Source: Devosia sp. YIM 151766 | Lineage (GTDB): Bacteria; Pseudomonadota; Alphaproteobacteria; Rhizobiales; Devosiaceae | Length of the DNA: 64,000 nucleotides | Assembly: GCF_030285925.1 (NCBI RefSeq) | Contig: NZ_CP127251.1 | Span: 1 to 64,000 of the forward strand | Reading direction: 5' to 3' | In this document: positions 1 through 64,000 of the stretch, one piece after another | How positions within the stretch are numbered: the stretch's first letter is position 1 | Layout: every line of letters starts with the position of its first letter | Position numbers and translations under genes: made by a program | The notes under the pieces: generated by a model | Databases searched by the model: none | What the model saw: the letters and a program-made list of their open reading frames with translations, nothing else | What the model was told of the DNA's origin: nothing

Positions 1-1455
1 ATGTCCGATAGCTCTTCCGAAACCCAGCGCGATCTCTGGACCCGCGTGCGCGCCCGCCTCAAGACGGCGGTGGGCGAGGATGTTTTCGCCTCCTGGTTCG
101 CGCGGCTGGAGCTGGAGGAATTGGTCGACGATCTGGTGCATCTGTCGGCGCCGACCCGCTTTCTGTGCTCCTGGGTGCAATCGCATTACGCCGATCGCAT
201 CCTGGAAGCCTTCCGCAACGATCTGCCCGAAATAGCGCGCCTGCAGGTCACCATGCGGATCAATGGCCAGGCCCGGCCCCGCCTGAGCCCTGCCGCCGAG
301 GCCGCGCCCGAGGCGGCTTCCCAGACCGCCAATTCCGCCGCGCCCGCCGCGATGGCGGTGGCCGCGCCCGCCATGCCGCGCCTGGTGCGCGACGGCGCCA
401 GGGGCGACGCGCTGTCGGGCAGCGCCATCGACCCACGCATGACCTTTGACAGCTTCGTCGCCGGCAGCGCCAATGAAATGGCCTTCGGCGTCGCCAAGCA
501 GATCGCCAATGCCGCCATCAACAATGCGGTGACCTTCAACCCGGTCTATATCCATTCCACTGTCGGCCTGGGCAAGTCGCACCTGCTCAATGCCATCGCC
601 CATTCGGTGTCGCAGGCCGATCCGTCCAAGAACATCGTCTATCTGACCGCCGATCATTTCATGTACCATTTCATCACCGCCGTGCAGCGCCAGTCGGCGC
701 TCGGCTTCAAGGAATGGCTGCGCCGCGTCGACCTGCTGCTGATCGACGACATGCAATTTCTCCAGGGCAAGTCGGCCACCGAATTCGGCCATACGCTGGG
801 CACGCTGCTGACCGGCGCCAAGCAGGTGGTGGTGGCCGGCGACGCGCCGCCGCGCGATCTCGAAATGCTCGATGAGCGCGTGCGCTCGCGCCTTTCCGGC
901 GGGCTGGTCGTGCCGATTTCGACCTTCGACCTCGAATTGCGCCGCGATATCGTGCAGCGCCGCGCCGAACAGGTGAATGCGCGCTTCGGCATGCAATTCC
1001 CCAATGCCGTGATCGAATATATCGCCCGCGCCGTGGTCAGCCATGGCCGCGATCTTGACGGCGCCGTCAACCGCCTGGTCGCCGCCAACCAGCTGACCGG
1101 CGAACTGATCACCGTGCCGCTGGCCGAAAAGACCCTGGCCGACCTGATCCGGTTCCGCGACGCCAAGCGCGTCCGCATCGAGGATATCCTCAAGGCCGTT
1201 TCCCGCCATTACAAAGTGCCGCGCAACGAGCTGCTCTCGGCCCGCCGCTCCCGCGACGTGGTGCGTCCCCGCCAGATCGCCATGTATCTGGCCAAGGCCC
1301 TCACGGCCCGCTCGCTGCCCGAAATCGGCCGGCGCTTCGGCGGCCGCGACCACACCACGGTGCTGCATTCGGTGCGCAAGGTGGAGCAGATGATCAAGGA
1401 CGATGTCGAGCTCGGCCAGGAAATCGAACTGCTCAAGCGCATGCTGGAGGACTAG
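1..1455 (+). CDS. dnaA: Chromosomal replication initiator DnaA
   Basis: DnaA is the AAA+ ATPase that binds DnaA boxes, melts the origin and loads the replicative helicase. The 484-residue protein shows the family order: an N-terminal interaction domain (about residues 8-90), an Ala/Pro-rich linker (about 95-140), then the AAA+ core. The core has a Walker A-like segment VGLGKSH near residue 190 and a Walker B segment [13 protein letters not shown] near 247. The C-terminal domain IV carries the DNA-binding signature [14 protein letters not shown]. The window opens on its ATG, so its promoter lies outside. dnaN, recF and gyrB follow on the same strand, a classic replication cluster. Identification is secure. 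Confidence 0.98.
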
Positions 1456-1597
1456 CAGCGGCTGTTCAGCGCCGACCTGGTCCCGGCGATCCGTCCCGGG
1501 ACCGCCGCCGGGCGATGACGAGGTGGTGAAATCGGCGAATTCCGCGCCGGTTTCTGCCCGCCGCCCTTGCTAATTCCTGCGCAAATTGTAAATGTCC

Positions 1598-1623
1598 AAG
1601 CCCCGGTTCGCTGGGGTTTTTGC
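1598..1623 (+). terminator. Intrinsic terminator between dnaA and dnaN
   Basis: A hairpin with stem AAGCCCCGG / CTGGGGTTT (one or two G-U pairs) closes on a TTCG tetraloop and runs into five T residues. It lies about 140 bases after the dnaA stop and 30 before the dnaN ATG. It may end dnaA transcripts or attenuate read-through into dnaN. Confidence 0.6.
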
Positions 1624-1651
1624 TGTCCGCGTACCGTCAGGAAATCGTCGA

Positions 1652-2776
1652 ATGAAAGTCACGCTCGAACGCAATCATCTGCTCAAGTCGCTGAGCCATG
1701 TGCACCGGGTGGTCGAGCGCCGCAACACCTATCCGATCCTGGCCAATGTGCTGTTCAAGGCCAGCGACGACCGCGTCGAATTGCGCGCCACCGACCTCGA
1801 TATCGAGGTGACCGAAAGCGTGCCGGCCATGGTGTCGACGCCAGGCGCCACCACGGTGCCGGCCCATACGCTCTATGAAATCATCCGCAAGCTCAGCGAT
1901 GGCGCCGAAGTGCGGCTGGAGACCGATGGCGGCGAGAACATGGTGCTCACCTCCGGCCGGTCGCGCTTCAACCTGGCCTGCCTGTCGCCCGATTCGTTCC
2001 CCGACCTGAAATCGGGCGCTTTCGCCCATGAATTCGACATCGGCGCCGCCTCGCTGCGCGAGCTGATCGAGCGCACGCAATTCGCCATCTCCAACGAGGA
2101 GACGCGCTATTATCTGAACGGCATCTATTTCCATGCCGTGGAAAATTCGGCGTCCGGCAACCTGTTCCGCGCCGTGGCCACCGATGGTCACCGCATGGCC
2201 CGCGCCGAGATCGCCGCCCCCGAGGGCGCCGGCGGCATGAACGGCATCATCGTGCCGAAAAAGACCGTGGGCGAAGTGCAAAAGCTCCTCGATGGCGTCG
2301 ATGGCGATGTGCATGTGGAAGTGTCGGACACCAAGATCCGCTTCACAGTGGGCACGGTGGTGCTGCTGTCCAAGCTCATCGAAGGTACTTTCCCCGATTA
2401 CGACCGGGTGACGCCCAAGAACAATGACAAGCAGATGTTGGTCGACAAGCAGGGCTTTGCCATTGCCGTGGACCGCGTCTCCACCATCGCCTCGGATCGC
2501 GGCGGCAAGGCGGTCAAGCTCTCGGCTCGCAACGGCCTGCTCGAGCTTTCGGTCACCAATCCGGACCATGGCACGGCCAGCGAGGAAGTGGCGGTGGATT
2601 TCGACACCGACGGCTTCGAGATCGGCTTCAATGCCCGCTATCTGCTCGACATCATCACCCAGATCCGCAGCGACAATGCGGTATTCCTGTTCAACGACGC
2701 CAATTCGCCGACCCTGGTGCGCGAGGAAGGCAGCGAGGCCAGCGCGCTTTATGTGCTGATGCCGATGCGGGTTTAG
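1652..2776 (+). CDS. dnaN: DNA polymerase III beta sliding clamp
   Basis: DnaN forms the ring-shaped dimer that tethers DNA polymerase III to DNA. The 374-residue product has the usual length for three clamp folds. It begins MKVTLERNHLLKSLSHVHRV and ends in the conserved YVLMPMRV tail. The frame stays open upstream to 1592, but ATG 1652 matches the family N-terminus; an earlier start would place the terminator hairpin inside the gene. recF follows 66 bases downstream. Identification is secure. Confidence 0.97.
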   Translation: MKVTLERNHLLKSLSHVHRVVERRNTYPILANVLFKASDDRVELRATDLDIEVTESVPAMVSTPGATTVPAHTLYEIIRKLSDGAEVRLETDGGENMVLTSGRSRFNLACLSPDSFPDLKSGAFAHEFDIGAASLRELIERTQFAISNEETRYYLNGIYFHAVENSASGNLFRAVATDGHRMARAEIAAPEGAGGMNGIIVPKKTVGEVQKLLDGVDGDVHVEVSDTKIRFTVGTVVLLSKLIEGTFPDYDRVTPKNNDKQMLVDKQGFAIAVDRVSTIASDRGGKAVKLSARNGLLELSVTNPDHGTASEEVAVDFDTDGFEIGFNARYLLDIITQIRSDNAVFLFNDANSPTLVREEGSEASALYVLMPMRV

Positions 2777-2842
2777 CATCGAATTCCTGGCTGCCACGAA
2801 GGCCCCTATCGGCCCAGAGAGCCGGGTGAGGGGGCCTGTCAC

Positions 2843-3955
2843 TTGATCCGCCACATTTCCCGCCTGCGCCTCACCGCCTTCCGCAATTATGCCTCGGCCG
2901 CGCTCGATCTGGACGCGCGCCACGTGGTGCTGACCGGGCCCAATGGCTCGGGCAAGACCAATCTGCTCGAAGCGGTGTCGGTGCTGTCGCCGGGACGCGG
3001 GCTGCGCGGCGCCAGCTTCGATACGCTCCAGGCCCAGGGTTCGGACATTGCCTGGGCGGTGGCGGCGACGGTCGAGACCGCGGATGGCCCCGCCGATATC
3101 GGCACCGGCGCCCAGCCCGATGGCGGGCGGCGGGTGCGCATCAATGGCGCCAATGCCCGTTCCATCGAGGCGATGAGCGATTATCTGCGGCTGCTGTGGC
3201 TGACCCCTGCCATGGACGGACTGTTTTCCGGGCCGGCCGGCGAGCGGCGGCGCTTTCTCGACCGGCTGGTGACCACGCTGATCCCGGCCCATTCCGCCGC
3301 AGTGTCGGATTTCGAGAAAGTCATGCGCCAGCGCAACCGGTTGCTGGAGGAGGACGGCGACCGGCGCTGGCTCACGGCACTCGAGGCGCAGATGGCCGAA
3401 CTGGGCGCCGCCATCCACCTCAACCGCGCCGACAGCCTGGCCCATTTGCAGGCGCTGATCGTCCAGAGCCTGGAAGACGGCAATTTCCCCGCCGCCCTGT
3501 TGTCGCTGACCCCGCTGGTCGAGCATGAGCAGGAACCCGCCACCTCGGCGGCGCTGGAAACCCTCCTGGCGCAGCGCTGGCATGACCTGCGCGGCCTTGA
3601 TCGGGCGGCGGGACGCACCACATATGGACCGCACCGGGTCGATCTCGAGGTCACCCATGCGCAAAAGGCCATGCCGGCTTCCCTGGGCTCGACCGGCGAG
3701 CAGAAGGCGCTGCTGATCGGCCTGATTCTCGCCCATGCCCGGCTCGTGCGTCTGCGGACCGGCATCGTGCCTTTCCTGCTGCTCGACGAGATCGGCGCCC
3801 ATCTCGATCCCGACCGCAGAAAGGCGCTGTTTCAGGCCTTGGACGGGCTCGAAACCCAGTGCTTCCTCACCGGCACCGACCCGGTTCTGTTCGAAGCGCT
3901 TGGCGACCGGGCGCAGCATATCGCGGTGCGCGACGGGCGCCTGGCCGGCGCCTGA
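2843..3955 (+). CDS. recF: DNA replication and repair protein RecF
   Basis: RecF is an SMC-like ATPase that helps load RecA at gaps through RecFOR. The 370-residue protein has the Walker A motif GPNGSGKTNLLEA near residue 33, a signature region GSTGEQKALLIGLILAHA near 275, and Walker B FLLLDEIGAHLD near 310. Translation probably begins at TTG 2843, preceded by the purine-rich stretch GGGTGAGGGGG. Length and placement between dnaN and gyrB are typical. Confidence 0.95.
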   Translation: MIRHISRLRLTAFRNYASAALDLDARHVVLTGPNGSGKTNLLEAVSVLSPGRGLRGASFDTLQAQGSDIAWAVAATVETADGPADIGTGAQPDGGRRVRINGANARSIEAMSDYLRLLWLTPAMDGLFSGPAGERRRFLDRLVTTLIPAHSAAVSDFEKVMRQRNRLLEEDGDRRWLTALEAQMAELGAAIHLNRADSLAHLQALIVQSLEDGNFPAALLSLTPLVEHEQEPATSAALETLLAQRWHDLRGLDRAAGRTTYGPHRVDLEVTHAQKAMPASLGSTGEQKALLIGLILAHARLVRLRTGIVPFLLLDEIGAHLDPDRRKALFQALDGLETQCFLTGTDPVLFEALGDRAQHIAVRDGRLAGA

Positions 3956-4094
3956 GACCGCCTTTCGGTGCGGCCGGCGGGCCGCGATGCCGGCGGCGCT
4001 TCCGCAAGAGCCGGAAATCCCCGGCAAATGACCGGAAATGGCCAATTTCCTTGGGGTTTCGACCCCGTTCCGCTAGAACAGAATCCATGCATAA

Positions 4095-6539
<2,445 letters not shown>

Positions 6540-6554
6540 GCGTTACTGCGTTGA

Positions 6555-6572
6555 GGGAGCACTTTTGCTCCC
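6555..6572 (+). terminator. Hairpin downstream of gyrB
   Basis: A perfect 7-bp stem GGGAGCA / TGCTCCC with a four-base loop lies 15 bases after the gyrB stop. There is no clear T-run, so it is either a weak terminator or a 3'-end stabiliser. Confidence 0.35.
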
Positions 6573-6657
6573 TGCGCTCTCCGGCGTCGCCTAACCACGG
6601 CGTCATTCCCGCGAAAAATGCGGTAGCAGCCTGAAATGGACTATGGGCAATCCCGCT

Positions 6658-6688
6658 CGTCACCCTCGCGTCGGGCGCGAGGGTGACG
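6658..6688. repeat. Dispersed palindrome, copy 1 (convergent junction)
   Basis: Two perfect 13-base arms, CGTCACCCTCGCG and CGCGAGGGTGACG, flank a five-base spacer. It lies between the convergent gyrB and flavin reductase genes. Related palindromes sit at 21682-21712 and 33902-33930, and degraded copies near 38902 and 39062. A fragment of another common element (CGTCATTCCCGCG) lies just before it at 6601. Confidence 0.8.
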
Positions 6689-6708
6689 ATCAGAGAAAGA
6701 GCCGCCTT

Positions 6709-7248
6709 TCAGACGATCGAGCGAAAAGCGCTGTCAAAGTAGAGCAATGGGCATTTTTCCTGCTCGGCGACGCTGGCATTGTCGACCGCAGCGAAGAATA
6801 CGGTGTGACTTCCCATCTCGATGGCATTGAAGATCGTGCAGTCGAGGGTCGCCAGCGCGCTGGCCAGCAGCGGATTGCCATTGGCGCTCTCCACCCATTG
6901 CCCGGCTTCGAACCGGCGCTCCCGGGCATGGGGATCGGCGAAGCGGTCGGCAATGGGACGGTCGGCATGGCCCAGAATGGAAACGCAGAAGCTGCCGCGG
7001 CGGCGGATCGGCGCGCAACTGGACGCGGTACGGTTGACGCAGACCAGCACGATTGGCGGCGCCAGCGAGACCGAGGTGAACGAACTCACCAGCAGGCCAT
7101 GGCGGACGCCGCCTTCATTCGCCGTCAGCAGGCAGACGCCGGCGGCCAGATTGCGCATGGCCAGGCGCAGATGGTCCGAGGTCGTGGGACTATCGGTGGA
7201 GATGGCGTTGGAAAGCATGCCGGCCTCGCTCAATCCGGGAATATCCAC
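6709..7248 (-). CDS. Flavin reductase domain protein
   Basis: This 179-residue protein matches the flavin reductase-like (HpaC/HsaB-type) fold. Such enzymes use NAD(P)H to reduce free FMN or FAD and supply it to a partner monooxygenase. Typical features are LRLAMRNLAAGVCLLTA near residue 27, LLVSSFTSVSLAPPIVLVCVNR near 52, SFCVSILG near 87, and a GSHTVFFAAVD segment near 145. GTG at 7248 overlaps the stop of the upstream HapK-like gene; ATG 7218, with GAGG five bases before it, is a credible alternative start. The likely partner is the flavin monooxygenase at 8602. Its presence in one operon with the HapK-like gene suggests a dedicated reductase. Confidence 0.88.
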   Translation of the reverse strand: MDIPGLSEAGMLSNAISTDSPTTSDHLRLAMRNLAAGVCLLTANEGGVRHGLLVSSFTSVSLAPPIVLVCVNRTASSCAPIRRRGSFCVSILGHADRPIADRFADPHARERRFEAGQWVESANGNPLLASALATLDCTIFNAIEMGSHTVFFAAVDNASVAEQEKCPLLYFDSAFRSIV

Positions 7249-7604
7249 TAGGCCTGCGCGGGCAGCGGCGGGCGCGCGCCATGCGGCAGGTCGGCGATGA
7301 AGCGGGTGCCGTAACAGGCATTGACGCTGGACGTATCGACGAACATGGGGAAGGTCTCCATGACATAGGCCATGCCTTCGCCGGCCAGCGCCTTCTGCCA
7401 GGCTTCGACGCTTTCCACCTCGATATCCTCCATGATCTGAAAGCGCTGCTCCCCGTCCAGGGCGCCCTCGATCACATAGACCTCGAAGCGGATGACGCCG
7501 GGCTGGCCGGGCGCGATGCGCTGATCGATCTCGCGCGACCAGGCCTTGTATTGCTCGAGGGACACGCCCGGCTTGAGGTTATAGGTGACGAAAATCTTCT
7601 GCAT
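7248..7604 (-). CDS. HapK/REDY-like dimeric alpha-beta barrel protein
   Basis: This is a small 118-residue protein beginning MQKIFVTYNLKPGVSLEQYK. The beta-alpha pattern, with the acidic segment FQIMEDIEVESVEAWQKAL and the C-terminal YGTRFIADL, fits the ferredoxin-like dimeric barrel group. It most resembles the REDY-like HapK family, members of which, as I recall, sit beside flavin monooxygenases in indole and indole-acetate pathways. No enzymatic role is certain. The frame extends upstream to 7670, but ATG 7604 gives the natural N-terminus. Its stop overlaps the flavin reductase GTG by one base, so the two are probably translationally coupled. Confidence 0.6.
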   Translation of the reverse strand: MQKIFVTYNLKPGVSLEQYKAWSREIDQRIAPGQPGVIRFEVYVIEGALDGEQRFQIMEDIEVESVEAWQKALAGEGMAYVMETFPMFVDTSSVNACYGTRFIADLPHGARPPLPAQA

Positions 7605-7693
7605 CGGGCAGTCCTGGCATGAATGTTGATCCTGGCCAGGATGATGGAAGGCGAAACCGCGCAGTGGCAATCAACCGTTAGGTGGAGGCGATG

Positions 7694-8392
7694 TCAGGGG
7701 CGAACGACGCGGGCGACCATGGCGGCGCGGTTCTCCACCCCCATCTTATTGAAGATATTGATCATATGGGTCTTGGCAGTGGCAAGGCCGATGCCGAGAA
7801 GCTGCGCCACATCGGCATTGGTGGCGCCATTGCTGACCAGCATGACCACGTCAATTTCACGCTGGGTCAGCCCATATTGATGTTGCAGGCGATTGACGGT
7901 CTGGCGCTCCGTGACGCTGGGATGGCTGTGCAGGGCCACTTCCACATAGCTTTGCATAGTCTGGGCAGTGGCGAGCGTCGTGGCCGAAAGCGGCGAATCC
8001 GAACGCAGCTTGAGCACGCCCAGGCCGGCAAAAGCGCGCCCGTCCTTCCAGAACAGCATGTCCATGCAATCCTCGATGTCATAGGCGCTGAGAAAGCCGC
8101 GATAGCGGTCGCGCGCATCGGCCGGCACCGCGGCGCTTTCCTCTTTGAGCAGGCCGATCCGCTTATTGCGGTCGACGAGACGGCGGGCCAATAGCGGGTC
8201 CGATTGCCAGATATCGCTGTCATAATCGGTGAGACAGGTCTGGCTGACGCCGAAAATCACCGGATCGCTGACGGTATTGCTGTCATCGAGCCAATAGAAA
8301 ACGGCGCCCGATGCATCGAGCATGGACGAGACGAAGCGCGCGGTTTCGCGCACCATGTCCATGCCGGAACTATCCACTCCACCCTGTCTCAT
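7694..8392 (-). CDS. LuxR-type transcriptional regulator
   Basis: The 232-residue protein has an N-terminal sensor-like region (about 1-150, resembling autoinducer-binding or GAF folds) and a C-terminal LuxR helix-turn-helix: YGLTQREIDVVMLVSNGATNADVAQLLGIGLATAKTHMINIFNKMGV. ATG 8392 is chosen because GGAG precedes it by seven bases; the frame also reaches 8452. Its ligand is unknown. It is divergent from the flavin monooxygenase and followed by the HapK-like and reductase genes on its own strand, so it probably controls this block. Without LuxI in the window, a catabolic inducer is more likely than a homoserine lactone; this is inference. Confidence 0.85.
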   Translation of the reverse strand: MRQGGVDSSGMDMVRETARFVSSMLDASGAVFYWLDDSNTVSDPVIFGVSQTCLTDYDSDIWQSDPLLARRLVDRNKRIGLLKEESAAVPADARDRYRGFLSAYDIEDCMDMLFWKDGRAFAGLGVLKLRSDSPLSATTLATAQTMQSYVEVALHSHPSVTERQTVNRLQHQYGLTQREIDVVMLVSNGATNADVAQLLGIGLATAKTHMINIFNKMGVENRAAMVARVVRP

Positions 8393-8497
8393 GCTCACTC
8401 CATGAGCAGATTTCTCCTCCGCCTGCTCAATGGGCGGGAATCTGACGGGCATCCGAAATCTTTGTCAATGGCTTTGTCGGCGCCGGTCGAAGGCCTC

Positions 8498-8513
8498 TCA
8501 ACCGAAAGGTTGA
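8498..8513. promoter_or_regulatory. Candidate operator in the divergent promoter region
   Basis: The inverted repeat TCAACCGAAAGGTTGA (six-base arms, four-base centre) lies in the 209-base gap between the LuxR-type regulator and the flavin monooxygenase. LuxR-type regulators commonly bind dyads of this size. No -10/-35 pair could be assigned with confidence. Confidence 0.35.
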
Positions 8514-8601
8514 TTGCTCCCCGGCTGGTCATCGGGTCGTCATGTTGGCAGCAAGCGGAGACCGGCCATGCTGGCGCCGCGCCCTTACAGCGAGATTGAC
8601 T

Positions 8602-9864
8602 ATGCCCGGCCTGACCGTTTCTTCCCGACCCGCCGCTCCGTTGAGCGAAACCAGCCCCAGCCCCGACGAGATGGTGGCGCGGGCTGCGTCCATGCGCGAG
8701 TTGCTGCGGGCCGAACAGCAGGCGACCGAGGAACGCAGCTTCTATTCGGAAGAAATCCACGACCGGTTCAAGCAGCTCGGCCTCTACCGCATCATGCAGC
8801 CCAAAATGTTCGGTGGCTATGAGATGAGCGTGGAGACCTTCTATCGCGTCGTCATGGAAATCGCGCGCGGATGCCCGTCCACCGGCTGGTGCTTCTGTCT
8901 GGGATCGGCGCATGTGTTGCAACTGGCCTCGCATTTCGGCGAGCAGGCGCAGCGTGAAGCCTTCGGGGATTCGGGCGAATTCATCGCCGCCGCCCGCGAC
9001 CTGCCGGCCGGCACGGTCCGTCCCGTTGCCGGCGGCTACGAGGTTTCCGGCACCTGGAACTATTGCTCCGGCGCGCCCTATTCGACCCATTTCATCGGTG
9101 TCGCCAAGCTGGTGGATGCACAGGGAAATCCCGATCCCGATGGCGAGCGCCGGCTGGTAATGATCCCGCGCGCCGACTGGACGCTCATGGACGATTGGCG
9201 CGGGCTTCTGGGCATGCGCGGCAGCGGCTCGCATTCGATCAAGGTCGACAAGGCCATCATTCCCGAACATTTCGTCGTTGCCGGCGACGTGCTGGAAACC
9301 GTCGATACCGAGGCTGGAACGCCCGGTTTCCACCTGCATGGCAATGCGCTTTACAATGGCCGCAATCTCGGTTTCTTCCACGGCGAGTTTGCCGCCATAT
9401 TGAGCGGCATCGCCCATGCCGCCATCGATGAATACGATACCATCATCCGCCTCACCCGCACCGTGCCGCCGCTATCGCCGGGCTTCAAGGCCGAAGCCGC
9501 CGATTATCAGCGACCCCTGGGCATCGCGCTGGGCCAGGCCGCCGCCGCCCGCGAAGCGGCCCTGGGCGGCAGCCGCTTGCTGGCGCAGGTCAGCGAACGC
9601 GGCTCGAATGGCGGGGAGCCATTCAGCCTGGAGGAGGATTTGCTGATCGAGGGCTTGCAGGCGCAGTCAGCGCGACTCTCCTATGAAGTGGTGGAGATGC
9701 TGGTGCGGATGAGCGGGTCGTCCAATGCGGTCCGCAATGGCCGGCGCATGGAGCGCTATCTGCGCGATGCCTCGGTCTATCGCAGCCACGCCCAGGGCTC
9801 ATTCGTCGAGATCATGGCCACCGAACTCGCCAAGGTGCACCTGGCTGGGCCGGGGCCGAACTAG
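8602..9864 (+). CDS. Group-D flavin-dependent monooxygenase (acyl-CoA dehydrogenase fold)
   Basis: The 420-residue protein has the acyl-CoA dehydrogenase fold used by oxygenase components such as HpaB, HsaA and IacA, which hydroxylate aromatic or indolic substrates with reduced flavin from a separate reductase. Visible landmarks are LGLYRIMQPKMFGGYEMS near residue 60, the MEIARGCPSTGWCFCLGSAH helix near 87, the beta-domain segment YEVSGTWNYCSGAPYSTHFIGVA near 137, and GMRGSGSHSIKVDKAIIPEHF near 205. True acyl-CoA dehydrogenases lack the CPSTGW-type segment. ATG 8602 is used; the frame reaches 8542 without a better start. The substrate is unknown. The flavin reductase at 6709 is the likely partner. 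Confidence 0.82.
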   Translation: MPGLTVSSRPAAPLSETSPSPDEMVARAASMRELLRAEQQATEERSFYSEEIHDRFKQLGLYRIMQPKMFGGYEMSVETFYRVVMEIARGCPSTGWCFCLGSAHVLQLASHFGEQAQREAFGDSGEFIAAARDLPAGTVRPVAGGYEVSGTWNYCSGAPYSTHFIGVAKLVDAQGNPDPDGERRLVMIPRADWTLMDDWRGLLGMRGSGSHSIKVDKAIIPEHFVVAGDVLETVDTEAGTPGFHLHGNALYNGRNLGFFHGEFAAILSGIAHAAIDEYDTIIRLTRTVPPLSPGFKAEAADYQRPLGIALGQAAAAREAALGGSRLLAQVSERGSNGGEPFSLEEDLLIEGLQAQSARLSYEVVEMLVRMSGSSNAVRNGRRMERYLRDASVYRSHAQGSFVEIMATELAKVHLAGPGPN

Positions 9865-9931
9865 CCGCTGTTTTCACACGCGCATCGCGGACCTGCGCCG
9901 TACTCGTTACATGTCCGCTCGGAGGGAAAGA

Positions 9932-10909
9932 ATGAAACGCAGAACTCTATTGAAAGGCCTGGCTGCCGGCGGTCTCGTCACCGCCCTGCCCATGCCCTAT
10001 ATCGGAGCCCAGCATAACGCGATCTCGCCGCGAACCGGCAAGCCATTCCAGATCGCGTTCAGCCATCCGGTTTCCGAAGCCCCCATCGTCTCCCGCATCC
10101 GCAATTTCGCCACCGAGCGCGGGGCCGAATTGGGGGTCGAGGTGCTGCACGATTCCACCACCAGCTCGCAGCTCGATCGCCAGGTGTCGACGCTCGAAAC
10201 CTGGATCGAGGCCAATGTGGACGCCATCTGCGTCTCGCCCATCTCGCCGTCTTCGATCGCCGGATTGCAAAAGGCCGCGCAGGAAAAGGGCATTATCTGG
10301 ACCACCTATGCCATGCCGATGGAGGGCTCGGACGGCACGCTGGGCTGGGACAATGACGAAAGCGGACGCCTGGTCGGCGAGCATTGCGCCAAATGGCTGA
10401 GCGAGCAGGATATCGACGGCGAAGTGCTGCTGCTGACGCTGAAGGCGATCCAGAGCGGCCAGGGCCGGACAGACGAACCGCAGCGCATCCTGTCGGCACT
10501 GGACGGCACACGCATCGTCTCGGCCCAAGACGCCTCGGACGCCGCCAAGGGCCTCCAGGTCACCGAAAACGTCTTGCAGGCCAATCCCGGCCTCAACGTG
10601 GTTATCGGCTTCAGCGACGATGGCGCCCTGGGCGCCTTGCGGGCCTTTACCGGCACCGACAAGGACCCGGCCCAGTGCTATATCGCCGGCCAGGACGGCT
10701 CGCTCGAAGCGCTGCAACGCATCCGCGAAGGCGGATTCTACAAGGCGTCCTCCGCCCTGCCGGTCAAGAGCATCGGCCACGGCGTCGTCGACCTCAATTA
10801 CGAGCTGTTGACCGGCACCGCCAAGTCCGATGTGTTCAATGTCGGCGTGGTTCTGGCCAGCATGGATGATCCGGCCCAATTGGACGACCTGATCTCGCAG
10901 TGGGACTGA
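9932..10909 (+). CDS. Sugar-type ABC transporter substrate-binding protein, Tat signal
   Basis: This 325-residue periplasmic binding protein belongs to the ribose/galactose (type I) family. The N-terminus MKRRTLLKGLAAGG carries a twin-arginine motif followed by a hydrophobic segment, suggesting Tat export. The mature part shows the expected pattern: QIAFSHPVSEAPIVSRI near 36, NVDAICVSPISPSSI near 93, and the hinge-proximal VVIGFSDDGALGALRAF near 225. ATG 9932 has GGAGG about eight bases upstream; an in-frame ATG at 9911 lacks one. Its stop overlaps the ATPase gene. The ligand is not deducible from sequence; the surrounding enzymes suggest a nitrogen-containing compound rather than a plain sugar. 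Confidence 0.85.
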   Translation: MKRRTLLKGLAAGGLVTALPMPYIGAQHNAISPRTGKPFQIAFSHPVSEAPIVSRIRNFATERGAELGVEVLHDSTTSSQLDRQVSTLETWIEANVDAICVSPISPSSIAGLQKAAQEKGIIWTTYAMPMEGSDGTLGWDNDESGRLVGEHCAKWLSEQDIDGEVLLLTLKAIQSGQGRTDEPQRILSALDGTRIVSAQDASDAAKGLQVTENVLQANPGLNVVIGFSDDGALGALRAFTGTDKDPAQCYIAGQDGSLEALQRIREGGFYKASSALPVKSIGHGVVDLNYELLTGTAKSDVFNVGVVLASMDDPAQLDDLISQWD

Positions 10910-12426
10910 TGATGGCCGAAGCGCAACCCGCCCTTGAAATTTCCGGTCTGCGCAAGAGCTTCGCCGGCATCGAGGTCGTCAAGGGCGTGGATCTGACGGT
11001 TCATCGGGGCGAGGTCGTCGCTCTTCTCGGCGCCAATGGCGCCGGGAAATCCACCGTGATCGGCTGTCTGGCCGGCAATCACCGGCACGATGGCGGCACG
11101 GTGGCCATCGATGGCCGGGTCTTCGACGATCTCGACCCGCTCAAGGCGGGCAAGGCCGGCATCGCCGTCATCCACCAGCATCCCAGCGTGGTCGAGAACC
11201 TCTCGGTGGTCGACAATATGTTCCTGGGCCGCGAGATCGGGCGCGGCGGTCTGATCGACCGCCGCGCCCAGCGCCGGCAGGCCCAGGCGGTGCTGGACGG
11301 ATTGGGCGGGCAATTGTCGCCCGACACGCTGGTGGCCGATCTTTCCCCGGGCGGCCGGCAATTGGTGGAGATCGCCCGGGCGCTGCTGCGCCGCCCCTCC
11401 ATTCTGATCCTCGACGAGCCGACGGCGGCTTTGGGCAAGGAGGATGTCGAGCGCCTGCTGGCGCAGGTGCGGCAGCTCGCCGCCTCGGGGCTGGCCATCC
11501 TCTATGTCACCCATCACCTGCAGGAATTGCCCAAAGTGGCCGATAGCGTCACGGTGATGCGCGACGGCCTCGTGAGTTTTTCCCGCGCCATGTCCGAGCT
11601 GACCCTGGCCAATATCGCCGAGGCGATCAGTCCGGGCTATCTCCGCGCCGAAAATCCGGCGGCACCGGTCGCCGCCGATGCGCCCGCCATCCTCGAACTC
11701 GACCAGGCCCGGATCGGCCGCGCGCCGCCGATATCCTTTTCGGTCCGCGCCGGCGAAATCGTCGGCGTCTTCGGCCTGTTGGGCAGCGGCCGCACCAATC
11801 TGCTTGAAGGCATTTTCGGATCGCGCGGCGCTATCGGCGGCATTATGCGTTTTCGCGGCGCCCCCTCGTCTTTCACCGATCCCGGCGCGGCGATCGCCGC
11901 GGGCATCGCGCTCGTCGCCTCCGACCGCGTCCGGCAAAGCGCCTTTATGGGCCTCAATGCGCTGGAAAACCTGCTGATGCCGCATCTGGGCGGCATGGCC
12001 CGCCATTTCCGCCGCAGCGGCAAGGCCGAAGCCGCCGAATTCACCCGCATCGCCCAAAGGCTCAAGATCAACCCGCCGCTGCCGGGCATCGCCATGGGGG
12101 CGCTTTCGGGAGGCAATGCGCAGAAGGTGGCGGTCGGACGCTGGCTCAGCCAATATGCCGATAGCGCCCTATTGATGCTGGACGAGCCGACACAGGGCAT
12201 CGATGTCGGTGCCCGCGCCGATCTTTACGACCTGGTCCGCGGCTTCGTCGCCGACGGCGAGCGCGCCGTGCTGTTCACCTCGTCCGATGCCGATGAAATC
12301 CTGCTGCTGGCCAGCCGCTACATCGTGCTGGGCCGCGACGGTATCGTCGCCGCCGGCAATATAGCCGAGATCGACGCCGATGGGCTGGTCGCCCTCGTGC
12401 ATGAAATCGAAAGACAAGCCTCATGA
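10909..12426 (+). CDS. Sugar-type ABC transporter, double ATPase subunit (RbsA-like)
   Basis: This is the two-domain ATPase of a ribose-family importer, about 505 residues long. Domain 1 has Walker A GANGAGKST, signature LSPGGRQLVEIARALL and Walker B ILILDEPTAALG. Domain 2 has a degenerate P-loop (GLLGSGRTN), as usual in RbsA/MglA, but a good signature LSGGNAQKVAVGRWL and Walker B LMLDEPTQGIDVGAR. ATG 10909 overlaps the stop of the binding-protein gene (ATGA-type junction), and ATG 10912 is also possible. The permease gene overlaps its end by four bases, so the three genes form one operon. Confidence 0.92.
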   Translation: MMAEAQPALEISGLRKSFAGIEVVKGVDLTVHRGEVVALLGANGAGKSTVIGCLAGNHRHDGGTVAIDGRVFDDLDPLKAGKAGIAVIHQHPSVVENLSVVDNMFLGREIGRGGLIDRRAQRRQAQAVLDGLGGQLSPDTLVADLSPGGRQLVEIARALLRRPSILILDEPTAALGKEDVERLLAQVRQLAASGLAILYVTHHLQELPKVADSVTVMRDGLVSFSRAMSELTLANIAEAISPGYLRAENPAAPVAADAPAILELDQARIGRAPPISFSVRAGEIVGVFGLLGSGRTNLLEGIFGSRGAIGGIMRFRGAPSSFTDPGAAIAAGIALVASDRVRQSAFMGLNALENLLMPHLGGMARHFRRSGKAEAAEFTRIAQRLKINPPLPGIAMGALSGGNAQKVAVGRWLSQYADSALLMLDEPTQGIDVGARADLYDLVRGFVADGERAVLFTSSDADEILLLASRYIVLGRDGIVAAGNIAEIDADGLVALVHEIERQAS

Positions 12427-13415
12427 CGCAAACCTCCGGCACGATATCGGCCTTGCCAGCCAAGACCAATATCTTTGCGCTGCTGCGCTCGCCCGTCTTC
12501 ACGCAGAACATGCTGCTCATCGCCATCGTTCTGGTCATGCTCGGCTTTTCCCTGGCCAGCGGCGCGTTCCTGACCGGTGGCAATATCCGCAATATCGCGC
12601 TGCAATCCTCGATCATCATGATCGTCGCCATTCCCAGCGCCCTGCTGATCATCTCGGGCTATGTCGATCTCTCGGTCGGCTCCATCCTGGCGGTATCCGG
12701 TGTTTGCGCGGGGCTGGCCTCGATGAGTTTTGGCATGCCTGTGGGGGTGCTTTGCGGCATCGCCGCGGGCGCGGCCGCCGGGGCGGTCAATGGCTATGTC
12801 ATCGCCATTCGCGGTTTCTCGCCGGTCATCGTCACCCTCGGCATGTTGACCCTGTTGCGCGGTCTCGCCATGGTCATCGCCGCCTCGCCGATCTACGGCT
12901 TTCCCGAAGCCATGTCGCAATTGGGACGCGGCACGTTGTTCGGCGTGCCCTATCTGGTGCTCATCGCCCTTGCCGTCGCCCTGGCCGGCGGTTTCGTCAC
13001 GGCGTTCTCGCCGCTGGGCCGGCATATCTTCGCCATCGGCGTCAATGCGCGCGCTGCCTTCCTATTGGGCATCCGCGTCCGCTCGACCGTGTTCCTGCTC
13101 TATGTGCTGACCGGGGCCGCCGCCGGCCTGGGGGGCGCCTTGCAGGCCGCCCGGCTCGACAGCGCTCCGGCCGAAAGCCTGGGCAGCGGGTTCGAATTGA
13201 CGGTGCTGACGGCGATCCTGCTCGGGGGCGTCTCCTTTTCCGGCGGGCGCGGCCGCATTTTCGGCGTGGTGCTGGGAATCTGGTTCCTGGGCGTGCTGCA
13301 AAACGGCCTGACCCTGCTCAATGTGCCGATTTCCTGGACCTCGGTGGTCACCGGCGTGGCCCTGGTCACGGCGGCGGGGCTCGATCACCTGAGCCAGCGT
13401 GGCGCCCGGCGCTAA
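12423..13415 (+). CDS. Sugar-type ABC transporter permease (RbsC-like)
   Basis: The 330-residue inner-membrane protein has about eight to ten hydrophobic helices and the BPD_transp_2 family landmarks: GGNIRNIALQSSIIMIVAIPSALLIISG, followed by YVDLSVGSILAVSG, and later GRHIFAIGVNARAA and AILLGGVSFSGGRG. It forms the translocation pore, probably as a dimer, for the importer encoded just upstream. Its ATG overlaps the ATPase stop (ATGA). The dimethylformamidase-like gene begins 13 bases after its stop, which puts uptake and catabolism in one transcript. Confidence 0.92.
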   Translation: MTQTSGTISALPAKTNIFALLRSPVFTQNMLLIAIVLVMLGFSLASGAFLTGGNIRNIALQSSIIMIVAIPSALLIISGYVDLSVGSILAVSGVCAGLASMSFGMPVGVLCGIAAGAAAGAVNGYVIAIRGFSPVIVTLGMLTLLRGLAMVIAASPIYGFPEAMSQLGRGTLFGVPYLVLIALAVALAGGFVTAFSPLGRHIFAIGVNARAAFLLGIRVRSTVFLLYVLTGAAAGLGGALQAARLDSAPAESLGSGFELTVLTAILLGGVSFSGGRGRIFGVVLGIWFLGVLQNGLTLLNVPISWTSVVTGVALVTAAGLDHLSQRGARR

Positions 13416-13428
13416 AGGATACGCAAGA

Positions 13429-15570
13429 ATGAACATCATCGGATATGCCGACCGGATGACGGTCGCGCCGGGTGAAACCATCACCTTTCATGTCAGCAGC
13501 GACAAAGCCGATTGCCGGGCCGGCCTGGTCCGCTATGTCGGAGCGGCCCATGGCCAGCGCTCCGCCCAGCGCGAGCCCATCGCCATTGACGGGCTCGGCG
13601 CCTTCACCGCGCAGCGGCAGCAGACCATATTGGGGTCATACGGCATCCTGCCAATGCCGCAGCGCCCCGTTCGCGCCTTCCAGCTCTGGATCTGGCCGAC
13701 GCGCAGCGCGCTAAAAAGCCGCCAAACCATCGTTCATACCGATGCCTGGTCGCTGTTCATCGAGGGTGGCCGAATCGGCCTTGAGGCCGGCGATGTGCGG
13801 GCCGATGGCGGCGCGGTCGAGGATCGCGCCTGGTATCTGGTAGCCGGCAATATCGGGCCGGATGGTCTGGATATCCATGTCGAACGCGTCGGCCCTGGCC
13901 GGCCGCCCGACAGCGTGGTCCGCGCGGCCCAGCGGGGCCAGATCGCGTTCGGCGCCGAGAACACGCTGATCCTGGCGGCTTCCGGGCCGGGACAGGCCCA
14001 TTACAACGGCAAGATCGAGCGTCTGCGCCTCTTTGCGGAGGCCTTGGATAAAGCTGATATCACAGCGCTGCGCGATGACGGCAAGGCGCCCCGCCCGGTC
14101 GCCGATTGGCGGTTCGAAGACCGGATGAGCGGCGATGTGCTGGTCGACCACGGCCCGCAGGCCCTCGAAGGAAAGCTCCATCACCGGCCGGCGCGGGCCA
14201 TGACCGGGCATGGCTGGGATGGCACCACTCAGATTGCGGCGCATAAACCCGAGCAATATGGTGCCATTCACTTTCACGACGACGATCTCGCCGATGCCGG
14301 ATGGACCCCCGATATCGCGCTGGCCATCCCCCACGATCTGCGCAGCGGCGCCTATGGCCTGCGCGTCGACAATGGCGAGGAGGCCGATGAAATCCCGTTC
14401 TTCGTGACGGCCGGCACGGCGTCGCACGATGTGCTTTTCCTCGCGCCTACCAATACCTATCTCGCCTATGCCAACGAGCATATGGCCGAGTCGGAGACCA
14501 TCGACTGGTCCGAAGTGCGGGTCGGTTCGCCCGTGCTCAATGCCTATGATCGCGCCATTTTTGCCGATCCGACGCTGGGCCTTTCAAGTTACGACATGCA
14601 TAGCGATGGCTCGGGCGTGTTCTATTCGGCCCGCCGGCGGCCCATCCTCAATTTCCGTGCCGATTACCTGAGTTGGGTCGTGGGCGGTCCGCGCCATTTC
14701 GCGGCCGACCTGCAGACCATCGGCTATCTGGAGCAGCGTGGTTTCGACTATGCCTTGGCCACCGACGAGGATCTCGACCGCGAGGGCGCGGCGCTGCTGT
14801 CGCGCTACAAGGTGGTGCTGACCGGAACGCATCCCGAATATTGGACGCGGCCGATGATGGACGGTCTCAGCGGCTATCTCCAAAGCGGCGGGCGCTTGCT
14901 CTATCTTGGCGGCAATGGTTTTTATTGGGTCACCGCTTGCACCGGACCGGACCGCGACGGCATCGAGGTGCGGCGGGGCATGGTGGGCACGCGGGTCGCC
15001 AATTCGGGTCCCGGCGAGGCCGGTTTGTCGTCGACGCTGCAATCCGGCGGTCTCTGGCGCCATTGTGGCTACGTGCCCCAGGCGCTGGTGGGCGTCGGCA
15101 TGGCCGGGCAGGGCTGGGGGAGCGGCGCCGGCTATCGCCGTCTGCCCGCGAGCTATGACGGCGAGGGCGCCCGATATTTCCGCAATATCGATGCCGAGGA
15201 ATTGGGGCATTTCGGCCATGTGATGGGCGCCGTCGTGGGCGACGAGATCGACCGGCTCGACTTCGCCCTGGGCACGCCCAGCCATGCGCTGCATCTGGCC
15301 ACCTCGACGCCCTTGAGCAGCAAATACATGCTGACGCATGAGGATTTGCTGGCCACGACCCGCGCCGTTGCCGCACCGGACAATGACCTGGTCCGTTCCG
15401 ACATCGTCGCCTTCGATCTCGATGGCGGCGGCAAGGTGTTTTCAGCCGGTTCGATCAGCTTTGCCGGCGCACTGGCCTGGGACGATTATGACAATCCTAT
15501 CGCTACCATGATCGACAATGTCATGAGCGTTTTTCTCGACCGCGACCGGGCGGCCAATGGTGAGCAATGA
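13429..15570 (+). CDS. N,N-dimethylformamidase large-subunit-like protein
   Basis: This 713-residue protein aligns by eye over its full length with the dimethylformamidase large subunit, an iron-dependent amidohydrolase. The N-terminal part (about 1-230) is a LamG-like beta region (LFIEGGRIGLEAG). The C-terminal part holds conserved blocks: LAPTNTYLAYANE (340-350), LSSYDMHSDGSGVFYSARRRP (385-405), VVLTGTHPEYW (462-472) and LGTPSHALHLATST. Tyr347, Tyr388 and Glu470 have the spacing of the Tyr/Tyr/Glu iron ligands I recall for the characterised enzyme. No signal peptide is seen, so it is probably cytoplasmic. The small alpha subunit of that enzyme has no counterpart here. ATG 13429 fits the MNIIGYADRMTVAPGE start. 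The amide substrate is unknown. Confidence 0.8.
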   Translation: MNIIGYADRMTVAPGETITFHVSSDKADCRAGLVRYVGAAHGQRSAQREPIAIDGLGAFTAQRQQTILGSYGILPMPQRPVRAFQLWIWPTRSALKSRQTIVHTDAWSLFIEGGRIGLEAGDVRADGGAVEDRAWYLVAGNIGPDGLDIHVERVGPGRPPDSVVRAAQRGQIAFGAENTLILAASGPGQAHYNGKIERLRLFAEALDKADITALRDDGKAPRPVADWRFEDRMSGDVLVDHGPQALEGKLHHRPARAMTGHGWDGTTQIAAHKPEQYGAIHFHDDDLADAGWTPDIALAIPHDLRSGAYGLRVDNGEEADEIPFFVTAGTASHDVLFLAPTNTYLAYANEHMAESETIDWSEVRVGSPVLNAYDRAIFADPTLGLSSYDMHSDGSGVFYSARRRPILNFRADYLSWVVGGPRHFAADLQTIGYLEQRGFDYALATDEDLDREGAALLSRYKVVLTGTHPEYWTRPMMDGLSGYLQSGGRLLYLGGNGFYWVTACTGPDRDGIEVRRGMVGTRVANSGPGEAGLSSTLQSGGLWRHCGYVPQALVGVGMAGQGWGSGAGYRRLPASYDGEGARYFRNIDAEELGHFGHVMGAVVGDEIDRLDFALGTPSHALHLATSTPLSSKYMLTHEDLLATTRAVAAPDNDLVRSDIVAFDLDGGGKVFSAGSISFAGALAWDDYDNPIATMIDNVMSVFLDRDRAANGEQ

Positions 15571-16724
15571 TGATGGATTTCGATCTCAGCAATCCCACGC
15601 GCATCGTCTTCGGCCAGGGCAGGATTGACGATCTTGGCAAACTCGTGCCGCGCTCGGCACGTGTCCTGCTGCTGTTCGGCGGCGGCAGCATCAAGCACAA
15701 CGGCGTCTATGACCGGGTCATGACGGGGCTCGGTGACCGCTTCGTATTGCCCTTTGGCGGCGTCGAGGCCAATCCGCAATATGACACCGTCATGGCGGCG
15801 CGGGCGGCGCTGATCGAGGCCGATTGCACCTTCGTGCTCGGCGTAGGCGGCGGCTCGGTGATCGACGCGTCCAAATTCCTGGCGCGGATCGCCACGATGG
15901 CGGCAATGGATCCCTGGGACGCGCTGGTGGCCGGTGACCACCCGCCGGCGCCCTTGCCCAATGGCGCGGTGCTGACCCTGCCGGCCACCGGTTCGGAGAG
16001 TAATGCCGTATCGGTGATTTCGCGGGCCGATTATGGCCTCAAGCTGCCCTTCGCCTCCGACGGCGCCCGCCCCGCCTTCGCCGTGCTGGACCCCGATACG
16101 ATGAAATCGCTCTCCCGCCGGCAGCTTGAAAATGGCGTCGTCGATGCCTTCACCCATGTGATCGAGCAATATCTGACCCTGCCGGTCGATGCGCCGGTGC
16201 AGCATGGCTATAGCGAGACGCTGCTCCGGACCTTGATCGACTGGGGGCCGGTGCTGATCGAGACGTCTTCGGACGAGAGCCGGGCGGCGATCATGTGGGC
16301 TGCCAACCAGGCGCTCAACGGTCTCATCGGCAGCGGCGTGCCGCAGGACTGGTCGACCCACATGATCGGCCACGCCCTGACGGCCCTCTATGGCATCGAC
16401 CACGCGCGCACGCTTTCGGCGGTCATGCCGTCGCTGCTGCGTTTCAAGTCCGCCGGCAAACTGGCCATGCTGGTCCGCTATGGCCGGAAGGTGTGGCAGC
16501 TTGACCATGCCGACGACCAGGTCGTCGCCGCCCAGGCCATCGACCGCACCGCCGCCTTCTTCAAACAGATGAATTGCCCGACGAAACTGTCCGATTTCAC
16601 CGATATCGCCGTCGAGCCCGAAGCGGTGGTGAGCCTCATCGCCAGGGCCGGCCAGTTTCCGCTGGGAGAAAGCCGGGATATCGGCGCCCGGGAAGTCCGC
16701 GCCATATTGGAGATGGCGCGATAG
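15567..16724 (+). CDS. Iron-containing alcohol dehydrogenase (YqhD/BDH-like)
   Basis: The 385-residue protein belongs to the type III, NAD(P)-dependent iron alcohol dehydrogenases, closest in pattern to YqhD and butanol dehydrogenases. The cofactor motif GVGGGSVIDASKF lies near residue 93. Probable metal ligands are Asp193, His197, His265 and His279, in the blocks VVDAFTHVIEQY and HMIGHALTALYGIDH, with the same spacing as in YqhD. Its start overlaps the stop of the dimethylformamidase-like gene; ATG 15567, 15570 and 15573 are all possible. It probably interconverts an aldehyde and alcohol in the pathway encoded by this block and is its last plus-strand gene. Confidence 0.88.
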   Translation: MMMDFDLSNPTRIVFGQGRIDDLGKLVPRSARVLLLFGGGSIKHNGVYDRVMTGLGDRFVLPFGGVEANPQYDTVMAARAALIEADCTFVLGVGGGSVIDASKFLARIATMAAMDPWDALVAGDHPPAPLPNGAVLTLPATGSESNAVSVISRADYGLKLPFASDGARPAFAVLDPDTMKSLSRRQLENGVVDAFTHVIEQYLTLPVDAPVQHGYSETLLRTLIDWGPVLIETSSDESRAAIMWAANQALNGLIGSGVPQDWSTHMIGHALTALYGIDHARTLSAVMPSLLRFKSAGKLAMLVRYGRKVWQLDHADDQVVAAQAIDRTAAFFKQMNCPTKLSDFTDIAVEPEAVVSLIARAGQFPLGESRDIGAREVRAILEMAR

Positions 16725-16739
16725 GCGCCCTGCTATTGC

Positions 16740-17345
16740 TTACTGATACCAGCCCAGATTATCGGCTGTGTGCTTGTCGAAATGCAGCGTCACCTGCGCG
16801 TCCTCGGTTGCCTGGTGGACGCCGTCCACGAATTGTCGCTGCAGCAAGGTGATGGTCTGCGCCTCGGCGTCGTGGCCGCTATAGAGATAGTCGAAGCAAT
16901 CGTTGGCCCCCTCGATCTGCATCATGGCGGCGATGTCCTCCCGCAGCCGGTGCAGGTCCCGGCCTTCGATGGCCAGGCCGTCCTCGCGTGAATAGGCGCG
17001 CACCGAGGCGATCCAGTCGAAGCCGGCCTCGCAGAAATAGCGGTCGTCGCGGAACACGCCCCGGTCGACGAGGGAAATGTCCACCGCCTCGCTCCAGGGA
17101 TTGGACAATTCATAGCCCGCGCCGCTCTCGTCCGCCCACAGATAGATGTCGGACCAGGCGCATTCGCCGTCCTGCTGATTATAGCACCAGCGTTCGGCGC
17201 CCAGCATCAGCGTGGCCAGTTCGGCAAGGGGCAGGCGCTTTCCCGGCTTGAAGCGGTCGATGATGGCCTGGCTGGCCGCATCATAGGCCAGGGCCGGACC
17301 AATGCCGGCCCCGAGAACAGCTAGAATGGCGATGAAGCGGCGCAT
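16740..17345 (-). CDS. Secreted protein of unknown function
   Basis: This 201-residue protein starts with a signal peptide (MRRFIAILAVLGAGIGPALA, probable cleavage before YDAASQ). The mature part has four cysteines (CYNQQDGEC, FCEAGF, NDCFDYL) that could form disulfides in the periplasm, and many aromatic and acidic residues. I do not recognise the family. It is convergent with the alcohol dehydrogenase, with only 15 bases between, and lies downstream of an aldo/keto reductase on the same strand. Confidence 0.7.
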   Translation of the reverse strand: MRRFIAILAVLGAGIGPALAYDAASQAIIDRFKPGKRLPLAELATLMLGAERWCYNQQDGECAWSDIYLWADESGAGYELSNPWSEAVDISLVDRGVFRDDRYFCEAGFDWIASVRAYSREDGLAIEGRDLHRLREDIAAMMQIEGANDCFDYLYSGHDAEAQTITLLQRQFVDGVHQATEDAQVTLHFDKHTADNLGWYQ

Positions 17346-17381
17346 GACAATTCCTTCCCGGCACGGGCAGGCGATGAGACG

Positions 17382-18422
17382 CTAGCGCAGCCAGCCCTGC
17401 GGGCGGGGCTGCAGTTCCATCTGCCCGTCCCTGGTCGCGGCGTCGATGGCGGCGATTTCCTCTTGCGAGAGCTCCAGATTGTTGAGCACGCCCAGATTGT
17501 CCTTGAGCTGGTCGAGCGTCCGCACGCCGATCAGCGCCGAGGTCATTTCCGGCCGGCGCAGCACCCAGGCCAGCGCCAATTGCACCATGGACTGGCCGCG
17601 GGCCTTGGCGATGTCGGCGACCTTGTCGACCGCCGCCAGCACGCGCGGCTCGATATGGCTGGCGCGCAGCGTGCCATTGGGATTGTCGCCCCGCGTCCCG
17701 GCGGCGGCGCCGGCATTATTATACTTGCCCGACAGCACGCCCTGGGCCAGCGGCGAGAAGGCGATGACGCCGATGCCCAATTCGCCGCAGGCATCGATGG
17801 TGCGGTCGTTCTCGATCCAGCGATTGATCATCGAATAGCTGGGCTGGTGGATGGTGGTGGCAATGCCCATCTCCTTGAGGATGCGATGGGCCTCGCGCGT
17901 CTGCTGTTCGGGATAGGAGGAGATGCCGACATAAAGCGCCTTGCCCGAATGCACCGCATGGGCCAGCGCCCCCATGGTTTCCTCCAGCGGCGTGTCGGGG
18001 TCGAAGCGGTGGGAATAGAAGATATCGACATAGTCGAGCCCCAGCCGTTTCAGGCTCTGGTCGAGGCTGGCCAGCAGATATTTGCGGCTCCCCCATTCGC
18101 CATAGGGACCGGGCCACATATTGTAGCCGGCCTTGGTGGAAACGATCATCTCGTCGCGATAGGGGCGGAAATCGCGCGCCAGCACCGCGCCGAACAATTC
18201 TTCCGACGAGCCGGCCGGCGGCCCGTAATTATTGGCGAGGTCGAAATGGGTAATGCCCTGGTCGAAAGCATAGGAGAGGATTTCCAGCGCGCCGGGATAA
18301 TCGCGGGTGCCGCCGAAATTCTGCCACAGGCCCAGGCTCACCACCGGCAGTTTCAGGCCGGAACGGCCGGAGCGGCGATATTGCATATTGTCATAGCGCG
18401 CCGTATCGGCCCGATAGGTCAT
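17382..18422 (-). CDS. Aldo/keto reductase, YghZ/Gpr-like
   Basis: The 346-residue protein is an NADPH-dependent aldo/keto reductase of the AKR14 (YghZ, glyceraldehyde-3-phosphate reductase) type. The catalytic tetrad is visible as Asp and Tyr in HFDLANNYGPPAGSSEE, Lys in VSTKAGYNMWPGPYG and His in DIFYSHRFDPD. The cofactor region FSPLAQGVLSGKYN is near residue 225. ATG 18422 is preceded by GGGAG; the frame extends to 18548 but would then overlap the divergent trhO. It may detoxify reactive aldehydes such as methylglyoxal. The exact substrate is not shown. Confidence 0.9.
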   Translation of the reverse strand: MTYRADTARYDNMQYRRSGRSGLKLPVVSLGLWQNFGGTRDYPGALEILSYAFDQGITHFDLANNYGPPAGSSEELFGAVLARDFRPYRDEMIVSTKAGYNMWPGPYGEWGSRKYLLASLDQSLKRLGLDYVDIFYSHRFDPDTPLEETMGALAHAVHSGKALYVGISSYPEQQTREAHRILKEMGIATTIHQPSYSMINRWIENDRTIDACGELGIGVIAFSPLAQGVLSGKYNNAGAAAGTRGDNPNGTLRASHIEPRVLAAVDKVADIAKARGQSMVQLALAWVLRRPEMTSALIGVRTLDQLKDNLGVLNNLELSQEEIAAIDAATRDGQMELQPRPQGWLR

Positions 18423-18493
18423 GTTCTGTCTCCCGATGTCCTGGCTGCGGTCACCCGTGACGCCGGGCGCGACCGGTGATATGAGCGAGGCAG

Positions 18494-19531
18494 ATGACCG
18501 CGCACAGCTCTTATTCCATGCCCAGTCTGCCCCAGGAAAATCATCCATACAAGGTGATGGCGCTCTATAAATTCGCCGCGCTGCCCGACGCCGAACGCCT
18601 CAAGGCGCCGCTGGCGGCGTTCTGCTGCGCGCGCGGCATCAAGGGCACGCTGATCCTGGCGCCCGAGGGCATTAATGGCACATTGGCCGGGACGCCGGAG
18701 GCCATCGGCCAATTGGCGGATTACCTGTTCGCTTCCGGCCCGTTCGGCACCCGGCTGACCGGCGCCGAGGTGAAATATTCCTCTGCCGAAACCGCCCCCT
18801 TCCTGCGCATGAAAGTGCGTCTCAAGCCGGAAATCGTCACCCTGCGGGCGCCGGAAGCCGATCCGAACCGGCAGGTCGGCACCTATGTCGAGCCGGAGGA
18901 CTGGAACGCGCTGATCGCGCGCAATGACGTGGTGCTGGTCGATACCCGCAACGATTACGAAGTGGGCCTAGGCACGTTTCAGCGGGCGCTCGACCCCCAA
19001 ACGCAGAGCTTTGTCGAGTTCAAGGATTATGTGGCGCAGAACCTCGATCCGCAGCGCGACCGCAAGGTCGCCATGTTCTGCACCGGTGGCATTCGCTGCG
19101 AGAAAGCGTCGAGCTATCTGCTGAGCCAGGGTTTCGAGGAAGTCTTTCACCTGAAAGGCGGCATTCTCAAATATCTCGAAACCGTCCCGCCCGAGGACAG
19201 CCGCTTTGCCGGCGAATGTTTCGTCTTCGACGAGCGCGTTTCGGTCGGCCATGGGCTGGAGCCGGGCAAGGCCAGCCTGTGCCGCGCCTGCCGCCATCCG
19301 CTGACCGAAGCCGAGCGGCGGCATCCCGATTTTCACGAGGGCGTTTCCTGCCCCCATTGCATCGGCGACAAGGCCAAGCACCAGGCCGCCGCCGAGCGCC
19401 AGCGCCAGATGGACCTGGCCGGCCAGCGCGGCGGCGCGCATCTGGGCGACGCGGCGGCCGAGGACGCCGCCCGGCGCCGGGCGCTCAAAAAGGCCCGTGC
19501 GGAGCAATCGCGCCTGGCCAACAAGAACTAG
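18494..19531 (+). CDS. trhO: tRNA uridine(34) hydroxylase TrhO (rhodanese domain)
   Basis: TrhO (YceA) carries out oxygen-dependent hydroxylation of U34 in tRNAs, a step towards 5-methoxy or 5-oxyacetyl uridine. The 345-residue protein has the N-terminal domain (YKFAALPDAERLKAPLAAFC; GTLILAPEGINGTLAG) and then a rhodanese domain with the active cysteine in MFCTGGIRCEKASSYL near residue 195. A C-terminal Cys-rich segment (CRACRHPLTEAE ... CPHCIGDK) and a charged tail follow. ATG 18518 is a possible alternative start. It diverges from the aldo/keto reductase and converges with mbfA, with two bases between. Confidence 0.93.
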   Translation: MTAHSSYSMPSLPQENHPYKVMALYKFAALPDAERLKAPLAAFCCARGIKGTLILAPEGINGTLAGTPEAIGQLADYLFASGPFGTRLTGAEVKYSSAETAPFLRMKVRLKPEIVTLRAPEADPNRQVGTYVEPEDWNALIARNDVVLVDTRNDYEVGLGTFQRALDPQTQSFVEFKDYVAQNLDPQRDRKVAMFCTGGIRCEKASSYLLSQGFEEVFHLKGGILKYLETVPPEDSRFAGECFVFDERVSVGHGLEPGKASLCRACRHPLTEAERRHPDFHEGVSCPHCIGDKAKHQAAAERQRQMDLAGQRGGAHLGDAAAEDAARRRALKKARAEQSRLANKN

Positions 19532-19533
19532 GA

Positions 19534-20514
19534 TCAGGCATTGCCGATCAGGATGCCGGCGGCGAAAACCAGCGATCCGCCCAGCACCACCTGCATCACC
19601 GCCCGCCAGAACGGGGTCTGCATATAGCGCTGCTGGATGAAGGCGATGGCCCAGAGCTCGAACAGCACCACGATGATGGCGATGGTCGTGGCCAGCCGGA
19701 AATTGCCGATGAGATAGGGCAAAGCGTGGCCCAGCCCGCCAATGGCGGTCATGATGCCGGCGGCAAGGCCCCGCTTGAGCGGCGAGCCGCGTCCGGTCAG
19801 CTTGCCATCGTCCGCGGCGGCTTCGGTAAAGCCCATGGAAATGCCGGCGCCGATGGCGGCGGCGAGGCCGACCAGAAAGGTCTGGTGGGTGTCGCCGGTG
19901 GCGAAGGCAGCGGCAAAGACCGGCGCCAGGGTGGAGATCGAGCCGTCCATCAGTCCGGCCAGTCCCGGCTGCACATAGGTCAGCACGAATTGGCGATGCG
20001 CCACCTTTTGCTCGCTCTCGCGCCCCTTCTCGCCCAGCACCTGCTCATCGATCTGGCCGGCGCGCCGGGCGTGGCCTTTCTCGATAAGGGCGAGATCGCC
20101 CAGCAGCCTGCGGCTGCCGGCATCGGCGACCTGCTGGGCGGCGCTGAGATAGAAGCGCCAAGACCCTTCCTCCATCTCCCAGATCTGCTGGCGCGCCTGT
20201 TCCAGGGTGAGGGTCTTTTGCAGCCAGACCGGCCTGCGCGCCGGAAAGCCGCGCACATGTTCGCGGCGGATGGGCACCAGCCGCTTGCCGAAGCGGGCGA
20301 TATAAAGATCGAGCAGGCGCCGCCGGTGTTCATCCTCTTCCGCCGCCATGCCTTCGAACAGGGCGGCGCTGCCCGGATAGGCCTCGCCCAGACGCGCCGC
20401 GAATTCGGAATAGATGCGCCCATCTTCTTCCTCGGCGGCAATGGCGAGGGCGAGGATTTCGCGCTCGGACAGGCTGGAGAAAGCGCGGCGATTGTCGGGC
20501 CAGAGGCGAAGCAT
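19534..20514 (-). CDS. mbfA: Membrane-bound ferritin-like iron exporter MbfA (erythrin-VIT1)
   Basis: MbfA fuses a rubrerythrin/ferritin-like di-iron domain to a VIT1-type membrane domain and exports iron in rhizobial relatives. In this 326-residue protein the N-terminal part (about 1-155) carries Glu/His motifs IAAEEEDGRIY, AAEEDEHRRRL, MEEGSWRFYL and EKGHARRAG. The C-terminal part has about five membrane helices with the VIT block LAGLMDGSISTLAPVFAAAFATG. ATG 20514 (GAGGGTG upstream) is preferred over an upstream in-frame ATG at 20547, because that would place the operator at 20528-20566 inside the gene. Regulation by Irr is strongly suggested by those sites. Confidence 0.92.
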   Translation of the reverse strand: MLRLWPDNRRAFSSLSEREILALAIAAEEEDGRIYSEFAARLGEAYPGSAALFEGMAAEEDEHRRRLLDLYIARFGKRLVPIRREHVRGFPARRPVWLQKTLTLEQARQQIWEMEEGSWRFYLSAAQQVADAGSRRLLGDLALIEKGHARRAGQIDEQVLGEKGRESEQKVAHRQFVLTYVQPGLAGLMDGSISTLAPVFAAAFATGDTHQTFLVGLAAAIGAGISMGFTEAAADDGKLTGRGSPLKRGLAAGIMTAIGGLGHALPYLIGNFRLATTIAIIVVLFELWAIAFIQQRYMQTPFWRAVMQVVLGGSLVFAAGILIGNA

Positions 20515-20527
20515 GACACCCTCGTTG

Positions 20528-20566
20528 ATTAGAATGGCTCTAAACAATCTTTAGAACCATTCTAAT
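20528..20566 (-). promoter_or_regulatory. Tandem Irr-box / iron control elements upstream of mbfA
   Basis: Two copies of the TTAGAA-N3-TTCTAA pattern lie 15-50 bases upstream of the mbfA start: TTAGAATGGCTCTAA (20529-20543, one mismatch) and TTAGAACCATTCTAA (20551-20565, perfect). The outer halves ATTAGAATGG and CCATTCTAAT are themselves exact inverted repeats. Rhizobial Irr binds such elements upstream of mbfA. A role in the divergent gene at 20662 is also possible. Confidence 0.8.
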
Positions 20567-20661
20567 GTTGAGGCAATGGGCGCTATGCTGCGACAACGTG
20601 CTTGCCGCGCCCGCCGGCCATGAGGCTTGTGACGCGGAGGGCTCCGGGCTATGCCAGCAGC

Positions 20662-21060
20662 ATGATCCCGATGCAGCATGTCTGGCGCGGAATGTTTCGC
20701 GAGATGGCCACCGCGCTGGCGGTATTGGCTCTCTATGTGCTGATTCTGCTGCTGCCGCTGCACCAGGCCGCCGGGTTGCAGCGCGATCTCAATGCCATCG
20801 GCTATTCGACGCTCAGCGCCTGGTCATTGTGCCAGCCGCAGACCGTGGGCGATGGCGACGCGCCGGTAGACGCGGCGGCGCTGACCTGCCCGGTCACCGG
20901 CATCGCCAAGCAGCACTTCACCCCCATCTTGCCGGCCGCGCCGGATTTCGCGCCGCCGGCAGGCTCGGAAAGCATCGGCCTTGCCGCCGCCTTCGACAGG
21001 CTCTCGCCGCGCCTGCCCGCCCATAAGGGGCAGCCGCGCGCCCCTCCCGTCACGGCCTGA
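20662..21060 (+). CDS. Small membrane-anchored protein of unknown function
   Basis: The predicted product of about 132 residues has one N-terminal hydrophobic helix (MATALAVLALYVLILLLPLHQ) and a periplasmic part containing two cysteines (WSLCQPQ, LTCPVTG) and a Pro/Ala-rich tail. I do not recognise it with certainty. Two-cysteine proteins of this size often precede PCu(A)C copper chaperone genes, and one follows here after 61 bases. The start is uncertain: in-frame ATGs at 20620, 20662, 20671 and 20692 all lack a strong ribosome binding site. Confidence 0.6.
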   Translation: MIPMQHVWRGMFREMATALAVLALYVLILLLPLHQAAGLQRDLNAIGYSTLSAWSLCQPQTVGDGDAPVDAAALTCPVTGIAKQHFTPILPAAPDFAPPAGSESIGLAAAFDRLSPRLPAHKGQPRAPPVTA

Positions 21061-21121
21061 TCCCAGCAACCCGGCGGCTTGCCGCCGCCGATCAGCCCGA
21101 TTCTTGACTGGAGAACTTTCC

Positions 21122-21670
21122 ATGATCCGTACTTATATCCGCGCCGCCGCCGCACTTTTGCCGCTGCTACTGCTTTCCCCCTCCCTGGCCCAGGACCATG
21201 ATGGCCATGCCGGCCATGGCGAGGCCGCGGCCCATGACCATGCCGCGACCGACCATGAGGTCCATCTCGGCGACCTGGTCATTTCCGGCGCCTTTACCCG
21301 GGCCACCCTGCCCAATGCCCCGGTGGCCGGCGGTTTCCTCACGCTTGTCAATCAAGGCGGGGAAGACGATGTGCTGGTCTCGGCCAGTGCCGATATCGCC
21401 AGGGAAACCCAGATCCACGAAATGGCGATGGAGGGTGATGTCATGAAAATGCGCCAACTCGCCGATGGTCTCATCGTGCCGGGGGGCGAAACGGTCGAGC
21501 TCAAGCCCGGCGGCTTTCACATCATGTTAATGGGCCTCAATGGGCCATTGGTGGAAGGCGAGCAGGTTCCGGTAACCCTGACTTTCGCCAAGGCCGGAAC
21601 CGTCACGATCGAACTCTCGGTCGCCGGAACGGCGGCCCAGGGGCTGGAACACGATCATTCGGGGCATTGA
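21122..21670 (+). CDS. PCu(A)C-type periplasmic copper chaperone
   Basis: The 182-residue protein has a Sec signal peptide (MIRTYIRAAAALLPLLLLSPSLAQ) followed by a His-rich segment (DHDGHAGHGEAAAHDHAATDHE). It then has the PCu(A)C (DUF461) domain: FTRATLPNAPVAGGFLTLVNQG, the copper-binding ETQIHEMAMEGDVMKMRQL, and PGGFHIMLMGL. These proteins deliver Cu(I) to the CuA site of cytochrome oxidase. ATG 21122 has GGAG 11 bases upstream; the frame is open from 20981, but that part overlaps the previous gene. A second His-rich motif (HDHSGH) ends the protein. Confidence 0.92.
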   Translation: MIRTYIRAAAALLPLLLLSPSLAQDHDGHAGHGEAAAHDHAATDHEVHLGDLVISGAFTRATLPNAPVAGGFLTLVNQGGEDDVLVSASADIARETQIHEMAMEGDVMKMRQLADGLIVPGGETVELKPGGFHIMLMGLNGPLVEGEQVPVTLTFAKAGTVTIELSVAGTAAQGLEHDHSGH

Positions 21671-21681
21671 CCTTCTGAGCT

Positions 21682-21712
21682 CGTCACCCCCGCGCCTGGC
21701 GCGGGGGTGACG
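21682..21712. repeat. Dispersed palindrome, copy 2 (convergent junction)
   Basis: Perfect 14-base arms CGTCACCCCCGCGC and GCGCGGGGGTGACG flank a three-base loop between the convergent copper chaperone and D-amino-acid dehydrogenase genes. It differs from copy 1 by matched changes in both arms (CCCTCGCG to CCCCCGCG), so the stem is conserved rather than the sequence. Confidence 0.8.
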
Positions 21713-21782
21713 AAGCGGTGCGTGGGGAGGCCAGCGACCACGCCGTGCTTCACGCGTTTGACCCCCAGGCAAATTCCCCGAA

Positions 21783-23036
21783 TCACCCGCCGAGGAATCG
21801 CTCCATGCGGAAGGGGCGGATATCGATCGCCGTTTCTTCGCCGGTCATGGCCTGCGCCAGCAATTCGCCGGTCGCCGGGCCGAGGGTGAAGCCATGATGG
21901 GCGTGGCCGATGCCGGCATAGAGCCCCTGATGCCTGGGCGCCTTGCCGATGATCGGCATCATGTCCGGCGTACAGGGGCGGGCGCCCTTCCAGGGCTGCG
22001 GGTCCACGCGCTCGCCCAGCGGGAACAATTCCCGCGCCGCCTTTTCCGCCTTGGCCAGCTGAATCGGCGTCGGGCGGGCATCGCGCATGGCGAATTCGGC
22101 GCCGGTGGTGATGCGGATGCCGGCAGCCATCGGCGCCATGGCATAGCCCACTTCCGGATCGAGCAGCACGTGCTTGAGTTCCACCCCCTCGGCGGGGCGG
22201 TAATGCATGTGATAGCCGCGCTTGACGAAAAGCGGCAGGCGATAGCCCAAAGGCTCCAGGATATCGGGCGCCCAGGGGCCGAGCGCGATCACCGCCTGCC
22301 TGGCGGTCAGCCGCGTGCCATTGACCAGCGTGCTCCAGCCATCCGCCTCGGGACTGAGCCCGGCGGCCGCGCCGTGGACGAAGGTGCCGCCCAGGGTTTC
22401 GAACAGCTTGAAATAGGCGCCGACCAGAGCCCCCGGATCGCTCACCGTCCAGGGATCGGTCCAGTGAATGGCGCCGCTGAGCCCGCCGATCAGATGCGGC
22501 TCCAGAGCCTTGAGCGCCGGCCAGTCCAGCACTTCGAAGCCGATGCCGAACTGTTCGCGGTCGGCCCGGGCCTTGCCGATATCGGCCTCCAGCCTGTCGG
22601 GGCTGCGGAAGGCGAGGTACCAGCCATCGCGGGAAATCAGCTTTTCCGCCTCCGGCCCTGCTGCGGCGATCAGGTCGGCATGGGTGAGAATCGAGCGTCC
22701 GATCAGCGGCGCATATTGCGCGACCACCCGGCGATAATGCTCGGGCGAGGATTCCCACCAATATCTGAGCAGCGGCGGCGCCAGCTTGGGCAGAGCCAGC
22801 GGCTCATAACGGGCGGAGGTGGAAAGATGCAGCCCGACCTGCAACAGGGTTTGCAGATCGCGCGGAAAGGCATGGGGCCGCACGCCTTCGCGCTGGATGA
22901 TGCCGGCATTGCCGAAGGAGGTTTCCCGGCCCGGTGCATTCTTGTCCACCAGCGTCACGCTGCGCCCGCGCCGCAACAGGTGGATGCCCGTGGCGACGCC
23001 GACAATGCCCGCGCCCAGAATGATGACGTCGCTCAT
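21783..23036 (-). CDS. dadA: D-amino-acid dehydrogenase-like FAD oxidoreductase (DadA family)
   Basis: The 417-residue protein is a DAO-fold flavoenzyme resembling the small subunit of D-amino-acid dehydrogenase, which oxidises D-amino acids to 2-oxo acids and passes electrons to the respiratory chain. It begins with the dinucleotide motif VIILGAGIVGVATGIHLLRRG, followed by ETSFGNAGII. Later blocks include ALGPWAPDILEPLG, KRGYHMHYRP and the C-terminal IGHAHHGFTLGPATGELLA. ATG 23036 follows AAGGGA; the frame reaches 23072. It stands alone, divergent from lepA. The exact substrate is uncertain, since proline or other amines are possible in this family. Confidence 0.85.
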   Translation of the reverse strand: MSDVIILGAGIVGVATGIHLLRRGRSVTLVDKNAPGRETSFGNAGIIQREGVRPHAFPRDLQTLLQVGLHLSTSARYEPLALPKLAPPLLRYWWESSPEHYRRVVAQYAPLIGRSILTHADLIAAAGPEAEKLISRDGWYLAFRSPDRLEADIGKARADREQFGIGFEVLDWPALKALEPHLIGGLSGAIHWTDPWTVSDPGALVGAYFKLFETLGGTFVHGAAAGLSPEADGWSTLVNGTRLTARQAVIALGPWAPDILEPLGYRLPLFVKRGYHMHYRPAEGVELKHVLLDPEVGYAMAPMAAGIRITTGAEFAMRDARPTPIQLAKAEKAARELFPLGERVDPQPWKGARPCTPDMMPIIGKAPRHQGLYAGIGHAHHGFTLGPATGELLAQAMTGEETAIDIRPFRMERFLGG

Positions 23037-23274
23037 ACATGTTCCCTTTATCGTCCTGGCCGAACCTAGCAAAGCACAGGCGGCATTTTTCGTCTATCCG
23101 ACGGAGAGGAGGGGCCGCCATGCAATAATTGGCGCGTTGCCATGGAAAATGCGCAATATCCTCTCGCTGTCCCGGCGGCGATAAGCCGGCGCGCGGTTCC
23201 GCCTCCGCCACCGCCGCCCTTAACCGCGCGGAAACCATCTTTCTCGCGCTCCGCGCTTCTGCTATCAGCGCCCC

Positions 23275-25080
23275 ATGACCACGCCGCTCAAGAATATCCG
23301 CAATTTCTCCATCGTCGCCCATATCGACCATGGCAAATCGACACTCGCCGACCGCCTGATCCAGATGACGGGCGGGCTCGACACGCGCGAGATGAAGGCG
23401 CAGGTGCTCGATAACATGGATATCGAGCGCGAGCGCGGCATCACCATCAAGGCGCAGACCGTTCGGCTGAGCTATAAGGCAGAGGACGGCGAGGATTATA
23501 TCCTCAACCTCATCGACACGCCCGGCCATGTCGACTTCGCCTATGAAGTCTCCCGCTCCATGGCCGCCGTCGAGGGCTCGCTGCTGGTGGTCGACGCCTC
23601 CCAGGGGGTCGAGGCGCAGACGCTGGCCAATGTCTACCACGCGCTCGACGCCAATCACGAGATCGTGCCGGTCCTCAACAAGGTCGACCTGCCGGCTGCC
23701 GATATCCCCCGGGTCAAGACCCAGATCGAGGACGTCATCGGCATCGATGCCAGCGACGCGCTCGAAATCTCGGCCAAGACCGGCATCGGCATCGACACCG
23801 TGCTCGAAGCCATCGTCACCCGGCTGCCGGCCCCCAAGGGCGAGCTCGATGCGCCGCTCAAGGCGCTGCTGGTGGATTCCTGGTACGACACCTATCTCGG
23901 CGTCGTCGTCCTGGTACGCATCGTCGACGGGGTGATGAGAAAGGGCCAGCGCATCCGCATGATGGCCTCGGGCGCCGTCTATGAGCTCGACCGCGTCGGC
24001 GTCAACACCCCCAAACTGGTCGAGGTCAAGGAACTGGGCCCGGGCGAATTGGGCGTCTTCACCGCCGGCATCAAGGAAGTGGCCGACACCAATGTCGGCG
24101 ACACCATCACCGACGACCGCAAGCCCACCGCCGAGCCGCTGCCCGGCTTCCGCCCGGCCCAGCCGGTGGTGTTCTGCGGGCTGTTCCCGGTCGACGCGTC
24201 CGATTTCGACGAATTGCGCGCCGCCATGGGCAAGCTGCGGCTCAACGATGCCAGCTTCTCCTTCGAGATGGAGACCTCGGCGGCGCTCGGCTTCGGCTTC
24301 CGCTGCGGCTTCCTGGGCCTGCTGCATCTCGAAATCATCCAGGAACGGCTGTCCCGGGAGTTCAATCTCGATCTCATCGCCACCGCCCCTTCGGTGGTCT
24401 ACGAGGTGGAGATGACGTCGGGCGAGACCATCTCCCTGCACAATCCGGCCGATCTGCCGGACGTGATGAAGATCGAGCAGATCCGCGAACCCTGGATCAA
24501 GGCGACCATCCTGACCCCGGACGAATATCTGGGCGCCATCCTGAAACTCTGCCAGGACCGACGCGGCATCCAGCAAAATCTCTCCTATGTCGGGGCGCGC
24601 GCCCTGGTGGAATATGAATTGCCGCTCAATGAAGTGGTGTTCGATTTCTACGACCGCCTGAAATCGATCAGCAAGGGCTATGCCAGCTTCGACTACCAGC
24701 TCGTCGAGCACCGCGAGGGCGACCTGGTCAAGCTCTCGATCCTGGTCAATGCCGAGCCGGTCGACGCGCTCTCCATGCTGGTGCACCGCTCGGTGGCCGA
24801 GCAGCGCGGCCGCGTCATGTGCGAGAAGCTCAAGGAGCTGATCCCGCCGCATCTGTTCGTCATCCCCATCCAGGCGGCGATCGGCGGCAAGATCGTCGCC
24901 CGCGAAACCGTGCGTGCCATGCGCAAGGACGTCACCGCCAAATGCTATGGCGGCGACGCGACCCGCAAGCGCAAGCTGCTGGAAAAGCAGAAGGCCGGCA
25001 AGAAGCGCATGCGTCAGTTCGGCTCGGTGGAAATTCCGCAGGAAGCCTTCATCAAGGCGCTGAAAATGGGCGACGATTAA
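23275..25080 (+). CDS. lepA: Elongation factor 4 (LepA)
   Basis: LepA is a ribosome-associated GTPase that acts on stalled or mistranslocated ribosomes and in 30S assembly. The 601-residue protein has the usual length and the G motifs [14 protein letters not shown] (G1), RGITI (G2), DTPGHVDF (G3), NKVDLPAA (G4) and ISAKTG (G5). The LepA-specific C-terminal domain ends in [21 protein letters not shown]. The 238-base gap upstream separates it from the divergent dadA-like gene and must hold both promoters. Confidence 0.97.
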
Positions 25081-25104
25081 CCGGCTGGTGTGGACGCCAG
25101 CCGG
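25081..25104. terminator. Hairpin after lepA
   Basis: An 8-bp perfect stem CCGGCTGG / CCAGCCGG, extendable by two inner pairs, starts on the base after the lepA stop and lies between convergent genes. It has no T-run, so it may be a factor-dependent or bidirectional stop. Confidence 0.4.
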
Positions 25105-25118
25105 GCCGCCATCGGCAG

Positions 25119-26117
25119 CTAGGCGGTGACGCTGCCGTTCGGGTCGGCCTGGTCCTGGCGGTCGAATTCGCCATTGCGGCGGAAGCGCCACATATAGGTG
25201 GGCAGCACCTGGTCCATTGAGGTCGGCTCGATTCCGAAGGCGGCAAAGGTGCGCTTGTCCTTCCTGGCCGCCTCGGACACTACATTGTCGACGCCCAGCA
25301 GGTTCACCTGGTCGCCGGTGATCAGCGGCTTGAAGGGCAGGATGCCCAGCAGCGCCGCGCCGAACTTGGCCAGCCCGGCGGGCATAGGCAGCAGCAGGCG
25401 CTTGCGGCCGGCCTCGCGCAGGATGCGCCGCATCAGCGCCTCGTGGCTTTCCACGTCCGGCCCGCCCAGCTCATAGATGCGCCCGGTCTTGACCGCGCCC
25501 TCGGCCGCCTTGGCCAGCGCCTCGGCGACATCGCCGACAAAGACCGGCTGGAACAGCGTCTTGCCCGAGATCAGCGGCAGGATCGGGAACAGCCGGGCCA
25601 GGGTGCCCATGAGGTTGAAGAAGCCGTCGCCCATGCCGAACATGATCGAGGGGCGCAGGATCACCGCCTGGGGGAAGGCCTCCAGCACCGCGGCCTCGCC
25701 CGCCAGCTTGGAGGCGGCATAGGCGCTGACTCCGGCCGCCTTGTCGACGCCCAGCGCCGACATATGCACCAGCGCGCCCGCCCCGGTGGCCTTGGCGGCG
25801 CGGGCGATGAGGGTGGCGCCTTCGACATGCACGGCGGCGAACCGCTGCTTGCCGCTCTCATGGCCGACCCCGACCAGATTGACGACGATGTCGGCGCCGG
25901 CGACGGCGCGCTGCACCGAGGCTTCATTGCGCAGATTGGCCTGGATCGGCACCACCTGGCCGACAGCGCCGAACATGCGGGTTTCCCCCGCCAGGTCGGG
26001 CCGGCGCACCGCCACGCGGATGCGATAGCCCTGGCGCGCCAGCAATTGCACCAGATGCGTGCCGACAAATCCCGATCCACCGAAAATGGTGACGAGCTTG
26101 GGGGCAGTGCGATCCAT
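25119..26117 (-). CDS. NDUFA9-like NAD(P)-binding protein
   Basis: This 332-residue atypical short-chain dehydrogenase resembles the complex I accessory subunit NDUFA9 and related bacterial NAD-dependent epimerases. The Rossmann motif is VTIFGGSGFVGTHLVQLLARQGY, followed by the conserved RVAVRRPDLAG. An AYAASKLAGE segment stands at the usual YxxxK position, and RPSIMFGMGDGFFN and FQPVFVGDVAEAL follow. In alphaproteobacteria such proteins are linked to respiratory complex I or quinone-related steps; that role is inferred. It is convergent with lepA. Confidence 0.88.
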   Translation of the reverse strand: MDRTAPKLVTIFGGSGFVGTHLVQLLARQGYRIRVAVRRPDLAGETRMFGAVGQVVPIQANLRNEASVQRAVAGADIVVNLVGVGHESGKQRFAAVHVEGATLIARAAKATGAGALVHMSALGVDKAAGVSAYAASKLAGEAAVLEAFPQAVILRPSIMFGMGDGFFNLMGTLARLFPILPLISGKTLFQPVFVGDVAEALAKAAEGAVKTGRIYELGGPDVESHEALMRRILREAGRKRLLLPMPAGLAKFGAALLGILPFKPLITGDQVNLLGVDNVVSEAARKDKRTFAAFGIEPTSMDQVLPTYMWRFRRNGEFDRQDQADPNGSVTA

Positions 26118-26267
26118 GGCTTGGCTCCAGATCAGGCAGGAAGTCTTCCGCCGCTTCTAGCGCAAGCGGCTTGCTCCTGTCGAGCCTTGCCGCGTCCCAT
26201 CGCGCCACAGCGGGCGCTTGACTCCGGCGGTTATCGTTCTTTATTTGTTCTGAGAAGGAGAAATCAC

Positions 26268-26630
26268 GTGCCGTCAATGCAGGACTTTCACGGCGGGTGC
26301 CATTGCGGCGCCGTCCGCTTCACCGCCCATACCGACCTTTCGGGCCTGGGCGATTGCAATTGCTCGCGCTGCCGGCGCCTGGGCTGGGTGATGCAATCCA
26401 TGCCTGCCAGCCAGTTCACGCTGCAATCGGGCGAGGACAATCTGACCCTTTATCGGTTCAACACCGAAAAGATCGATCACCTGTTCTGCAAGACCTGCGG
26501 CATCGAGTCCTTTGCCCGGGGCGGCGACGGCAAGGGCAATGAGATGGTCATGGTCAATGTGAACTGTTTCGACGAGGCGCCAGCCATCGATCGCAGCGCG
26601 ATCAAGCACTGGGATGGTGCGAACTTCTGA
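26268..26630 (+). CDS. GFA-family (glutathione-dependent formaldehyde-activating-like) zinc protein
   Basis: The 120-residue protein has the GFA/CENP-V fold with structural zinc sites: GGCHCGAVRF, CNCSRCRRLGW and FCKTCGIESFARG. Members include Gfa, which can promote formaldehyde-glutathione condensation, but most have no known activity. GTG 26268 is favoured over ATG 26277 because AAGGAG lies seven bases before it. It stands alone just upstream of tRNA-Leu. The nearby 6.6-16.7 kb pathway might release formaldehyde or formate, but no linkage is shown. Confidence 0.85.
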   Translation: MPSMQDFHGGCHCGAVRFTAHTDLSGLGDCNCSRCRRLGWVMQSMPASQFTLQSGEDNLTLYRFNTEKIDHLFCKTCGIESFARGGDGKGNEMVMVNVNCFDEAPAIDRSAIKHWDGANF

Positions 26631-26648
26631 AAAGGGGTGGCAAGCGCA

Positions 26649-26677
26649 TTGACATTAGCGTGACGCCGCCCTAGTTA
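26649..26677 (+). promoter_or_regulatory. Sigma-70-type promoter for tRNA-Leu
   Basis: A consensus TTGACA (26649-26654) and TAGTTA (26672-26677) are separated by exactly 17 bases. The -10 box ends 10 bases before the mature tRNA, so the transcript would have a very short leader. Confidence 0.75.
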
Positions 26678-26687
26678 CACGCCCGTC

Positions 26688-26772
26688 GCCCAGATGGCGG
26701 AATTGGTAGACGCGCACGGTTCAGGTCCGTGTGCCGCAAGGCGTGGAAGTTCGAGTCTTCTTCTGGGCACCA
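26688..26772 (+). tRNA. tRNA-Leu (anticodon CAG)
   Basis: This is an 85-base class II tRNA. The acceptor arm GCCCAGA pairs with TCTGGGC, followed by discriminator A and an encoded CCA. The anticodon stem is CACGG / CCGTG with loop TTCAGGT, giving anticodon CAG, which reads CUG. A long variable arm (TGCCGCAAGGCG region) and T-arm TTCGAGTC are present. It decodes the most common Leu codon in this GC-rich genome. Confidence 0.96.
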
Positions 26773-26778
26773 ATTTCA

Positions 26779-26811
26779 AAACCCCGTAGCCGCAAGGCTG
26801 CGGGGTTTTTT
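26779..26811 (+). terminator. Intrinsic terminator after tRNA-Leu
   Basis: An 11-bp stem ACCCCGTAGCC / GGCTGCGGGGT (one G-U pair) with a GCAA tetraloop leads into six T residues, seven bases after the tRNA CCA end. Confidence 0.92.
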
Positions 26812-26952
26812 ATTGGCCGCATGTCGCCTCCCCCACCGAATCGCCGGCCCTGCGCCTTCCTCCGCCGCCCAAGATCGTCACCCGCGCGCGTGACGAATGG
26901 TGATTTTGGAACAATTTCCCTCAAGGGGAGGGAGGAAAGGCGCACTGCGCCT

Positions 26953-28560
26953 CTACCCCCGAAACCGCCTCCGCCGCGAGGCGATGAATCCGACGAAAAT
27001 CCCGGCCAGCACCGCGATCAGGAACGGCCAGTGCCGGATCTGCGCGAAGGTCGTAGCCGGGAGTTTCTGGTGCGGGCGCAGGTCGAGCGCCGCCATTTCG
27101 CCGGGTGGCAATTGCGCGGTGATGCGGCCCAGTGGGTCGGTGGCGAAGGTCAGGCCGGTATTGGCGGCGCGCACCAGGCTCATGCCTTCCTCCACCGCCC
27201 GCAGCCGCGCATGATGGGCGTGCTGGGCCGGGCCGATCGAGGCGTCGAACCAGGCGTCGTTGGTGAGGTTGAGCAGGAATTGCGCGCCCTCGACATCGCC
27301 CAGATCGCCGGAGAAAATGATCTCGTAGCAGACCAGGATCAGCGCCGCCGGCGCCCCGGGCAGGCCCATCAGCCGCCTTTTGACGTCGCCCGCCGACCAG
27401 CCCTCGGCGCCGGGAACGAATTGAGTGACGCCCATTTGCGCGAAAAATTCGGCGAAGGGCAGATATTCGCCGAAGGGCACCAGATGCGCCTTGTCATAGG
27501 AGGCGACGACTTCGCCGTCGCCATTGATCGCCAATACCGAATTATAGGGCGGTCGGGCGCCGCCGCCATCGAGCGCATAGGGACGGCGCGGCACGCCCGC
27601 CAGTAGCGTCGCCCCCTCGGGCAGCATGCGGGCGATGCGGGCCAGCGCCTCGGGATAGGTTTCGAGGAAAAAGGGCAGGCTCGATTCGGGCCAGACCAGA
27701 TGGGTGATGTCGGCCAGTCCCTGATCGGCCGGGTCCATGCGCATATCCGACAGCATGATCAGCCGGTCGACCAAGGCCACCGGATCGACATTGCCGAAAT
27801 CGGCGTGTTCATAGACCAGCGGCTGCACCAGCCGCATCGCCATGTCCTGGCGCTCGGTGGAAATATTGCCGGCCAGCCGGTTCCAGCCATAGCCGAGCTG
27901 GGCGGCGATCACCAGCAGCGCCAGGAATAGCGGCGCCAGCCGCCGCGACCAGGGCCGGTCGTCGGGCGGCCAGATCAGCGCCGGACTCATCGCCAGCAGC
28001 GGGGCGAGGAAGGTCAGGCCATAGACCCCGATCACCGAGGCCAATTGCATCATCGCATCGGTGCCGGTGAGACTGTAGCCGAGCAGGTCGAAGGGAAAGC
28101 CGGTAAACACATGGCCACGCAGGAATTCGGCCGCCGCCAGCCAGGCCGAAAGCGTCAAAATGCGGGTCCAGCCATGGCTCCAGAACAGATGCGCCAGGGC
28201 GCTGGCCAGCCCCCAGAACAGCGCGATCAGCGCCGCCAAGGCAGCGATGGCGACGGGCATGGCCGCCAGCACCCAGCCGCCATCGACGAAGAAGGCGGCA
28301 GCCAGCCAGTGGAAGGCAACGAGGAAATAGCCCCAGCCAAAGGCGAAGCCGATGGCGAAGGCCGGCCCGAACAGGCGCCGCCAGCCCTTGGGGCGTTCGG
28401 CCCCGTCCAGCGCCCAGACCCAGACCGGCATGGCCAGGAACAGCAATGGCAGCAGGAAAAACGGCGGCACCGACAACCCGGCCAGCCCCCCGGCGGCCAG
28501 CAGCAGCAGGAAGCGGCGCCAGCCCTGACTCAGCATGGCGGTTTCGGCCAGCCAGGTCAT
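26953..28560 (-). CDS. lnt: Apolipoprotein N-acyltransferase
   Basis: Lnt adds the third acyl chain to the N-terminal cysteine of lipoproteins at the inner membrane. The 535-residue protein has an N-terminal multi-helix membrane region (about 1-210) and a nitrilase-like periplasmic domain. The catalytic triad is visible as Glu in VWPESSLPF, Lys in YDKAHLVPFGEYLPF and Cys in LILVCYEIIFSGDL. A C-terminal helix (HWPFLIAVLAGIFVGFI) closes it. The start could be ATG 28560 or 28536; neither has a clear ribosome binding site. Confidence 0.95.
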   Translation of the reverse strand: MTWLAETAMLSQGWRRFLLLLAAGGLAGLSVPPFFLLPLLFLAMPVWVWALDGAERPKGWRRLFGPAFAIGFAFGWGYFLVAFHWLAAAFFVDGGWVLAAMPVAIAALAALIALFWGLASALAHLFWSHGWTRILTLSAWLAAAEFLRGHVFTGFPFDLLGYSLTGTDAMMQLASVIGVYGLTFLAPLLAMSPALIWPPDDRPWSRRLAPLFLALLVIAAQLGYGWNRLAGNISTERQDMAMRLVQPLVYEHADFGNVDPVALVDRLIMLSDMRMDPADQGLADITHLVWPESSLPFFLETYPEALARIARMLPEGATLLAGVPRRPYALDGGGARPPYNSVLAINGDGEVVASYDKAHLVPFGEYLPFAEFFAQMGVTQFVPGAEGWSAGDVKRRLMGLPGAPAALILVCYEIIFSGDLGDVEGAQFLLNLTNDAWFDASIGPAQHAHHARLRAVEEGMSLVRAANTGLTFATDPLGRITAQLPPGEMAALDLRPHQKLPATTFAQIRHWPFLIAVLAGIFVGFIASRRRRFRG

Positions 28561-28689
28561 GCGCGGAAAAGGATCGAATCAGGGAGCATGAAGGCAAGGT
28601 GGTCGCAGCCGGGATGGCCGTCAAGACACCGGTTTGGCGGTGGACTCGGCAGAGGGCCGGCGCTAGGAGTGCGGGCGAGCGTCGTCCCC

Positions 28690-28776
28690 CTCATCCGGCG
28701 CTTCGCGCCAGCTTCTCCCCTAGGGGGAGAAGAACAGGAATGCTGCGCCCTCTTATTGCTCTCCCATCGGGGAGAG
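28690..28776. repeat. Compound intergenic repeat upstream of tsaB
   Basis: Three short hairpins are packed together: GGCGC-TTC-GCGCC near 28698, CTTCTCCCC / GGGGAGAAG (28712-28732) and CTCTCCC / GGGAGAG (28759-28776). The wording (CCCCTCATCCGGCGC, then CTTCTCCCC) is like the mosaic intergenic repeats common in Hyphomicrobiales. It lies in the 262-base divergent gap between lnt and tsaB. Confidence 0.6.
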
Positions 28777-28822
28777 GTGGATCGGCCGCAGGTCGAGACG
28801 GGTGAGGGGGATGCGAGGCAGT

Positions 28823-29434
28823 ATGACCCAGCCAGTGACCCTTGCCATCGACACCGCCGCGCCGCGCCTGCAATTGGCCGTTGTGCTGCCGGATGGCCGG
28901 ACCGATATCCTGGTCGAAGACATCGCCAAGGGTCATGCCGAAATCCTTTTCGACCGGCTGGCGACCCTTTTGGCGCGCAACGATCTCGCCTATGAAAATA
29001 TCGAGCGCGTCGCCGTCACCACCGGCCCCGGTTCCTTTACCGGCTTGCGCATCGGTCTTTCAGCGGCCCGCGGCCTGGGCCTGGCGCGAAAGGTTCCGGT
29101 TCTCGGCATTCCCAGCCTGCTGGCGGTTTCGCTCGCCGCGTCCTCCGGCCCGGTCGCCGTCTTGCTCGATGCGCGACGCGGCGAGGCCTATTTCGAAACC
29201 TTCCCGGGCCCGGGAATTCTCGGCAGCGGCCCCCGCCTGCTGCCCATCGAGACCGCCCGCGCCGCCATCCCAGCCGATGCGACGCTCCTCGAAACGCCCT
29301 TTGCCGATATCGGCGCCATGGCGCGCTTCGCCGCCGGGGCCGATCCGCTGACCTTCCCGCCCCATGCCGCCTATATCCGCGACGCCGATGCCAAGCCGCA
29401 GGATGCGGCGCGCATTCCGAGACGTGTGCCATGA
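28823..29434 (+). CDS. tsaB: tRNA threonylcarbamoyladenosine biosynthesis protein TsaB
   Basis: TsaB partners TsaD and TsaE in making t6A37 on tRNAs that read ANN codons. The 203-residue protein has the ASKHA-type N-terminus LAIDTAAPRLQLAVV and the conserved block VAVTTGPGSFTGLRIGLSAARGLGLA near 70-95, then VLLDARRGEAYFE. ATG 28823 is the family start; ATG 28811, just after GAGGGGG, is an alternative. rimI overlaps its stop by four bases, the usual tsaB-rimI pairing. Confidence 0.93.
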   Translation: MTQPVTLAIDTAAPRLQLAVVLPDGRTDILVEDIAKGHAEILFDRLATLLARNDLAYENIERVAVTTGPGSFTGLRIGLSAARGLGLARKVPVLGIPSLLAVSLAASSGPVAVLLDARRGEAYFETFPGPGILGSGPRLLPIETARAAIPADATLLETPFADIGAMARFAAGADPLTFPPHAAYIRDADAKPQDAARIPRRVP

Positions 29435-29910
29435 TGAAATTCTGGATGGCTCCGGGCGGGCTGCATATCGAGCCGGGCGAGACCCGGGACGCCAAGGATC
29501 TGGCGCGCATCCATGGCCAGAGCTTTTATCGCGGCTGGCCGAGCGAGGAATTCGAGCGCTTCCTCGCCGACAAGGCCAGTCCGGTCTATATCGCCTGCGA
29601 TGCGCGCCGCCGCATTGCCGGTTTCGCGCTGATCCGCAATGTTGCCGACGAATCCGAATTGCTCACCATCGCCGTCGATCCGAAATGGCGCGGCAAGGGG
29701 CTGGGGCGCGCGCTGATGGAGGCGGTCTTTGCCGATCTCCTGCTATCGCCGGCCCGCTGCATGTTCCTCGAAGTGGACGAGCAGAACCAGCCGGCCATCC
29801 GCCTTTATGAAAAGCTCGGCTTTGCCACCATCTCGTCGCGAAAAGGCTATTATCCGCGCCCCGACGGCTCGGCGGCCACCGCGCTTGTCATGGCGCGCGA
29901 TCTTGGCTAA
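29431..29910 (+). CDS. rimI: Ribosomal-protein-alanine N-acetyltransferase RimI
   Basis: RimI is a GNAT enzyme that acetylates the N-terminal alanine of ribosomal protein S18. The 159-residue protein shows the acetyl-CoA-binding motif DPKWRGKGLGRALMEAVF near residue 88, preceded by the beta strand ELLTIAV, and the later VDEQNQPAIRLYEKLGF. The ATG overlaps the tsaB stop (ATGA), which supports both the start and the RimI assignment. Confidence 0.9.
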   Translation: MMKFWMAPGGLHIEPGETRDAKDLARIHGQSFYRGWPSEEFERFLADKASPVYIACDARRRIAGFALIRNVADESELLTIAVDPKWRGKGLGRALMEAVFADLLLSPARCMFLEVDEQNQPAIRLYEKLGFATISSRKGYYPRPDGSAATALVMARDLG

Positions 29911-29946
29911 CCCCGTCGAACCGACCACCCGCATGGGAGCGCTGGC

Positions 29947-30381
29947 GTGACCAAGAACCCGTCCGAGCCGACCCTCGAAGAAGCCTGCGTGGCGCGCGGC
30001 ATGCGCATGACCGAGCAGCGCCGCATCATCGCGCGCGTCATCGAGGACGCCTCCGACCATCCCGATGTCGAGGAGCTTTATCGCCGCGCCTCGGCGCTGG
30101 ACCCGCGCATTTCGCTGTCCACCGTCTATCGCACGGTCAATCTGTTCGAAGAGGCGGGGCTGGTCACCAAGCACGATTTCAAGGATGGCCGCGCCCGGTT
30201 CGAGCTGATCCCCGACGAGCATCACGACCATCTCATCGATATTCGCTCCGGCACGGTGATCGAATTCCGCAACGAGGAAATCGAGGCCATCCAGGAAGTG
30301 ATCGCCAAGCGGCTCGGTTACAAGCTGGTCGATCACCGGCTCGAACTCTATGCCGTGCCGATCGACGATAAGAAAGCCTGA
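29947..30381 (+). CDS. fur: Fur-family metal-responsive repressor (Fur/Mur)
   Basis: The 144-residue regulator has the winged-helix DNA-binding region (GMRMTEQRRIIARVIEDASDHPDVEELYRRA ... STVYRTVNLFEEAGLV) and the metal-binding segment DEHHDHLIDIRSGTVIEF. In Hyphomicrobiales the Fur-like gene beside rimI and plsC is usually the manganese-responsive Mur, while iron control passes to Irr and RirA; sequence alone does not separate them. It lacks the C-terminal CxxC pairs of many Fur proteins. GTG 29947 has GGAG eight bases upstream. Confidence 0.88.
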   Translation: MTKNPSEPTLEEACVARGMRMTEQRRIIARVIEDASDHPDVEELYRRASALDPRISLSTVYRTVNLFEEAGLVTKHDFKDGRARFELIPDEHHDHLIDIRSGTVIEFRNEEIEAIQEVIAKRLGYKLVDHRLELYAVPIDDKKA

Positions 30382-30393
30382 GGCGGCTGACAC

Positions 30394-31212
30394 ATGATTT
30401 TCAGGACGCTGTTCTTCATTTTCGTCTTGGTGCCGTTCCTCGTGGTGGTGATTCCGCTCCAGGCGCTGATCCTGCTCTTGCGCCTGCCCTTCTGGCCGGT
30501 GCTACCGCGGCTCTTTCACCGGCTCGGCTGCGTGTTTCTGGGCCTGCGGGTGCAGGTCATCGGCGCCGCCTCCACCGGCCGGCCGACTCTGCTCGTGTCC
30601 AACCACATTTCCTGGACCGATATCGTCGCCATCGGTTCGGTGGCCGATGTCACTTTCGTGGCCAAGCGCGAAGTGGGCGAATGGCCCTTTGTCGGCATGA
30701 TGGCCAATTTGCAGCGCACCATCTATGCCGACCGCGGCCGCCGCTCGGCAACCGGGCGCACCGCCCGGGCCATGGGCCGGCACATGGCCAGCGGCAATGC
30801 GGTCTTGCTGTTTGCCGAGGGTCAGTCCGATATCGGCACCCATGTGCTGCCGTTCCGCTCGGCCCTGATCGGGGCGGCTCAGCACGCCATGATCGATGCC
30901 GGCGCCAGGGATGTGGTCATCCAGCCGGTGACCGTGGCCTATACCAGGTTGCAGGGCCTGCCGGTCAGCCGCAACGAGCGCTCGTTGATCGCCTGGATCA
31001 AGTCCAAATCGGTCGGGCAGAACATCGCCGAAATTCTCTCCGGCCCGGTCAAGGACGTCACCGTCGCCTTCGGCACGCCGATGCCGCTGAGCGAAAGCGA
31101 CAACCGCAAGGCGGTGAGCAAGGCGGCCGAAATCCAGGTGCGCGCCATGCTGGTGGCGCTCAATCGCGGCGGCAAACTCCCGGTGCAGGCCCCACTTCCG
31201 GGGAATGACTGA
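30394..31212 (+). CDS. plsC: 1-acyl-sn-glycerol-3-phosphate acyltransferase PlsC
   Basis: PlsC makes phosphatidic acid by acylating lysophosphatidate at the inner membrane. The 272-residue protein has an N-terminal hydrophobic helix (TLFFIFVLVPFLVVVIPLQALILLL). The catalytic block LLVSNHISWTDIVAIG lies near residue 68: the usual NHxSxxD is read here as NHISWTD. The substrate motif FAEGQSD lies near 145, where many relatives have FPEGTR/S. It is 12 bases after fur. An alternative role as a lyso-ornithine lipid acyltransferase (OlsA-like) is possible. Confidence 0.88.
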   Translation: MIFRTLFFIFVLVPFLVVVIPLQALILLLRLPFWPVLPRLFHRLGCVFLGLRVQVIGAASTGRPTLLVSNHISWTDIVAIGSVADVTFVAKREVGEWPFVGMMANLQRTIYADRGRRSATGRTARAMGRHMASGNAVLLFAEGQSDIGTHVLPFRSALIGAAQHAMIDAGARDVVIQPVTVAYTRLQGLPVSRNERSLIAWIKSKSVGQNIAEILSGPVKDVTVAFGTPMPLSESDNRKAVSKAAEIQVRAMLVALNRGGKLPVQAPLPGND

Positions 31213-31217
31213 CCGGC

Positions 31218-31475
31218 TCAGCCGGCCGGCGAGGCCAATTGCTGCTTGAGCCTGCCGACGATATCGGCGGCCTTGACCATCAGGCCCAGCTCGACATCGG
31301 CCTCGCTCATGCCCGCGCGCACATCCAGCCAGACCGGCACCAATAGCTCGTGCCGGATTTCCTGGCCGCCGATAGTTTCGGTCAGCACCGCCTTGACCTT
31401 GCCGGTCACACGATCTTGCAGGCGTGGATGAGGTTGGCGCTCGGCCAGGGCGATATCGATTAACTCAAGACTCAT
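31218..31475 (-). CDS. Conserved small protein of unknown function
   Basis: The 85-residue, mostly soluble protein begins MSLELIDIALAERQPHPRLQD and has a beta-rich middle (GKVKAVLTETIGGQEIRHELLVPVWL) and a C-terminal helix. ATG 31475 is preceded by GGAGCC at good spacing, which supports real translation. It is convergent with plsC, five bases apart. I do not recognise a family with a known role. Confidence 0.6.
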   Translation of the reverse strand: MSLELIDIALAERQPHPRLQDRVTGKVKAVLTETIGGQEIRHELLVPVWLDVRAGMSEADVELGLMVKAADIVGRLKQQLASPAG

Positions 31476-31649
31476 AATGGCTCCGTGGGAGCCCCCGGAG
31501 ACCTGTCTGGCCGCCGTTGGTTCACGCGGCCTTAACGTGGATGGTCCGGTGGAAGTTCTCCACAGGTGCGAGGATCGCCAGTCCTGTTGCGGAAACGCAC
31601 CAGCCCGGGAAACCGGCGGCGTTCGGCGTTCAGAGTTCTGTACTGAAAT

Positions 31650-31726
<77 letters not shown>

Positions 31727-31744
31727 GGACCGGAATTGGGCGTG

Positions 31745-31773
31745 AACCTAGTGCAAGCATGGGGAATGTGCAA
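31745..31773 (-). promoter_or_regulatory. Promoter for tRNA-Arg
   Basis: On the minus strand, TTGCAC (31773-31768) and TAGGTT (31750-31745) are separated by 17 bases. The -10 box is 18 bases before the mature tRNA. Confidence 0.6.
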
Positions 31774-31908
31774 CTGGCCAAATGCGAGCGTTGGGGATGG
31801 TGCCGCATGGGCGGAAGAACCGGTACGCTGACGCGGATTGGCGGTTGGGTTAGGGACATGGAGAGGCCCGCTATCGGGGCGGGCCGGCGGGATCGGAGAG
31901 GGGGATCG

Positions 31909-32511
31909 ATGACGACGATCGAGGGGCCCGATGGCCTGCATCGCTGCCGCTGGTGCGCCGGGGCGGCGGAATTGCTGCCCTATCACGATCGGGAATGGGG
32001 CTTTCCGGTCGGCGACGACAGGCGGCTCTTCGAAAAGCTCAGCCTAGAAGCCTTCCAGTCCGGCTTGAGCTGGCGCACCATTCTCAACAAACGGGCGGCC
32101 TTTCGCGCCGGTTTCGCGGATTTCGATATCGACAGGGTGGCGGCCTTTACCGGCGCGGATATCGCGCGCCTGCTCGCCGATCCCGGCATCGTGCGGCATC
32201 GGGCCAAGATCGAGGCGGTCATCAACAATGCGGCGCGGGCCCAGGAATTGATTGCCGAAGCCGGCTCGCTCGCCGCCTTTGTCTGGCGCTACGAGGCCAG
32301 GATTGCCGCGCCACCGCAAAGCCGCAGCACCTCGCCGGAATCGGAGGCGCTGTCCCGGGCGCTGAAACAGCGCGGCTGGCGCTTTTTGGGGCCGACGACC
32401 GTTTTCGCCTTCATGCAGGCCATGGGCCTGATCAATGACCACGCCGAAGGCTGCATCAGCCGCGACAAGGCGGCGGCGATGCGTGACAGCTTCATGGTGC
32501 CGGGGCGATGA
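31909..32511 (+). CDS. tag: DNA-3-methyladenine glycosylase I
   Basis: Tag removes 3-methyladenine from alkylated DNA in base-excision repair. The 200-residue protein has the family zinc ligands, an N-terminal Cys (CRWC) and His (YHDREWGFPV), and a C-terminal His and Cys (NDHAEGCISRD). The helix SLEAFQSGLSWRTILNKRAAFR and the segment FLGPTTVFAFMQAMGLINDH are typical. GGAGAGGGG precedes ATG 31909; the frame is open further upstream but runs through tRNA-Arg, so that part is not coding. Confidence 0.95.
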   Translation: MTTIEGPDGLHRCRWCAGAAELLPYHDREWGFPVGDDRRLFEKLSLEAFQSGLSWRTILNKRAAFRAGFADFDIDRVAAFTGADIARLLADPGIVRHRAKIEAVINNAARAQELIAEAGSLAAFVWRYEARIAAPPQSRSTSPESEALSRALKQRGWRFLGPTTVFAFMQAMGLINDHAEGCISRDKAAAMRDSFMVPGR

Positions 32512-32534
32512 GAGGCATCCCCGTCCCGGCGCCG

Positions 32535-32972
32535 TCAGGCCGCCTTGATCACCTCGACCAATTCCACCTCGAATACCAGGTCCTGGCCGGCCAGGGGATG
32601 GTTGGCGTCGACGGTGACGCTGTGCTCGTCCACGCCGACGATTCTGATGGGCAGCATGCCGCCATCGGCGGTGCGGGCCTGCAATTGCGTGCCGATCTGC
32701 GGGTCGATGCCCGATGGCATCTTGGCGCGGTCGAGTTGCTGGATGGCCTCCTCGCGGCGCGGGCCATAGGCCGCTTCGGCGGGAATGGTCACCGTGCTTT
32801 TCTGCCCGGTTTCCATGCCGGTCAGATGCTGTTCCAGCCCGCTGATCACCTGGCCCTGGCCAATGGTGAATTCCAGCGGCGCCCGCCCCTCGGAAGAGTC
32901 GAAACTGGTGCCGTCCAGAAGGCGGCCGGAATAATTGATGCGCACGAGATCGCCTGATTGGGCAATAGCCAT
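32535..32972 (-). CDS. FKBP-type peptidyl-prolyl isomerase, SlyD-like
   Basis: The 145-residue protein catalyses proline isomerisation during folding. It shows the FKBP pattern VRINYSGRLLDGTSFDSS, PLEFTIGQGQVISGLEQHLTGM, an IF-domain insert (IPAEAAYGPRREEAIQQL) and the C-terminal strand NHPLAGQDLVFEVELVEV. The order matches SlyD, but the His/Cys-rich metal tail is missing, as in the shorter SlpA-like forms. It is convergent with tag. Confidence 0.92.
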   Translation of the reverse strand: MAIAQSGDLVRINYSGRLLDGTSFDSSEGRAPLEFTIGQGQVISGLEQHLTGMETGQKSTVTIPAEAAYGPRREEAIQQLDRAKMPSGIDPQIGTQLQARTADGGMLPIRIVGVDEHSVTVDANHPLAGQDLVFEVELVEVIKAA

Positions 32973-33280
32973 GAGACAAGCCTTTCATGAATTTTTTTGC
33001 GGCCCGGCATCGCGCCGGGGCCATTGCATTCCGCCGCGCCGGACATGGGCCAGCCCGATATCGGCGAGCATAGTTTTGAGCGCTGCGCGACGGCGGAACC
33101 TCAGTCTAGGGCCTGAAACATGGCTGTAAACCTTGATGCCGCCAGCCCCCTTGCCACGGGCCTCTCGGGCCTTGCCGGGGCCGGCAAGGCTTGCCGCACC
33201 GTCGTATTTCCGCCATCAAGCCGCCGTGTTTGGCGTTTAGCCGCCTGAGACGAGGGACGAAGGTGGATGAAGGAATGCTC
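32973..33280. other. Intergenic region, no gene recognised
   Basis: These 308 bases separate the divergent FKBP isomerase and lytic transglycosylase genes. I see no RNA gene, repeat or convincing open frame; it should contain two promoters, but no clear -35/-10 pair stands out. Confidence 0.5.
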
Positions 33281-33856
33281 ATGATGGCTCGGCCGTTCCC
33301 CCTGATCGGCGCCCTGGCCCTGGCGCTGACGCTTGGCGGCTGCTCGGCCGCGGGCATCACGCCGCTGCCCGGCGGCAAGTCGGCCACGGCCGCCATTGCC
33401 TCGGCCGCGCCGGCAATCCCCGAAACCCCGGCGGGCCATGTGCCCGCCGCCGATGCGGTGCCCCGTGCCGCCGAGGATTTCGTCATGGCCTATGCCGACG
33501 GCAATCGCGGCGAGCTCGATGGACTCATCGCTCATTATTCCGGGCAATACGCTGTGCCCGAGCATTTGGTGCGCCGCGTCATCCTGCGCGAAAGCGGCTA
33601 TAATTCCGCCGCTCGCAATGGCCCCTATTACGGGCTGATGCAGATCAGCCACGCCACGGCGCGCGGCATGGGCTTTGCCGGCGAACCCGCCGCCCTGCTC
33701 GATGCGGAAACCAATCTGCGTTATGCGGTGCGCTATCTCGCCGGCGCCTATGTCACCGCCGGCGGCAATGAGGATCGCGCCGTGCAATTTTACGCCAAGG
33801 GCTATTATTACGACGCCAAGCGGCAGGGCCTGCTGGCCCAGAGCGGATTGCGCTGA
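33281..33856 (+). CDS. Lytic transglycosylase-like lipoprotein (SLT domain)
   Basis: The 191-residue protein begins with a lipoprotein signal (MMARPFPLIGALALALTLGGC, lipobox LGGC). After a low-complexity Ala/Pro linker comes a single SLT domain: ILRESGYNSAARNGPYYGLMQISHATARGMGF, with the catalytic Glu in RES, then NLRYAVRYLAGAYVTAGG. It should cleave peptidoglycan glycan strands at the outer membrane. The ribosome site AAGGA favours ATG 33281; ATG 33275 and 33284 are close alternatives. Confidence 0.88.
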   Translation: MMARPFPLIGALALALTLGGCSAAGITPLPGGKSATAAIASAAPAIPETPAGHVPAADAVPRAAEDFVMAYADGNRGELDGLIAHYSGQYAVPEHLVRRVILRESGYNSAARNGPYYGLMQISHATARGMGFAGEPAALLDAETNLRYAVRYLAGAYVTAGGNEDRAVQFYAKGYYYDAKRQGLLAQSGLR

Positions 33857-33901
33857 ACCGGTTCACCGCTCCACGCGGATAAATAGCGCGTCCTTCCCGG
33901 T

Positions 33902-33930
33902 TGGTCACTCTCGCGTCAGGCGCGAGGGTG
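33902..33930. repeat. Dispersed palindrome, copy 3 (convergent junction)
   Basis: Twelve-base arms GTCACTCTCGCG and CGCGAGGGTGAC, with one G-T mismatch, flank a five-base loop. It lies between the convergent lytic transglycosylase and response regulator genes. A fragment of the second element, GGTCATTCCCGC, lies 80 bases further at 34007. Confidence 0.75.
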
Positions 33931-34059
33931 ACGAGTAGTGATCGTCCGGGCAAAGCACCCGGTCGCAGCATTTCACTCTCTTGCCGGCTCGGTCGGTTTC
34001 CCACCGGTCATTCCCGCTGCATGGCCGCCATAGCCTCTCAGCTCAAACGGAAATCCGCT

Positions 34060-34470
34060 CTACTCGACCGGCGCCGCCAGCAATTCGCCGATCTTGGCGT
34101 GGAATTCATCCTCGCGGAACGGCTTTTCCAGTCGGGGGAACTTGCAGGCAATGCCTTCGGGCAAATCGGCATAGCCGCTGGTCAGCAATACGATGAGGCC
34201 CGGATTATGCGCCAGCGCCGCCTCGGCCAGCTCCACGCCGTTCATGCCGGGCATGGAAAAATCGGTCACCAGCATATCGATATCGCCGCGCTCCCTGAGC
34301 ATGGCGAGCGCCTCGCTGGCCGAATAGGCTTCCAGCGCCACATGGCCCAGATCGCTGAGCTGATCCACCATATTGAGCGTGATCAAGGCGTCATCGTCGA
34401 CCACCAGGATGACGGCGCGGCGACCCTTTGGCGGACCCAATGTCACGAAATGTCCTTTCGGCTGCGGCAA
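34060..34470 (-). CDS. Single-domain response regulator
   Basis: The 136-residue protein is a lone CheY-like receiver. The acidic pair is in ILVVDDDALITL, the phosphoacceptor Asp in MLVTDFSMPGMNGVELAE, the Thr/Ser position in VLLTSGYADLP and the Lys in RLEKPFREDEF. There is no output domain and no kinase gene adjacent. The VVDDDALI and GYAD wording is closer to receivers linked to hybrid histidine kinases than to DivK. Its partner is unknown. Confidence 0.88.
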   Translation of the reverse strand: MPQPKGHFVTLGPPKGRRAVILVVDDDALITLNMVDQLSDLGHVALEAYSASEALAMLRERGDIDMLVTDFSMPGMNGVELAEAALAHNPGLIVLLTSGYADLPEGIACKFPRLEKPFREDEFHAKIGELLAAPVE

Positions 34471-34776
34471 CCGGTTTTCGGAAGGCGGGACAATCCCCTT
34501 CCTTTCGCCTTGGGCTTTAGACTATGAAAATGGCAAAGTTGGGTCTGGCGCGGCCCATGATCGAACGTCTCCGGCTTCCCGCGTCAACGCCATTGCCGGC
34601 CGGGCGTGGACAGCGCGGCCGGCGAGGGCGCGGAGCGGGCGGCTTCCCCGGGGCGGAGGCCGCGCCTGTGAGAAAATCCCGGACATGTCGTCCTGCTGAC
34701 AGGGCCGGACAAAAATGGCTGCCATGCTTGCGCCCGAAGCGCTAGTCTCGCCGCCAGAACCAAGAGGAATCGTCTT
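34471..34776. other. Intergenic region, no gene recognised
   Basis: These 306 bases lie between the divergent response regulator and polA. An open frame at 34524-34745 exists, but its Arg/Gly/Pro-rich composition looks non-coding. No RNA or repeat was recognised. Confidence 0.5.
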
Positions 34777-37698
34777 ATGCACCTGCTGCTCGTTGACGGC
34801 TCGGGCTATATCTTCCGCGCCTTCCACGCTTTGCCGCCGCTCAGCCGCAAATCGGACGGTCTGCCGGTGGGCTGTGTCCAAGGCTTCTGCAACATGCTGT
34901 TCAAGCTGACCCAGGACATGGACGGCGACGAGGCGCCCACCCATATGGCGGTCATTTTCGATGCCAAGGGCAAGACCTTCCGCGACGACATCTATCCCCA
35001 ATACAAGGCCCAGCGTCCCCCGGCGCCGGAAGAACTCGTCCCCCAATTTCCGCTCACCCGTTCGGCCACCCGCGCCTTTTCCATTCCCTCCATCGAAATG
35101 GAGGGCTGGGAGGCCGACGACATCATGGCCACCTATGCCTGCATGGCCAAGGATGCCGGCTGGAAGGTGACCATCGCCTCTTCCGACAAGGACCTGATGC
35201 AATTGGTGGAGCCCGATGGCTCGATCCGCCTGCTCGACACCATTCCCCGTCCCGGCCAGCCGCCGCTGCGCTGGATCGGGCCCGATGAGGTGATGGCCAA
35301 GTTCGGCGTGACACCGGACAAGGTCGTCGACGTGCAGGCCTTGTGCGGCGACAGCGTCGACAATGTTCCGGGGGTGCCGGGCATCGGCGTCAAGACCGCC
35401 GCCGAGCTGATCAATCTCTATGGCGATCTGGAAACCCTGCTGGCGCGGGCCGATGAGATCAGGCAGCCCGCCCGGCGGCAGCGGCTGCTCGACCATGCCG
35501 AACTGGCGCGCATCTCCAAGCGCCTGGTGACGCTGGAGCAGCAGGTGCCGGTCACGATTGATCTCGACGGCCTGCTTCGCCAGCCGATCAGCCCCTCGGC
35601 GTTGTTCCCCTTTCTCAAGGCGATGGAATTCGCCAGCATCACCAAGCGTCTCGGGGCGCTGCTCGAAGCCAATCCGGACGATTTCGAGCCCGATCCGGCG
35701 CTCAAGGCCGGCGGCACCGAGCAAATTCCCGGAGCGCCGCAAAAATCCACCTCGCTGTCGGTGGCCAAGGCCAAGCTCGCCGCCAATGTGGTGCCCGGCA
35801 CCGGGCCGGCCCGCCACGCCGCCCAAGAGCATGCGCGCATCAAGGCCATCCCGGTCGATCACGATGCCTATGAGGTGGTGACCACGCCCGACCAGCTCGC
35901 CCGCTGGATCGAGAAGATCATGTCGAAGGGCTATTGCGCCATCGACATCGAGACCACGAGCCTCGATCCGCAGCAGGCCGATCTCGTCGGCATCTGCCTC
36001 GCCACCGAGATCGGCGAGGGCTGCTATATCCCGGTGGGCCATGCCAAGCCGGGCGATCTGCTGAGCGGAGGCGGACTGGTCGAGGGGCAATTGCCCGTCG
36101 GCTTCGTGCTCGACAGCCTCAAGCCGGTGCTGCAGGACAAGTCCATCCTCAAGATCGGACAGAACACCAAATACGACATGGAAGTGTTGAGCCGCTACGG
36201 CATCGCCATGGCGCCGATCGACGACACCATGCTCATCTCCTATGCGCTGGACGGCCCGCGCTATAACGGGCTCGACGTGCTGGCCGAGCATTGGCTGGAT
36301 CACAAGACCATCACCTTCGCCGCGCTGGCCGGCACCGGCAAGGCGCAGAAGAGCTTCGACCAGCTCGACATCGCCGCCGCCGCCCGCTATGGCGCCGAGG
36401 ATGCCGATATCACCCTGCGGCTCTGGCAGGTGCTGAAGCCGCGCCTCGCCGCCGAAAATGCCACCACGCTCTACGAGACCATCGAGCGCCCGCTGGCCCC
36501 GGTTCTGGCCCGCATGGAAGCGCGTGGCATCATGGTCGACCGGCAGATTCTCGCCCGGCTCTCGGGCGATTTCGCCCAGCGCGCCGCCGCCTTCGAGGCG
36601 GAAGCCTTCGAGCTGGCCGGGCAGAGCTTCAATCTCGGCTCGCCCAAGCAATTGGGTGAAATCCTGTTCGAGAAGATGGGGCTGGACGGCGGCAGCAAGA
36701 CCAAGACCGGCGCCTGGTCCACCGGCGCCGATGTGCTGGAAGATCTGGCGCTCAAAGGCGTGCCGCTGGCCCGCACCATTGTCGACTGGCGCCAGCTCAC
36801 CAAGCTCAAGGGCACCTATACCGACGCCCTGCCCACCTATATCAATCCGCGCACCGGGCGCGTGCACACCTCCTATAGCCAGGCCAGCGTGCTGACCGGG
36901 CGGCTCTCCTCCAACGATCCCAATCTACAGAATATCCCGATACGCACCGAGGATGGCCGCAAGATCCGCCGGGCCTTCATCGCCCCGCCGGGCAAGATGC
37001 TGATCTCCGCCGATTATTCCCAGATCGAATTGCGCGTCCTCGCCCATATCGCCGATATACAGGCGCTCAAGGATGCCTTCGAGGAAGGCCTGGACATTCA
37101 CGCCATGACCGCCTCCGAAATGTTCAACGTGCCGGTGGAGGGCATGCCCAGCGAAGTGCGCCGCCGCGCCAAGGCGATCAATTTCGGCATCATCTACGGC
37201 ATTTCGGCCTTCGGTCTCGCCAACCAGCTCGGCATCGCCCGCAGCGAGGCCGGCGATTATATCAAGACCTATTTCGAGCGTTTCCCCGGCATCAAGGATT
37301 ATATGGCCGCCCAGAAGCTGAAAGTGAAAGCCGATGGCCATGTGATGACCATTTTCGGCCGCCGCATCCAGTTCCCCAATGCCAATTCCGGCAATCCGAG
37401 CGAACGCGCCTTCGTCGAACGCGCCTCGATCAACGCCCCCATCCAGGGCAGCGCCGCCGATATCATCCGCCGCGCCATGATCCGCATGGAAAGCGAATTG
37501 AACCAGGCCGGCATCGAGGCCGACATGCTGTTGCAGGTCCATGACGAACTGATCTTCGAAGTCCCCGAAGGCACCGAAGATCGGGCGATCCCGGTCATCA
37601 GGCAGGTGATGGAAGGCGCCGCCGAGCCCGCGGTGCGGCTCAGCGTGCCGATCCGGGTGGACGCCAAGGCGGCCCGGAACTGGGACGAGGCGCATTAG
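34777..37698 (+). CDS. polA: DNA polymerase I
   Basis: PolA fills gaps in repair and removes Okazaki primers. The 973-residue protein has all three domains. The 5'-3' nuclease (about 1-290) starts HLLLVDGSGYIFRAFHALPPL and includes GWEADDIMATYA and the helix-hairpin GVPGIGVKTAAELI. The 3'-5' exonuclease (about 360-560) keeps the acidic residues in CAIDIETTSLDP. The polymerase has ISADYSQIELRVLAHI (motif A), RRRAKAINFGIIYG (motif B) and LLQVHDELIFEVP (motif C). Because the proofreading acidic residues are present, this is the three-activity form. Confidence 0.97.
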   Translation: MHLLLVDGSGYIFRAFHALPPLSRKSDGLPVGCVQGFCNMLFKLTQDMDGDEAPTHMAVIFDAKGKTFRDDIYPQYKAQRPPAPEELVPQFPLTRSATRAFSIPSIEMEGWEADDIMATYACMAKDAGWKVTIASSDKDLMQLVEPDGSIRLLDTIPRPGQPPLRWIGPDEVMAKFGVTPDKVVDVQALCGDSVDNVPGVPGIGVKTAAELINLYGDLETLLARADEIRQPARRQRLLDHAELARISKRLVTLEQQVPVTIDLDGLLRQPISPSALFPFLKAMEFASITKRLGALLEANPDDFEPDPALKAGGTEQIPGAPQKSTSLSVAKAKLAANVVPGTGPARHAAQEHARIKAIPVDHDAYEVVTTPDQLARWIEKIMSKGYCAIDIETTSLDPQQADLVGICLATEIGEGCYIPVGHAKPGDLLSGGGLVEGQLPVGFVLDSLKPVLQDKSILKIGQNTKYDMEVLSRYGIAMAPIDDTMLISYALDGPRYNGLDVLAEHWLDHKTITFAALAGTGKAQKSFDQLDIAAAARYGAEDADITLRLWQVLKPRLAAENATTLYETIERPLAPVLARMEARGIMVDRQILARLSGDFAQRAAAFEAEAFELAGQSFNLGSPKQLGEILFEKMGLDGGSKTKTGAWSTGADVLEDLALKGVPLARTIVDWRQLTKLKGTYTDALPTYINPRTGRVHTSYSQASVLTGRLSSNDPNLQNIPIRTEDGRKIRRAFIAPPGKMLISADYSQIELRVLAHIADIQALKDAFEEGLDIHAMTASEMFNVPVEGMPSEVRRRAKAINFGIIYGISAFGLANQLGIARSEAGDYIKTYFERFPGIKDYMAAQKLKVKADGHVMTIFGRRIQFPNANSGNPSERAFVERASINAPIQGSAADIIRRAMIRMESELNQAGIEADMLLQVHDELIFEVPEGTEDRAIPVIRQVMEGAAEPAVRLSVPIRVDAKAARNWDEAH

Positions 37699-37724
37699 CG
37701 ATCCTGCCGCGACCAGGCGGGCGA

Positions 37725-37934
37725 TTATTTATTGGTCCGGCCGCGCTGTCTGGGATCGATGCTGCCATCGGGCGCGGTATCGTTCAGCACGTCGCCCTCG
37801 ACAGTGTTCTCGCCTTCCTCGTCCTCGAAGATCGTCTCCTGCTGGTCGACGCCGCGCGTGGTCTGGCCGATGCCGGGATTGCGCTTGAGATCGAGATCGT
37901 TGGGCTGGCGGGTCGTCGGTTGTTTGGTGGACAT
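37725..37934 (-). CDS. Small hydrophilic protein of unknown function
   Basis: This 69-residue, highly polar and probably disordered protein begins MSTKQPTTRQPNDLDLKRNP and has an acidic middle (IFEDEEGENTVEGD) and basic tail (RQRGRTNK). ATG 37934 has GGAGCG upstream. It is divergent from another small polar gene at 38066. No family is recognised; a stress or general DNA-associated role is only a guess. Confidence 0.5.
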   Translation of the reverse strand: MSTKQPTTRQPNDLDLKRNPGIGQTTRGVDQQETIFEDEEGENTVEGDVLNDTAPDGSIDPRQRGRTNK

Positions 37935-38065
37935 GGCTCGCTCCATCTTGGCCCTCATGGCGGTCAATCGCCGCGCCGGGGCATGGGTTGCGCCCGGTCC
38001 GATCACGATTGGCAACCAGTGCCGGGCTCACCCGTTGCCTCAGCGAGGGCGAGAGGAGAAAATTC

Positions 38066-38326
38066 ATGGCCCAGCAAAGCAATCACCAGACCCGCGGCAC
38101 CGAGAAGACCGGGCAGGGCGCCCTGACGCGCGAGCAGCAAAAGGCGATTGCCGAAAAGCGCGAGCGCAGCGACGGCGCCGAGGTCGATCCGCACCAGAAA
38201 TCGTTGGCCGAGGCGCGTGAAGATATGGAACAGCCCGCCGGCGAATATGAGATTTCCCATGGCGACCGGGCGATTCAGCGCGGCGCCAATCAGGAGAGCG
38301 AACACCGCAAGCGCCGGCAGCATTAG
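38066..38326 (+). CDS. Small hydrophilic protein of unknown function
   Basis: This 86-residue protein is rich in Gln, Glu, Arg and Lys (MAQQSNHQTRGTEKTGQGAL; REQQKAIAEKRERSDG) and has no hydrophobic core, so it is probably disordered or helical. GAGGAGAA stands six bases before ATG 38066, a strong ribosome site. It is divergent from the small gene at 37725, 131 bases away, and convergent with tsaE. No known family is recognised. Confidence 0.55.
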   Translation: MAQQSNHQTRGTEKTGQGALTREQQKAIAEKRERSDGAEVDPHQKSLAEAREDMEQPAGEYEISHGDRAIQRGANQESEHRKRRQH

Positions 38327-38343
38327 CCGGCCGGGGCAGGTGC

Positions 38344-38778
38344 TTAACGCCGCATCCGCGCCAGCCGCCCCGCGCCGCCAGGCGGCATGTCCAGCGCCAC
38401 GCTGAGCGTCACCGCATCCAGGACCTGCGGCGCGCGATCGGCCCATTCGACCAGCACGATGGCTTCGGGATCGTCGAGCAGGCCCAGTTCTTCAACTTCG
38501 CCGGCATCGGCCAGCCGGTAGAGATCGGCATGCAGCACCGGGCCGCGCGGCGTCTCATAGGGCTGGATGAGGGCAAAGGTCGGCGAGGGCACCTCCAGAG
38601 CCGGATCGTCGGCCAGAGTACGGATGATCGCCCGGGCCAGGGCGGTCTTGCCCGCCCCGAGATCGCCTTCGAGGCTCACCACCTCGCCGGGCTTCAGCGT
38701 CAGCGCCAGTTCTGCCCCGAATTGCGCGGTGGCGGCATCATCGGCAAGAAAACGCTCACTTCGGGTCATTAGGGACAT
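38344..38778 (-). CDS. tsaE: tRNA threonylcarbamoyladenosine biosynthesis ATPase TsaE
   Basis: TsaE is the small P-loop ATPase that works with TsaB and TsaD in t6A synthesis. The 144-residue protein has Walker A LEGDLGAGKTALARAII near residue 38, then SPTFALIQPYETPRGPVLHADLYRL and VLVEWADRAP. ATG 38778 is chosen; the frame reaches 38907, but that part overlaps the repeat-rich gap. divL lies upstream on the same strand, as in other alphaproteobacteria, but here a repeat-filled 491-base gap separates them. Confidence 0.93.
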   Translation of the reverse strand: MSLMTRSERFLADDAATAQFGAELALTLKPGEVVSLEGDLGAGKTALARAIIRTLADDPALEVPSPTFALIQPYETPRGPVLHADLYRLADAGEVEELGLLDDPEAIVLVEWADRAPQVLDAVTLSVALDMPPGGAGRLARMRR

Positions 38779-38899
38779 CGGCCTGCCTGCATCGCTACCG
38801 TCAACGGGCACAGCACTAGAGCGTTTCCACCGTTCACGGAAGCGGTGATGTTGGTGCCGCATCCCGCAAAGGCCTGGATTGCGGGTTCCAAAAGCCCCA

Positions 38900-39155
38900 C
38901 TCGTCACCCTCGCGCTCGAGAAGGGGGACCGTCATACCAACGCCTCCCAGACCTCATGGTGAGCCTGTCGAACCATGGGGTCGCGGCCACCGAGCTACTG
39001 TCCTCGTCCTTCGACAGGCTCAGGATGAGGTCTGCGAGAAAATCGCGCCCGCTCCCCCGCTCGTCACCCTCGCGCCCGACGCGAGGGCTTTGTTGCCACT
39101 TCCGCCGCAAGAGCCTCGCTTGAGCACTGCGTCATTCCCGTGAAAGCGGGAACCT
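38900..39155. repeat. Compound repeat island between tsaE and divL
   Basis: Several mobile-like repeats are stacked in the 491-base gap (38779-39269). There is a degraded GTCACCCTCGCG element near 38902. An inverted pair, CCTCATGGTGAGCCTGTCGAA (from 38952) and its near-reverse CCTTCGACAGGCTCAGGATGA (from 39008), follows. A GTCACCCTCGCG / CGCGAGGG palindrome starts at 39062, and ATTCCCG-TGAAAG-CGGGAAC lies at 39134-39153. No gene was found in this gap. Confidence 0.7.
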
Positions 39156-39269
39156 CCGTTATCGAAACGGCGACCCCGCCTGGACACCGAGAAAAATGCC
39201 GCCTCGGCGCCCGAAATGGCTGACGATCCAAGAAGCCAACGCCATCCACGCCCAATGCGATAGCTCTCG

Positions 39270-41714
39270 CTATTCCGCCACTCCGGCCAGGGCGCTGTTC
39301 ATTGGCAGGTTGACGATGATGCGGCTGCCGCGCGGTTCGCGTTTTTCCGCCGAGATGGTGCCGCCATGCAGGTTGACGAAAGTGCGTACGATGGCAAGCG
39401 CCAGGCCGGCGCCGCGCTGGCGTCCTCCCGCATGCGGCGCGTCCAGCCGGGTGAGAATGGCGGCCTTCATCTCGTCGGTAATGCCCGGCCCCTCATCCTC
39501 GATGACGAATAGCATGCGGTCGGCGCGATGGGACACCGAGAGGCGGATTTCCCCGCCCGGCGGCGAGAAGCGGGCGGCATTGGAGAGCAGGTTGTAAAGC
39601 ACCTGCACGATGCGGGTGCCATCGGCGACGAAGGCGGGCAGGCCCGGCTCGATCTCGATGACCAGATTCGGCGCCTCTCCGGCCACTTCGGGGAAAGTGG
39701 CGGTGATGCCGGCCTTGGCCTTGTCGACCAGGCCCGCGACATCGAGCGTTTCGGGGTTGAGCTCGGCAATGCCGGCATCGACCGAAGCGAGGTCGAGAAT
39801 ATTGTCGATAAGCACGCCCAGCGTCACCGAGGAGGCGCGGATATAGCCGATATAGTCGCGCTGCCTGTCGTTGAGGCTGCCCCCTTCGGCGTCGGCCAGC
39901 AGGTCGGCGAAGCCAATGATATTGGTCAGCGGCGAGCGCAGTTCGTAGGAGACGTTTTCCACGAAGGCGTCCTTGAGCCGGTCGGCGGCGACCAGGGCAT
40001 CGTTGCGTTCCTTCAGCACTTTGGAATAGGAGGCGCTTTCGGTGACGTCGAGGAAGGTCATCATCGTCTGCCCGTCGGGCAGGCGGGTCACGGCATAATC
40101 GATCAGCCGCCCGTCTGAGCGGTTGATGCGGCCGGTGCGGTCGGTGCGCGTGGGGTTGAGATCGACGATGGAGCGCTTGAGGTCCCGCCAGATGGCGGCG
40201 CCATCCTCGGGAATGGCCTCGCCGCTGGTTTCGGCCAGCCGGTCGATATGGGGATTGGCGCCCAGCGCGTTCATCGGCAGCTTCCACAGCTTGGAAAGCT
40301 GCGGATTGGACAGGGTGAGCCGGCCATTGGTGCCGAATACCGCCACCGCCTCGGACAGCGCATTGATGCTTTCGTGCAGCACATTGGTGAAGGACCTGTT
40401 GGTGCTTTCCAGCTCCAGCCGCTCGGTCAGGTCCTCGAACACATAGATGACGCCGCCATGGGGACTGGCGGGGGCAGAAATCACCTTGATGGTGCGCCCG
40501 TCCGGCAGGTGCCAGGGCTCGGCTTCGAAAGGCTCCTTGCGGCCATAGCTTTCCAGGTGCCTGGCCCGCCAGGTGTGATAATCGACCTGGCTGGGCAGCA
40601 TGCCTTCGGTGCGCAGCTTGTCGAGAATGGCGCGTTCGTCGAGACCGAGAGCGAGGAATTTCGGATCGAGATTCCACAGCGCCGCATAGGCGGCGTTGAA
40701 TTGGGTGAGTTCGCGCCTGGCATTGAAAATGGCGATCGGGGTGCCCAGCGCATCGATGATGCCGCCGATATGGGCCAGGCCGGCTTCGGCGGGCGGGCGC
40801 ATCGGCTCCAGCGGCCGCAGATAGCCGGCGCGGCCGCCCGGCAGGTCGAATTCGACCAGTTCGAACCGGCCATGGGTGGCAAAGTCCAGCATCAGGACGC
40901 CATTGCCGTCGCGGGCCGCTTCCTTGCCGGCATCGACGATCTCGGCGGGACTGGTTTCGGCGCAGCTCCGGCCCAGGGCTCCGGCCAAAGCGCAATAGGG
41001 GCCATTGGCATAGACCAGGCGGCCATCGCCATCGCGCTGGAAAGCCGGCTTGGACAAAAGGCTCAATATGGTGCGGACGCTCTGCCAGTCGCCATTGGCG
41101 ATTTCGGCGCGGGTATCGGCGAGCAGCGCGCCCTCGTCGTCGGGCTGGGCGAAGGCCGGACGCAGGCGCAGGGCCGCACCGCTCCCCATGGTCCAGCCGG
41201 TGGCGCGCACCAGCTTGCCCCCGAGCGTATGCAGGCTCACCGCGAAGCCGCGGCCCTGCAGGCGCAATTCGTCGAGCAGGGCGGCGAGGCGATTGGCTTC
41301 GGCGGGGCCGAGCCAGGAATGCAGGTTGAGTACGCTTTGCGGCTGACGGCCCGGCGGCAGCACCGCATCGGCCTGGCCGAGAATGCGCGGGCCGTCCTGG
41401 TTGCTCCACAGAATGGTCAGCTCGCTGCTGCCCGAGACCAGGTTCTCATATTCGTCGACCAGCGCGCGCAGCGCGGCGATCTGCTCGGCGGCCCGGCGGC
41501 GCATGGCGCGGTTATCGGTCAGCGTATTGCGGATGATGCCCATGGAGAGCAGCGCGAAGCCGCCGGCGCCTATCGCAATGGCCAGGGGGGCGATGCCGCC
41601 CAGATTTGCCGGAACAAAGCCCTGCGCCAGGGCGGGGCCCGCCGTGATCAGGGTCAGGGGCGCGGCCATGGAAGCCGCGAATCCCAATTGTTTCCGGAAC
41701 CGATCCGGCGCCAT
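39270..41714 (-). CDS. divL: DivL-type pseudo-histidine kinase (Tyr at the phosphoacceptor site)
   Basis: The 814-residue protein has an N-terminal membrane region (helices near residues 8-30 and 38-58), several PAS-like segments (about 150-560) and a C-terminal kinase core. The dimerisation motif reads NVSYELRSPLTNIIGF: the phosphoacceptor His is replaced by Tyr590 (codon at 39945-39947). The ATPase domain keeps its N box (LLSNAARFSPPGGEI), DEGPGI and a GAGLALAIVRTFV segment. A Tyr at this site and tsaE as neighbour are hallmarks of DivL, which links DivK to CckA in alphaproteobacterial cell-cycle control. ATG 41714 follows GAGAGGG; the frame extends to 41771. Confidence 0.88.
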   Translation of the reverse strand: MAPDRFRKQLGFAASMAAPLTLITAGPALAQGFVPANLGGIAPLAIAIGAGGFALLSMGIIRNTLTDNRAMRRRAAEQIAALRALVDEYENLVSGSSELTILWSNQDGPRILGQADAVLPPGRQPQSVLNLHSWLGPAEANRLAALLDELRLQGRGFAVSLHTLGGKLVRATGWTMGSGAALRLRPAFAQPDDEGALLADTRAEIANGDWQSVRTILSLLSKPAFQRDGDGRLVYANGPYCALAGALGRSCAETSPAEIVDAGKEAARDGNGVLMLDFATHGRFELVEFDLPGGRAGYLRPLEPMRPPAEAGLAHIGGIIDALGTPIAIFNARRELTQFNAAYAALWNLDPKFLALGLDERAILDKLRTEGMLPSQVDYHTWRARHLESYGRKEPFEAEPWHLPDGRTIKVISAPASPHGGVIYVFEDLTERLELESTNRSFTNVLHESINALSEAVAVFGTNGRLTLSNPQLSKLWKLPMNALGANPHIDRLAETSGEAIPEDGAAIWRDLKRSIVDLNPTRTDRTGRINRSDGRLIDYAVTRLPDGQTMMTFLDVTESASYSKVLKERNDALVAADRLKDAFVENVSYELRSPLTNIIGFADLLADAEGGSLNDRQRDYIGYIRASSVTLGVLIDNILDLASVDAGIAELNPETLDVAGLVDKAKAGITATFPEVAGEAPNLVIEIEPGLPAFVADGTRIVQVLYNLLSNAARFSPPGGEIRLSVSHRADRMLFVIEDEGPGITDEMKAAILTRLDAPHAGGRQRGAGLALAIVRTFVNLHGGTISAEKREPRGSRIIVNLPMNSALAGVAE

Positions 41715-41965
41715 GACTGCCCTCTCTCGCTCAAACTGGTGCTGCCAATCCGGCACAGGCCGGTACGCCACTCAAGACCAGGCTGCCGACGCCGGATCGA
41801 AACCGATCCCGGCCGCCCCCAAACGGCTTGCCTGTCCCCCGCAACCCGAATCACTCAGACCATAGCGGGCGCGCGAATCCGGAAAAAGAGTCTTCATGGC
41901 TGTGGGTTGCGGGCAAATGCGACGGAAGGCCCTTGACCCGAGAACGAAACAGAAACCTTTATAAA

Positions 41966-41997
41966 AAGTAAAAGCCCGGCGCGATGGCCGGGCTTTT
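41966..41997 (-). terminator. Intrinsic terminator downstream of ahcY
   Basis: Ten-base arms AAAGCCCGGC / GCCGGGCTTT (41971-41980, 41987-41996) form a strong stem; on the minus strand it is followed by a T-rich run (ACTTTTTAT). It lies 20 bases after the ahcY stop. Confidence 0.88.
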
Positions 41998-42016
41998 GCG
42001 CAGGATTTCTCCGCCG

Positions 42017-43420
42017 CTAATAGCGATATTCGCTCGATTTGAACGGGCCATTGACGGTGACGCCGATATAATCGGCCTGGTCCTTGGTCAGCTTGGTCAG
42101 CTTGGCGCCGAGCTTGGCCAGGTGCAGTTCGGCGACCTTTTCGTCAAGATGCTTGGGCAGGACATGCACCTTCTTCTCGATCTTGTCGCCATTGGTCCAG
42201 AGTTCGATCTGGGCCAGGGTCTGGTTGGCAAAGCTTGCCGACATGACGAAGCTGGGATGGCCGGTGGCATTGCCCAGATTGACCAGCCGCCCTTCGGACA
42301 GCAGGATCAGGCGCTTGCCATTGGGCTGCTCGATCAGGTCGACCTGCGGCTTCACATTGGTCCACTTGAAATTGCGCAGGCCCAGCACGTCGATCTCGTT
42401 GTCGAAATGGCCGATATTGCAGACAATGGCCATGTCCTTGAGATTGCGCATGTCGTCGACCATCAGCACGTCGCGATTGCCGGTGGCGGTCACCACGATA
42501 TCGGCGCGATGCGCGGCCTCGGCCAGGGTCACCACCTCGAAGCCTTCCATGGCCGCCTGCAAGGCGCAGATCGGGTCGACTTCGGTGACCAGCACGCGGG
42601 CGCCGGCGCCGCGCAGGCTTTCCGCCGAGCCCTTGCCGACATCGCCATAGCCGCAGACGATGGCGACCTTGCCGGCCAGCATGACGTCGGTGCCCCGGCG
42701 GATGGCGTCGACCAGCGATTCGCGGGTGCCATATTTATTGTCGAATTTGGACTTGGTCACCGAGTCGTTGACATTGATGGCCGGGAACGGCAATTCGCCC
42801 CGCGCATGCAATTGATAGAGCCGCATCACCCCGGTGGTGGTCTCCTCGGAGACGCCGCGGATATTGGCGCGGATGGTCGAATAGAAATTCGGGTTCTGCG
42901 CCAGCCGCTTCTTGATGGTGGCGAAGAAGATTTCTTCTTCCTCATTACCGGGCTTGTCGAGAATGGCCGGATCGGTCTCGGCCTTGGCGCCGGTCAGCAC
43001 CAGCATGGTGGCGTCGCCGCCATCGTCGAGGATCATGTTGGGGGTGCCGCCATCGCCCCATTGCATCATCCGGTCGGTGAAGTCCCAATATTCCTCCAGC
43101 GTCTCGCCCTTATGGGCGAAGACCGGCACGCCGGCGGCGGCGATGGCGGCGGCGGCATGGTCCTGGGTGGAGAAGATGTTGCAGCTCACCCAGCGCAGAT
43201 CGGCGCCGAGCGCCGCCAGCGTCTCGATCAGCACGGCGGTCTGGACCGTCATGTGCAGGCTGCCGGCAATGCGCGCGCCTTTCAGCGGCTGGGCGGCGGC
43301 ATATTCCTCGCGGATCGCCATCAGGCCCGGCATTTCGATTTCCGCGATGCTGATTTCCTTGCGGCCGAAATCGGCGAGGGCAATGTCCTTGACCGCGTAA
43401 TCGGTCGGGCTCTTGGTCAT
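42017..43420 (-). CDS. ahcY: Adenosylhomocysteinase
   Basis: AhcY hydrolyses S-adenosylhomocysteine to adenosine and homocysteine, relieving inhibition of methyltransferases. The 467-residue protein has the proteobacterial length. Landmarks are [36 protein letters not shown] and the NAD-binding [20 protein letters not shown], ending in [11 protein letters not shown] 43420 has GGAG six bases upstream; the frame extends to 43444. A possible operator lies about 70 bases upstream. Confidence 0.97.
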
Positions 43421-43490
43421 GTCTGGCTCCACAAAGGCGATCATCTCGTGCCTTTCCTATACGGGAGCAGACCTTACCGATCAATGAGGG

Positions 43491-43510
43491 ATATAAAGGT
43501 TCGTTTATGT
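43491..43510 (-). promoter_or_regulatory. AT-rich palindrome upstream of ahcY (SahR-type site?)
   Basis: ATAAAGGTTCGTTTAT (43493-43508) has five-base AT arms in an otherwise GC-rich gap. It resembles the ATAAAG...CTTTAT operators I recall for SAM-cycle regulators (SahR) in alphaproteobacteria. No SAH or SAM riboswitch fold was recognised in the 124-base gap. Confidence 0.4.
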
Positions 43511-43544
43511 CTTCGCGCCCGAAACGCCGCGCGAAGAGTCAAGC

Positions 43545-44054
43545 TCACGCCCGGTAGCGCCGCTCCCGCCGCCGGAAGGGCAGCGCGCAGAACCGCACCA
43601 GGGCGGACAGGACCAGATAGCCCAGCATAAACCCGGCGCCGGCATAGAGCACGCCTTCCATCGTGACCGGCATGGCCGGCCGGTAATTTTCCAGCGTCCG
43701 GCGCCCGACATCGCTGTCGAGATAGGCGGGAAGCGATTGCAGCCGTTCCAGCGGGCCGGCGCCCTCGATGCGGGCCAGGGTCCGGCTCAGGTCCTCATAG
43801 CGCAAGAAGGTGCGGGCCATGCTGTCGCCGCGTCCGGCCAGGAAGTCGTCGCTGGAAATGGCATAGCGGTCCAGCGCCGCCTGCCGTTCCATGCCGCCGG
43901 CTTCGGCGGCGCGGTCGAAATCCTCGGTGATGACCCGCAGCTCGTCCACCGCGCCGCCCAGGCGCTGGACATATTGCTGGGCATATTCGGGAAATTGGCT
44001 GAGCGTCGCCGCCAAGGCGATCCCGCCCACACCCGCGATCAATCGCCGCGCCAA
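43545..44054 (-). CDS. DUF2937 family membrane protein
   Basis: The 169-residue protein has two hydrophobic helices, one near the N-terminus (LIAGVGGIALAATLSQFPEY) and one near the C-terminus (GVLYAGAGFMLGYLVLSALV), and the family block SQFPEYAQQYVQRLGGAVDELR. The function is unknown; it is often found beside PTS-Ntr genes in this order. TTG 44054 is the best start: AGGAGG lies about six bases before it and the HPr stop ends just ahead, implying translational coupling. ATG 44081 would overlap the end of the HPr gene. Confidence 0.8.
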   Translation of the reverse strand: MARRLIAGVGGIALAATLSQFPEYAQQYVQRLGGAVDELRVITEDFDRAAEAGGMERQAALDRYAISSDDFLAGRGDSMARTFLRYEDLSRTLARIEGAGPLERLQSLPAYLDSDVGRRTLENYRPAMPVTMEGVLYAGAGFMLGYLVLSALVRFCALPFRRRERRYRA

Positions 44055-44055
44055 A

Positions 44056-44358
44056 TCAAGCCTCCTGCGCTCCCTCCACATCCTCGTCGAAGCCGTTATT
44101 GACCAGTTCGGTAATGGCTTCCAGAGCTTCCCGGGCCTGCTTGCCGGTGGCCTGCACCAGGATGGTGACGCCCGGTCCGGCACCCAGCATCATCAAACCC
44201 ATGATCGAATTGCCGGCGACCGAGACGCCGTCCTTGATGACATGGATATTGGCGTCGAAACATTCCGCTGTCCGCACGAAGCGCGCCGAGGCGCGGGCAT
44301 GCAGGCCCTTGCGGTTGCGGATCGTCAATTGCTGGGCCACGGCCCTGCTCGCATCCAT
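44056..44358 (-). CDS. HPr phosphocarrier of a regulatory PTS
   Basis: This 100-residue HPr protein receives phosphate from enzyme I and passes it to EIIA. The active histidine stands in NRKGLHARASARFVRTAE. The conserved Ser block appears as VAGNSIMGLMMLGAGPG, where HPr kinase would act. A C-terminal acidic tail (DEDVEGAQEA) exceeds the E. coli length. The EIIA gene lies three bases upstream and hprK beyond it, but no sugar permease is present, so the system is regulatory. Confidence 0.92.
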   Translation of the reverse strand: MDASRAVAQQLTIRNRKGLHARASARFVRTAECFDANIHVIKDGVSVAGNSIMGLMMLGAGPGVTILVQATGKQAREALEAITELVNNGFDEDVEGAQEA

Positions 44359-44361
44359 GGG

Positions 44362-44763
44362 TCAGGCGCCGCCCAGCACGGCATTGGCGACGGTGATGTA
44401 TTTCTTGCCCGCTTCCTGGGCGACGGTCACCGCCTCTTCCATGCTCATCTCGTCCCGGACCCGGCCGAGCTTGACCAGCATGGGCAGGTTGACCCCGGCA
44501 ATGACTTCCACATTGCGGTTCTGCATCACCGAGATGGCAAGATTGGACGGCGTGCCGCCGAACATGTCGGTGAGCACGATGACGCCCGAGCCGCTATCGG
44601 CGCGGTCGATGGCCGTGAGGATATCCTCGCGCCGGGCTTCCGCATTGTCGTCCGGGCCGATGGCGATGGCCTCGATATAGTCCTGCGGACCTACCACATG
44701 TTCCATGGCGAGCTTGAACTCGTCGGCGAGCGCGCCATGGGTCACCAGAACCAATCCGATCAT
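44362..44763 (-). CDS. PTS EIIA component, mannose type
   Basis: The 133-residue protein is an EIIA of the mannose-family fold. The phosphorylated histidine lies in MIGLVLVTHGALADEF (His10), followed by IVLTDMFGGTPSNLAISVM. No EIIB, EIIC or EIID genes are nearby. In rhizobial relatives this protein works with HPr and HprK to signal carbon status to the ChvG-ChvI system. ATG 44763 is preferred over 44769. Confidence 0.9.
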   Translation of the reverse strand: MIGLVLVTHGALADEFKLAMEHVVGPQDYIEAIAIGPDDNAEARREDILTAIDRADSGSGVIVLTDMFGGTPSNLAISVMQNRNVEVIAGVNLPMLVKLGRVRDEMSMEEAVTVAQEAGKKYITVANAVLGGA

Positions 44764-44905
44764 GCACATTCCCCAGGCGGTCGTCGCAAGCCCGCTTGCT
44801 TGGCGCGACGGCTCATGAGCCCCCAGTTCTTCCTGCCGCAGGGCGCCGGCAGGTAACCCGGGCCCAGTCTTGTCCCCAGGGTGCCGCGTTGCAAGCGATA
44901 AATTA

Positions 44906-45373
44906 TCACGTTGTGGAAGGTTGCTGGCTGGCGCGCACCGCCTCGACCACCAGCAATTCCTGGTGGCCCAGGCTCACCACCCCGGCGCGGGGCACCGGGG
45001 CGCGCGGCAGGACATGGCCGAACAGCTCGGTTTGCAGCTCCTCTTCCTCCACCAGCCGGATCAATTCCGGCACCAGGTCGATGACCAGATGCAGCTTGGC
45101 GCTTTCCCGATGCGGGCGGCTGACAATGCCGCGCCCCCGCAATTCGATCAGCCCGGCCAGACTGGGCGGCGCCAGCATGGTCAGCGATTCGCCGTCATTG
45201 CTGATATCGACCCGGTCGTCGGCGACCAGGAAGGCGGGCTGGCCCCGGCCCTCCCACCGGTCCAGAAGCGCCATGGACAGGACGGATTTTCCGGCGCCGG
45301 AGGGGCCGCGCAACAGAATACCGATTTCACCCAGGACGAGGCCGGTCCCGTGCACATTTTTTGGCTTGCTCAT
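44906..45373 (-). CDS. hprK: HPr kinase/phosphorylase, short alphaproteobacterial form
   Basis: HprK phosphorylates and dephosphorylates a serine of HPr. The 155-residue protein corresponds only to the catalytic C-terminal domain, as usual in alphaproteobacteria. It has the P-loop LLRGPSGAGKSVLSMALLDR near residue 22, LVADDRVDI, and the conserved IELRGRGIVSRP. It lies nine bases downstream of chvG. Confidence 0.92.
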   Translation of the reverse strand: MSKPKNVHGTGLVLGEIGILLRGPSGAGKSVLSMALLDRWEGRGQPAFLVADDRVDISNDGESLTMLAPPSLAGLIELRGRGIVSRPHRESAKLHLVIDLVPELIRLVEEEELQTELFGHVLPRAPVPRAGVVSLGHQELLVVEAVRASQQPSTT

Positions 45374-45382
45374 GACCAGAGC

Positions 45383-47167
45383 TTATTTCCGGGCTCGCGG
45401 CAGCACAATTGTAAAAACCGCCCCGGAACGATCCGTGCGGTTGTCGGCGCGGATCGTGCCCTTATGGGCGTCGACGATCTGCTTGGAAATCGACAGCCCC
45501 AGGCCGGAATGATTGCCGAAACTCTCATTGTCCGGCCTATCGGTATAGAAGCGCTGGAAGATGCGGCCGGCGTCGCCGGCAATGCCCGGGCCTTCGTCGC
45601 TGACGGTGACGGTGATGGCCTCGCCCTCGGTGGCGACGGCGACGGTCACCGTGCCGCCTTCGGGCGAGAAGGACACCGCATTGTCGATCAGATTGGCGAA
45701 GACCTGGGCCAGGCGGCTTTCATGGCCCTTGACCATGGTGGTGCCCCGCCCGAGCCGCTTGCCCATCGCCACCGCCACGTCGCGCCCGGCGGCGACGTCC
45801 TTCTGGATGGCGACCATGGCCTCGGCCAGCTTTTCCACATCGACCAGTTCGACGCTTTCGCGGGCCAGTTCGGCATCGAGCCGGCTGGCGCTGGAAATAT
45901 CGGTGATCAGGCGGTCGAGCCGCCTGACATCGTGCTGGATGATGTCGTTGAGCCGCTCGCGATCCTCGGCCTTTTTGGCCAGGGGCAGGGTTTCCACCGC
46001 CGAGCGCAGCGAGGTCAGAGGGTTCTTCAATTCATGGGCGACATCGGCGGCGAAGCGTTCGATAGCCTCGATCCGGTTGTAGAGCGCATCGGTCATGCGG
46101 CGCAGCGCCCCGGACAGATGCCCGATCTCGTCGGGGCGGTCGGTCAGGTCGGGAATTTCCGCCCGCGCATCGCCGCCCGTCTGTACCCGTTCAGCGGCCG
46201 CCGAAAGACGCCGCATCGGCCCGGCAATGGTGCCGGCCAGCAAGAGGGACAGCACGATCTGCACGCCGGCGGCGATCAGCGCGATGCGCAGCAGGCCCCA
46301 GCGCTCCTGGGCCACCACCGAATCGATGTCGCCCGGCGCGGTCGAGAGCAGGATGGCCCCGACAATGGCGCGCAGGCGCTGCACCGGCACCGCCACCGAC
46401 ACCACCAATTGCCCCTGCTTGTCCACCCGCACGAAATCGGCCGGCGCGCCCTGAAGCGCCGAGGCAACTTCGGGATAACGGGTGCCTTCATCGGCCTGAT
46501 ATTCCCGATAGGTGGGATAATTATCGCCCGGCGCCCACGAAACCAGCGCGTTCCACCAATCGGTGAGGAAGAAGCGCGGCCGCGTCGTGTCGATGGCCTG
46601 CCGCAGCACTTCGCCACGGGCATAGATATTGTCGCTGTCCAGGATCAGCAGGCCGCCCTGGTCATAGATGCGGGCGCGGGTGCGGGTAGGGGTGATGAGG
46701 TTGCGCAGCAGCGGCGCCACCCGTTCGGGATTGATGGGAAATTCCAGCGTCGGATCGTAGTAGAATAGCGGAGAGACATTGCCCCCCTGCGTGTCGAGCA
46801 GCCGGTCGGGATTGATGGAGATGATGTCGCTGTCCACCGTGGCCGAGGCGGCGATGGCCGCGGCGATGATCTCGCCCTGCACCCGCAGCGATTGCACCCG
46901 CGCATCGATCAGGCCGGCCCGCCATTGATTGAGATAGAGGATGCCCACGACCAGCACCAGCAGCCCCGCCATGTTGAGCACGACGATGCGGCGGGTCAGG
47001 CTGGAAAAGATGGCGAAATCGATAAAGCGCCTCACCGACCTGAAGAGCTTGGCGATGGGGCGCAGCAACAGACGGCGCTTGGTCCGGCCGGAGGGTTTGG
47101 GCGCTCCGGCCGGCTTCCCGTCATCCACGGGGCCGGGATCGTCGAACTGCGGATCGAGCGTGGCCAA
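45383..47167 (-). CDS. chvG: Sensor histidine kinase ChvG (ExoS)
   Basis: The 594-residue membrane kinase senses envelope stress, such as acidity, and controls ChvI. It has a basic N-terminus, TM1 (IVVLNMAGLLVLVVGILYL, about 62-80), a large periplasmic domain and TM2 near 305 (IALIAAGVQIVLSLLLAGTIAG). A HAMP segment with the ERVQTGGDAR region follows, then HisKA with His in FAADVAHELKNPLTSLRSAVE. The ATPase has NLIDNAVSFSPEGG, DEGPGI and SGLGLSISKQIVDAH. It is nine bases from chvI, in the classic Hyphomicrobiales order. Confidence 0.93.
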   Translation of the reverse strand: MATLDPQFDDPGPVDDGKPAGAPKPSGRTKRRLLLRPIAKLFRSVRRFIDFAIFSSLTRRIVVLNMAGLLVLVVGILYLNQWRAGLIDARVQSLRVQGEIIAAAIAASATVDSDIISINPDRLLDTQGGNVSPLFYYDPTLEFPINPERVAPLLRNLITPTRTRARIYDQGGLLILDSDNIYARGEVLRQAIDTTRPRFFLTDWWNALVSWAPGDNYPTYREYQADEGTRYPEVASALQGAPADFVRVDKQGQLVVSVAVPVQRLRAIVGAILLSTAPGDIDSVVAQERWGLLRIALIAAGVQIVLSLLLAGTIAGPMRRLSAAAERVQTGGDARAEIPDLTDRPDEIGHLSGALRRMTDALYNRIEAIERFAADVAHELKNPLTSLRSAVETLPLAKKAEDRERLNDIIQHDVRRLDRLITDISSASRLDAELARESVELVDVEKLAEAMVAIQKDVAAGRDVAVAMGKRLGRGTTMVKGHESRLAQVFANLIDNAVSFSPEGGTVTVAVATEGEAITVTVSDEGPGIAGDAGRIFQRFYTDRPDNESFGNHSGLGLSISKQIVDAHKGTIRADNRTDRSGAVFTIVLPRARK

Positions 47168-47175
47168 GGCCTGCC

Positions 47176-47892
47176 TTATTGCTCCTTGAAGCGATAGCCG
47201 ACGCCGTACAGCGTTTCGATCATCTCGAAATCGTCGTCCGTCGCCTTGAACTTCTTGCGCAGCCGCTTGATGTGGCTGTCGATGGTGCGGTCGTCGACAT
47301 AGACCTGGTCGTCATAGGCGGCGTCCATCAGCGCATTGCGCGACTTGACCACGCCGGGGCGCAGCGCCAAAGCCTGCAGGATCAGGAATTCGGTGACGGT
47401 CAGGGTGACGCGCTGTCCTTTCCAGGTGCAGGTATGGCGTTCCTCGTCCATGACCAGCGCCCCGCGTTCGATCAGCGCCTTGCTGGGGGTCGGTTCGGCG
47501 CCGCCATTGCCGCTGCCGGCGCCATCGCGGGGGGCGGAGCGGCGCAGGATCGCCTTGACCCGCTCCACCAGCAGGCGCTGGCTGAAGGGCTTGGTGATGA
47601 AATCGTCGGCGCCCATTTTGAGCCCGAACAATTCGTCGATCTCTTCATCCTTGGAGGTGAGGAAAATCACCGGCACATCGGATTTCTGCCGCAGGCGGCG
47701 GAGCAGTTCCATGCCGTCCATGCGCGGCATCTTGATGTCGAGAATGGCTAGGTCCGGCTTGTCGGTGGTCAGGCCTTCGAGGCCGGAGGCGCCGTCGGTA
47801 TAGGTGGCTACCTGATAACCCTCGGCTTCCAGGGTCAGGGAGACGGAGGTGAGAATATTGCGGTCGTCGTCCACCAGGGCGATCTTTGGCAT
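47176..47892 (-). CDS. chvI: Response regulator ChvI
   Basis: The 238-residue OmpR-type regulator has a receiver domain ([15 protein letters not shown]; phosphoacceptor in [33 protein letters not shown]). A winged-helix output domain follows ([30 protein letters not shown] ... [36 protein letters not shown]). An Ala/Gly-rich linker ([13 protein letters not shown]) joins the two. It leads the minus-strand operon and diverges from pckA, a known target in relatives. Confidence 0.95.
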
Positions 47893-48144
47893 GTTCTGCC
47901 TTTCTCTTCGTGACGCTGTCGTTTAATGAGGCGATCCCCTCGGGGCCGCAATTGGTGCGAACGTTCAAGCGACAATTACGCATTAAATAAGGCGGGGCCA
48001 AGTCTTGTGCCAGGGGTCGTCTTAGCCGAAAGGCGATGCAACTTCTGTCTTAAGACCCATTTGGGGATGGTTCGAGCCCGGTGCCGGCTCCTATTTTGCC
48101 CGCCATTGGCCGCCCAGGGATGAGGCGGCGCAGTGGAGGTCACT
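47893..48144. promoter_or_regulatory. Divergent promoter region chvI / pckA
   Basis: This 252-base gap contains the promoters of both operons. An AT-rich core around 47970-47990 (GACAATTACGCATTAAATAA) stands out against the GC-rich background. No -35/-10 pair or ChvI site could be assigned with confidence. Confidence 0.4.
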
Positions 48145-49737
48145 ATGACTGCGTTCGATCACCATATTCTTCGAACCGGACTTGCCGGCGCTGCCGCGCC
48201 GCTCGACGCCAACGCCAATGCCCCCGCTCTGGTTGCGGCGGCTATCGGCCAGGGCGGCGGGGTTCTGACGGCGGATGGGGCGCTTTCCGTCACCACCGGC
48301 GCCTTCACGGGCCGCTCGCCCCGGGACAAGTTCATCGTCCGCGATGCGCTGACCGAGGACCAGGTATGGTGGGACAATTCCGGTGCCATGAGCCCGGCCC
48401 ATTTCGACCTTCTGCTGGCCGATATCAAGACCCATCTCGCCGGCCAGAAACTGTTCCGCCAGGATCTGCTCGCCGGGGCAGATCCGCGCCATCAATATGA
48501 TGTCAGCGTGTTCACCCCCAGCGCCTGGCACGCTCTGTTCATCCGCAACCTGCTCATAAGGCGCGGCGAAGCCGTTCCGGCCGGCGCCGATACGGCCGCG
48601 GTCACCATCCTGCATGCACCGCTTCTGCAAGCCGACCCCGCCCGCCATGGCTGCCGCACCGGCACGGCGATCGCGCTCGACATGAGCCGCAACATCGTGC
48701 TCATCGCCGGTACGCTCTATGCCGGCGAGATCAAGAAATCGGTGTTCTCGCTGTTCAATTTCCACGCGCCCGCCCAAAACGTGCTGCCCATGCATTGCTC
48801 GGCCAATCTGGGGCCGGATGGCGAGACGGCTTTGTTCTTCGGGCTGTCGGGCACCGGCAAGACCACGCTCTCCAACGACCCCGCCCGTCCGCTGATCGGC
48901 GACGACGAGCACGGCTGGAGCGCGGATGGCGTCTTCAACCTCGAAGGGGGGTGCTACGCCAAGACTGTCAAGCTTTCGGCCAGTGCCGAGCCGGAGATTT
49001 TCGCAGCAACGCGCCGTTTCGGCACGGTTCTGGAAAATGTCGTGCTCGATGCTAACAATGTGCCAGCGTTCGACGACATAACGCTAACCGAAAACACACG
49101 CGCCGCCTATCCGATCGACGTGCTTCCCTCCATCGTCAGGGGCGGAATTGGCGGCGTGCCGAAGAGCGTCGTCTTTCTCACCGCCGACGCGTTCGGCGTG
49201 CTGCCGCCGCTGGCCCGGCTGACCCCGGAACAGGCGGTCTATCACTTCCTGTCGGGCTATACGGCCAAGGTCGCGGGCACCGAACGCGGCGTCACCGAGC
49301 CGCAAGCGACATTCTCCGCCTGTTTCGGCGCGCCCTTTATGCCTTTGCATCCAAGCGTTTACGGCGCGATGCTGGCCGAGCGGCTGCGCGCCAGCGGTGC
49401 GCAGGCCTGGCTGCTCAATACCGGCTGGACCGGCGGCGGCTACGGAACCGGCAAGCGCATCGACATCGCCTCGACCCGGCGCCTGCTGAATGCCGCGCTC
49501 GACGGGGTGCTCGACAAGGCCGATATGCGTCTCGACCCGCTATTCGGCTTCGAAGTGCCGCTGAACGTGCCCGGCGTCGACGAGCGCCTGCTCGATCCAA
49601 GGCAGACTTGGGAAAATGCCGACGAATATGACGTTCAATCTGCAAAATTGGTCGGTCTTTTCCGCAGCAATTTCAATAAGTTCGGTCCCGAAGCCAATGC
49701 CGAGGCCGGCCCGCGCCTGCAAATGGCGGCGGAGTGA
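48145..49737 (+). CDS. pckA: Phosphoenolpyruvate carboxykinase (ATP)
   Basis: PckA converts oxaloacetate to phosphoenolpyruvate in gluconeogenesis. The 530-residue protein has [15 protein letters not shown] near residue 52, the P-loop [12 protein letters not shown] near 235, and the metal-binding [25 protein letters not shown]-terminal [13 protein letters not shown] follows. GGAGG precedes ATG 48145; the frame opens at 48133. It stands opposite ChvG-ChvI, as is common in this order. Confidence 0.97.
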
Positions 49738-49758
49738 TTGGCTCCTCAGTCATGGAAC

Positions 49759-49783
49759 AAAGGGCGCTTATGGCGCCCTTTTT
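49759..49783 (+). terminator. Intrinsic terminator after pckA
   Basis: A nine-base stem AAAGGGCGC / GCGCCCTTT with a five-base loop runs into five T residues, 21 bases after the pckA stop. The adenines in the first arm may let it also serve the convergent hydrolase gene. Confidence 0.9.
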
Positions 49784-49800
49784 CATGCCTGAAAAATCAC

Positions 49801-50691
49801 TCAGTTCGGCGAATAGAAGATATGGGAATCCACCGCCGCGACGCGCGAATAGGTGTGGGACCAGGACGGAGCAACGGCGCGCGTGTGATAATACAGCGCC
49901 GAGCCGGGCAACACGCCGATCTCCTTGCCGGTGGCGAATTCGGCATAGACCTGCTTGGCCAATTCCTTCGAACTGGCCCAGGCGCGGCGCTCGCCGGGCG
50001 TATCGTTACGGCCGTCGCAGGCAAAGGTGAACTGGCAGCGATAAAGGCCCCGATTGGCGTTCTGATAAATGACGCCGCACAGCGAATCGGGGAACTTGCT
50101 CGACCGGGCGCGGTTGACGATCACATTGGCGACGGCCAATTGCCCCTTGGCGCTTTCCCCGCGGGCTTCGTGATAGATGGCCTGGGCCAGGCAATCGCGC
50201 TCGGCATTGGCGGTTTCGATGCGCTTGGCCATCGGCTGGTAATCGGTCTCGACATAGGCAGCCAGCATGTGGGACGTCACCGAAGCCTGCGGGCGCGGGG
50301 CCGGCTCGGTGAAGCTGGCAATGGCCGAAAGCGCGTTATTGCCACCGAAAGAGGCGTGGCTGATATAGCCCATCAACAGATCCTGCGTGAGCTCGGGCCG
50401 CGGTCCGGCCAAGGTCACGTCGACGGCGCGCAGGGCCTGCTGGCGCTGGGCGTAATTGGCGAGCAGTTCCGGTGTCAGCGCCAGCTCCTCTGGCGCCAAA
50501 GGCACCAGGGTCGGCCCGAGGGCCGGCTGCGCCCGCAATGCGGCGACAGCTTCGGGCACCGGTAGGGGTAGAGCGATATTGGTGTCGGCATGGGCCGGAG
50601 AAAGGGTGACGAACAGCACCAAGGCGGCGGCGCACAGCGCCAATATTGGCGAAAGGGCGCGCGCGATAATCTGCTGCCGGTCCGATCTCAA
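49801..50691 (-). CDS. SleB-type cell wall hydrolase
   Basis: The protein has an N-terminal signal or anchor helix (ALSPILALCAAALVLFVTLSPAHA), an Ala/Pro-rich middle, and a C-terminal hydrolase_2 (SleB) domain. Domain landmarks are ERDCLAQAIYHEARGESAKGQLAVANVIVNRARSSKFPD, CGVIYQNANRG and YYHTRAVAPSWS. The catalytic Glu is in YHEARGE. It probably remodels peptidoglycan. No early ATG exists near the signal; TTG 50691 puts it at the N-terminus, while the frame itself is open to 50784. Confidence 0.88.
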   Translation of the reverse strand: MRSDRQQIIARALSPILALCAAALVLFVTLSPAHADTNIALPLPVPEAVAALRAQPALGPTLVPLAPEELALTPELLANYAQRQQALRAVDVTLAGPRPELTQDLLMGYISHASFGGNNALSAIASFTEPAPRPQASVTSHMLAAYVETDYQPMAKRIETANAERDCLAQAIYHEARGESAKGQLAVANVIVNRARSSKFPDSLCGVIYQNANRGLYRCQFTFACDGRNDTPGERRAWASSKELAKQVYAEFATGKEIGVLPGSALYYHTRAVAPSWSHTYSRVAAVDSHIFYSPN

Positions 50692-50977
50692 TGCCCCGTC
50701 CTTACTCGTGAGTCCTGCCGGCCATATCCGGCGGACCTTCTTTTCCAGGGGCCAAGGGCGCCCTGTTGCTTCCCGGCGGCACACTAACCAAGGCGTGGCC
50801 AGGATGGAAGCCAGAATTTACGGCTGGTTAACCATAAACTTTAGCAACTTAAGGCAGGGTTAATGGAGGCGGGCTCTGGAAGAAACCCTTGATTTCAAAG
50901 GATTTTAGACGTGCTGAACCGAACCTTGCCCGATTGGATAAGATTTTATCCATTAGCGCGGATGGTTAATCGGGTCC

Positions 50978-51661
50978 TCAGCGGCGCGGAAAAGCCGCCT
51001 GGTGCACATGCATCAGGCTCTGGGTGACGAGGATACCCAAAGCCTCGATTTCGGCATTGGGGCTCACCAGATCGGGCACCATGACGGTCTGCATGCCCGC
51101 CGCATGGGCGGCGTGCACGCCGGCATGACTGTCTTCCAGCGCCAGGCAAAGGGCGGGCTCGATCCCGAGGCGTTTGGCGGCGGTGAGATAAGGTTCGGGA
51201 TGCGGCTTGGGATGAACCACATCGTCCCGCGTCACCACGGTTTCGAACAGCTCCAGCAGGCCGGCGGCGTTCAAATGGTGTTCGGCGTGCGGATTGCGCG
51301 AGGAGGTGGCGACGGCGACGGGGATGCCGCGGTCCCGCAATTCCACGATGAAATCCCGTGCCCCCGGCTTGACGGGCACGCCGGCATGGCTGCGCTCGCG
51401 CATGATGACGCGGCATTTCTCGTCGAACAGCGAATAGGGAAAGGCGACGCCATAGGCTTCGATCAGCAGCCGATTGGTGTGTTCATGGCTGGAGCCGACC
51501 ATGGAGCGGTGGACATCGTCGGTCATCTCGAAGCCGAGCTCGGTGCAGACATCATAGACGATGTCGCGGAACACCGCCTCGGTATCGAGCAGCGTACCAT
51601 CCATATCGAAAATGGCGGCCTGGAAGGGGCGAAGGGGGAGAATGTCGGAAAGAATAGTCAT
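50978..51661 (-). CDS. HAD-superfamily hydrolase (phosphoglycolate phosphatase-like)
   Basis: The 227-residue protein is a HAD subfamily IA phosphatase. Motif I is IFDMDGTLLDTEAVF with the nucleophilic Asp, motif II VAVATSSRNP, motif III the Lys in HPKPHPEPYLTAA, and motif IV LALEDSHAGVHAAHAAGM. The cap helices suggest a small phosphomonoester such as a sugar phosphate or phosphoglycolate. ATG 51661 is used; the frame extends to 51712. It is divergent from selO. Confidence 0.9.
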   Translation of the reverse strand: MTILSDILPLRPFQAAIFDMDGTLLDTEAVFRDIVYDVCTELGFEMTDDVHRSMVGSSHEHTNRLLIEAYGVAFPYSLFDEKCRVIMRERSHAGVPVKPGARDFIVELRDRGIPVAVATSSRNPHAEHHLNAAGLLELFETVVTRDDVVHPKPHPEPYLTAAKRLGIEPALCLALEDSHAGVHAAHAAGMQTVMVPDLVSPNAEIEALGILVTQSLMHVHQAAFPRR

Positions 51662-51765
51662 TTTCGAACATATAGGCCCGTTCCGCGATATTCGCCAGAC
51701 CGGGCAGAGCAAGGCGGCCTTGCAAGGGCGACGAACCTGCGGCCTCGTGCTAGCGTTTAGCGATC

Positions 51766-53175
51766 ATGTCTGATTTTCGCCCCACAAGCCGCCATGAGGA
51801 ACTGGGCAACGCTTTCTTCGATCGCGTCGCCCCGGCCGATTTCCCCAAAACCATACTCCGCCACCGCGACCGGCGCTGGGCGAAGCGCCTCGGCCTGGAC
51901 GCGCTCAGCGACAGCCAATGGCTGAGCCATTTCGGCCGTTTCGAACCTCTGCCCGGCTCGCTGCCGCAGCCCCTTTCCCTGCGCTATCACGGCCATCAAT
52001 TCCGCAGCTACAATGCCGATCTGGGCGACGGACGCGGGTTTCTCTTTGCCCAATGTATCGACCCCGAAGATGGTCGTCTGCTCGATTTCGGCACCAAGGG
52101 CAGCGGCAAGACGCCATGGTCGCGCGGCGGCGACGGGCGGCTGACGCTCAAGGGCGGGATGCGCGAAGTCCTCGCCACCGAGATGCTCGAGGCGCTGGGC
52201 GTCTATACGTCCAAGAGCTTTGCGCTGGTCGAGACCGGCGAGCAGCTCTGGCGCGGCGACGAACCCTCGCCGACCCGCTCCGCCGTATTGACGCGGCTGA
52301 GCCACAGCCATATCCGCATCGGCACCTTCCAGCGGCTGGCCTATCTGGAGGACAAGGACAATCTGGCGCTGCTGGTCGATTATTGCATCGCCAATTATTA
52401 TCCCGAACTGGCGACAGCCGAGGACAGGGCCGCGGCGTTCCTCGAGGCCGTCACCGTCAATGTCGCCCGGCTCGGCGCACAGTGGATCGCCGCGGGCTTC
52501 GTGCATGGCGTGCTCAACACCGACAATATCAACATTACCGGCGAGAGCTTCGATTACGGCCCCTGGCGGTTCCTGCCGCATTACGATCCCGGCTTTACCG
52601 CCGCCTATTTCGACGAGACCGGGCTCTATGCCTTTGGCCGGCAACCGGACACCCTCGCCTGGAACCTGACGCGGCTGGCCGAATGCCTTTTGCCGCTCTC
52701 CTCGATCGAGAAGCTGGAGCCGGCGCTCAACCTTGTCTGGCCGGCTTTCCGGGAGCAATTGCCGATCCAGATGCTGCGACGGCTTGGTTTGGTGCCGCGC
52801 GGGGTCGAGGAGGATAGCGCCTTCGTCACCGCCCTGTTCGGCTTTCTCTCCCACAGCCGGGCGCCTTACGAGCAATTCTTCTTCGATTGGCGCGGCGGCG
52901 CGCTGAGCACCGAACGGGCGGCAGCCAGCCCCTCGGCCGAACATTATGCCGGCGAAGCCTTCCGTCCGGTTGCCGATCTGCTGGAGGCCTATGCGCCGTC
53001 AGGCGACGTCAATCTGGACCATGCCTATTTCGCCCACGCCCGCCCGCGCACCATGCTGATCGACGAGGTGGAAGCCATCTGGGCGCCGATTGCCGAAAGC
53101 GATGACTGGGCCTCGTTCGAAAGCACTCTTTCCGAAATCGCCCAAATGCGCCATGCCTATGGAATATTGCCCTGA
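51766..53175 (+). CDS. selO: Protein adenylyltransferase SelO
   Basis: SelO (YdiU, UPF0061) is a pseudokinase-fold enzyme that transfers AMP to proteins and helps in oxidative-stress responses. The 469-residue protein has YHGHQFRSYNADLGDGRG, the GTKGSGKTPWSRGGDGRLTLKGGMREVLATEML region, and the active-site HGVLNTDNINITGESFDYGPWRF. It lacks the C-terminal Cys or Sec of some eukaryotic forms, as is usual in bacteria. Start ATG 51766 is supported by the typical N-terminus. Confidence 0.94.
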   Translation: MSDFRPTSRHEELGNAFFDRVAPADFPKTILRHRDRRWAKRLGLDALSDSQWLSHFGRFEPLPGSLPQPLSLRYHGHQFRSYNADLGDGRGFLFAQCIDPEDGRLLDFGTKGSGKTPWSRGGDGRLTLKGGMREVLATEMLEALGVYTSKSFALVETGEQLWRGDEPSPTRSAVLTRLSHSHIRIGTFQRLAYLEDKDNLALLVDYCIANYYPELATAEDRAAAFLEAVTVNVARLGAQWIAAGFVHGVLNTDNINITGESFDYGPWRFLPHYDPGFTAAYFDETGLYAFGRQPDTLAWNLTRLAECLLPLSSIEKLEPALNLVWPAFREQLPIQMLRRLGLVPRGVEEDSAFVTALFGFLSHSRAPYEQFFFDWRGGALSTERAAASPSAEHYAGEAFRPVADLLEAYAPSGDVNLDHAYFAHARPRTMLIDEVEAIWAPIAESDDWASFESTLSEIAQMRHAYGILP

Positions 53176-53222
53176 CATTGTCTTGGCCGGATGACGGTGA
53201 TGGCGAAACGGAGACCGAACAC

Positions 53223-53777
53223 ATGCCGATCTATTCGCTCAATGGCGTTGCGCCGCAGATCGATCCGGAAGTGGGCTTCATCGCCCCCAACGCCGTGCTG
53301 GTCGGCGACGTGGTGATCGGCTCGGAAGTCGGCATCTGGTTCGGGGTGGTGGCGCGGGGCGATATCGAGCGCATCGCCATCGGCGCCCGCACCAATGTGC
53401 AGGAAAATTGCGTGCTCCACACCGATAAAGGCTATCCGCTGGTGATCGGGGACAATGTCACCATCGGCCATGGCGCCATCGTGCATGGCTGCACCATTGG
53501 CGACAACAGCCTGATCGGCATGGGGGCCACCGTACTCAATGGCGCAAAAATCGGCCGGAACTGCCTGATCGGCGCCAATGCGCTGGTAACCGAGAACAAG
53601 GTCATCCCCGACAATAGCTTGGTCATGGGCGCGCCGGCCAAGGTGGTGCGGGAAATCGACGAAGACGGCGTCACGGCGCTGGCCGCTTCGGCCGAGCGCT
53701 ATGTCCAGAACGCCCGGCGCTTCGCTGCAGGCATGAAGCCGGTGGATGGCGGCGAACCGGCTTTCGATCCGGCTTAA
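53223..53777 (+). CDS. Gamma-carbonic anhydrase family protein (YrdA-like)
   Basis: The 184-residue protein forms a left-handed beta-helix of hexapeptide repeats. Metal-binding histidines appear in NCVLHTDKGYP and VTIGHGAIVHGCTIGDN; ARGDIERIAIGARTNVQENC is also typical. Many such proteins are zinc-binding but weakly active. ATG 53223 gives the standard MPIYSLNG N-terminus; the frame begins at 53178. It follows selO by 47 bases. Confidence 0.92.
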   Translation: MPIYSLNGVAPQIDPEVGFIAPNAVLVGDVVIGSEVGIWFGVVARGDIERIAIGARTNVQENCVLHTDKGYPLVIGDNVTIGHGAIVHGCTIGDNSLIGMGATVLNGAKIGRNCLIGANALVTENKVIPDNSLVMGAPAKVVREIDEDGVTALAASAERYVQNARRFAAGMKPVDGGEPAFDPA

Positions 53778-53820
53778 CCCGTTTCACGTGATAGACCGCT
53801 TCCATCAAACCATAAACACT

Positions 53821-55233
53821 CTAGCCAATCTCGTATGGCACCACACTGCGCCGATCCGGCGGCACCGAGATCGCCGCCGCCAGGGGCGGCACGGCGCGTT
53901 GCGGGCAATTGCGCCGCTCGCAGATGCGGCAGGATATGCCGATAGGCTCGAAGCTGGCTTTGCCGATATCGAGATCGTCGGCATAGATCAGGCGGCCGGC
54001 ATGGCTGATTTCGCAGCCCAGCGCATAGGCATAGCGGCGCGTAGTGCCGCGATAGCCGCCCATGCGCTTTTCACTCGACCAGGCCAGGCAGAGATAGCTC
54101 TTGCCATCCGGCGTCTCGGCCAATTGCCGGATGATCTGCCCATGCGCCTCGAAGGCGCGGTGAACGTTCCATAGCGGGCAGGCGCCGCCGAAACGGGCGA
54201 ATTGCAAGGCCGTGGCCGAATGGCGCTTGGTGATGGTGCCCGCCGCGTCGACCCGCGCGAAGAAGAAGGGCACGCCGCGCTCGCGCGGGCGTTGCATGGT
54301 GGAGAGGCGATGCGCCACCTGTTCGAGACTGGCGCCGAAGACACGGGCCAGTTCCTCGATGTCGAAGCGGTAGCCATCGGCGGCCCTGAGAAAGGCGCCA
54401 TAGGGCATTTGTAGCGCCCCGGCGAAATAATTGGTGAGGCCCATGCGGGCAATGGCGCGGGCCTCTTGCGCCTTGAAGCTGGCGCCGTCCAGCAAGCTGT
54501 CGAGCAGGGTCGCCTGTTCGAGCCCGCCCAGCACATTGGCGATGCGGAAGAACTGGCTGGAGGGTTCGAGATGCTCGTTGACCCACAGCGTGCGGTTGAC
54601 CCGGTCGAATTCCACCAGCCTTTCGCCGCTGGCCGGCGGGCTCATGACGACGCGGATATTGTGCATTTCCGCACAATAATCGATCAGCCGCCGCAGCCGA
54701 TAAGGCCCGAACGCCCCCAATTCGTCCGCCATGGTCTCGGCGGCGCGGTCCAGCGGGTCGATGTAATTGTCGGCATAGTGGAAGAAGTCGCGCACTTCCT
54801 CATAGGCCGTCGTCACCCCGCTCTGCGGGTCGCGTGACAGGGCGGCATCCATGCCGGCGAGACGCTCATTGGTTTTTCGATAGGCTTCATAGAGCGCCAG
54901 CACCGCCCGGGCCATGTCCGGCGCATTGCTGGCGACGCTTTTCAATTCCTGCAGATTGGGCACTGCCTCCCCGAAGACCGGATCGGCCAGAGCCTCGCGC
55001 AGATCGACCGCCAGCCGGTCCGAGGCATCGGTAGCGAGGTTGGTGAGATCGAGATTGAAGTTTTCGGCCAGCGCCAGCATCACCGAGGCGGTCAGCGGCC
55101 GCTGATTGGATTCGAGCTGGTTGACATAGGAGGCGGAAATATCCAGCCGCGCCGCCAGTTCCGCCTGGGTCAATTTATGCAGCGCGCGCAGCGCCCGCAG
55201 CCGCGCGCCGGCAAAGACCTTTCTGGGAGCCAA
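53821..55233 (-). CDS. PccR-type XRE regulator of short-chain acyl-CoA metabolism
   Basis: The 470-residue regulator starts with an XRE helix-turn-helix ([37 protein letters not shown]). An IrrE/DUF955-like middle follows (about 170-300), then a DUF2083 C-terminus with a Cys cluster, [19 protein letters not shown]. The HExxH zinc motif of active ImmA/IrrE peptidases is missing here ([13 protein letters not shown]), as expected for ligand-sensing relatives such as PccR. Translation seems to start at TTG 55233, the only site at the family N-terminus ([16 protein letters not shown]). It diverges from pccB and probably controls it. Confidence 0.85.
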
Positions 55234-55234
55234 G

Positions 55235-55280
55235 ATTACAAATCCACAAAATTACAACAATGCCGCTGTGTGATTGTAAC
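55235..55280. promoter_or_regulatory. AT-rich operator candidates between pccR-like gene and pccB
   Basis: ATTACAA occurs twice, at 55235-55241 and 55251-55257 (16-base spacing), and an inverted TTGTAA lies at 55274-55279. The AT-rich pattern is unusual for this genome. PccR-type regulators are known to bind short direct AT-rich repeats near these genes; the exact motif here is not the published TTTGCAAA. Confidence 0.45.
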
Positions 55281-55356
55281 AGACTCGCCCTTTCCTGTCT
55301 TGGGCCATCGGGCAAGGAACGCTAGTCTGCAAGGACGCAGAACCGGGAGGCCGCCC

Positions 55357-56889
55357 ATGCAGGACATCATTTCCGCCCTCGAGAACAAGCGCGCCGAAGC
55401 GCGGCTAGGCGGCGGGCAGCGGCGCATCGATATTCAGCATGGCAAGGGCAAGCTCACCGCGCGCGAGCGGCTCGACGTGCTGCTCGATCCCGGTTCTTTC
55501 GAAGAATACGACATGTTCGTCACCCATCGGGCCACCGATTTCGGCATGGCCGAGACGATCATTCCCGGCGATGGCGTGGTCACCGGCTGGGGCACGATCG
55601 ACGGGCGGCTGGTCTATGTGTTTTCGCAGGACTTCACCGTTTTCGGCGGTTCGCTCAGCGAAACCCACGCCAAGAAGATCTGCAAGATCATGGACCTGGC
55701 CATGCAGAACGGCGCGCCGGTAATCGGGCTCAACGATAGCGGCGGCGCCCGCATCCAGGAAGGCGTCGCGTCGCTGGGCGGTTATGCCGATGTGTTCTGG
55801 CGCAATGTGCAGGCCTCGGGCGCGGTGCCGCAGATTTCGGTGATCATGGGTCCCTGCGCCGGCGGCGCGGTCTATTCGCCAGCCATGACCGACTTCATCT
55901 ATATGGTCGAGGATTCGAGCTATATGTTCGTCACCGGACCGGATGTGGTCAAGACCGTCACCAATGAAAGCGTCACCCAGGAAGAATTGGGCGGCGCGTC
56001 CACCCATACCAAAATCTCCTCGGTGGCCGATGCGGCCTTCGCCAATGACATCGAGACGCTGCTGGAAGTGCGGCGGCTGTTCTCCTATCTACCGCCCGCC
56101 GCCGGCCAAAAATCGCCGCGCCTTCCCACCCACGATCCCGTCGACAGGCGCGACGACAAGCTCGACACCATCATTCCCGATAGCGCCAACAAGCCCTATG
56201 ACATGCGCGAGGTCATCGAGACCGTCGCCGACGAAAGCGAGTTCCTCGAAATCCAGAAGGATCATGCCGGCAATATCCTGGTCGGCTTCATCCGGCTCGA
56301 CGGCCATAGCGTCGGCGTCGTCGCCAATCAGCCGCTGATGCTGGCGGGGTGTCTCGACATCAATGCCTCAAAAAAGGCGGCGCGCTTCATCCGCTTCTGC
56401 GATGCTTTCGACATCCCCATCCTGACCTTTGTCGACGTGCCCGGCTTCCTGCCCGGCGTGGCCCAGGAATATGGCGGCATCATCAAGCATGGTGCCAAGC
56501 TCTTGTTCGCCTATTCCGAGGCCAGCGTACCGCTGGTCACCGTCATCACGCGGAAAGCCTATGGCGGGGCCTATGACGTCATGGCGAGCAAGCACATCAA
56601 GGCCGATGTGAACTATGCCTGGCCATCGGCCGAAATCGCCGTCATGGGGGCCAAGGGCGCGACGGAAATCCTCTATCGCTCGGAACTGGGCGACAAGGAG
56701 AAGATCGCCCAGCGCACCGCCGATTACGAAGCGCGCTTCGCCAATCCCTTCGTCGCCGCCGAGCGCGGCTTCATCGACGACGTCATCATGCCCCACGGCA
56801 CCAGACGCCGCGTCATCCGCGCCTTCTCGACCCTCAGGCACAAATCCGTGCAGGGTCCGAAGAAGAAGCATAACAATATTCCGCTGTGA
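55357..56889 (+). CDS. pccB: Propionyl-CoA carboxylase beta subunit
   Basis: PccB is the carboxyltransferase half of propionyl-CoA carboxylase, making methylmalonyl-CoA. The 510-residue protein has the typical length. Landmarks are [61 protein letters not shown] and the C-terminal [26 protein letters not shown], ending [12 protein letters not shown] 55357 follows GGGAGG; the frame runs back to 55177 through the operator region. pccA lies downstream after one small gene. Confidence 0.95.
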
Positions 56890-56899
56890 GAGGGCAGGT

Positions 56900-57142
56900 A
56901 TGGGTGAGTTCTGGGTCTATGAAAACTGGACGCATAAGCGGGCGCGGGTTCATCTGGCCCATTGCTCGTTCTGCAATCATGGCCGCGGGCATCAGGCTGG
57001 TACGGGAGAAAGGAACGGAAAATGGCATGGGCCTTACGATGACGGCGAGACCGCCAGCCGGCGCGCTGTGATGACCGGACATGCGGATATGGCAGGTTGC
57101 GGCCATTGTGGCGCGACATTCTCGTCGGGCAGGACCATATGA
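56900..57142 (+). CDS. Small four-cysteine (zinc-ribbon-like) protein between pccB and pccA
   Basis: The 80-residue protein begins MGEFWVYENWTHKRARVHLA and has two CxxC pairs, Cys22/Cys25 (HCSFCNHGRG) and Cys67/Cys70 (AGCGHCG). This spacing fits a small zinc ribbon. AGGGCAGG lies just before ATG 56900, and its stop overlaps the pccA ATG (ATGA), so it is translated within the operon. I recall similar small proteins in other proteobacteria but know no function; a role in carboxylase assembly or regulation is conjecture. Confidence 0.75.
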   Translation: MGEFWVYENWTHKRARVHLAHCSFCNHGRGHQAGTGERNGKWHGPYDDGETASRRAVMTGHADMAGCGHCGATFSSGRTI

Positions 57143-59121
57143 CCATCACCAAACTTCTCATCGCCAATCGCGGCGAAATTGCCTGCCGGGTCATCAAGAC
57201 CGCCAAGCGCATGGGCATGGCCACGGTGGCGGTCTATTCCGATGCCGATAAGGAAGCGCTGCATGTGCGCATGGCCGACGAGGCGGTGCATATCGGCGCC
57301 TCGCCGGTCAAGGATTCCTATCTCCGGATCGACAGGATCATCGCCGCTTGTAAGCAGACCGGCGCCGAGGCCGTGCATCCCGGCTATGGTTTCCTCTCCG
57401 AAAACGCCCCCTTTGCCGCGGCTCTGGAGCAGGAGGGTATCATCTTTGTCGGCCCGCCGCCCAAAGCCATCGAGGCCATGGGCGACAAGATCACCAGTAA
57501 AAAACTTGCCGCCGAGGCCGGCGTTTCCACGGTGCCCGGCCATATGGGCCTGATCGAAGACGCCGAACACGCCGTCAAAATTGCCAGATCAGTCGGCTAT
57601 CCGGTGATGATCAAGGCTTCGGCCGGCGGCGGCGGCAAGGGCATGCGCATTGCCTGGAACGATGCCGAGGCGCGCGAGGGCTTCGAGCGCTCCAAATCCG
57701 AGGCGGCTTCCTCCTTTGGCGACGATCACATCTTCATCGAGAAATTCGTCACCGAGCCGCGCCATATCGAAATCCAGCTGATCGCCGACGCCCATGGCAA
57801 TGTGTTCTATCTGCATGAGCGCGAATGCTCGATCCAGCGCCGCAACCAGAAGGTGATCGAGGAAGCGCCCTCGCCTTTCCTCGACGAGGCGACGCGCAAG
57901 GCCATGGGCGAGCAAGCGGTGGCGCTGGCCAGGGCGGTCGGCTATCGCAGCGCCGGGACGGTGGAATTCATCGTCGACAGGGACAAGAAGTTCTATTTCC
58001 TCGAAATGAATACCCGCCTCCAGGTCGAACATCCCGTGACCGAACTGATCACCGGGCTGGACCTGGTGGAATTGATGCTGCGCGTCGCCAATGGCGAACA
58101 GCTGCCGCTGAACCAGAGCCAGGTGCAGCGCCATGGCTGGGCCATCGAGAGTCGGCTCTATGCCGAGGATCCCTATCGCAATTTCCTGCCCTCGACGGGC
58201 CGGCTGACCCGCTATCGCCCGCCCGAGGAAAGCGCCGGCGACGATCTGGTGGTGCGCAACGATACCGGCGTGTTCGAGGGCGGCGAGATTTCCACCTTCT
58301 ACGATCCGATGATCGCCAAGCTGTGCATCTGGGCGCCGACGCGGCTGGCGGCCATCGACGCCATGGGACTGGCGCTGGATTCTTTCGAGGTCGAAGGCGT
58401 CGGCAACAATTTGCCGTTCCTCTCCACGGTGATGGAACAGCAGCGGTTTCGCGACGGGCGCCTGACCACCGGCTATATCGCCGAGGAATTCCCCGAGGGC
58501 TTTGCGGGCGCCGAACTCAACGACATGCACCATTTCGACGTCAGCGCCGCCGCCGCTTTGCTGATGGCGCGCCGCGAGCAGCGCCGCGGCGGCACCGAGG
58601 CGGAAAGCCGATGGCATGTGCAGGTGGGCGACAGGGCCGAAACGGTCGTGCTCCACCAGAAGGGGCTCGAAAGCGTCGTCGATCTGGGCTGGCGCAGCGA
58701 GGCGGCGCATCTGCACTGGCAGCCCGGCGATAATCTGGCCCGCATCGATTGGTCCGGCGGCCGCCATGCGGTGCTCAAGGTCAACCCTACCACGTCCGGC
58801 TTCCGCATCCGCTATCGCGGCGCCGATCTCACAATCGTGGTGCTGCGGCCCCATATCGCGCAATATCTCAAGCATATGCCGGTCAAGGTGCCGCCGGACA
58901 TGAGCCGCTTCCTGCTCTGCCCCATGCCGGGCCAGGTGGTGCGGATCGACGTCGCCGAGGGCGATGTGGTCGAGGACGGACAGACCCTGGCGGTGGTCGA
59001 AGCCATGAAGATGGAAAACGTCCTCAAGGCGGAAAAACGGGCCCGGGTCACCAAGGTGCATGTCGTGCCCGGCGCGGTGCTGGCGGTGGACCAGGTGATG
59101 ATCGAATTCGAGGCGGCGTAA
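57139..59121 (+). CDS. pccA: Propionyl-CoA carboxylase alpha subunit (biotin)
   Basis: PccA contains biotin carboxylase and biotin carrier domains. The 660-residue protein starts with the carboxylase N-terminus (KLLIANRGEIACRVIKTAKRMG). The ATP-grasp loop is KASAGGGGKGMRI, and EMNTRLQVEHPVTE is near residue 290. The BT domain occupies the middle, and the C-terminal biotin site VVEAMKMENVLKAEKRARV carries the modified Lys. ATG 57139 overlaps the small gene stop. scpA follows after 54 bases. Confidence 0.95.
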   Translation: MTITKLLIANRGEIACRVIKTAKRMGMATVAVYSDADKEALHVRMADEAVHIGASPVKDSYLRIDRIIAACKQTGAEAVHPGYGFLSENAPFAAALEQEGIIFVGPPPKAIEAMGDKITSKKLAAEAGVSTVPGHMGLIEDAEHAVKIARSVGYPVMIKASAGGGGKGMRIAWNDAEAREGFERSKSEAASSFGDDHIFIEKFVTEPRHIEIQLIADAHGNVFYLHERECSIQRRNQKVIEEAPSPFLDEATRKAMGEQAVALARAVGYRSAGTVEFIVDRDKKFYFLEMNTRLQVEHPVTELITGLDLVELMLRVANGEQLPLNQSQVQRHGWAIESRLYAEDPYRNFLPSTGRLTRYRPPEESAGDDLVVRNDTGVFEGGEISTFYDPMIAKLCIWAPTRLAAIDAMGLALDSFEVEGVGNNLPFLSTVMEQQRFRDGRLTTGYIAEEFPEGFAGAELNDMHHFDVSAAAALLMARREQRRGGTEAESRWHVQVGDRAETVVLHQKGLESVVDLGWRSEAAHLHWQPGDNLARIDWSGGRHAVLKVNPTTSGFRIRYRGADLTIVVLRPHIAQYLKHMPVKVPPDMSRFLLCPMPGQVVRIDVAEGDVVEDGQTLAVVEAMKMENVLKAEKRARVTKVHVVPGAVLAVDQVMIEFEAA

Positions 59122-59175
59122 TGGGTTTTGAACCGAAGTTTTGCGCCTTGACGACACCGAGTGAGGGGATGGCCC

Positions 59176-61286
<2,111 letters not shown>

Positions 61287-61290
<4 letters not shown>

Positions 61291-61697
61291 TCGGGCGTCT
61301 CAACCACATCGCCATCGCCGTGCCCGACCTGGCCGCCGCCACCGCGAAATATCGCGACCAGCTGGGCGCGCAAGTGGGCGTGCCACAGCCCCTGCCCGAG
61401 CATGGGGTGACCGTGGTGTTCATCGATACCGGCAATACCAAGATCGAGCTGCTCGAAATTCTGGGCGAGAATTCGCCTATCGCCCCGTTCCTCGAGAAGA
61501 ATCCGAGCGGCGGGATGCATCATGTCTGTTTTGAGGTACCCGATCTCGCCGCCAGCGTGGCGCAATTGCGGGCCAGCGGCGCTCGGGTGCTGGGCGATGG
61601 CGCACCGAAAATCGGGGCGCATGGCCGGCCCGTCGTCTTCCTGCATCCCAAGGATTTCGACGGCACGCTGATCGAGCTGGAAGAAGTCGGAGAATAA
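61287..61697 (+). CDS. mce: Methylmalonyl-CoA epimerase
   Basis: Mce converts (S)- to (R)-methylmalonyl-CoA, linking PccAB to ScpA. The 136-residue protein has the vicinal-oxygen-chelate fold with metal ligands in [24 protein letters not shown] and [10 protein letters not shown]. The ATG overlaps the scpA stop (ATGA). It closes the propionyl-CoA operon. Confidence 0.94.
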
Positions 61698-61825
61698 TGC
61701 GTGCGGCATTTGCTTGGCGTTTACCACAAAGCCACTTGGCCGCGCCGATAAGGCTCTCGTCAATTCCTGGCCGCTAGCATCTGTTCGAGAATAAGCAGAG
61801 CGCATCCGCTCGAACAGGCGTCAGA

Positions 61826-64000
61826 ATGACCGAGGCCAGCAGCGAGACACATCGCGGGGACTGGCGGCGCACCATGCTGGTGCCCGTGCTTCTGGCGCTG
61901 GGCGTCATCCTGATCGCTGGCATCCTGCTCGACCGCCAGAACCTGCAGATCGCCGAAAGCCGCCTGCGCGCCGAGACGCTGGCGGAGATTTCGGTGATCC
62001 GCGCCAAGCTGGAAGGCCATCTCGCCAGCAATGTGCAATTGGTCAGGGGGCTGGTGGCCACCATCAGCACCGAGCCGGACATGGATCAGGCCCGCTACAA
62101 TGCGCTGGCGCGCAATCTCTTCGAAAAAAGCAGCCAATTGCGCTCGGTGGCCGCAGCGCCCGACCTCGTCATCCGCATGACCTATCCGCTGGCCGGCAAT
62201 GAGGCTGCGATCGGCCTCGACTACCGCAATAATCCCGAACAATGGGCGGCGGTCGAACAGGTGCTGGTCACCAACCAGCTCAACATTGCCGGGCCGGTCG
62301 ATCTGGTCCAGGGCGGGCTGGGCTTTGTCGGTCGCTTTCCCGTCCATGTCGGGGAAGGCGCATCCCGGCATTTCTGGGGCCTGGTCGCGGCCGTGGTCGA
62401 TGCCGAGCAACTCTATGCCGATAGCGGTCTCACCGATCCGGCCCAGGCCTTGACGATTTCCATCACCGGCCATGACGGCACCGGCGGCAATGGCCGGCGC
62501 TTTTTCGGCCCCGATCTCACGGATGCCCGCCCTGTGCTGGCCGATGTGGTCCTGCCCGCAGGCACCTGGCAGATCGCCGCCATTCCCCTGGAAGGCTGGG
62601 CGCCCAATTCCGCCAGCATCTGGGCGCTGCGCGGCGTGATCCTGGCCGCCGGGGTGCTGATCCTGTTCCCGATAGCGGTCACCGCCCGCATGGTCAGCCA
62701 GCGGCATGATTATATCCGCACCCTGGGCGCCCGCGAGGCGGAACTGGCCAAGCTGACGCGGCGGCTCAATCTGGCGCTCGACGTCTCCAAGGTCGGTGTG
62801 TGGGAGATGGATGTGGCCACCGGCATCGAGACCTGGGACCATCGCACAAGGGAATTATACGGCTTCCCCGAATGCAATGCGCCGCCCAGCCATGAGCTTT
62901 GGCGCGGCGCCGTACATCCCGAGGACCGCGACCGCGCCGAGAGCGATTTCCGCAGCATGATCGGCAAGGGTCGCTATGAATCGGATTATCGCGTCGTGCT
63001 GCCGGACGGCGCCATACGCCATGTGCGTTCGGTGGCGGCGCTGTTCGCCGAGCCGGGCCAGGCCGAGAAGGTGATCGGCGTCAATTGGGACATGACGCCC
63101 GACGTCCTGCTGAACGAGGATTTGCGGCTCGCCAAGCGCCAGGCCGAGGCCCGGGCCAGCGAATTGGAGGCGGCGCGCATCCGCATCGAGCACAATGCGC
63201 TGCATGACAGCCTGACCGGCCTGCCCAATCGCCGCTATCTCGACGAGGTGCTGCAACGCCATGCCGAGGACGGCTATTTCGGCAGTGGCTCCATCGCCCT
63301 GCTGCATATCGACCTCGACCGCTTCAAGCAGATCAACGACACGCTGGGCCATGCGGCGGGCGACGCCATGCTGATCCATGCCAGCAAGGTGCTGCGCGCC
63401 AATTGCCTCAAGACCGATTTCGTCGCCCGTATCGGCGGGGATGAATTCGTCATCGTCTCCAGCGCCGGCGCCGCCGACCGGCAATTGCACCTGATGGCCG
63501 ATCGCATCGTCAAGGAAATGCGCAAGCCTGCCGTGCATGAGGGCCATGAATGCCGCTTCGGCGTCAGCATCGGCGTAGCGGTGAGCCGGGCGGCGAGCAT
63601 CGACGTCAAGCAATTGCTGATCAATGCCGATATTGCGCTCTACCGCGCCAAGGGGCGGGGCCGGAACCGGCACGAATTCTTCTCCGAGGCGCTCCAGGCC
63701 GAGGTCGTCCATACCAAGAGGGTGGCCGACGAGATATTGGCGGCGCTCGACGCCGATGCCTTCATCGCCCATTACCAGCCGCAATTCGACGCCCATAGCC
63801 TCGACCTGGTCGGGGTGGAGGCGCTGGTGCGCTGGCGGCATGGCGAGGGCCTCAAGGCGCCGGACAGCTTCATGGCGATTGCCGAGGAACTCAATGTCAT
63901 GGCCCAGATCGACCAGATCGTCCTGGAACGGACGCTGGCTGACCTGCGCCAATGGGACGCCAAGGGTCTCGTCGTGCCGCGCGCCTCGGTGAATGTCTCG
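61826..64000 (+). CDS. CHASE-PAS-GGDEF-EAL signalling protein (cut by window end)
   Basis: The open frame from ATG 61826 runs past the end of the window (725 residues visible). An N-terminal helix (MLVPVLLALGVILIAGILL) precedes a periplasmic CHASE domain (AAIGLDYRNNPEQWAAVEQ; GPVDLVQGGLGFVGRFPV). A second helix lies near residue 275, and a PAS domain follows (VGVWEMDVATGIETWD; HPEDRDRAESDF). The GGDEF domain is intact (HDSLTGLPNRRYLDEV; ARIGGDEFVIV). The EAL domain begins (FIAHYQPQFDAHS; VGVEALVRWRHGEG) but is truncated. It should make or break cyclic di-GMP; which activity dominates cannot be told. Confidence 0.92.
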   Translation, partial: MTEASSETHRGDWRRTMLVPVLLALGVILIAGILLDRQNLQIAESRLRAETLAEISVIRAKLEGHLASNVQLVRGLVATISTEPDMDQARYNALARNLFEKSSQLRSVAAAPDLVIRMTYPLAGNEAAIGLDYRNNPEQWAAVEQVLVTNQLNIAGPVDLVQGGLGFVGRFPVHVGEGASRHFWGLVAAVVDAEQLYADSGLTDPAQALTISITGHDGTGGNGRRFFGPDLTDARPVLADVVLPAGTWQIAAIPLEGWAPNSASIWALRGVILAAGVLILFPIAVTARMVSQRHDYIRTLGAREAELAKLTRRLNLALDVSKVGVWEMDVATGIETWDHRTRELYGFPECNAPPSHELWRGAVHPEDRDRAESDFRSMIGKGRYESDYRVVLPDGAIRHVRSVAALFAEPGQAEKVIGVNWDMTPDVLLNEDLRLAKRQAEARASELEAARIRIEHNALHDSLTGLPNRRYLDEVLQRHAEDGYFGSGSIALLHIDLDRFKQINDTLGHAAGDAMLIHASKVLRANCLKTDFVARIGGDEFVIVSSAGAADRQLHLMADRIVKEMRKPAVHEGHECRFGVSIGVAVSRAASIDVKQLLINADIALYRAKGRGRNRHEFFSEALQAEVVHTKRVADEILAALDADAFIAHYQPQFDAHSLDLVGVEALVRWRHGEGLKAPDSFMAIAEELNVMAQIDQIVLERTLADLRQWDAKGLVVPRASVNVS

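What the first reader, a model, noticed from the sequence alone, without database searches (positions are those of the whole stretch)
6709..16724. Candidate undescribed catabolic system: flavin monooxygenase, HapK-like protein, ABC importer and DMFase-like hydrolase
Eight of nine genes are tightly packed on the two sides of one 209-base divergent promoter. Directly seen are a two-component flavin monooxygenase pair split across the divide, a HapK-like protein, a LuxR regulator, a complete ribose-family importer, a DMFase-large-subunit-like protein and an Fe alcohol dehydrogenase. Overlaps of stop and start codons bind the importer to the catabolic genes. I infer import of a nitrogen-containing compound, ring or side-chain oxygenation, hydrolysis of an amide and aldehyde/alcohol handling. 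I know of no pathway with this exact set.
Basis: partly seen in the sequence, partly recalled or inferred. Interest (0 to 1): 0.75.

Follow-up and report, generated by a model that had tools for sequence, protein, structure and literature searches.

The report
Operator-linked importer, oxygenase and amidase cluster
A nine-gene bacterial cluster combines a nutrient importer, an oxygen-inserting enzyme and an iron-dependent amide-cutting enzyme, and two of its promoters share a switch-like DNA site that occurs nowhere else in the genome, so it probably works as one so far undescribed pathway for using a nitrogen-containing compound.

Summary
The nine genes are real and correctly named in outline. 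The DMFase-like protein keeps the whole 2-Tyr-1-Glu iron site. It lies outside the true-DMFase clade and has no small subunit. The Fe-ADH is YqhD-like. The HapK-like protein has the HapK/EthD/LsrG fold.
New evidence for one regulon: TCMACC-N4-GGTTGATTGC occurs twice in the 3.29-Mb genome and in none of 100 relatives. The copies lie before the monooxygenase operon and before HapK-reductase, in the same orientation.
Importer and hydrolase are neighbours elsewhere: 5 of 80 fetched hydrolase loci carry a ribose-family importer within 7 kb. Three of those carry the closest relatives seen of this binding protein. HapK lies about 5 kb from the hydrolase in 3 of 80. The monooxygenase was not seen with them: 0 of 15 genomes at E<=1e-30, no positive control. 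The full set was found nowhere else.
Best reading: an inducible uptake, oxygenation and amide-hydrolysis pathway. The substrate is unknown. New variant of a known kind.

The parts
6709..7248 (-). Flavin reductase (PF01613), the likely supplier of reduced flavin to the monooxygenase
   Evidence: Pfam 8.1e-40; none of the 8 NCBIfam models listed reaches its cut-off
7248..7604 (-). HapK-like dimeric alpha+beta-barrel protein, 118 aa
7667..7686 (-). Putative operator copy 2, TCCACC-TAAC-GGTTGATTGC, 62 bases before the HapK ATG
7694..8452 (-). LuxR-type regulator (GerE HTH), the likely regulator of the cluster; start 8452 or 8392
   Evidence: PF00196 7.3e-12
8498..8517 (+). Putative operator copy 1, TCAACC-GAAA-GGTTGATTGC; its 16-base dyad is the only perfect match in the genome
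8602..9864 (+). Group D (acyl-CoA-dehydrogenase fold) two-component flavin monooxygenase, 420 aa
   Evidence: S156 and H396 align with S171 and H396 of C2 HPA hydroxylase
9932..10909 (+). Periplasmic binding protein (Peripla_BP_4) with Tat-like signal
   Evidence: Pfam 8.8e-33
10900..12426 (+). Two-domain ABC ATPase of ribose-family importer
   Evidence: PF00005, 2 stretches
12423..13415 (+). Permease (BPD_transp_2)
   Evidence: Pfam 7.4e-34
13429..15570 (+). DMFase-large-subunit-like Fe hydrolase without small subunit
   Evidence: PF20254 6.7e-83; Y347, Y388, E470, H468 conserved
15567..16724 (+). YqhD-like metal-dependent alcohol dehydrogenase (probable aldehyde reductase)
   Evidence: 4qgs/1oj7 E 4e-105; D193, H197, H265, H279 match YqhD

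Best explanation
The cluster is one inducible catabolic regulon, rare among its relatives. A LuxR-type regulator binds TCMACC-N4-GGTTGATTGC before the monooxygenase-importer-hydrolase-dehydrogenase operon and before HapK-reductase. A ribose-family ABC importer brings in a nitrogen-containing, probably aromatic or cyclic compound. The reductase supplies reduced flavin to the group D monooxygenase, which inserts one oxygen atom. The HapK-like barrel protein tautomerises, isomerises or further oxidises the unstable product. The Fe(III)-tyrosinate hydrolase, working without a small subunit, cuts an amide bond. The YqhD-like enzyme reduces an aldehyde so formed. Shown: gene families, iron-site residues, operon-like packing, shared motif, importer-hydrolase adjacency in several unrelated loci. 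Inferred: regulator-motif binding, order of steps, substrate class.
For: Families. Complete iron site: Y347/Y388/E470 match ligands Y399/Y440/E521 of the Paracoccus enzyme (PMC7686228 passages) and are invariant in 25 of 25 aligned members. Operator: the only perfect dyad in the genome; 2 of its 13 places with at most 1 mismatch are in this cluster; the extended form occurs twice in the own genome and in 0 of 100 others; about 0.0004 expected in the cluster's 260 intergenic positions; GGTTGATTGC occurs twice in the window against 0.15 expected, 1 of 100 shuffles reaching 2. Importer beside hydrolase: ribose-family ATPase over 250 bits in 5 of 80 loci; three binding-protein relatives there score 230, 227 and 165 bits, while the best in 296 other order genomes scored 157 (at most 7 candidates scored per genome). 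HapK relatives beside C-N hydrolases and importers.
Against: The monooxygenase is not found with the other parts: none near 80 hydrolase loci, 0 of 15 genomes at E<=1e-30 (no positive control in that set). The one exception is faint: in L130 a 32-bit HapK match and a 23-bit monooxygenase match lie under 5 kb apart. ABC ATPases are not denser near hydrolase genes overall (0.29 per 10 kb within 4 kb, 0.40 at 4-6 kb, 0.37-0.42 at 6-10 kb; 98 loci). A 6-base palindrome alone is unremarkable in that region (202 of 500 shuffles), and I picked the motif after seeing it. No promoter-like site of sigma-70 type beyond chance. No substrate, expression or binding data.
Confidence: 0.55

Rival explanations
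1. Two unrelated modules lie side by side: an importer-hydrolase-dehydrogenase module and a monooxygenase-HapK-reductase module with different substrates.
For: Elsewhere importer and hydrolase occur without the monooxygenase, and HapK without it. A 67-base gap follows the monooxygenase gene.
Against: The monooxygenase gene opens the importer operon while its likely reductase partner is on the other arm, and both arms share a motif unique in the genome. HapK lies about 5 kb from the hydrolase in 3 of 80 loci, without the monooxygenase.
Confidence: 0.22
2. An indole or indole-acetate type pathway: the monooxygenase acts like IacA (group D), HapK as accessory, and the hydrolase opens an isatin- or formyl-type product.
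For: IacA has the same fold and is paired with a flavin reductase (PMC7225977 passages). XiaF, an indole-oxidising enzyme (substrate recalled), is a hit. A HapK relative sits beside two PF04199 cyclase genes; that this family holds isatin hydrolase and kynurenine formamidase is recalled.
Against: No short-chain dehydrogenase (IacE/IifB) among the nine genes. The nearest structure match is HsaA, not XiaF. IifC, the indole oxygenase, is of group E, not D.
Confidence: 0.1
3. An autoinducer-2 (Lsr-like) uptake and processing system: ribose-family importer plus a LsrG-fold protein.
Against: LsrB 41 of 384 bits and LsrA 338 of 586; one permease, not two; no kinase or aldolase among the nine genes.
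Confidence: 0.04
4. A plain sugar importer with an aldehyde reductase, next to unrelated genes.
For: Ribose-family importer.
Against: No listed sugar equivalog cut-off is met. The Asp-Arg and Phe-Phe pairs of the ribose-type protein 2ioy (ligand roles recalled) align with Ala-Met and Ile-Val. The hydrolase frame overlaps the dehydrogenase frame.
Confidence: 0.06

Closest known systems
N,N-dimethylformamidase DmfA1A2 (Paracoccus; PDB 6lvb)
   Same: Large-subunit homology over residues 3-706 and the complete 2-Tyr-1-Glu iron site
   Different: No small subunit; other side of a 98% branch; other neighbours
N-acetyl-(R)-beta-phenylalanine acylase (PDB 8huy)
   Same: Same family; only this one kind of chain is listed for it, so members without a separate small subunit may work
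   Different: Falls in the other main clade, with the DMFase
HsaA / C2 p-hydroxyphenylacetate hydroxylase / XiaF (group D monooxygenases)
   Same: Fold family, flavin reductase in the locus, S156 and H396
   Different: HsaA 156 of 450 bits, HPA hydroxylase 123 of 650
HapK (Hahella; PDB 2jdj) and the EthD/LsrG/methylmuconolactone isomerase fold
   Same: Fold
   Different: 18% identity, sequence E 0.25; its home, a prodigiosin cluster, is recalled
iac indole-acetate cluster
   Same: Group D monooxygenase plus flavin reductase
   Different: No IacE-type dehydrogenase or ring-cleavage genes among the nine

Membership tests
N,N-dimethylformamidase | 2-Tyr-1-carboxylate iron site | tested here: met
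   Y347, Y388, E470 against Y399, Y440, E521
N,N-dimethylformamidase | Small subunit DmfA1 encoded with the large subunit | tested here: not met
   Best DmfA1-profile score in the window 2.0 bits
N,N-dimethylformamidase | Placement with DmfA2 | tested here: not met
   Opposite sides of a 98% branch (quick trees)
N,N-dimethylformamidase | Hydrolyses dimethylformamide | not testable with these tools
   needs enzyme
Group D two-component monooxygenase | ACAD-fold oxygenase plus separate flavin reductase in one locus | tested here: met
HsaA | NCBIfam equivalog cut-off | tested here: not met
   156.1 against 450
HapK (PF11639) | Pfam gathering cut-off | tested here: not met
   24.0 against 25 bits; fold agrees and many relatives carry the domain
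Ribose-family (CUT2) importer | Peripla_BP_4, two-domain ATPase, BPD_transp_2 | tested here: met
Sugar or AI-2 importer of named ligand | Any NCBIfam equivalog cut-off | tested here: not met
   none of the listed models (for the ATPase the best 25 of 191 are listed)
YqhD aldehyde reductase | Metal ligands, here D193/H197/H265/H279 (roles recalled) | tested here: met
YqhD aldehyde reductase | NCBIfam PRK15138 cut-off | tested here: not met
   397.8 against 645
iac/iif indole pathways | Short-chain dehydrogenase of the second step | tested here: not met
   none among the nine genes

The most novel reading that the evidence does not exclude
A new oxidative amide or N-heterocycle pathway in which import, flavin oxygenation and an Fe(III)-tyrosinate amidohydrolase without small subunit act in series under one operator. 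It would belong to a broader, unrecognised class of import-coupled DMFase-like hydrolases, of which the permease-DmfA1 fusions of Agrobacterium, Rhizobium and Aminobacter plasmids are the physically coupled extreme.
Probability: 0.3. Interest if true: 0.6.

Novelty: new variant of a known kind. Interest (0 to 1): 0.4.

Why it matters
DMFase-like hydrolases are numerous (5109 homologues among 7996 scored candidates at E<=0.001), yet only two kinds with a named activity have a solved structure at E<=0.001. A cluster that ties such a hydrolase to a specific importer, an oxygenase and an operator gives a testable way to its substrate. The permease-DmfA1 fusions suggest that uptake and amide cleavage can be physically coupled.

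Tried and rejected
Full cluster elsewhere: not found. HapK in 3 of 396 other order genomes at E<=1e-5 (two at 57-59%, one at 28%); no monooxygenase match in the 20-kb stretches around the two strong cases, and in the third only a 23-bit match (L130). In the class, 5 weak HapK matches in 366 other genomes. Monooxygenase: best 153 bits, identities 27-36%, in 384 other class genomes; none at E<=1e-60 in 198 genomes of the family of G829 (no positive control). Relatives at 52-60% come mostly from jgi, lgn and ena sources, which I take to be metagenomes; I could not fetch their surroundings.

Generic enrichment of ABC ATPases near the hydrolase: rejected. Similarity of the hydrolase to the PF07090 protein next to other HapK genes: not significant. 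LuxR as a DmfR relative: 26.6 bits, 20% identity, rejected. Sigma-70-like sites 2 against 2.5 expected; terminator-like sites 13 against 6.5 (sd 2.8), most of them inside genes, not pursued. Long repeats in the divergent region: only weak pairs. Plasmid relatives of the monooxygenase that I fetched (Allorhizobium/Agrobacterium vitis, Streptomyces, Sagittula, Caballeronia; 9 loci of 87 records) show no HapK, hydrolase, importer or dehydrogenase match; three kinds have a flavin reductase nearby (the Caballeronia record has no annotation). Equal contig lengths between the HapK and monooxygenase lists (3835 in both) were judged within chance by eye. Halalkalicoccus 'inner-membrane translocator': only 181 aa, not a fusion. 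The beta-phenylalanine acylase paper was not found.

Full report
What is there. The nine frames stand as reported, with the families given by Pfam and NCBIfam. The LuxR gene lies between two minus-strand gaps. HapK (118 aa from ATG 7604, the start used by the database copy and by most homologues) and the flavin reductase form a third unit. The plus-strand unit is monooxygenase, binding protein, ATPase, permease, DMFase-like hydrolase, alcohol dehydrogenase, with frames overlapping from binding protein to ATPase, ATPase to permease, and hydrolase to dehydrogenase.

The hydrolase. At E<=0.001 it matches DMFase large subunit (6lvb, E 2.6e-103) and N-acetyl-(R)-beta-phenylalanine acylase (8huy, E 2.4e-99), their mutants or variants, and nothing else in the PDB sequences. 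Aligned to the Paracoccus enzyme, Y347, Y388 and E470 fall on the ligands Y399, Y440 and E521, and H468 on H519 (roles from passages of PMC7686228; my residue count on the printed alignment). All four are invariant in 25 of 25 aligned members. In that paper the large subunit alone was inactive, but a profile of the small subunit finds nothing in the window (best 2.0 bits). The tree of 50 rows separates 16 rows, among them the true DMFase and all ten places with a small-subunit gene (six of the 16 show none), from 34 rows with the window protein, none with a small subunit found (98%). The acylase falls in the first group, though only one kind of chain is listed for it. I therefore expect an amide hydrolase that works without a small subunit, not a dimethylformamidase.

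Oxygenase and partners. The monooxygenase is nearest to HsaA, C2 hydroxylase and XiaF among solved structures with a named substrate or pathway. S156 and H396 align with S171 and H396 of C2 (their importance is recalled). No listed equivalog cut-off is met. Its nearest relatives (52-60%) are mostly from metagenome sources. The HapK-like model (pLDDT 95.2) has the dimeric alpha+beta-barrel fold shared by HapK, EthD, methylmuconolactone isomerase, LsrG and cofactor-free oxygenases; the fold does not choose among these reactions. The dehydrogenase is YqhD-like with its metal ligands (ligand roles recalled). In the binding protein the Asp-Arg and Phe-Phe pairs of the ribose-type protein 2ioy are Ala-Met and Ile-Val (roles recalled).

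The operator. TCAACC-GAAA-GGTTGA at 8498-8513 is the only perfect match to TCAACC-N4-GGTTGA in the genome; 13 places have at most one mismatch (reversed control pattern: 2), and one of them is 7671-7686, between LuxR and HapK. Both copies continue as GGTTGATTGC, in the same orientation, 84 and 62 bases before the monooxygenase and HapK start codons. TCMACC-N4-GGTTGATTGC occurs exactly at these two places in the own genome and in 0 of 100 other genomes. Given the first site, about 0.0004 one-mismatch matches are expected in the 260 intergenic positions of the cluster (single-base model). Caution: the palindrome was chosen after seeing it, an arm of that length is common in shuffles (202 of 500), and the extended form was written from the two sites themselves; the second site and the shared extension are the test. 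That the LuxR protein is the binder is inferred.

Elsewhere. Of 80 fetched loci with hydrolase relatives, five hold a ribose-family ATPase (over 250 bits): Pararhodobacter L063 (1.2 kb away; with a glutamine synthetase gene), Phyllobacteriaceae L066 (4.3 kb; amidase, Asp/Glu/hydantoin racemase family, M20 peptidase), Solirubrobacterales L083 (1.0 kb; part of a hydantoinase B match, TPP enzyme), Acidimicrobiia L079 (1.7 kb) and Chloroflexi L032 (6.5 kb, opposite strand). The binding proteins of L063, L066 and L083 (230, 227, 165 bits) are closer to the window's than the best found in 296 other genomes of the order (157 bits, at most 7 candidates scored per genome; no hydrolase nearby). HapK relatives occur about 5 kb from the hydrolase in L101, L104 and L111 among amidohydrolases, and in G387 and G389 in stretches with a PF07090 protein, a LacI regulator, an importer and cyclase, M20 or amidase genes. 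On plasmids, hydrolase relatives also sit beside importers of other families: branched-chain type, polar amino-acid type and TRAP; the true DMFase plasmid stretch shows none. Against this, ABC ATPases as a whole are not concentrated near hydrolase genes in 98 loci, and no monooxygenase relative was found in 15 genomes with hydrolase or HapK relatives. In the own genus, 3 of 60 genomes have a hydrolase homologue above 160 bits, at 36-37% identity, so the cluster looks lineage-specific. G387 has a contig of the length of the Prosthecomicrobium pneumaticum contig of P0017 (65,694), which suggests the order Hyphomicrobiales (inference; taxonomy recalled).

Mechanism. I commit to a single inducible regulon: import, flavin-dependent oxygenation, HapK-assisted conversion of the product, Fe-dependent amide cleavage, aldehyde reduction. 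The order of steps and the substrate are inferred. Two abutting modules is the main rival.

Literature. PMC full-text searches for HapK, dimethylformamidase, the iac/iif genes and group D monooxygenases listed no paper that by title or abstract start describes this set; the listings are capped. I saw passages of PMC7686228, PMC7225977, PMC4609964 and PMC8093152, and listings otherwise.

Noticed in passing
L166:6137-7792, L192:3717-5372, L123:9267-10808: A LivM-type ABC permease carries a C-terminal DMFase small-subunit (DmfA1) domain, with DMFase-large-like genes directly downstream.
   Followed up: partly
L116:3111-11404, L117:3081-12608: HapK relatives lie in stretches with PF07090 'putative glutamine amidotransferase', a LacI regulator, an importer and a cyclase, amidase or M20 gene.
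   Followed up: partly
window 4113-6539 and 18494-19531: gyrB and the rhodanese-like gene at 18494 are 12 kb apart here but about 36 to 245 kb apart in relatives where both were read on one contig (by eye); the interval seems remodelled in this small genome.
   Followed up: no
L101: A MAG titled Bifidobacterium breve groups tightly with Solirubrobacterales-type rows in the hydrolase tree, so its label is probably wrong.
   Followed up: no
L192:5446-10189: Two DMFase-large-like genes in tandem behind one permease-DmfA1 fusion on an Aminobacter plasmid.
   Followed up: no
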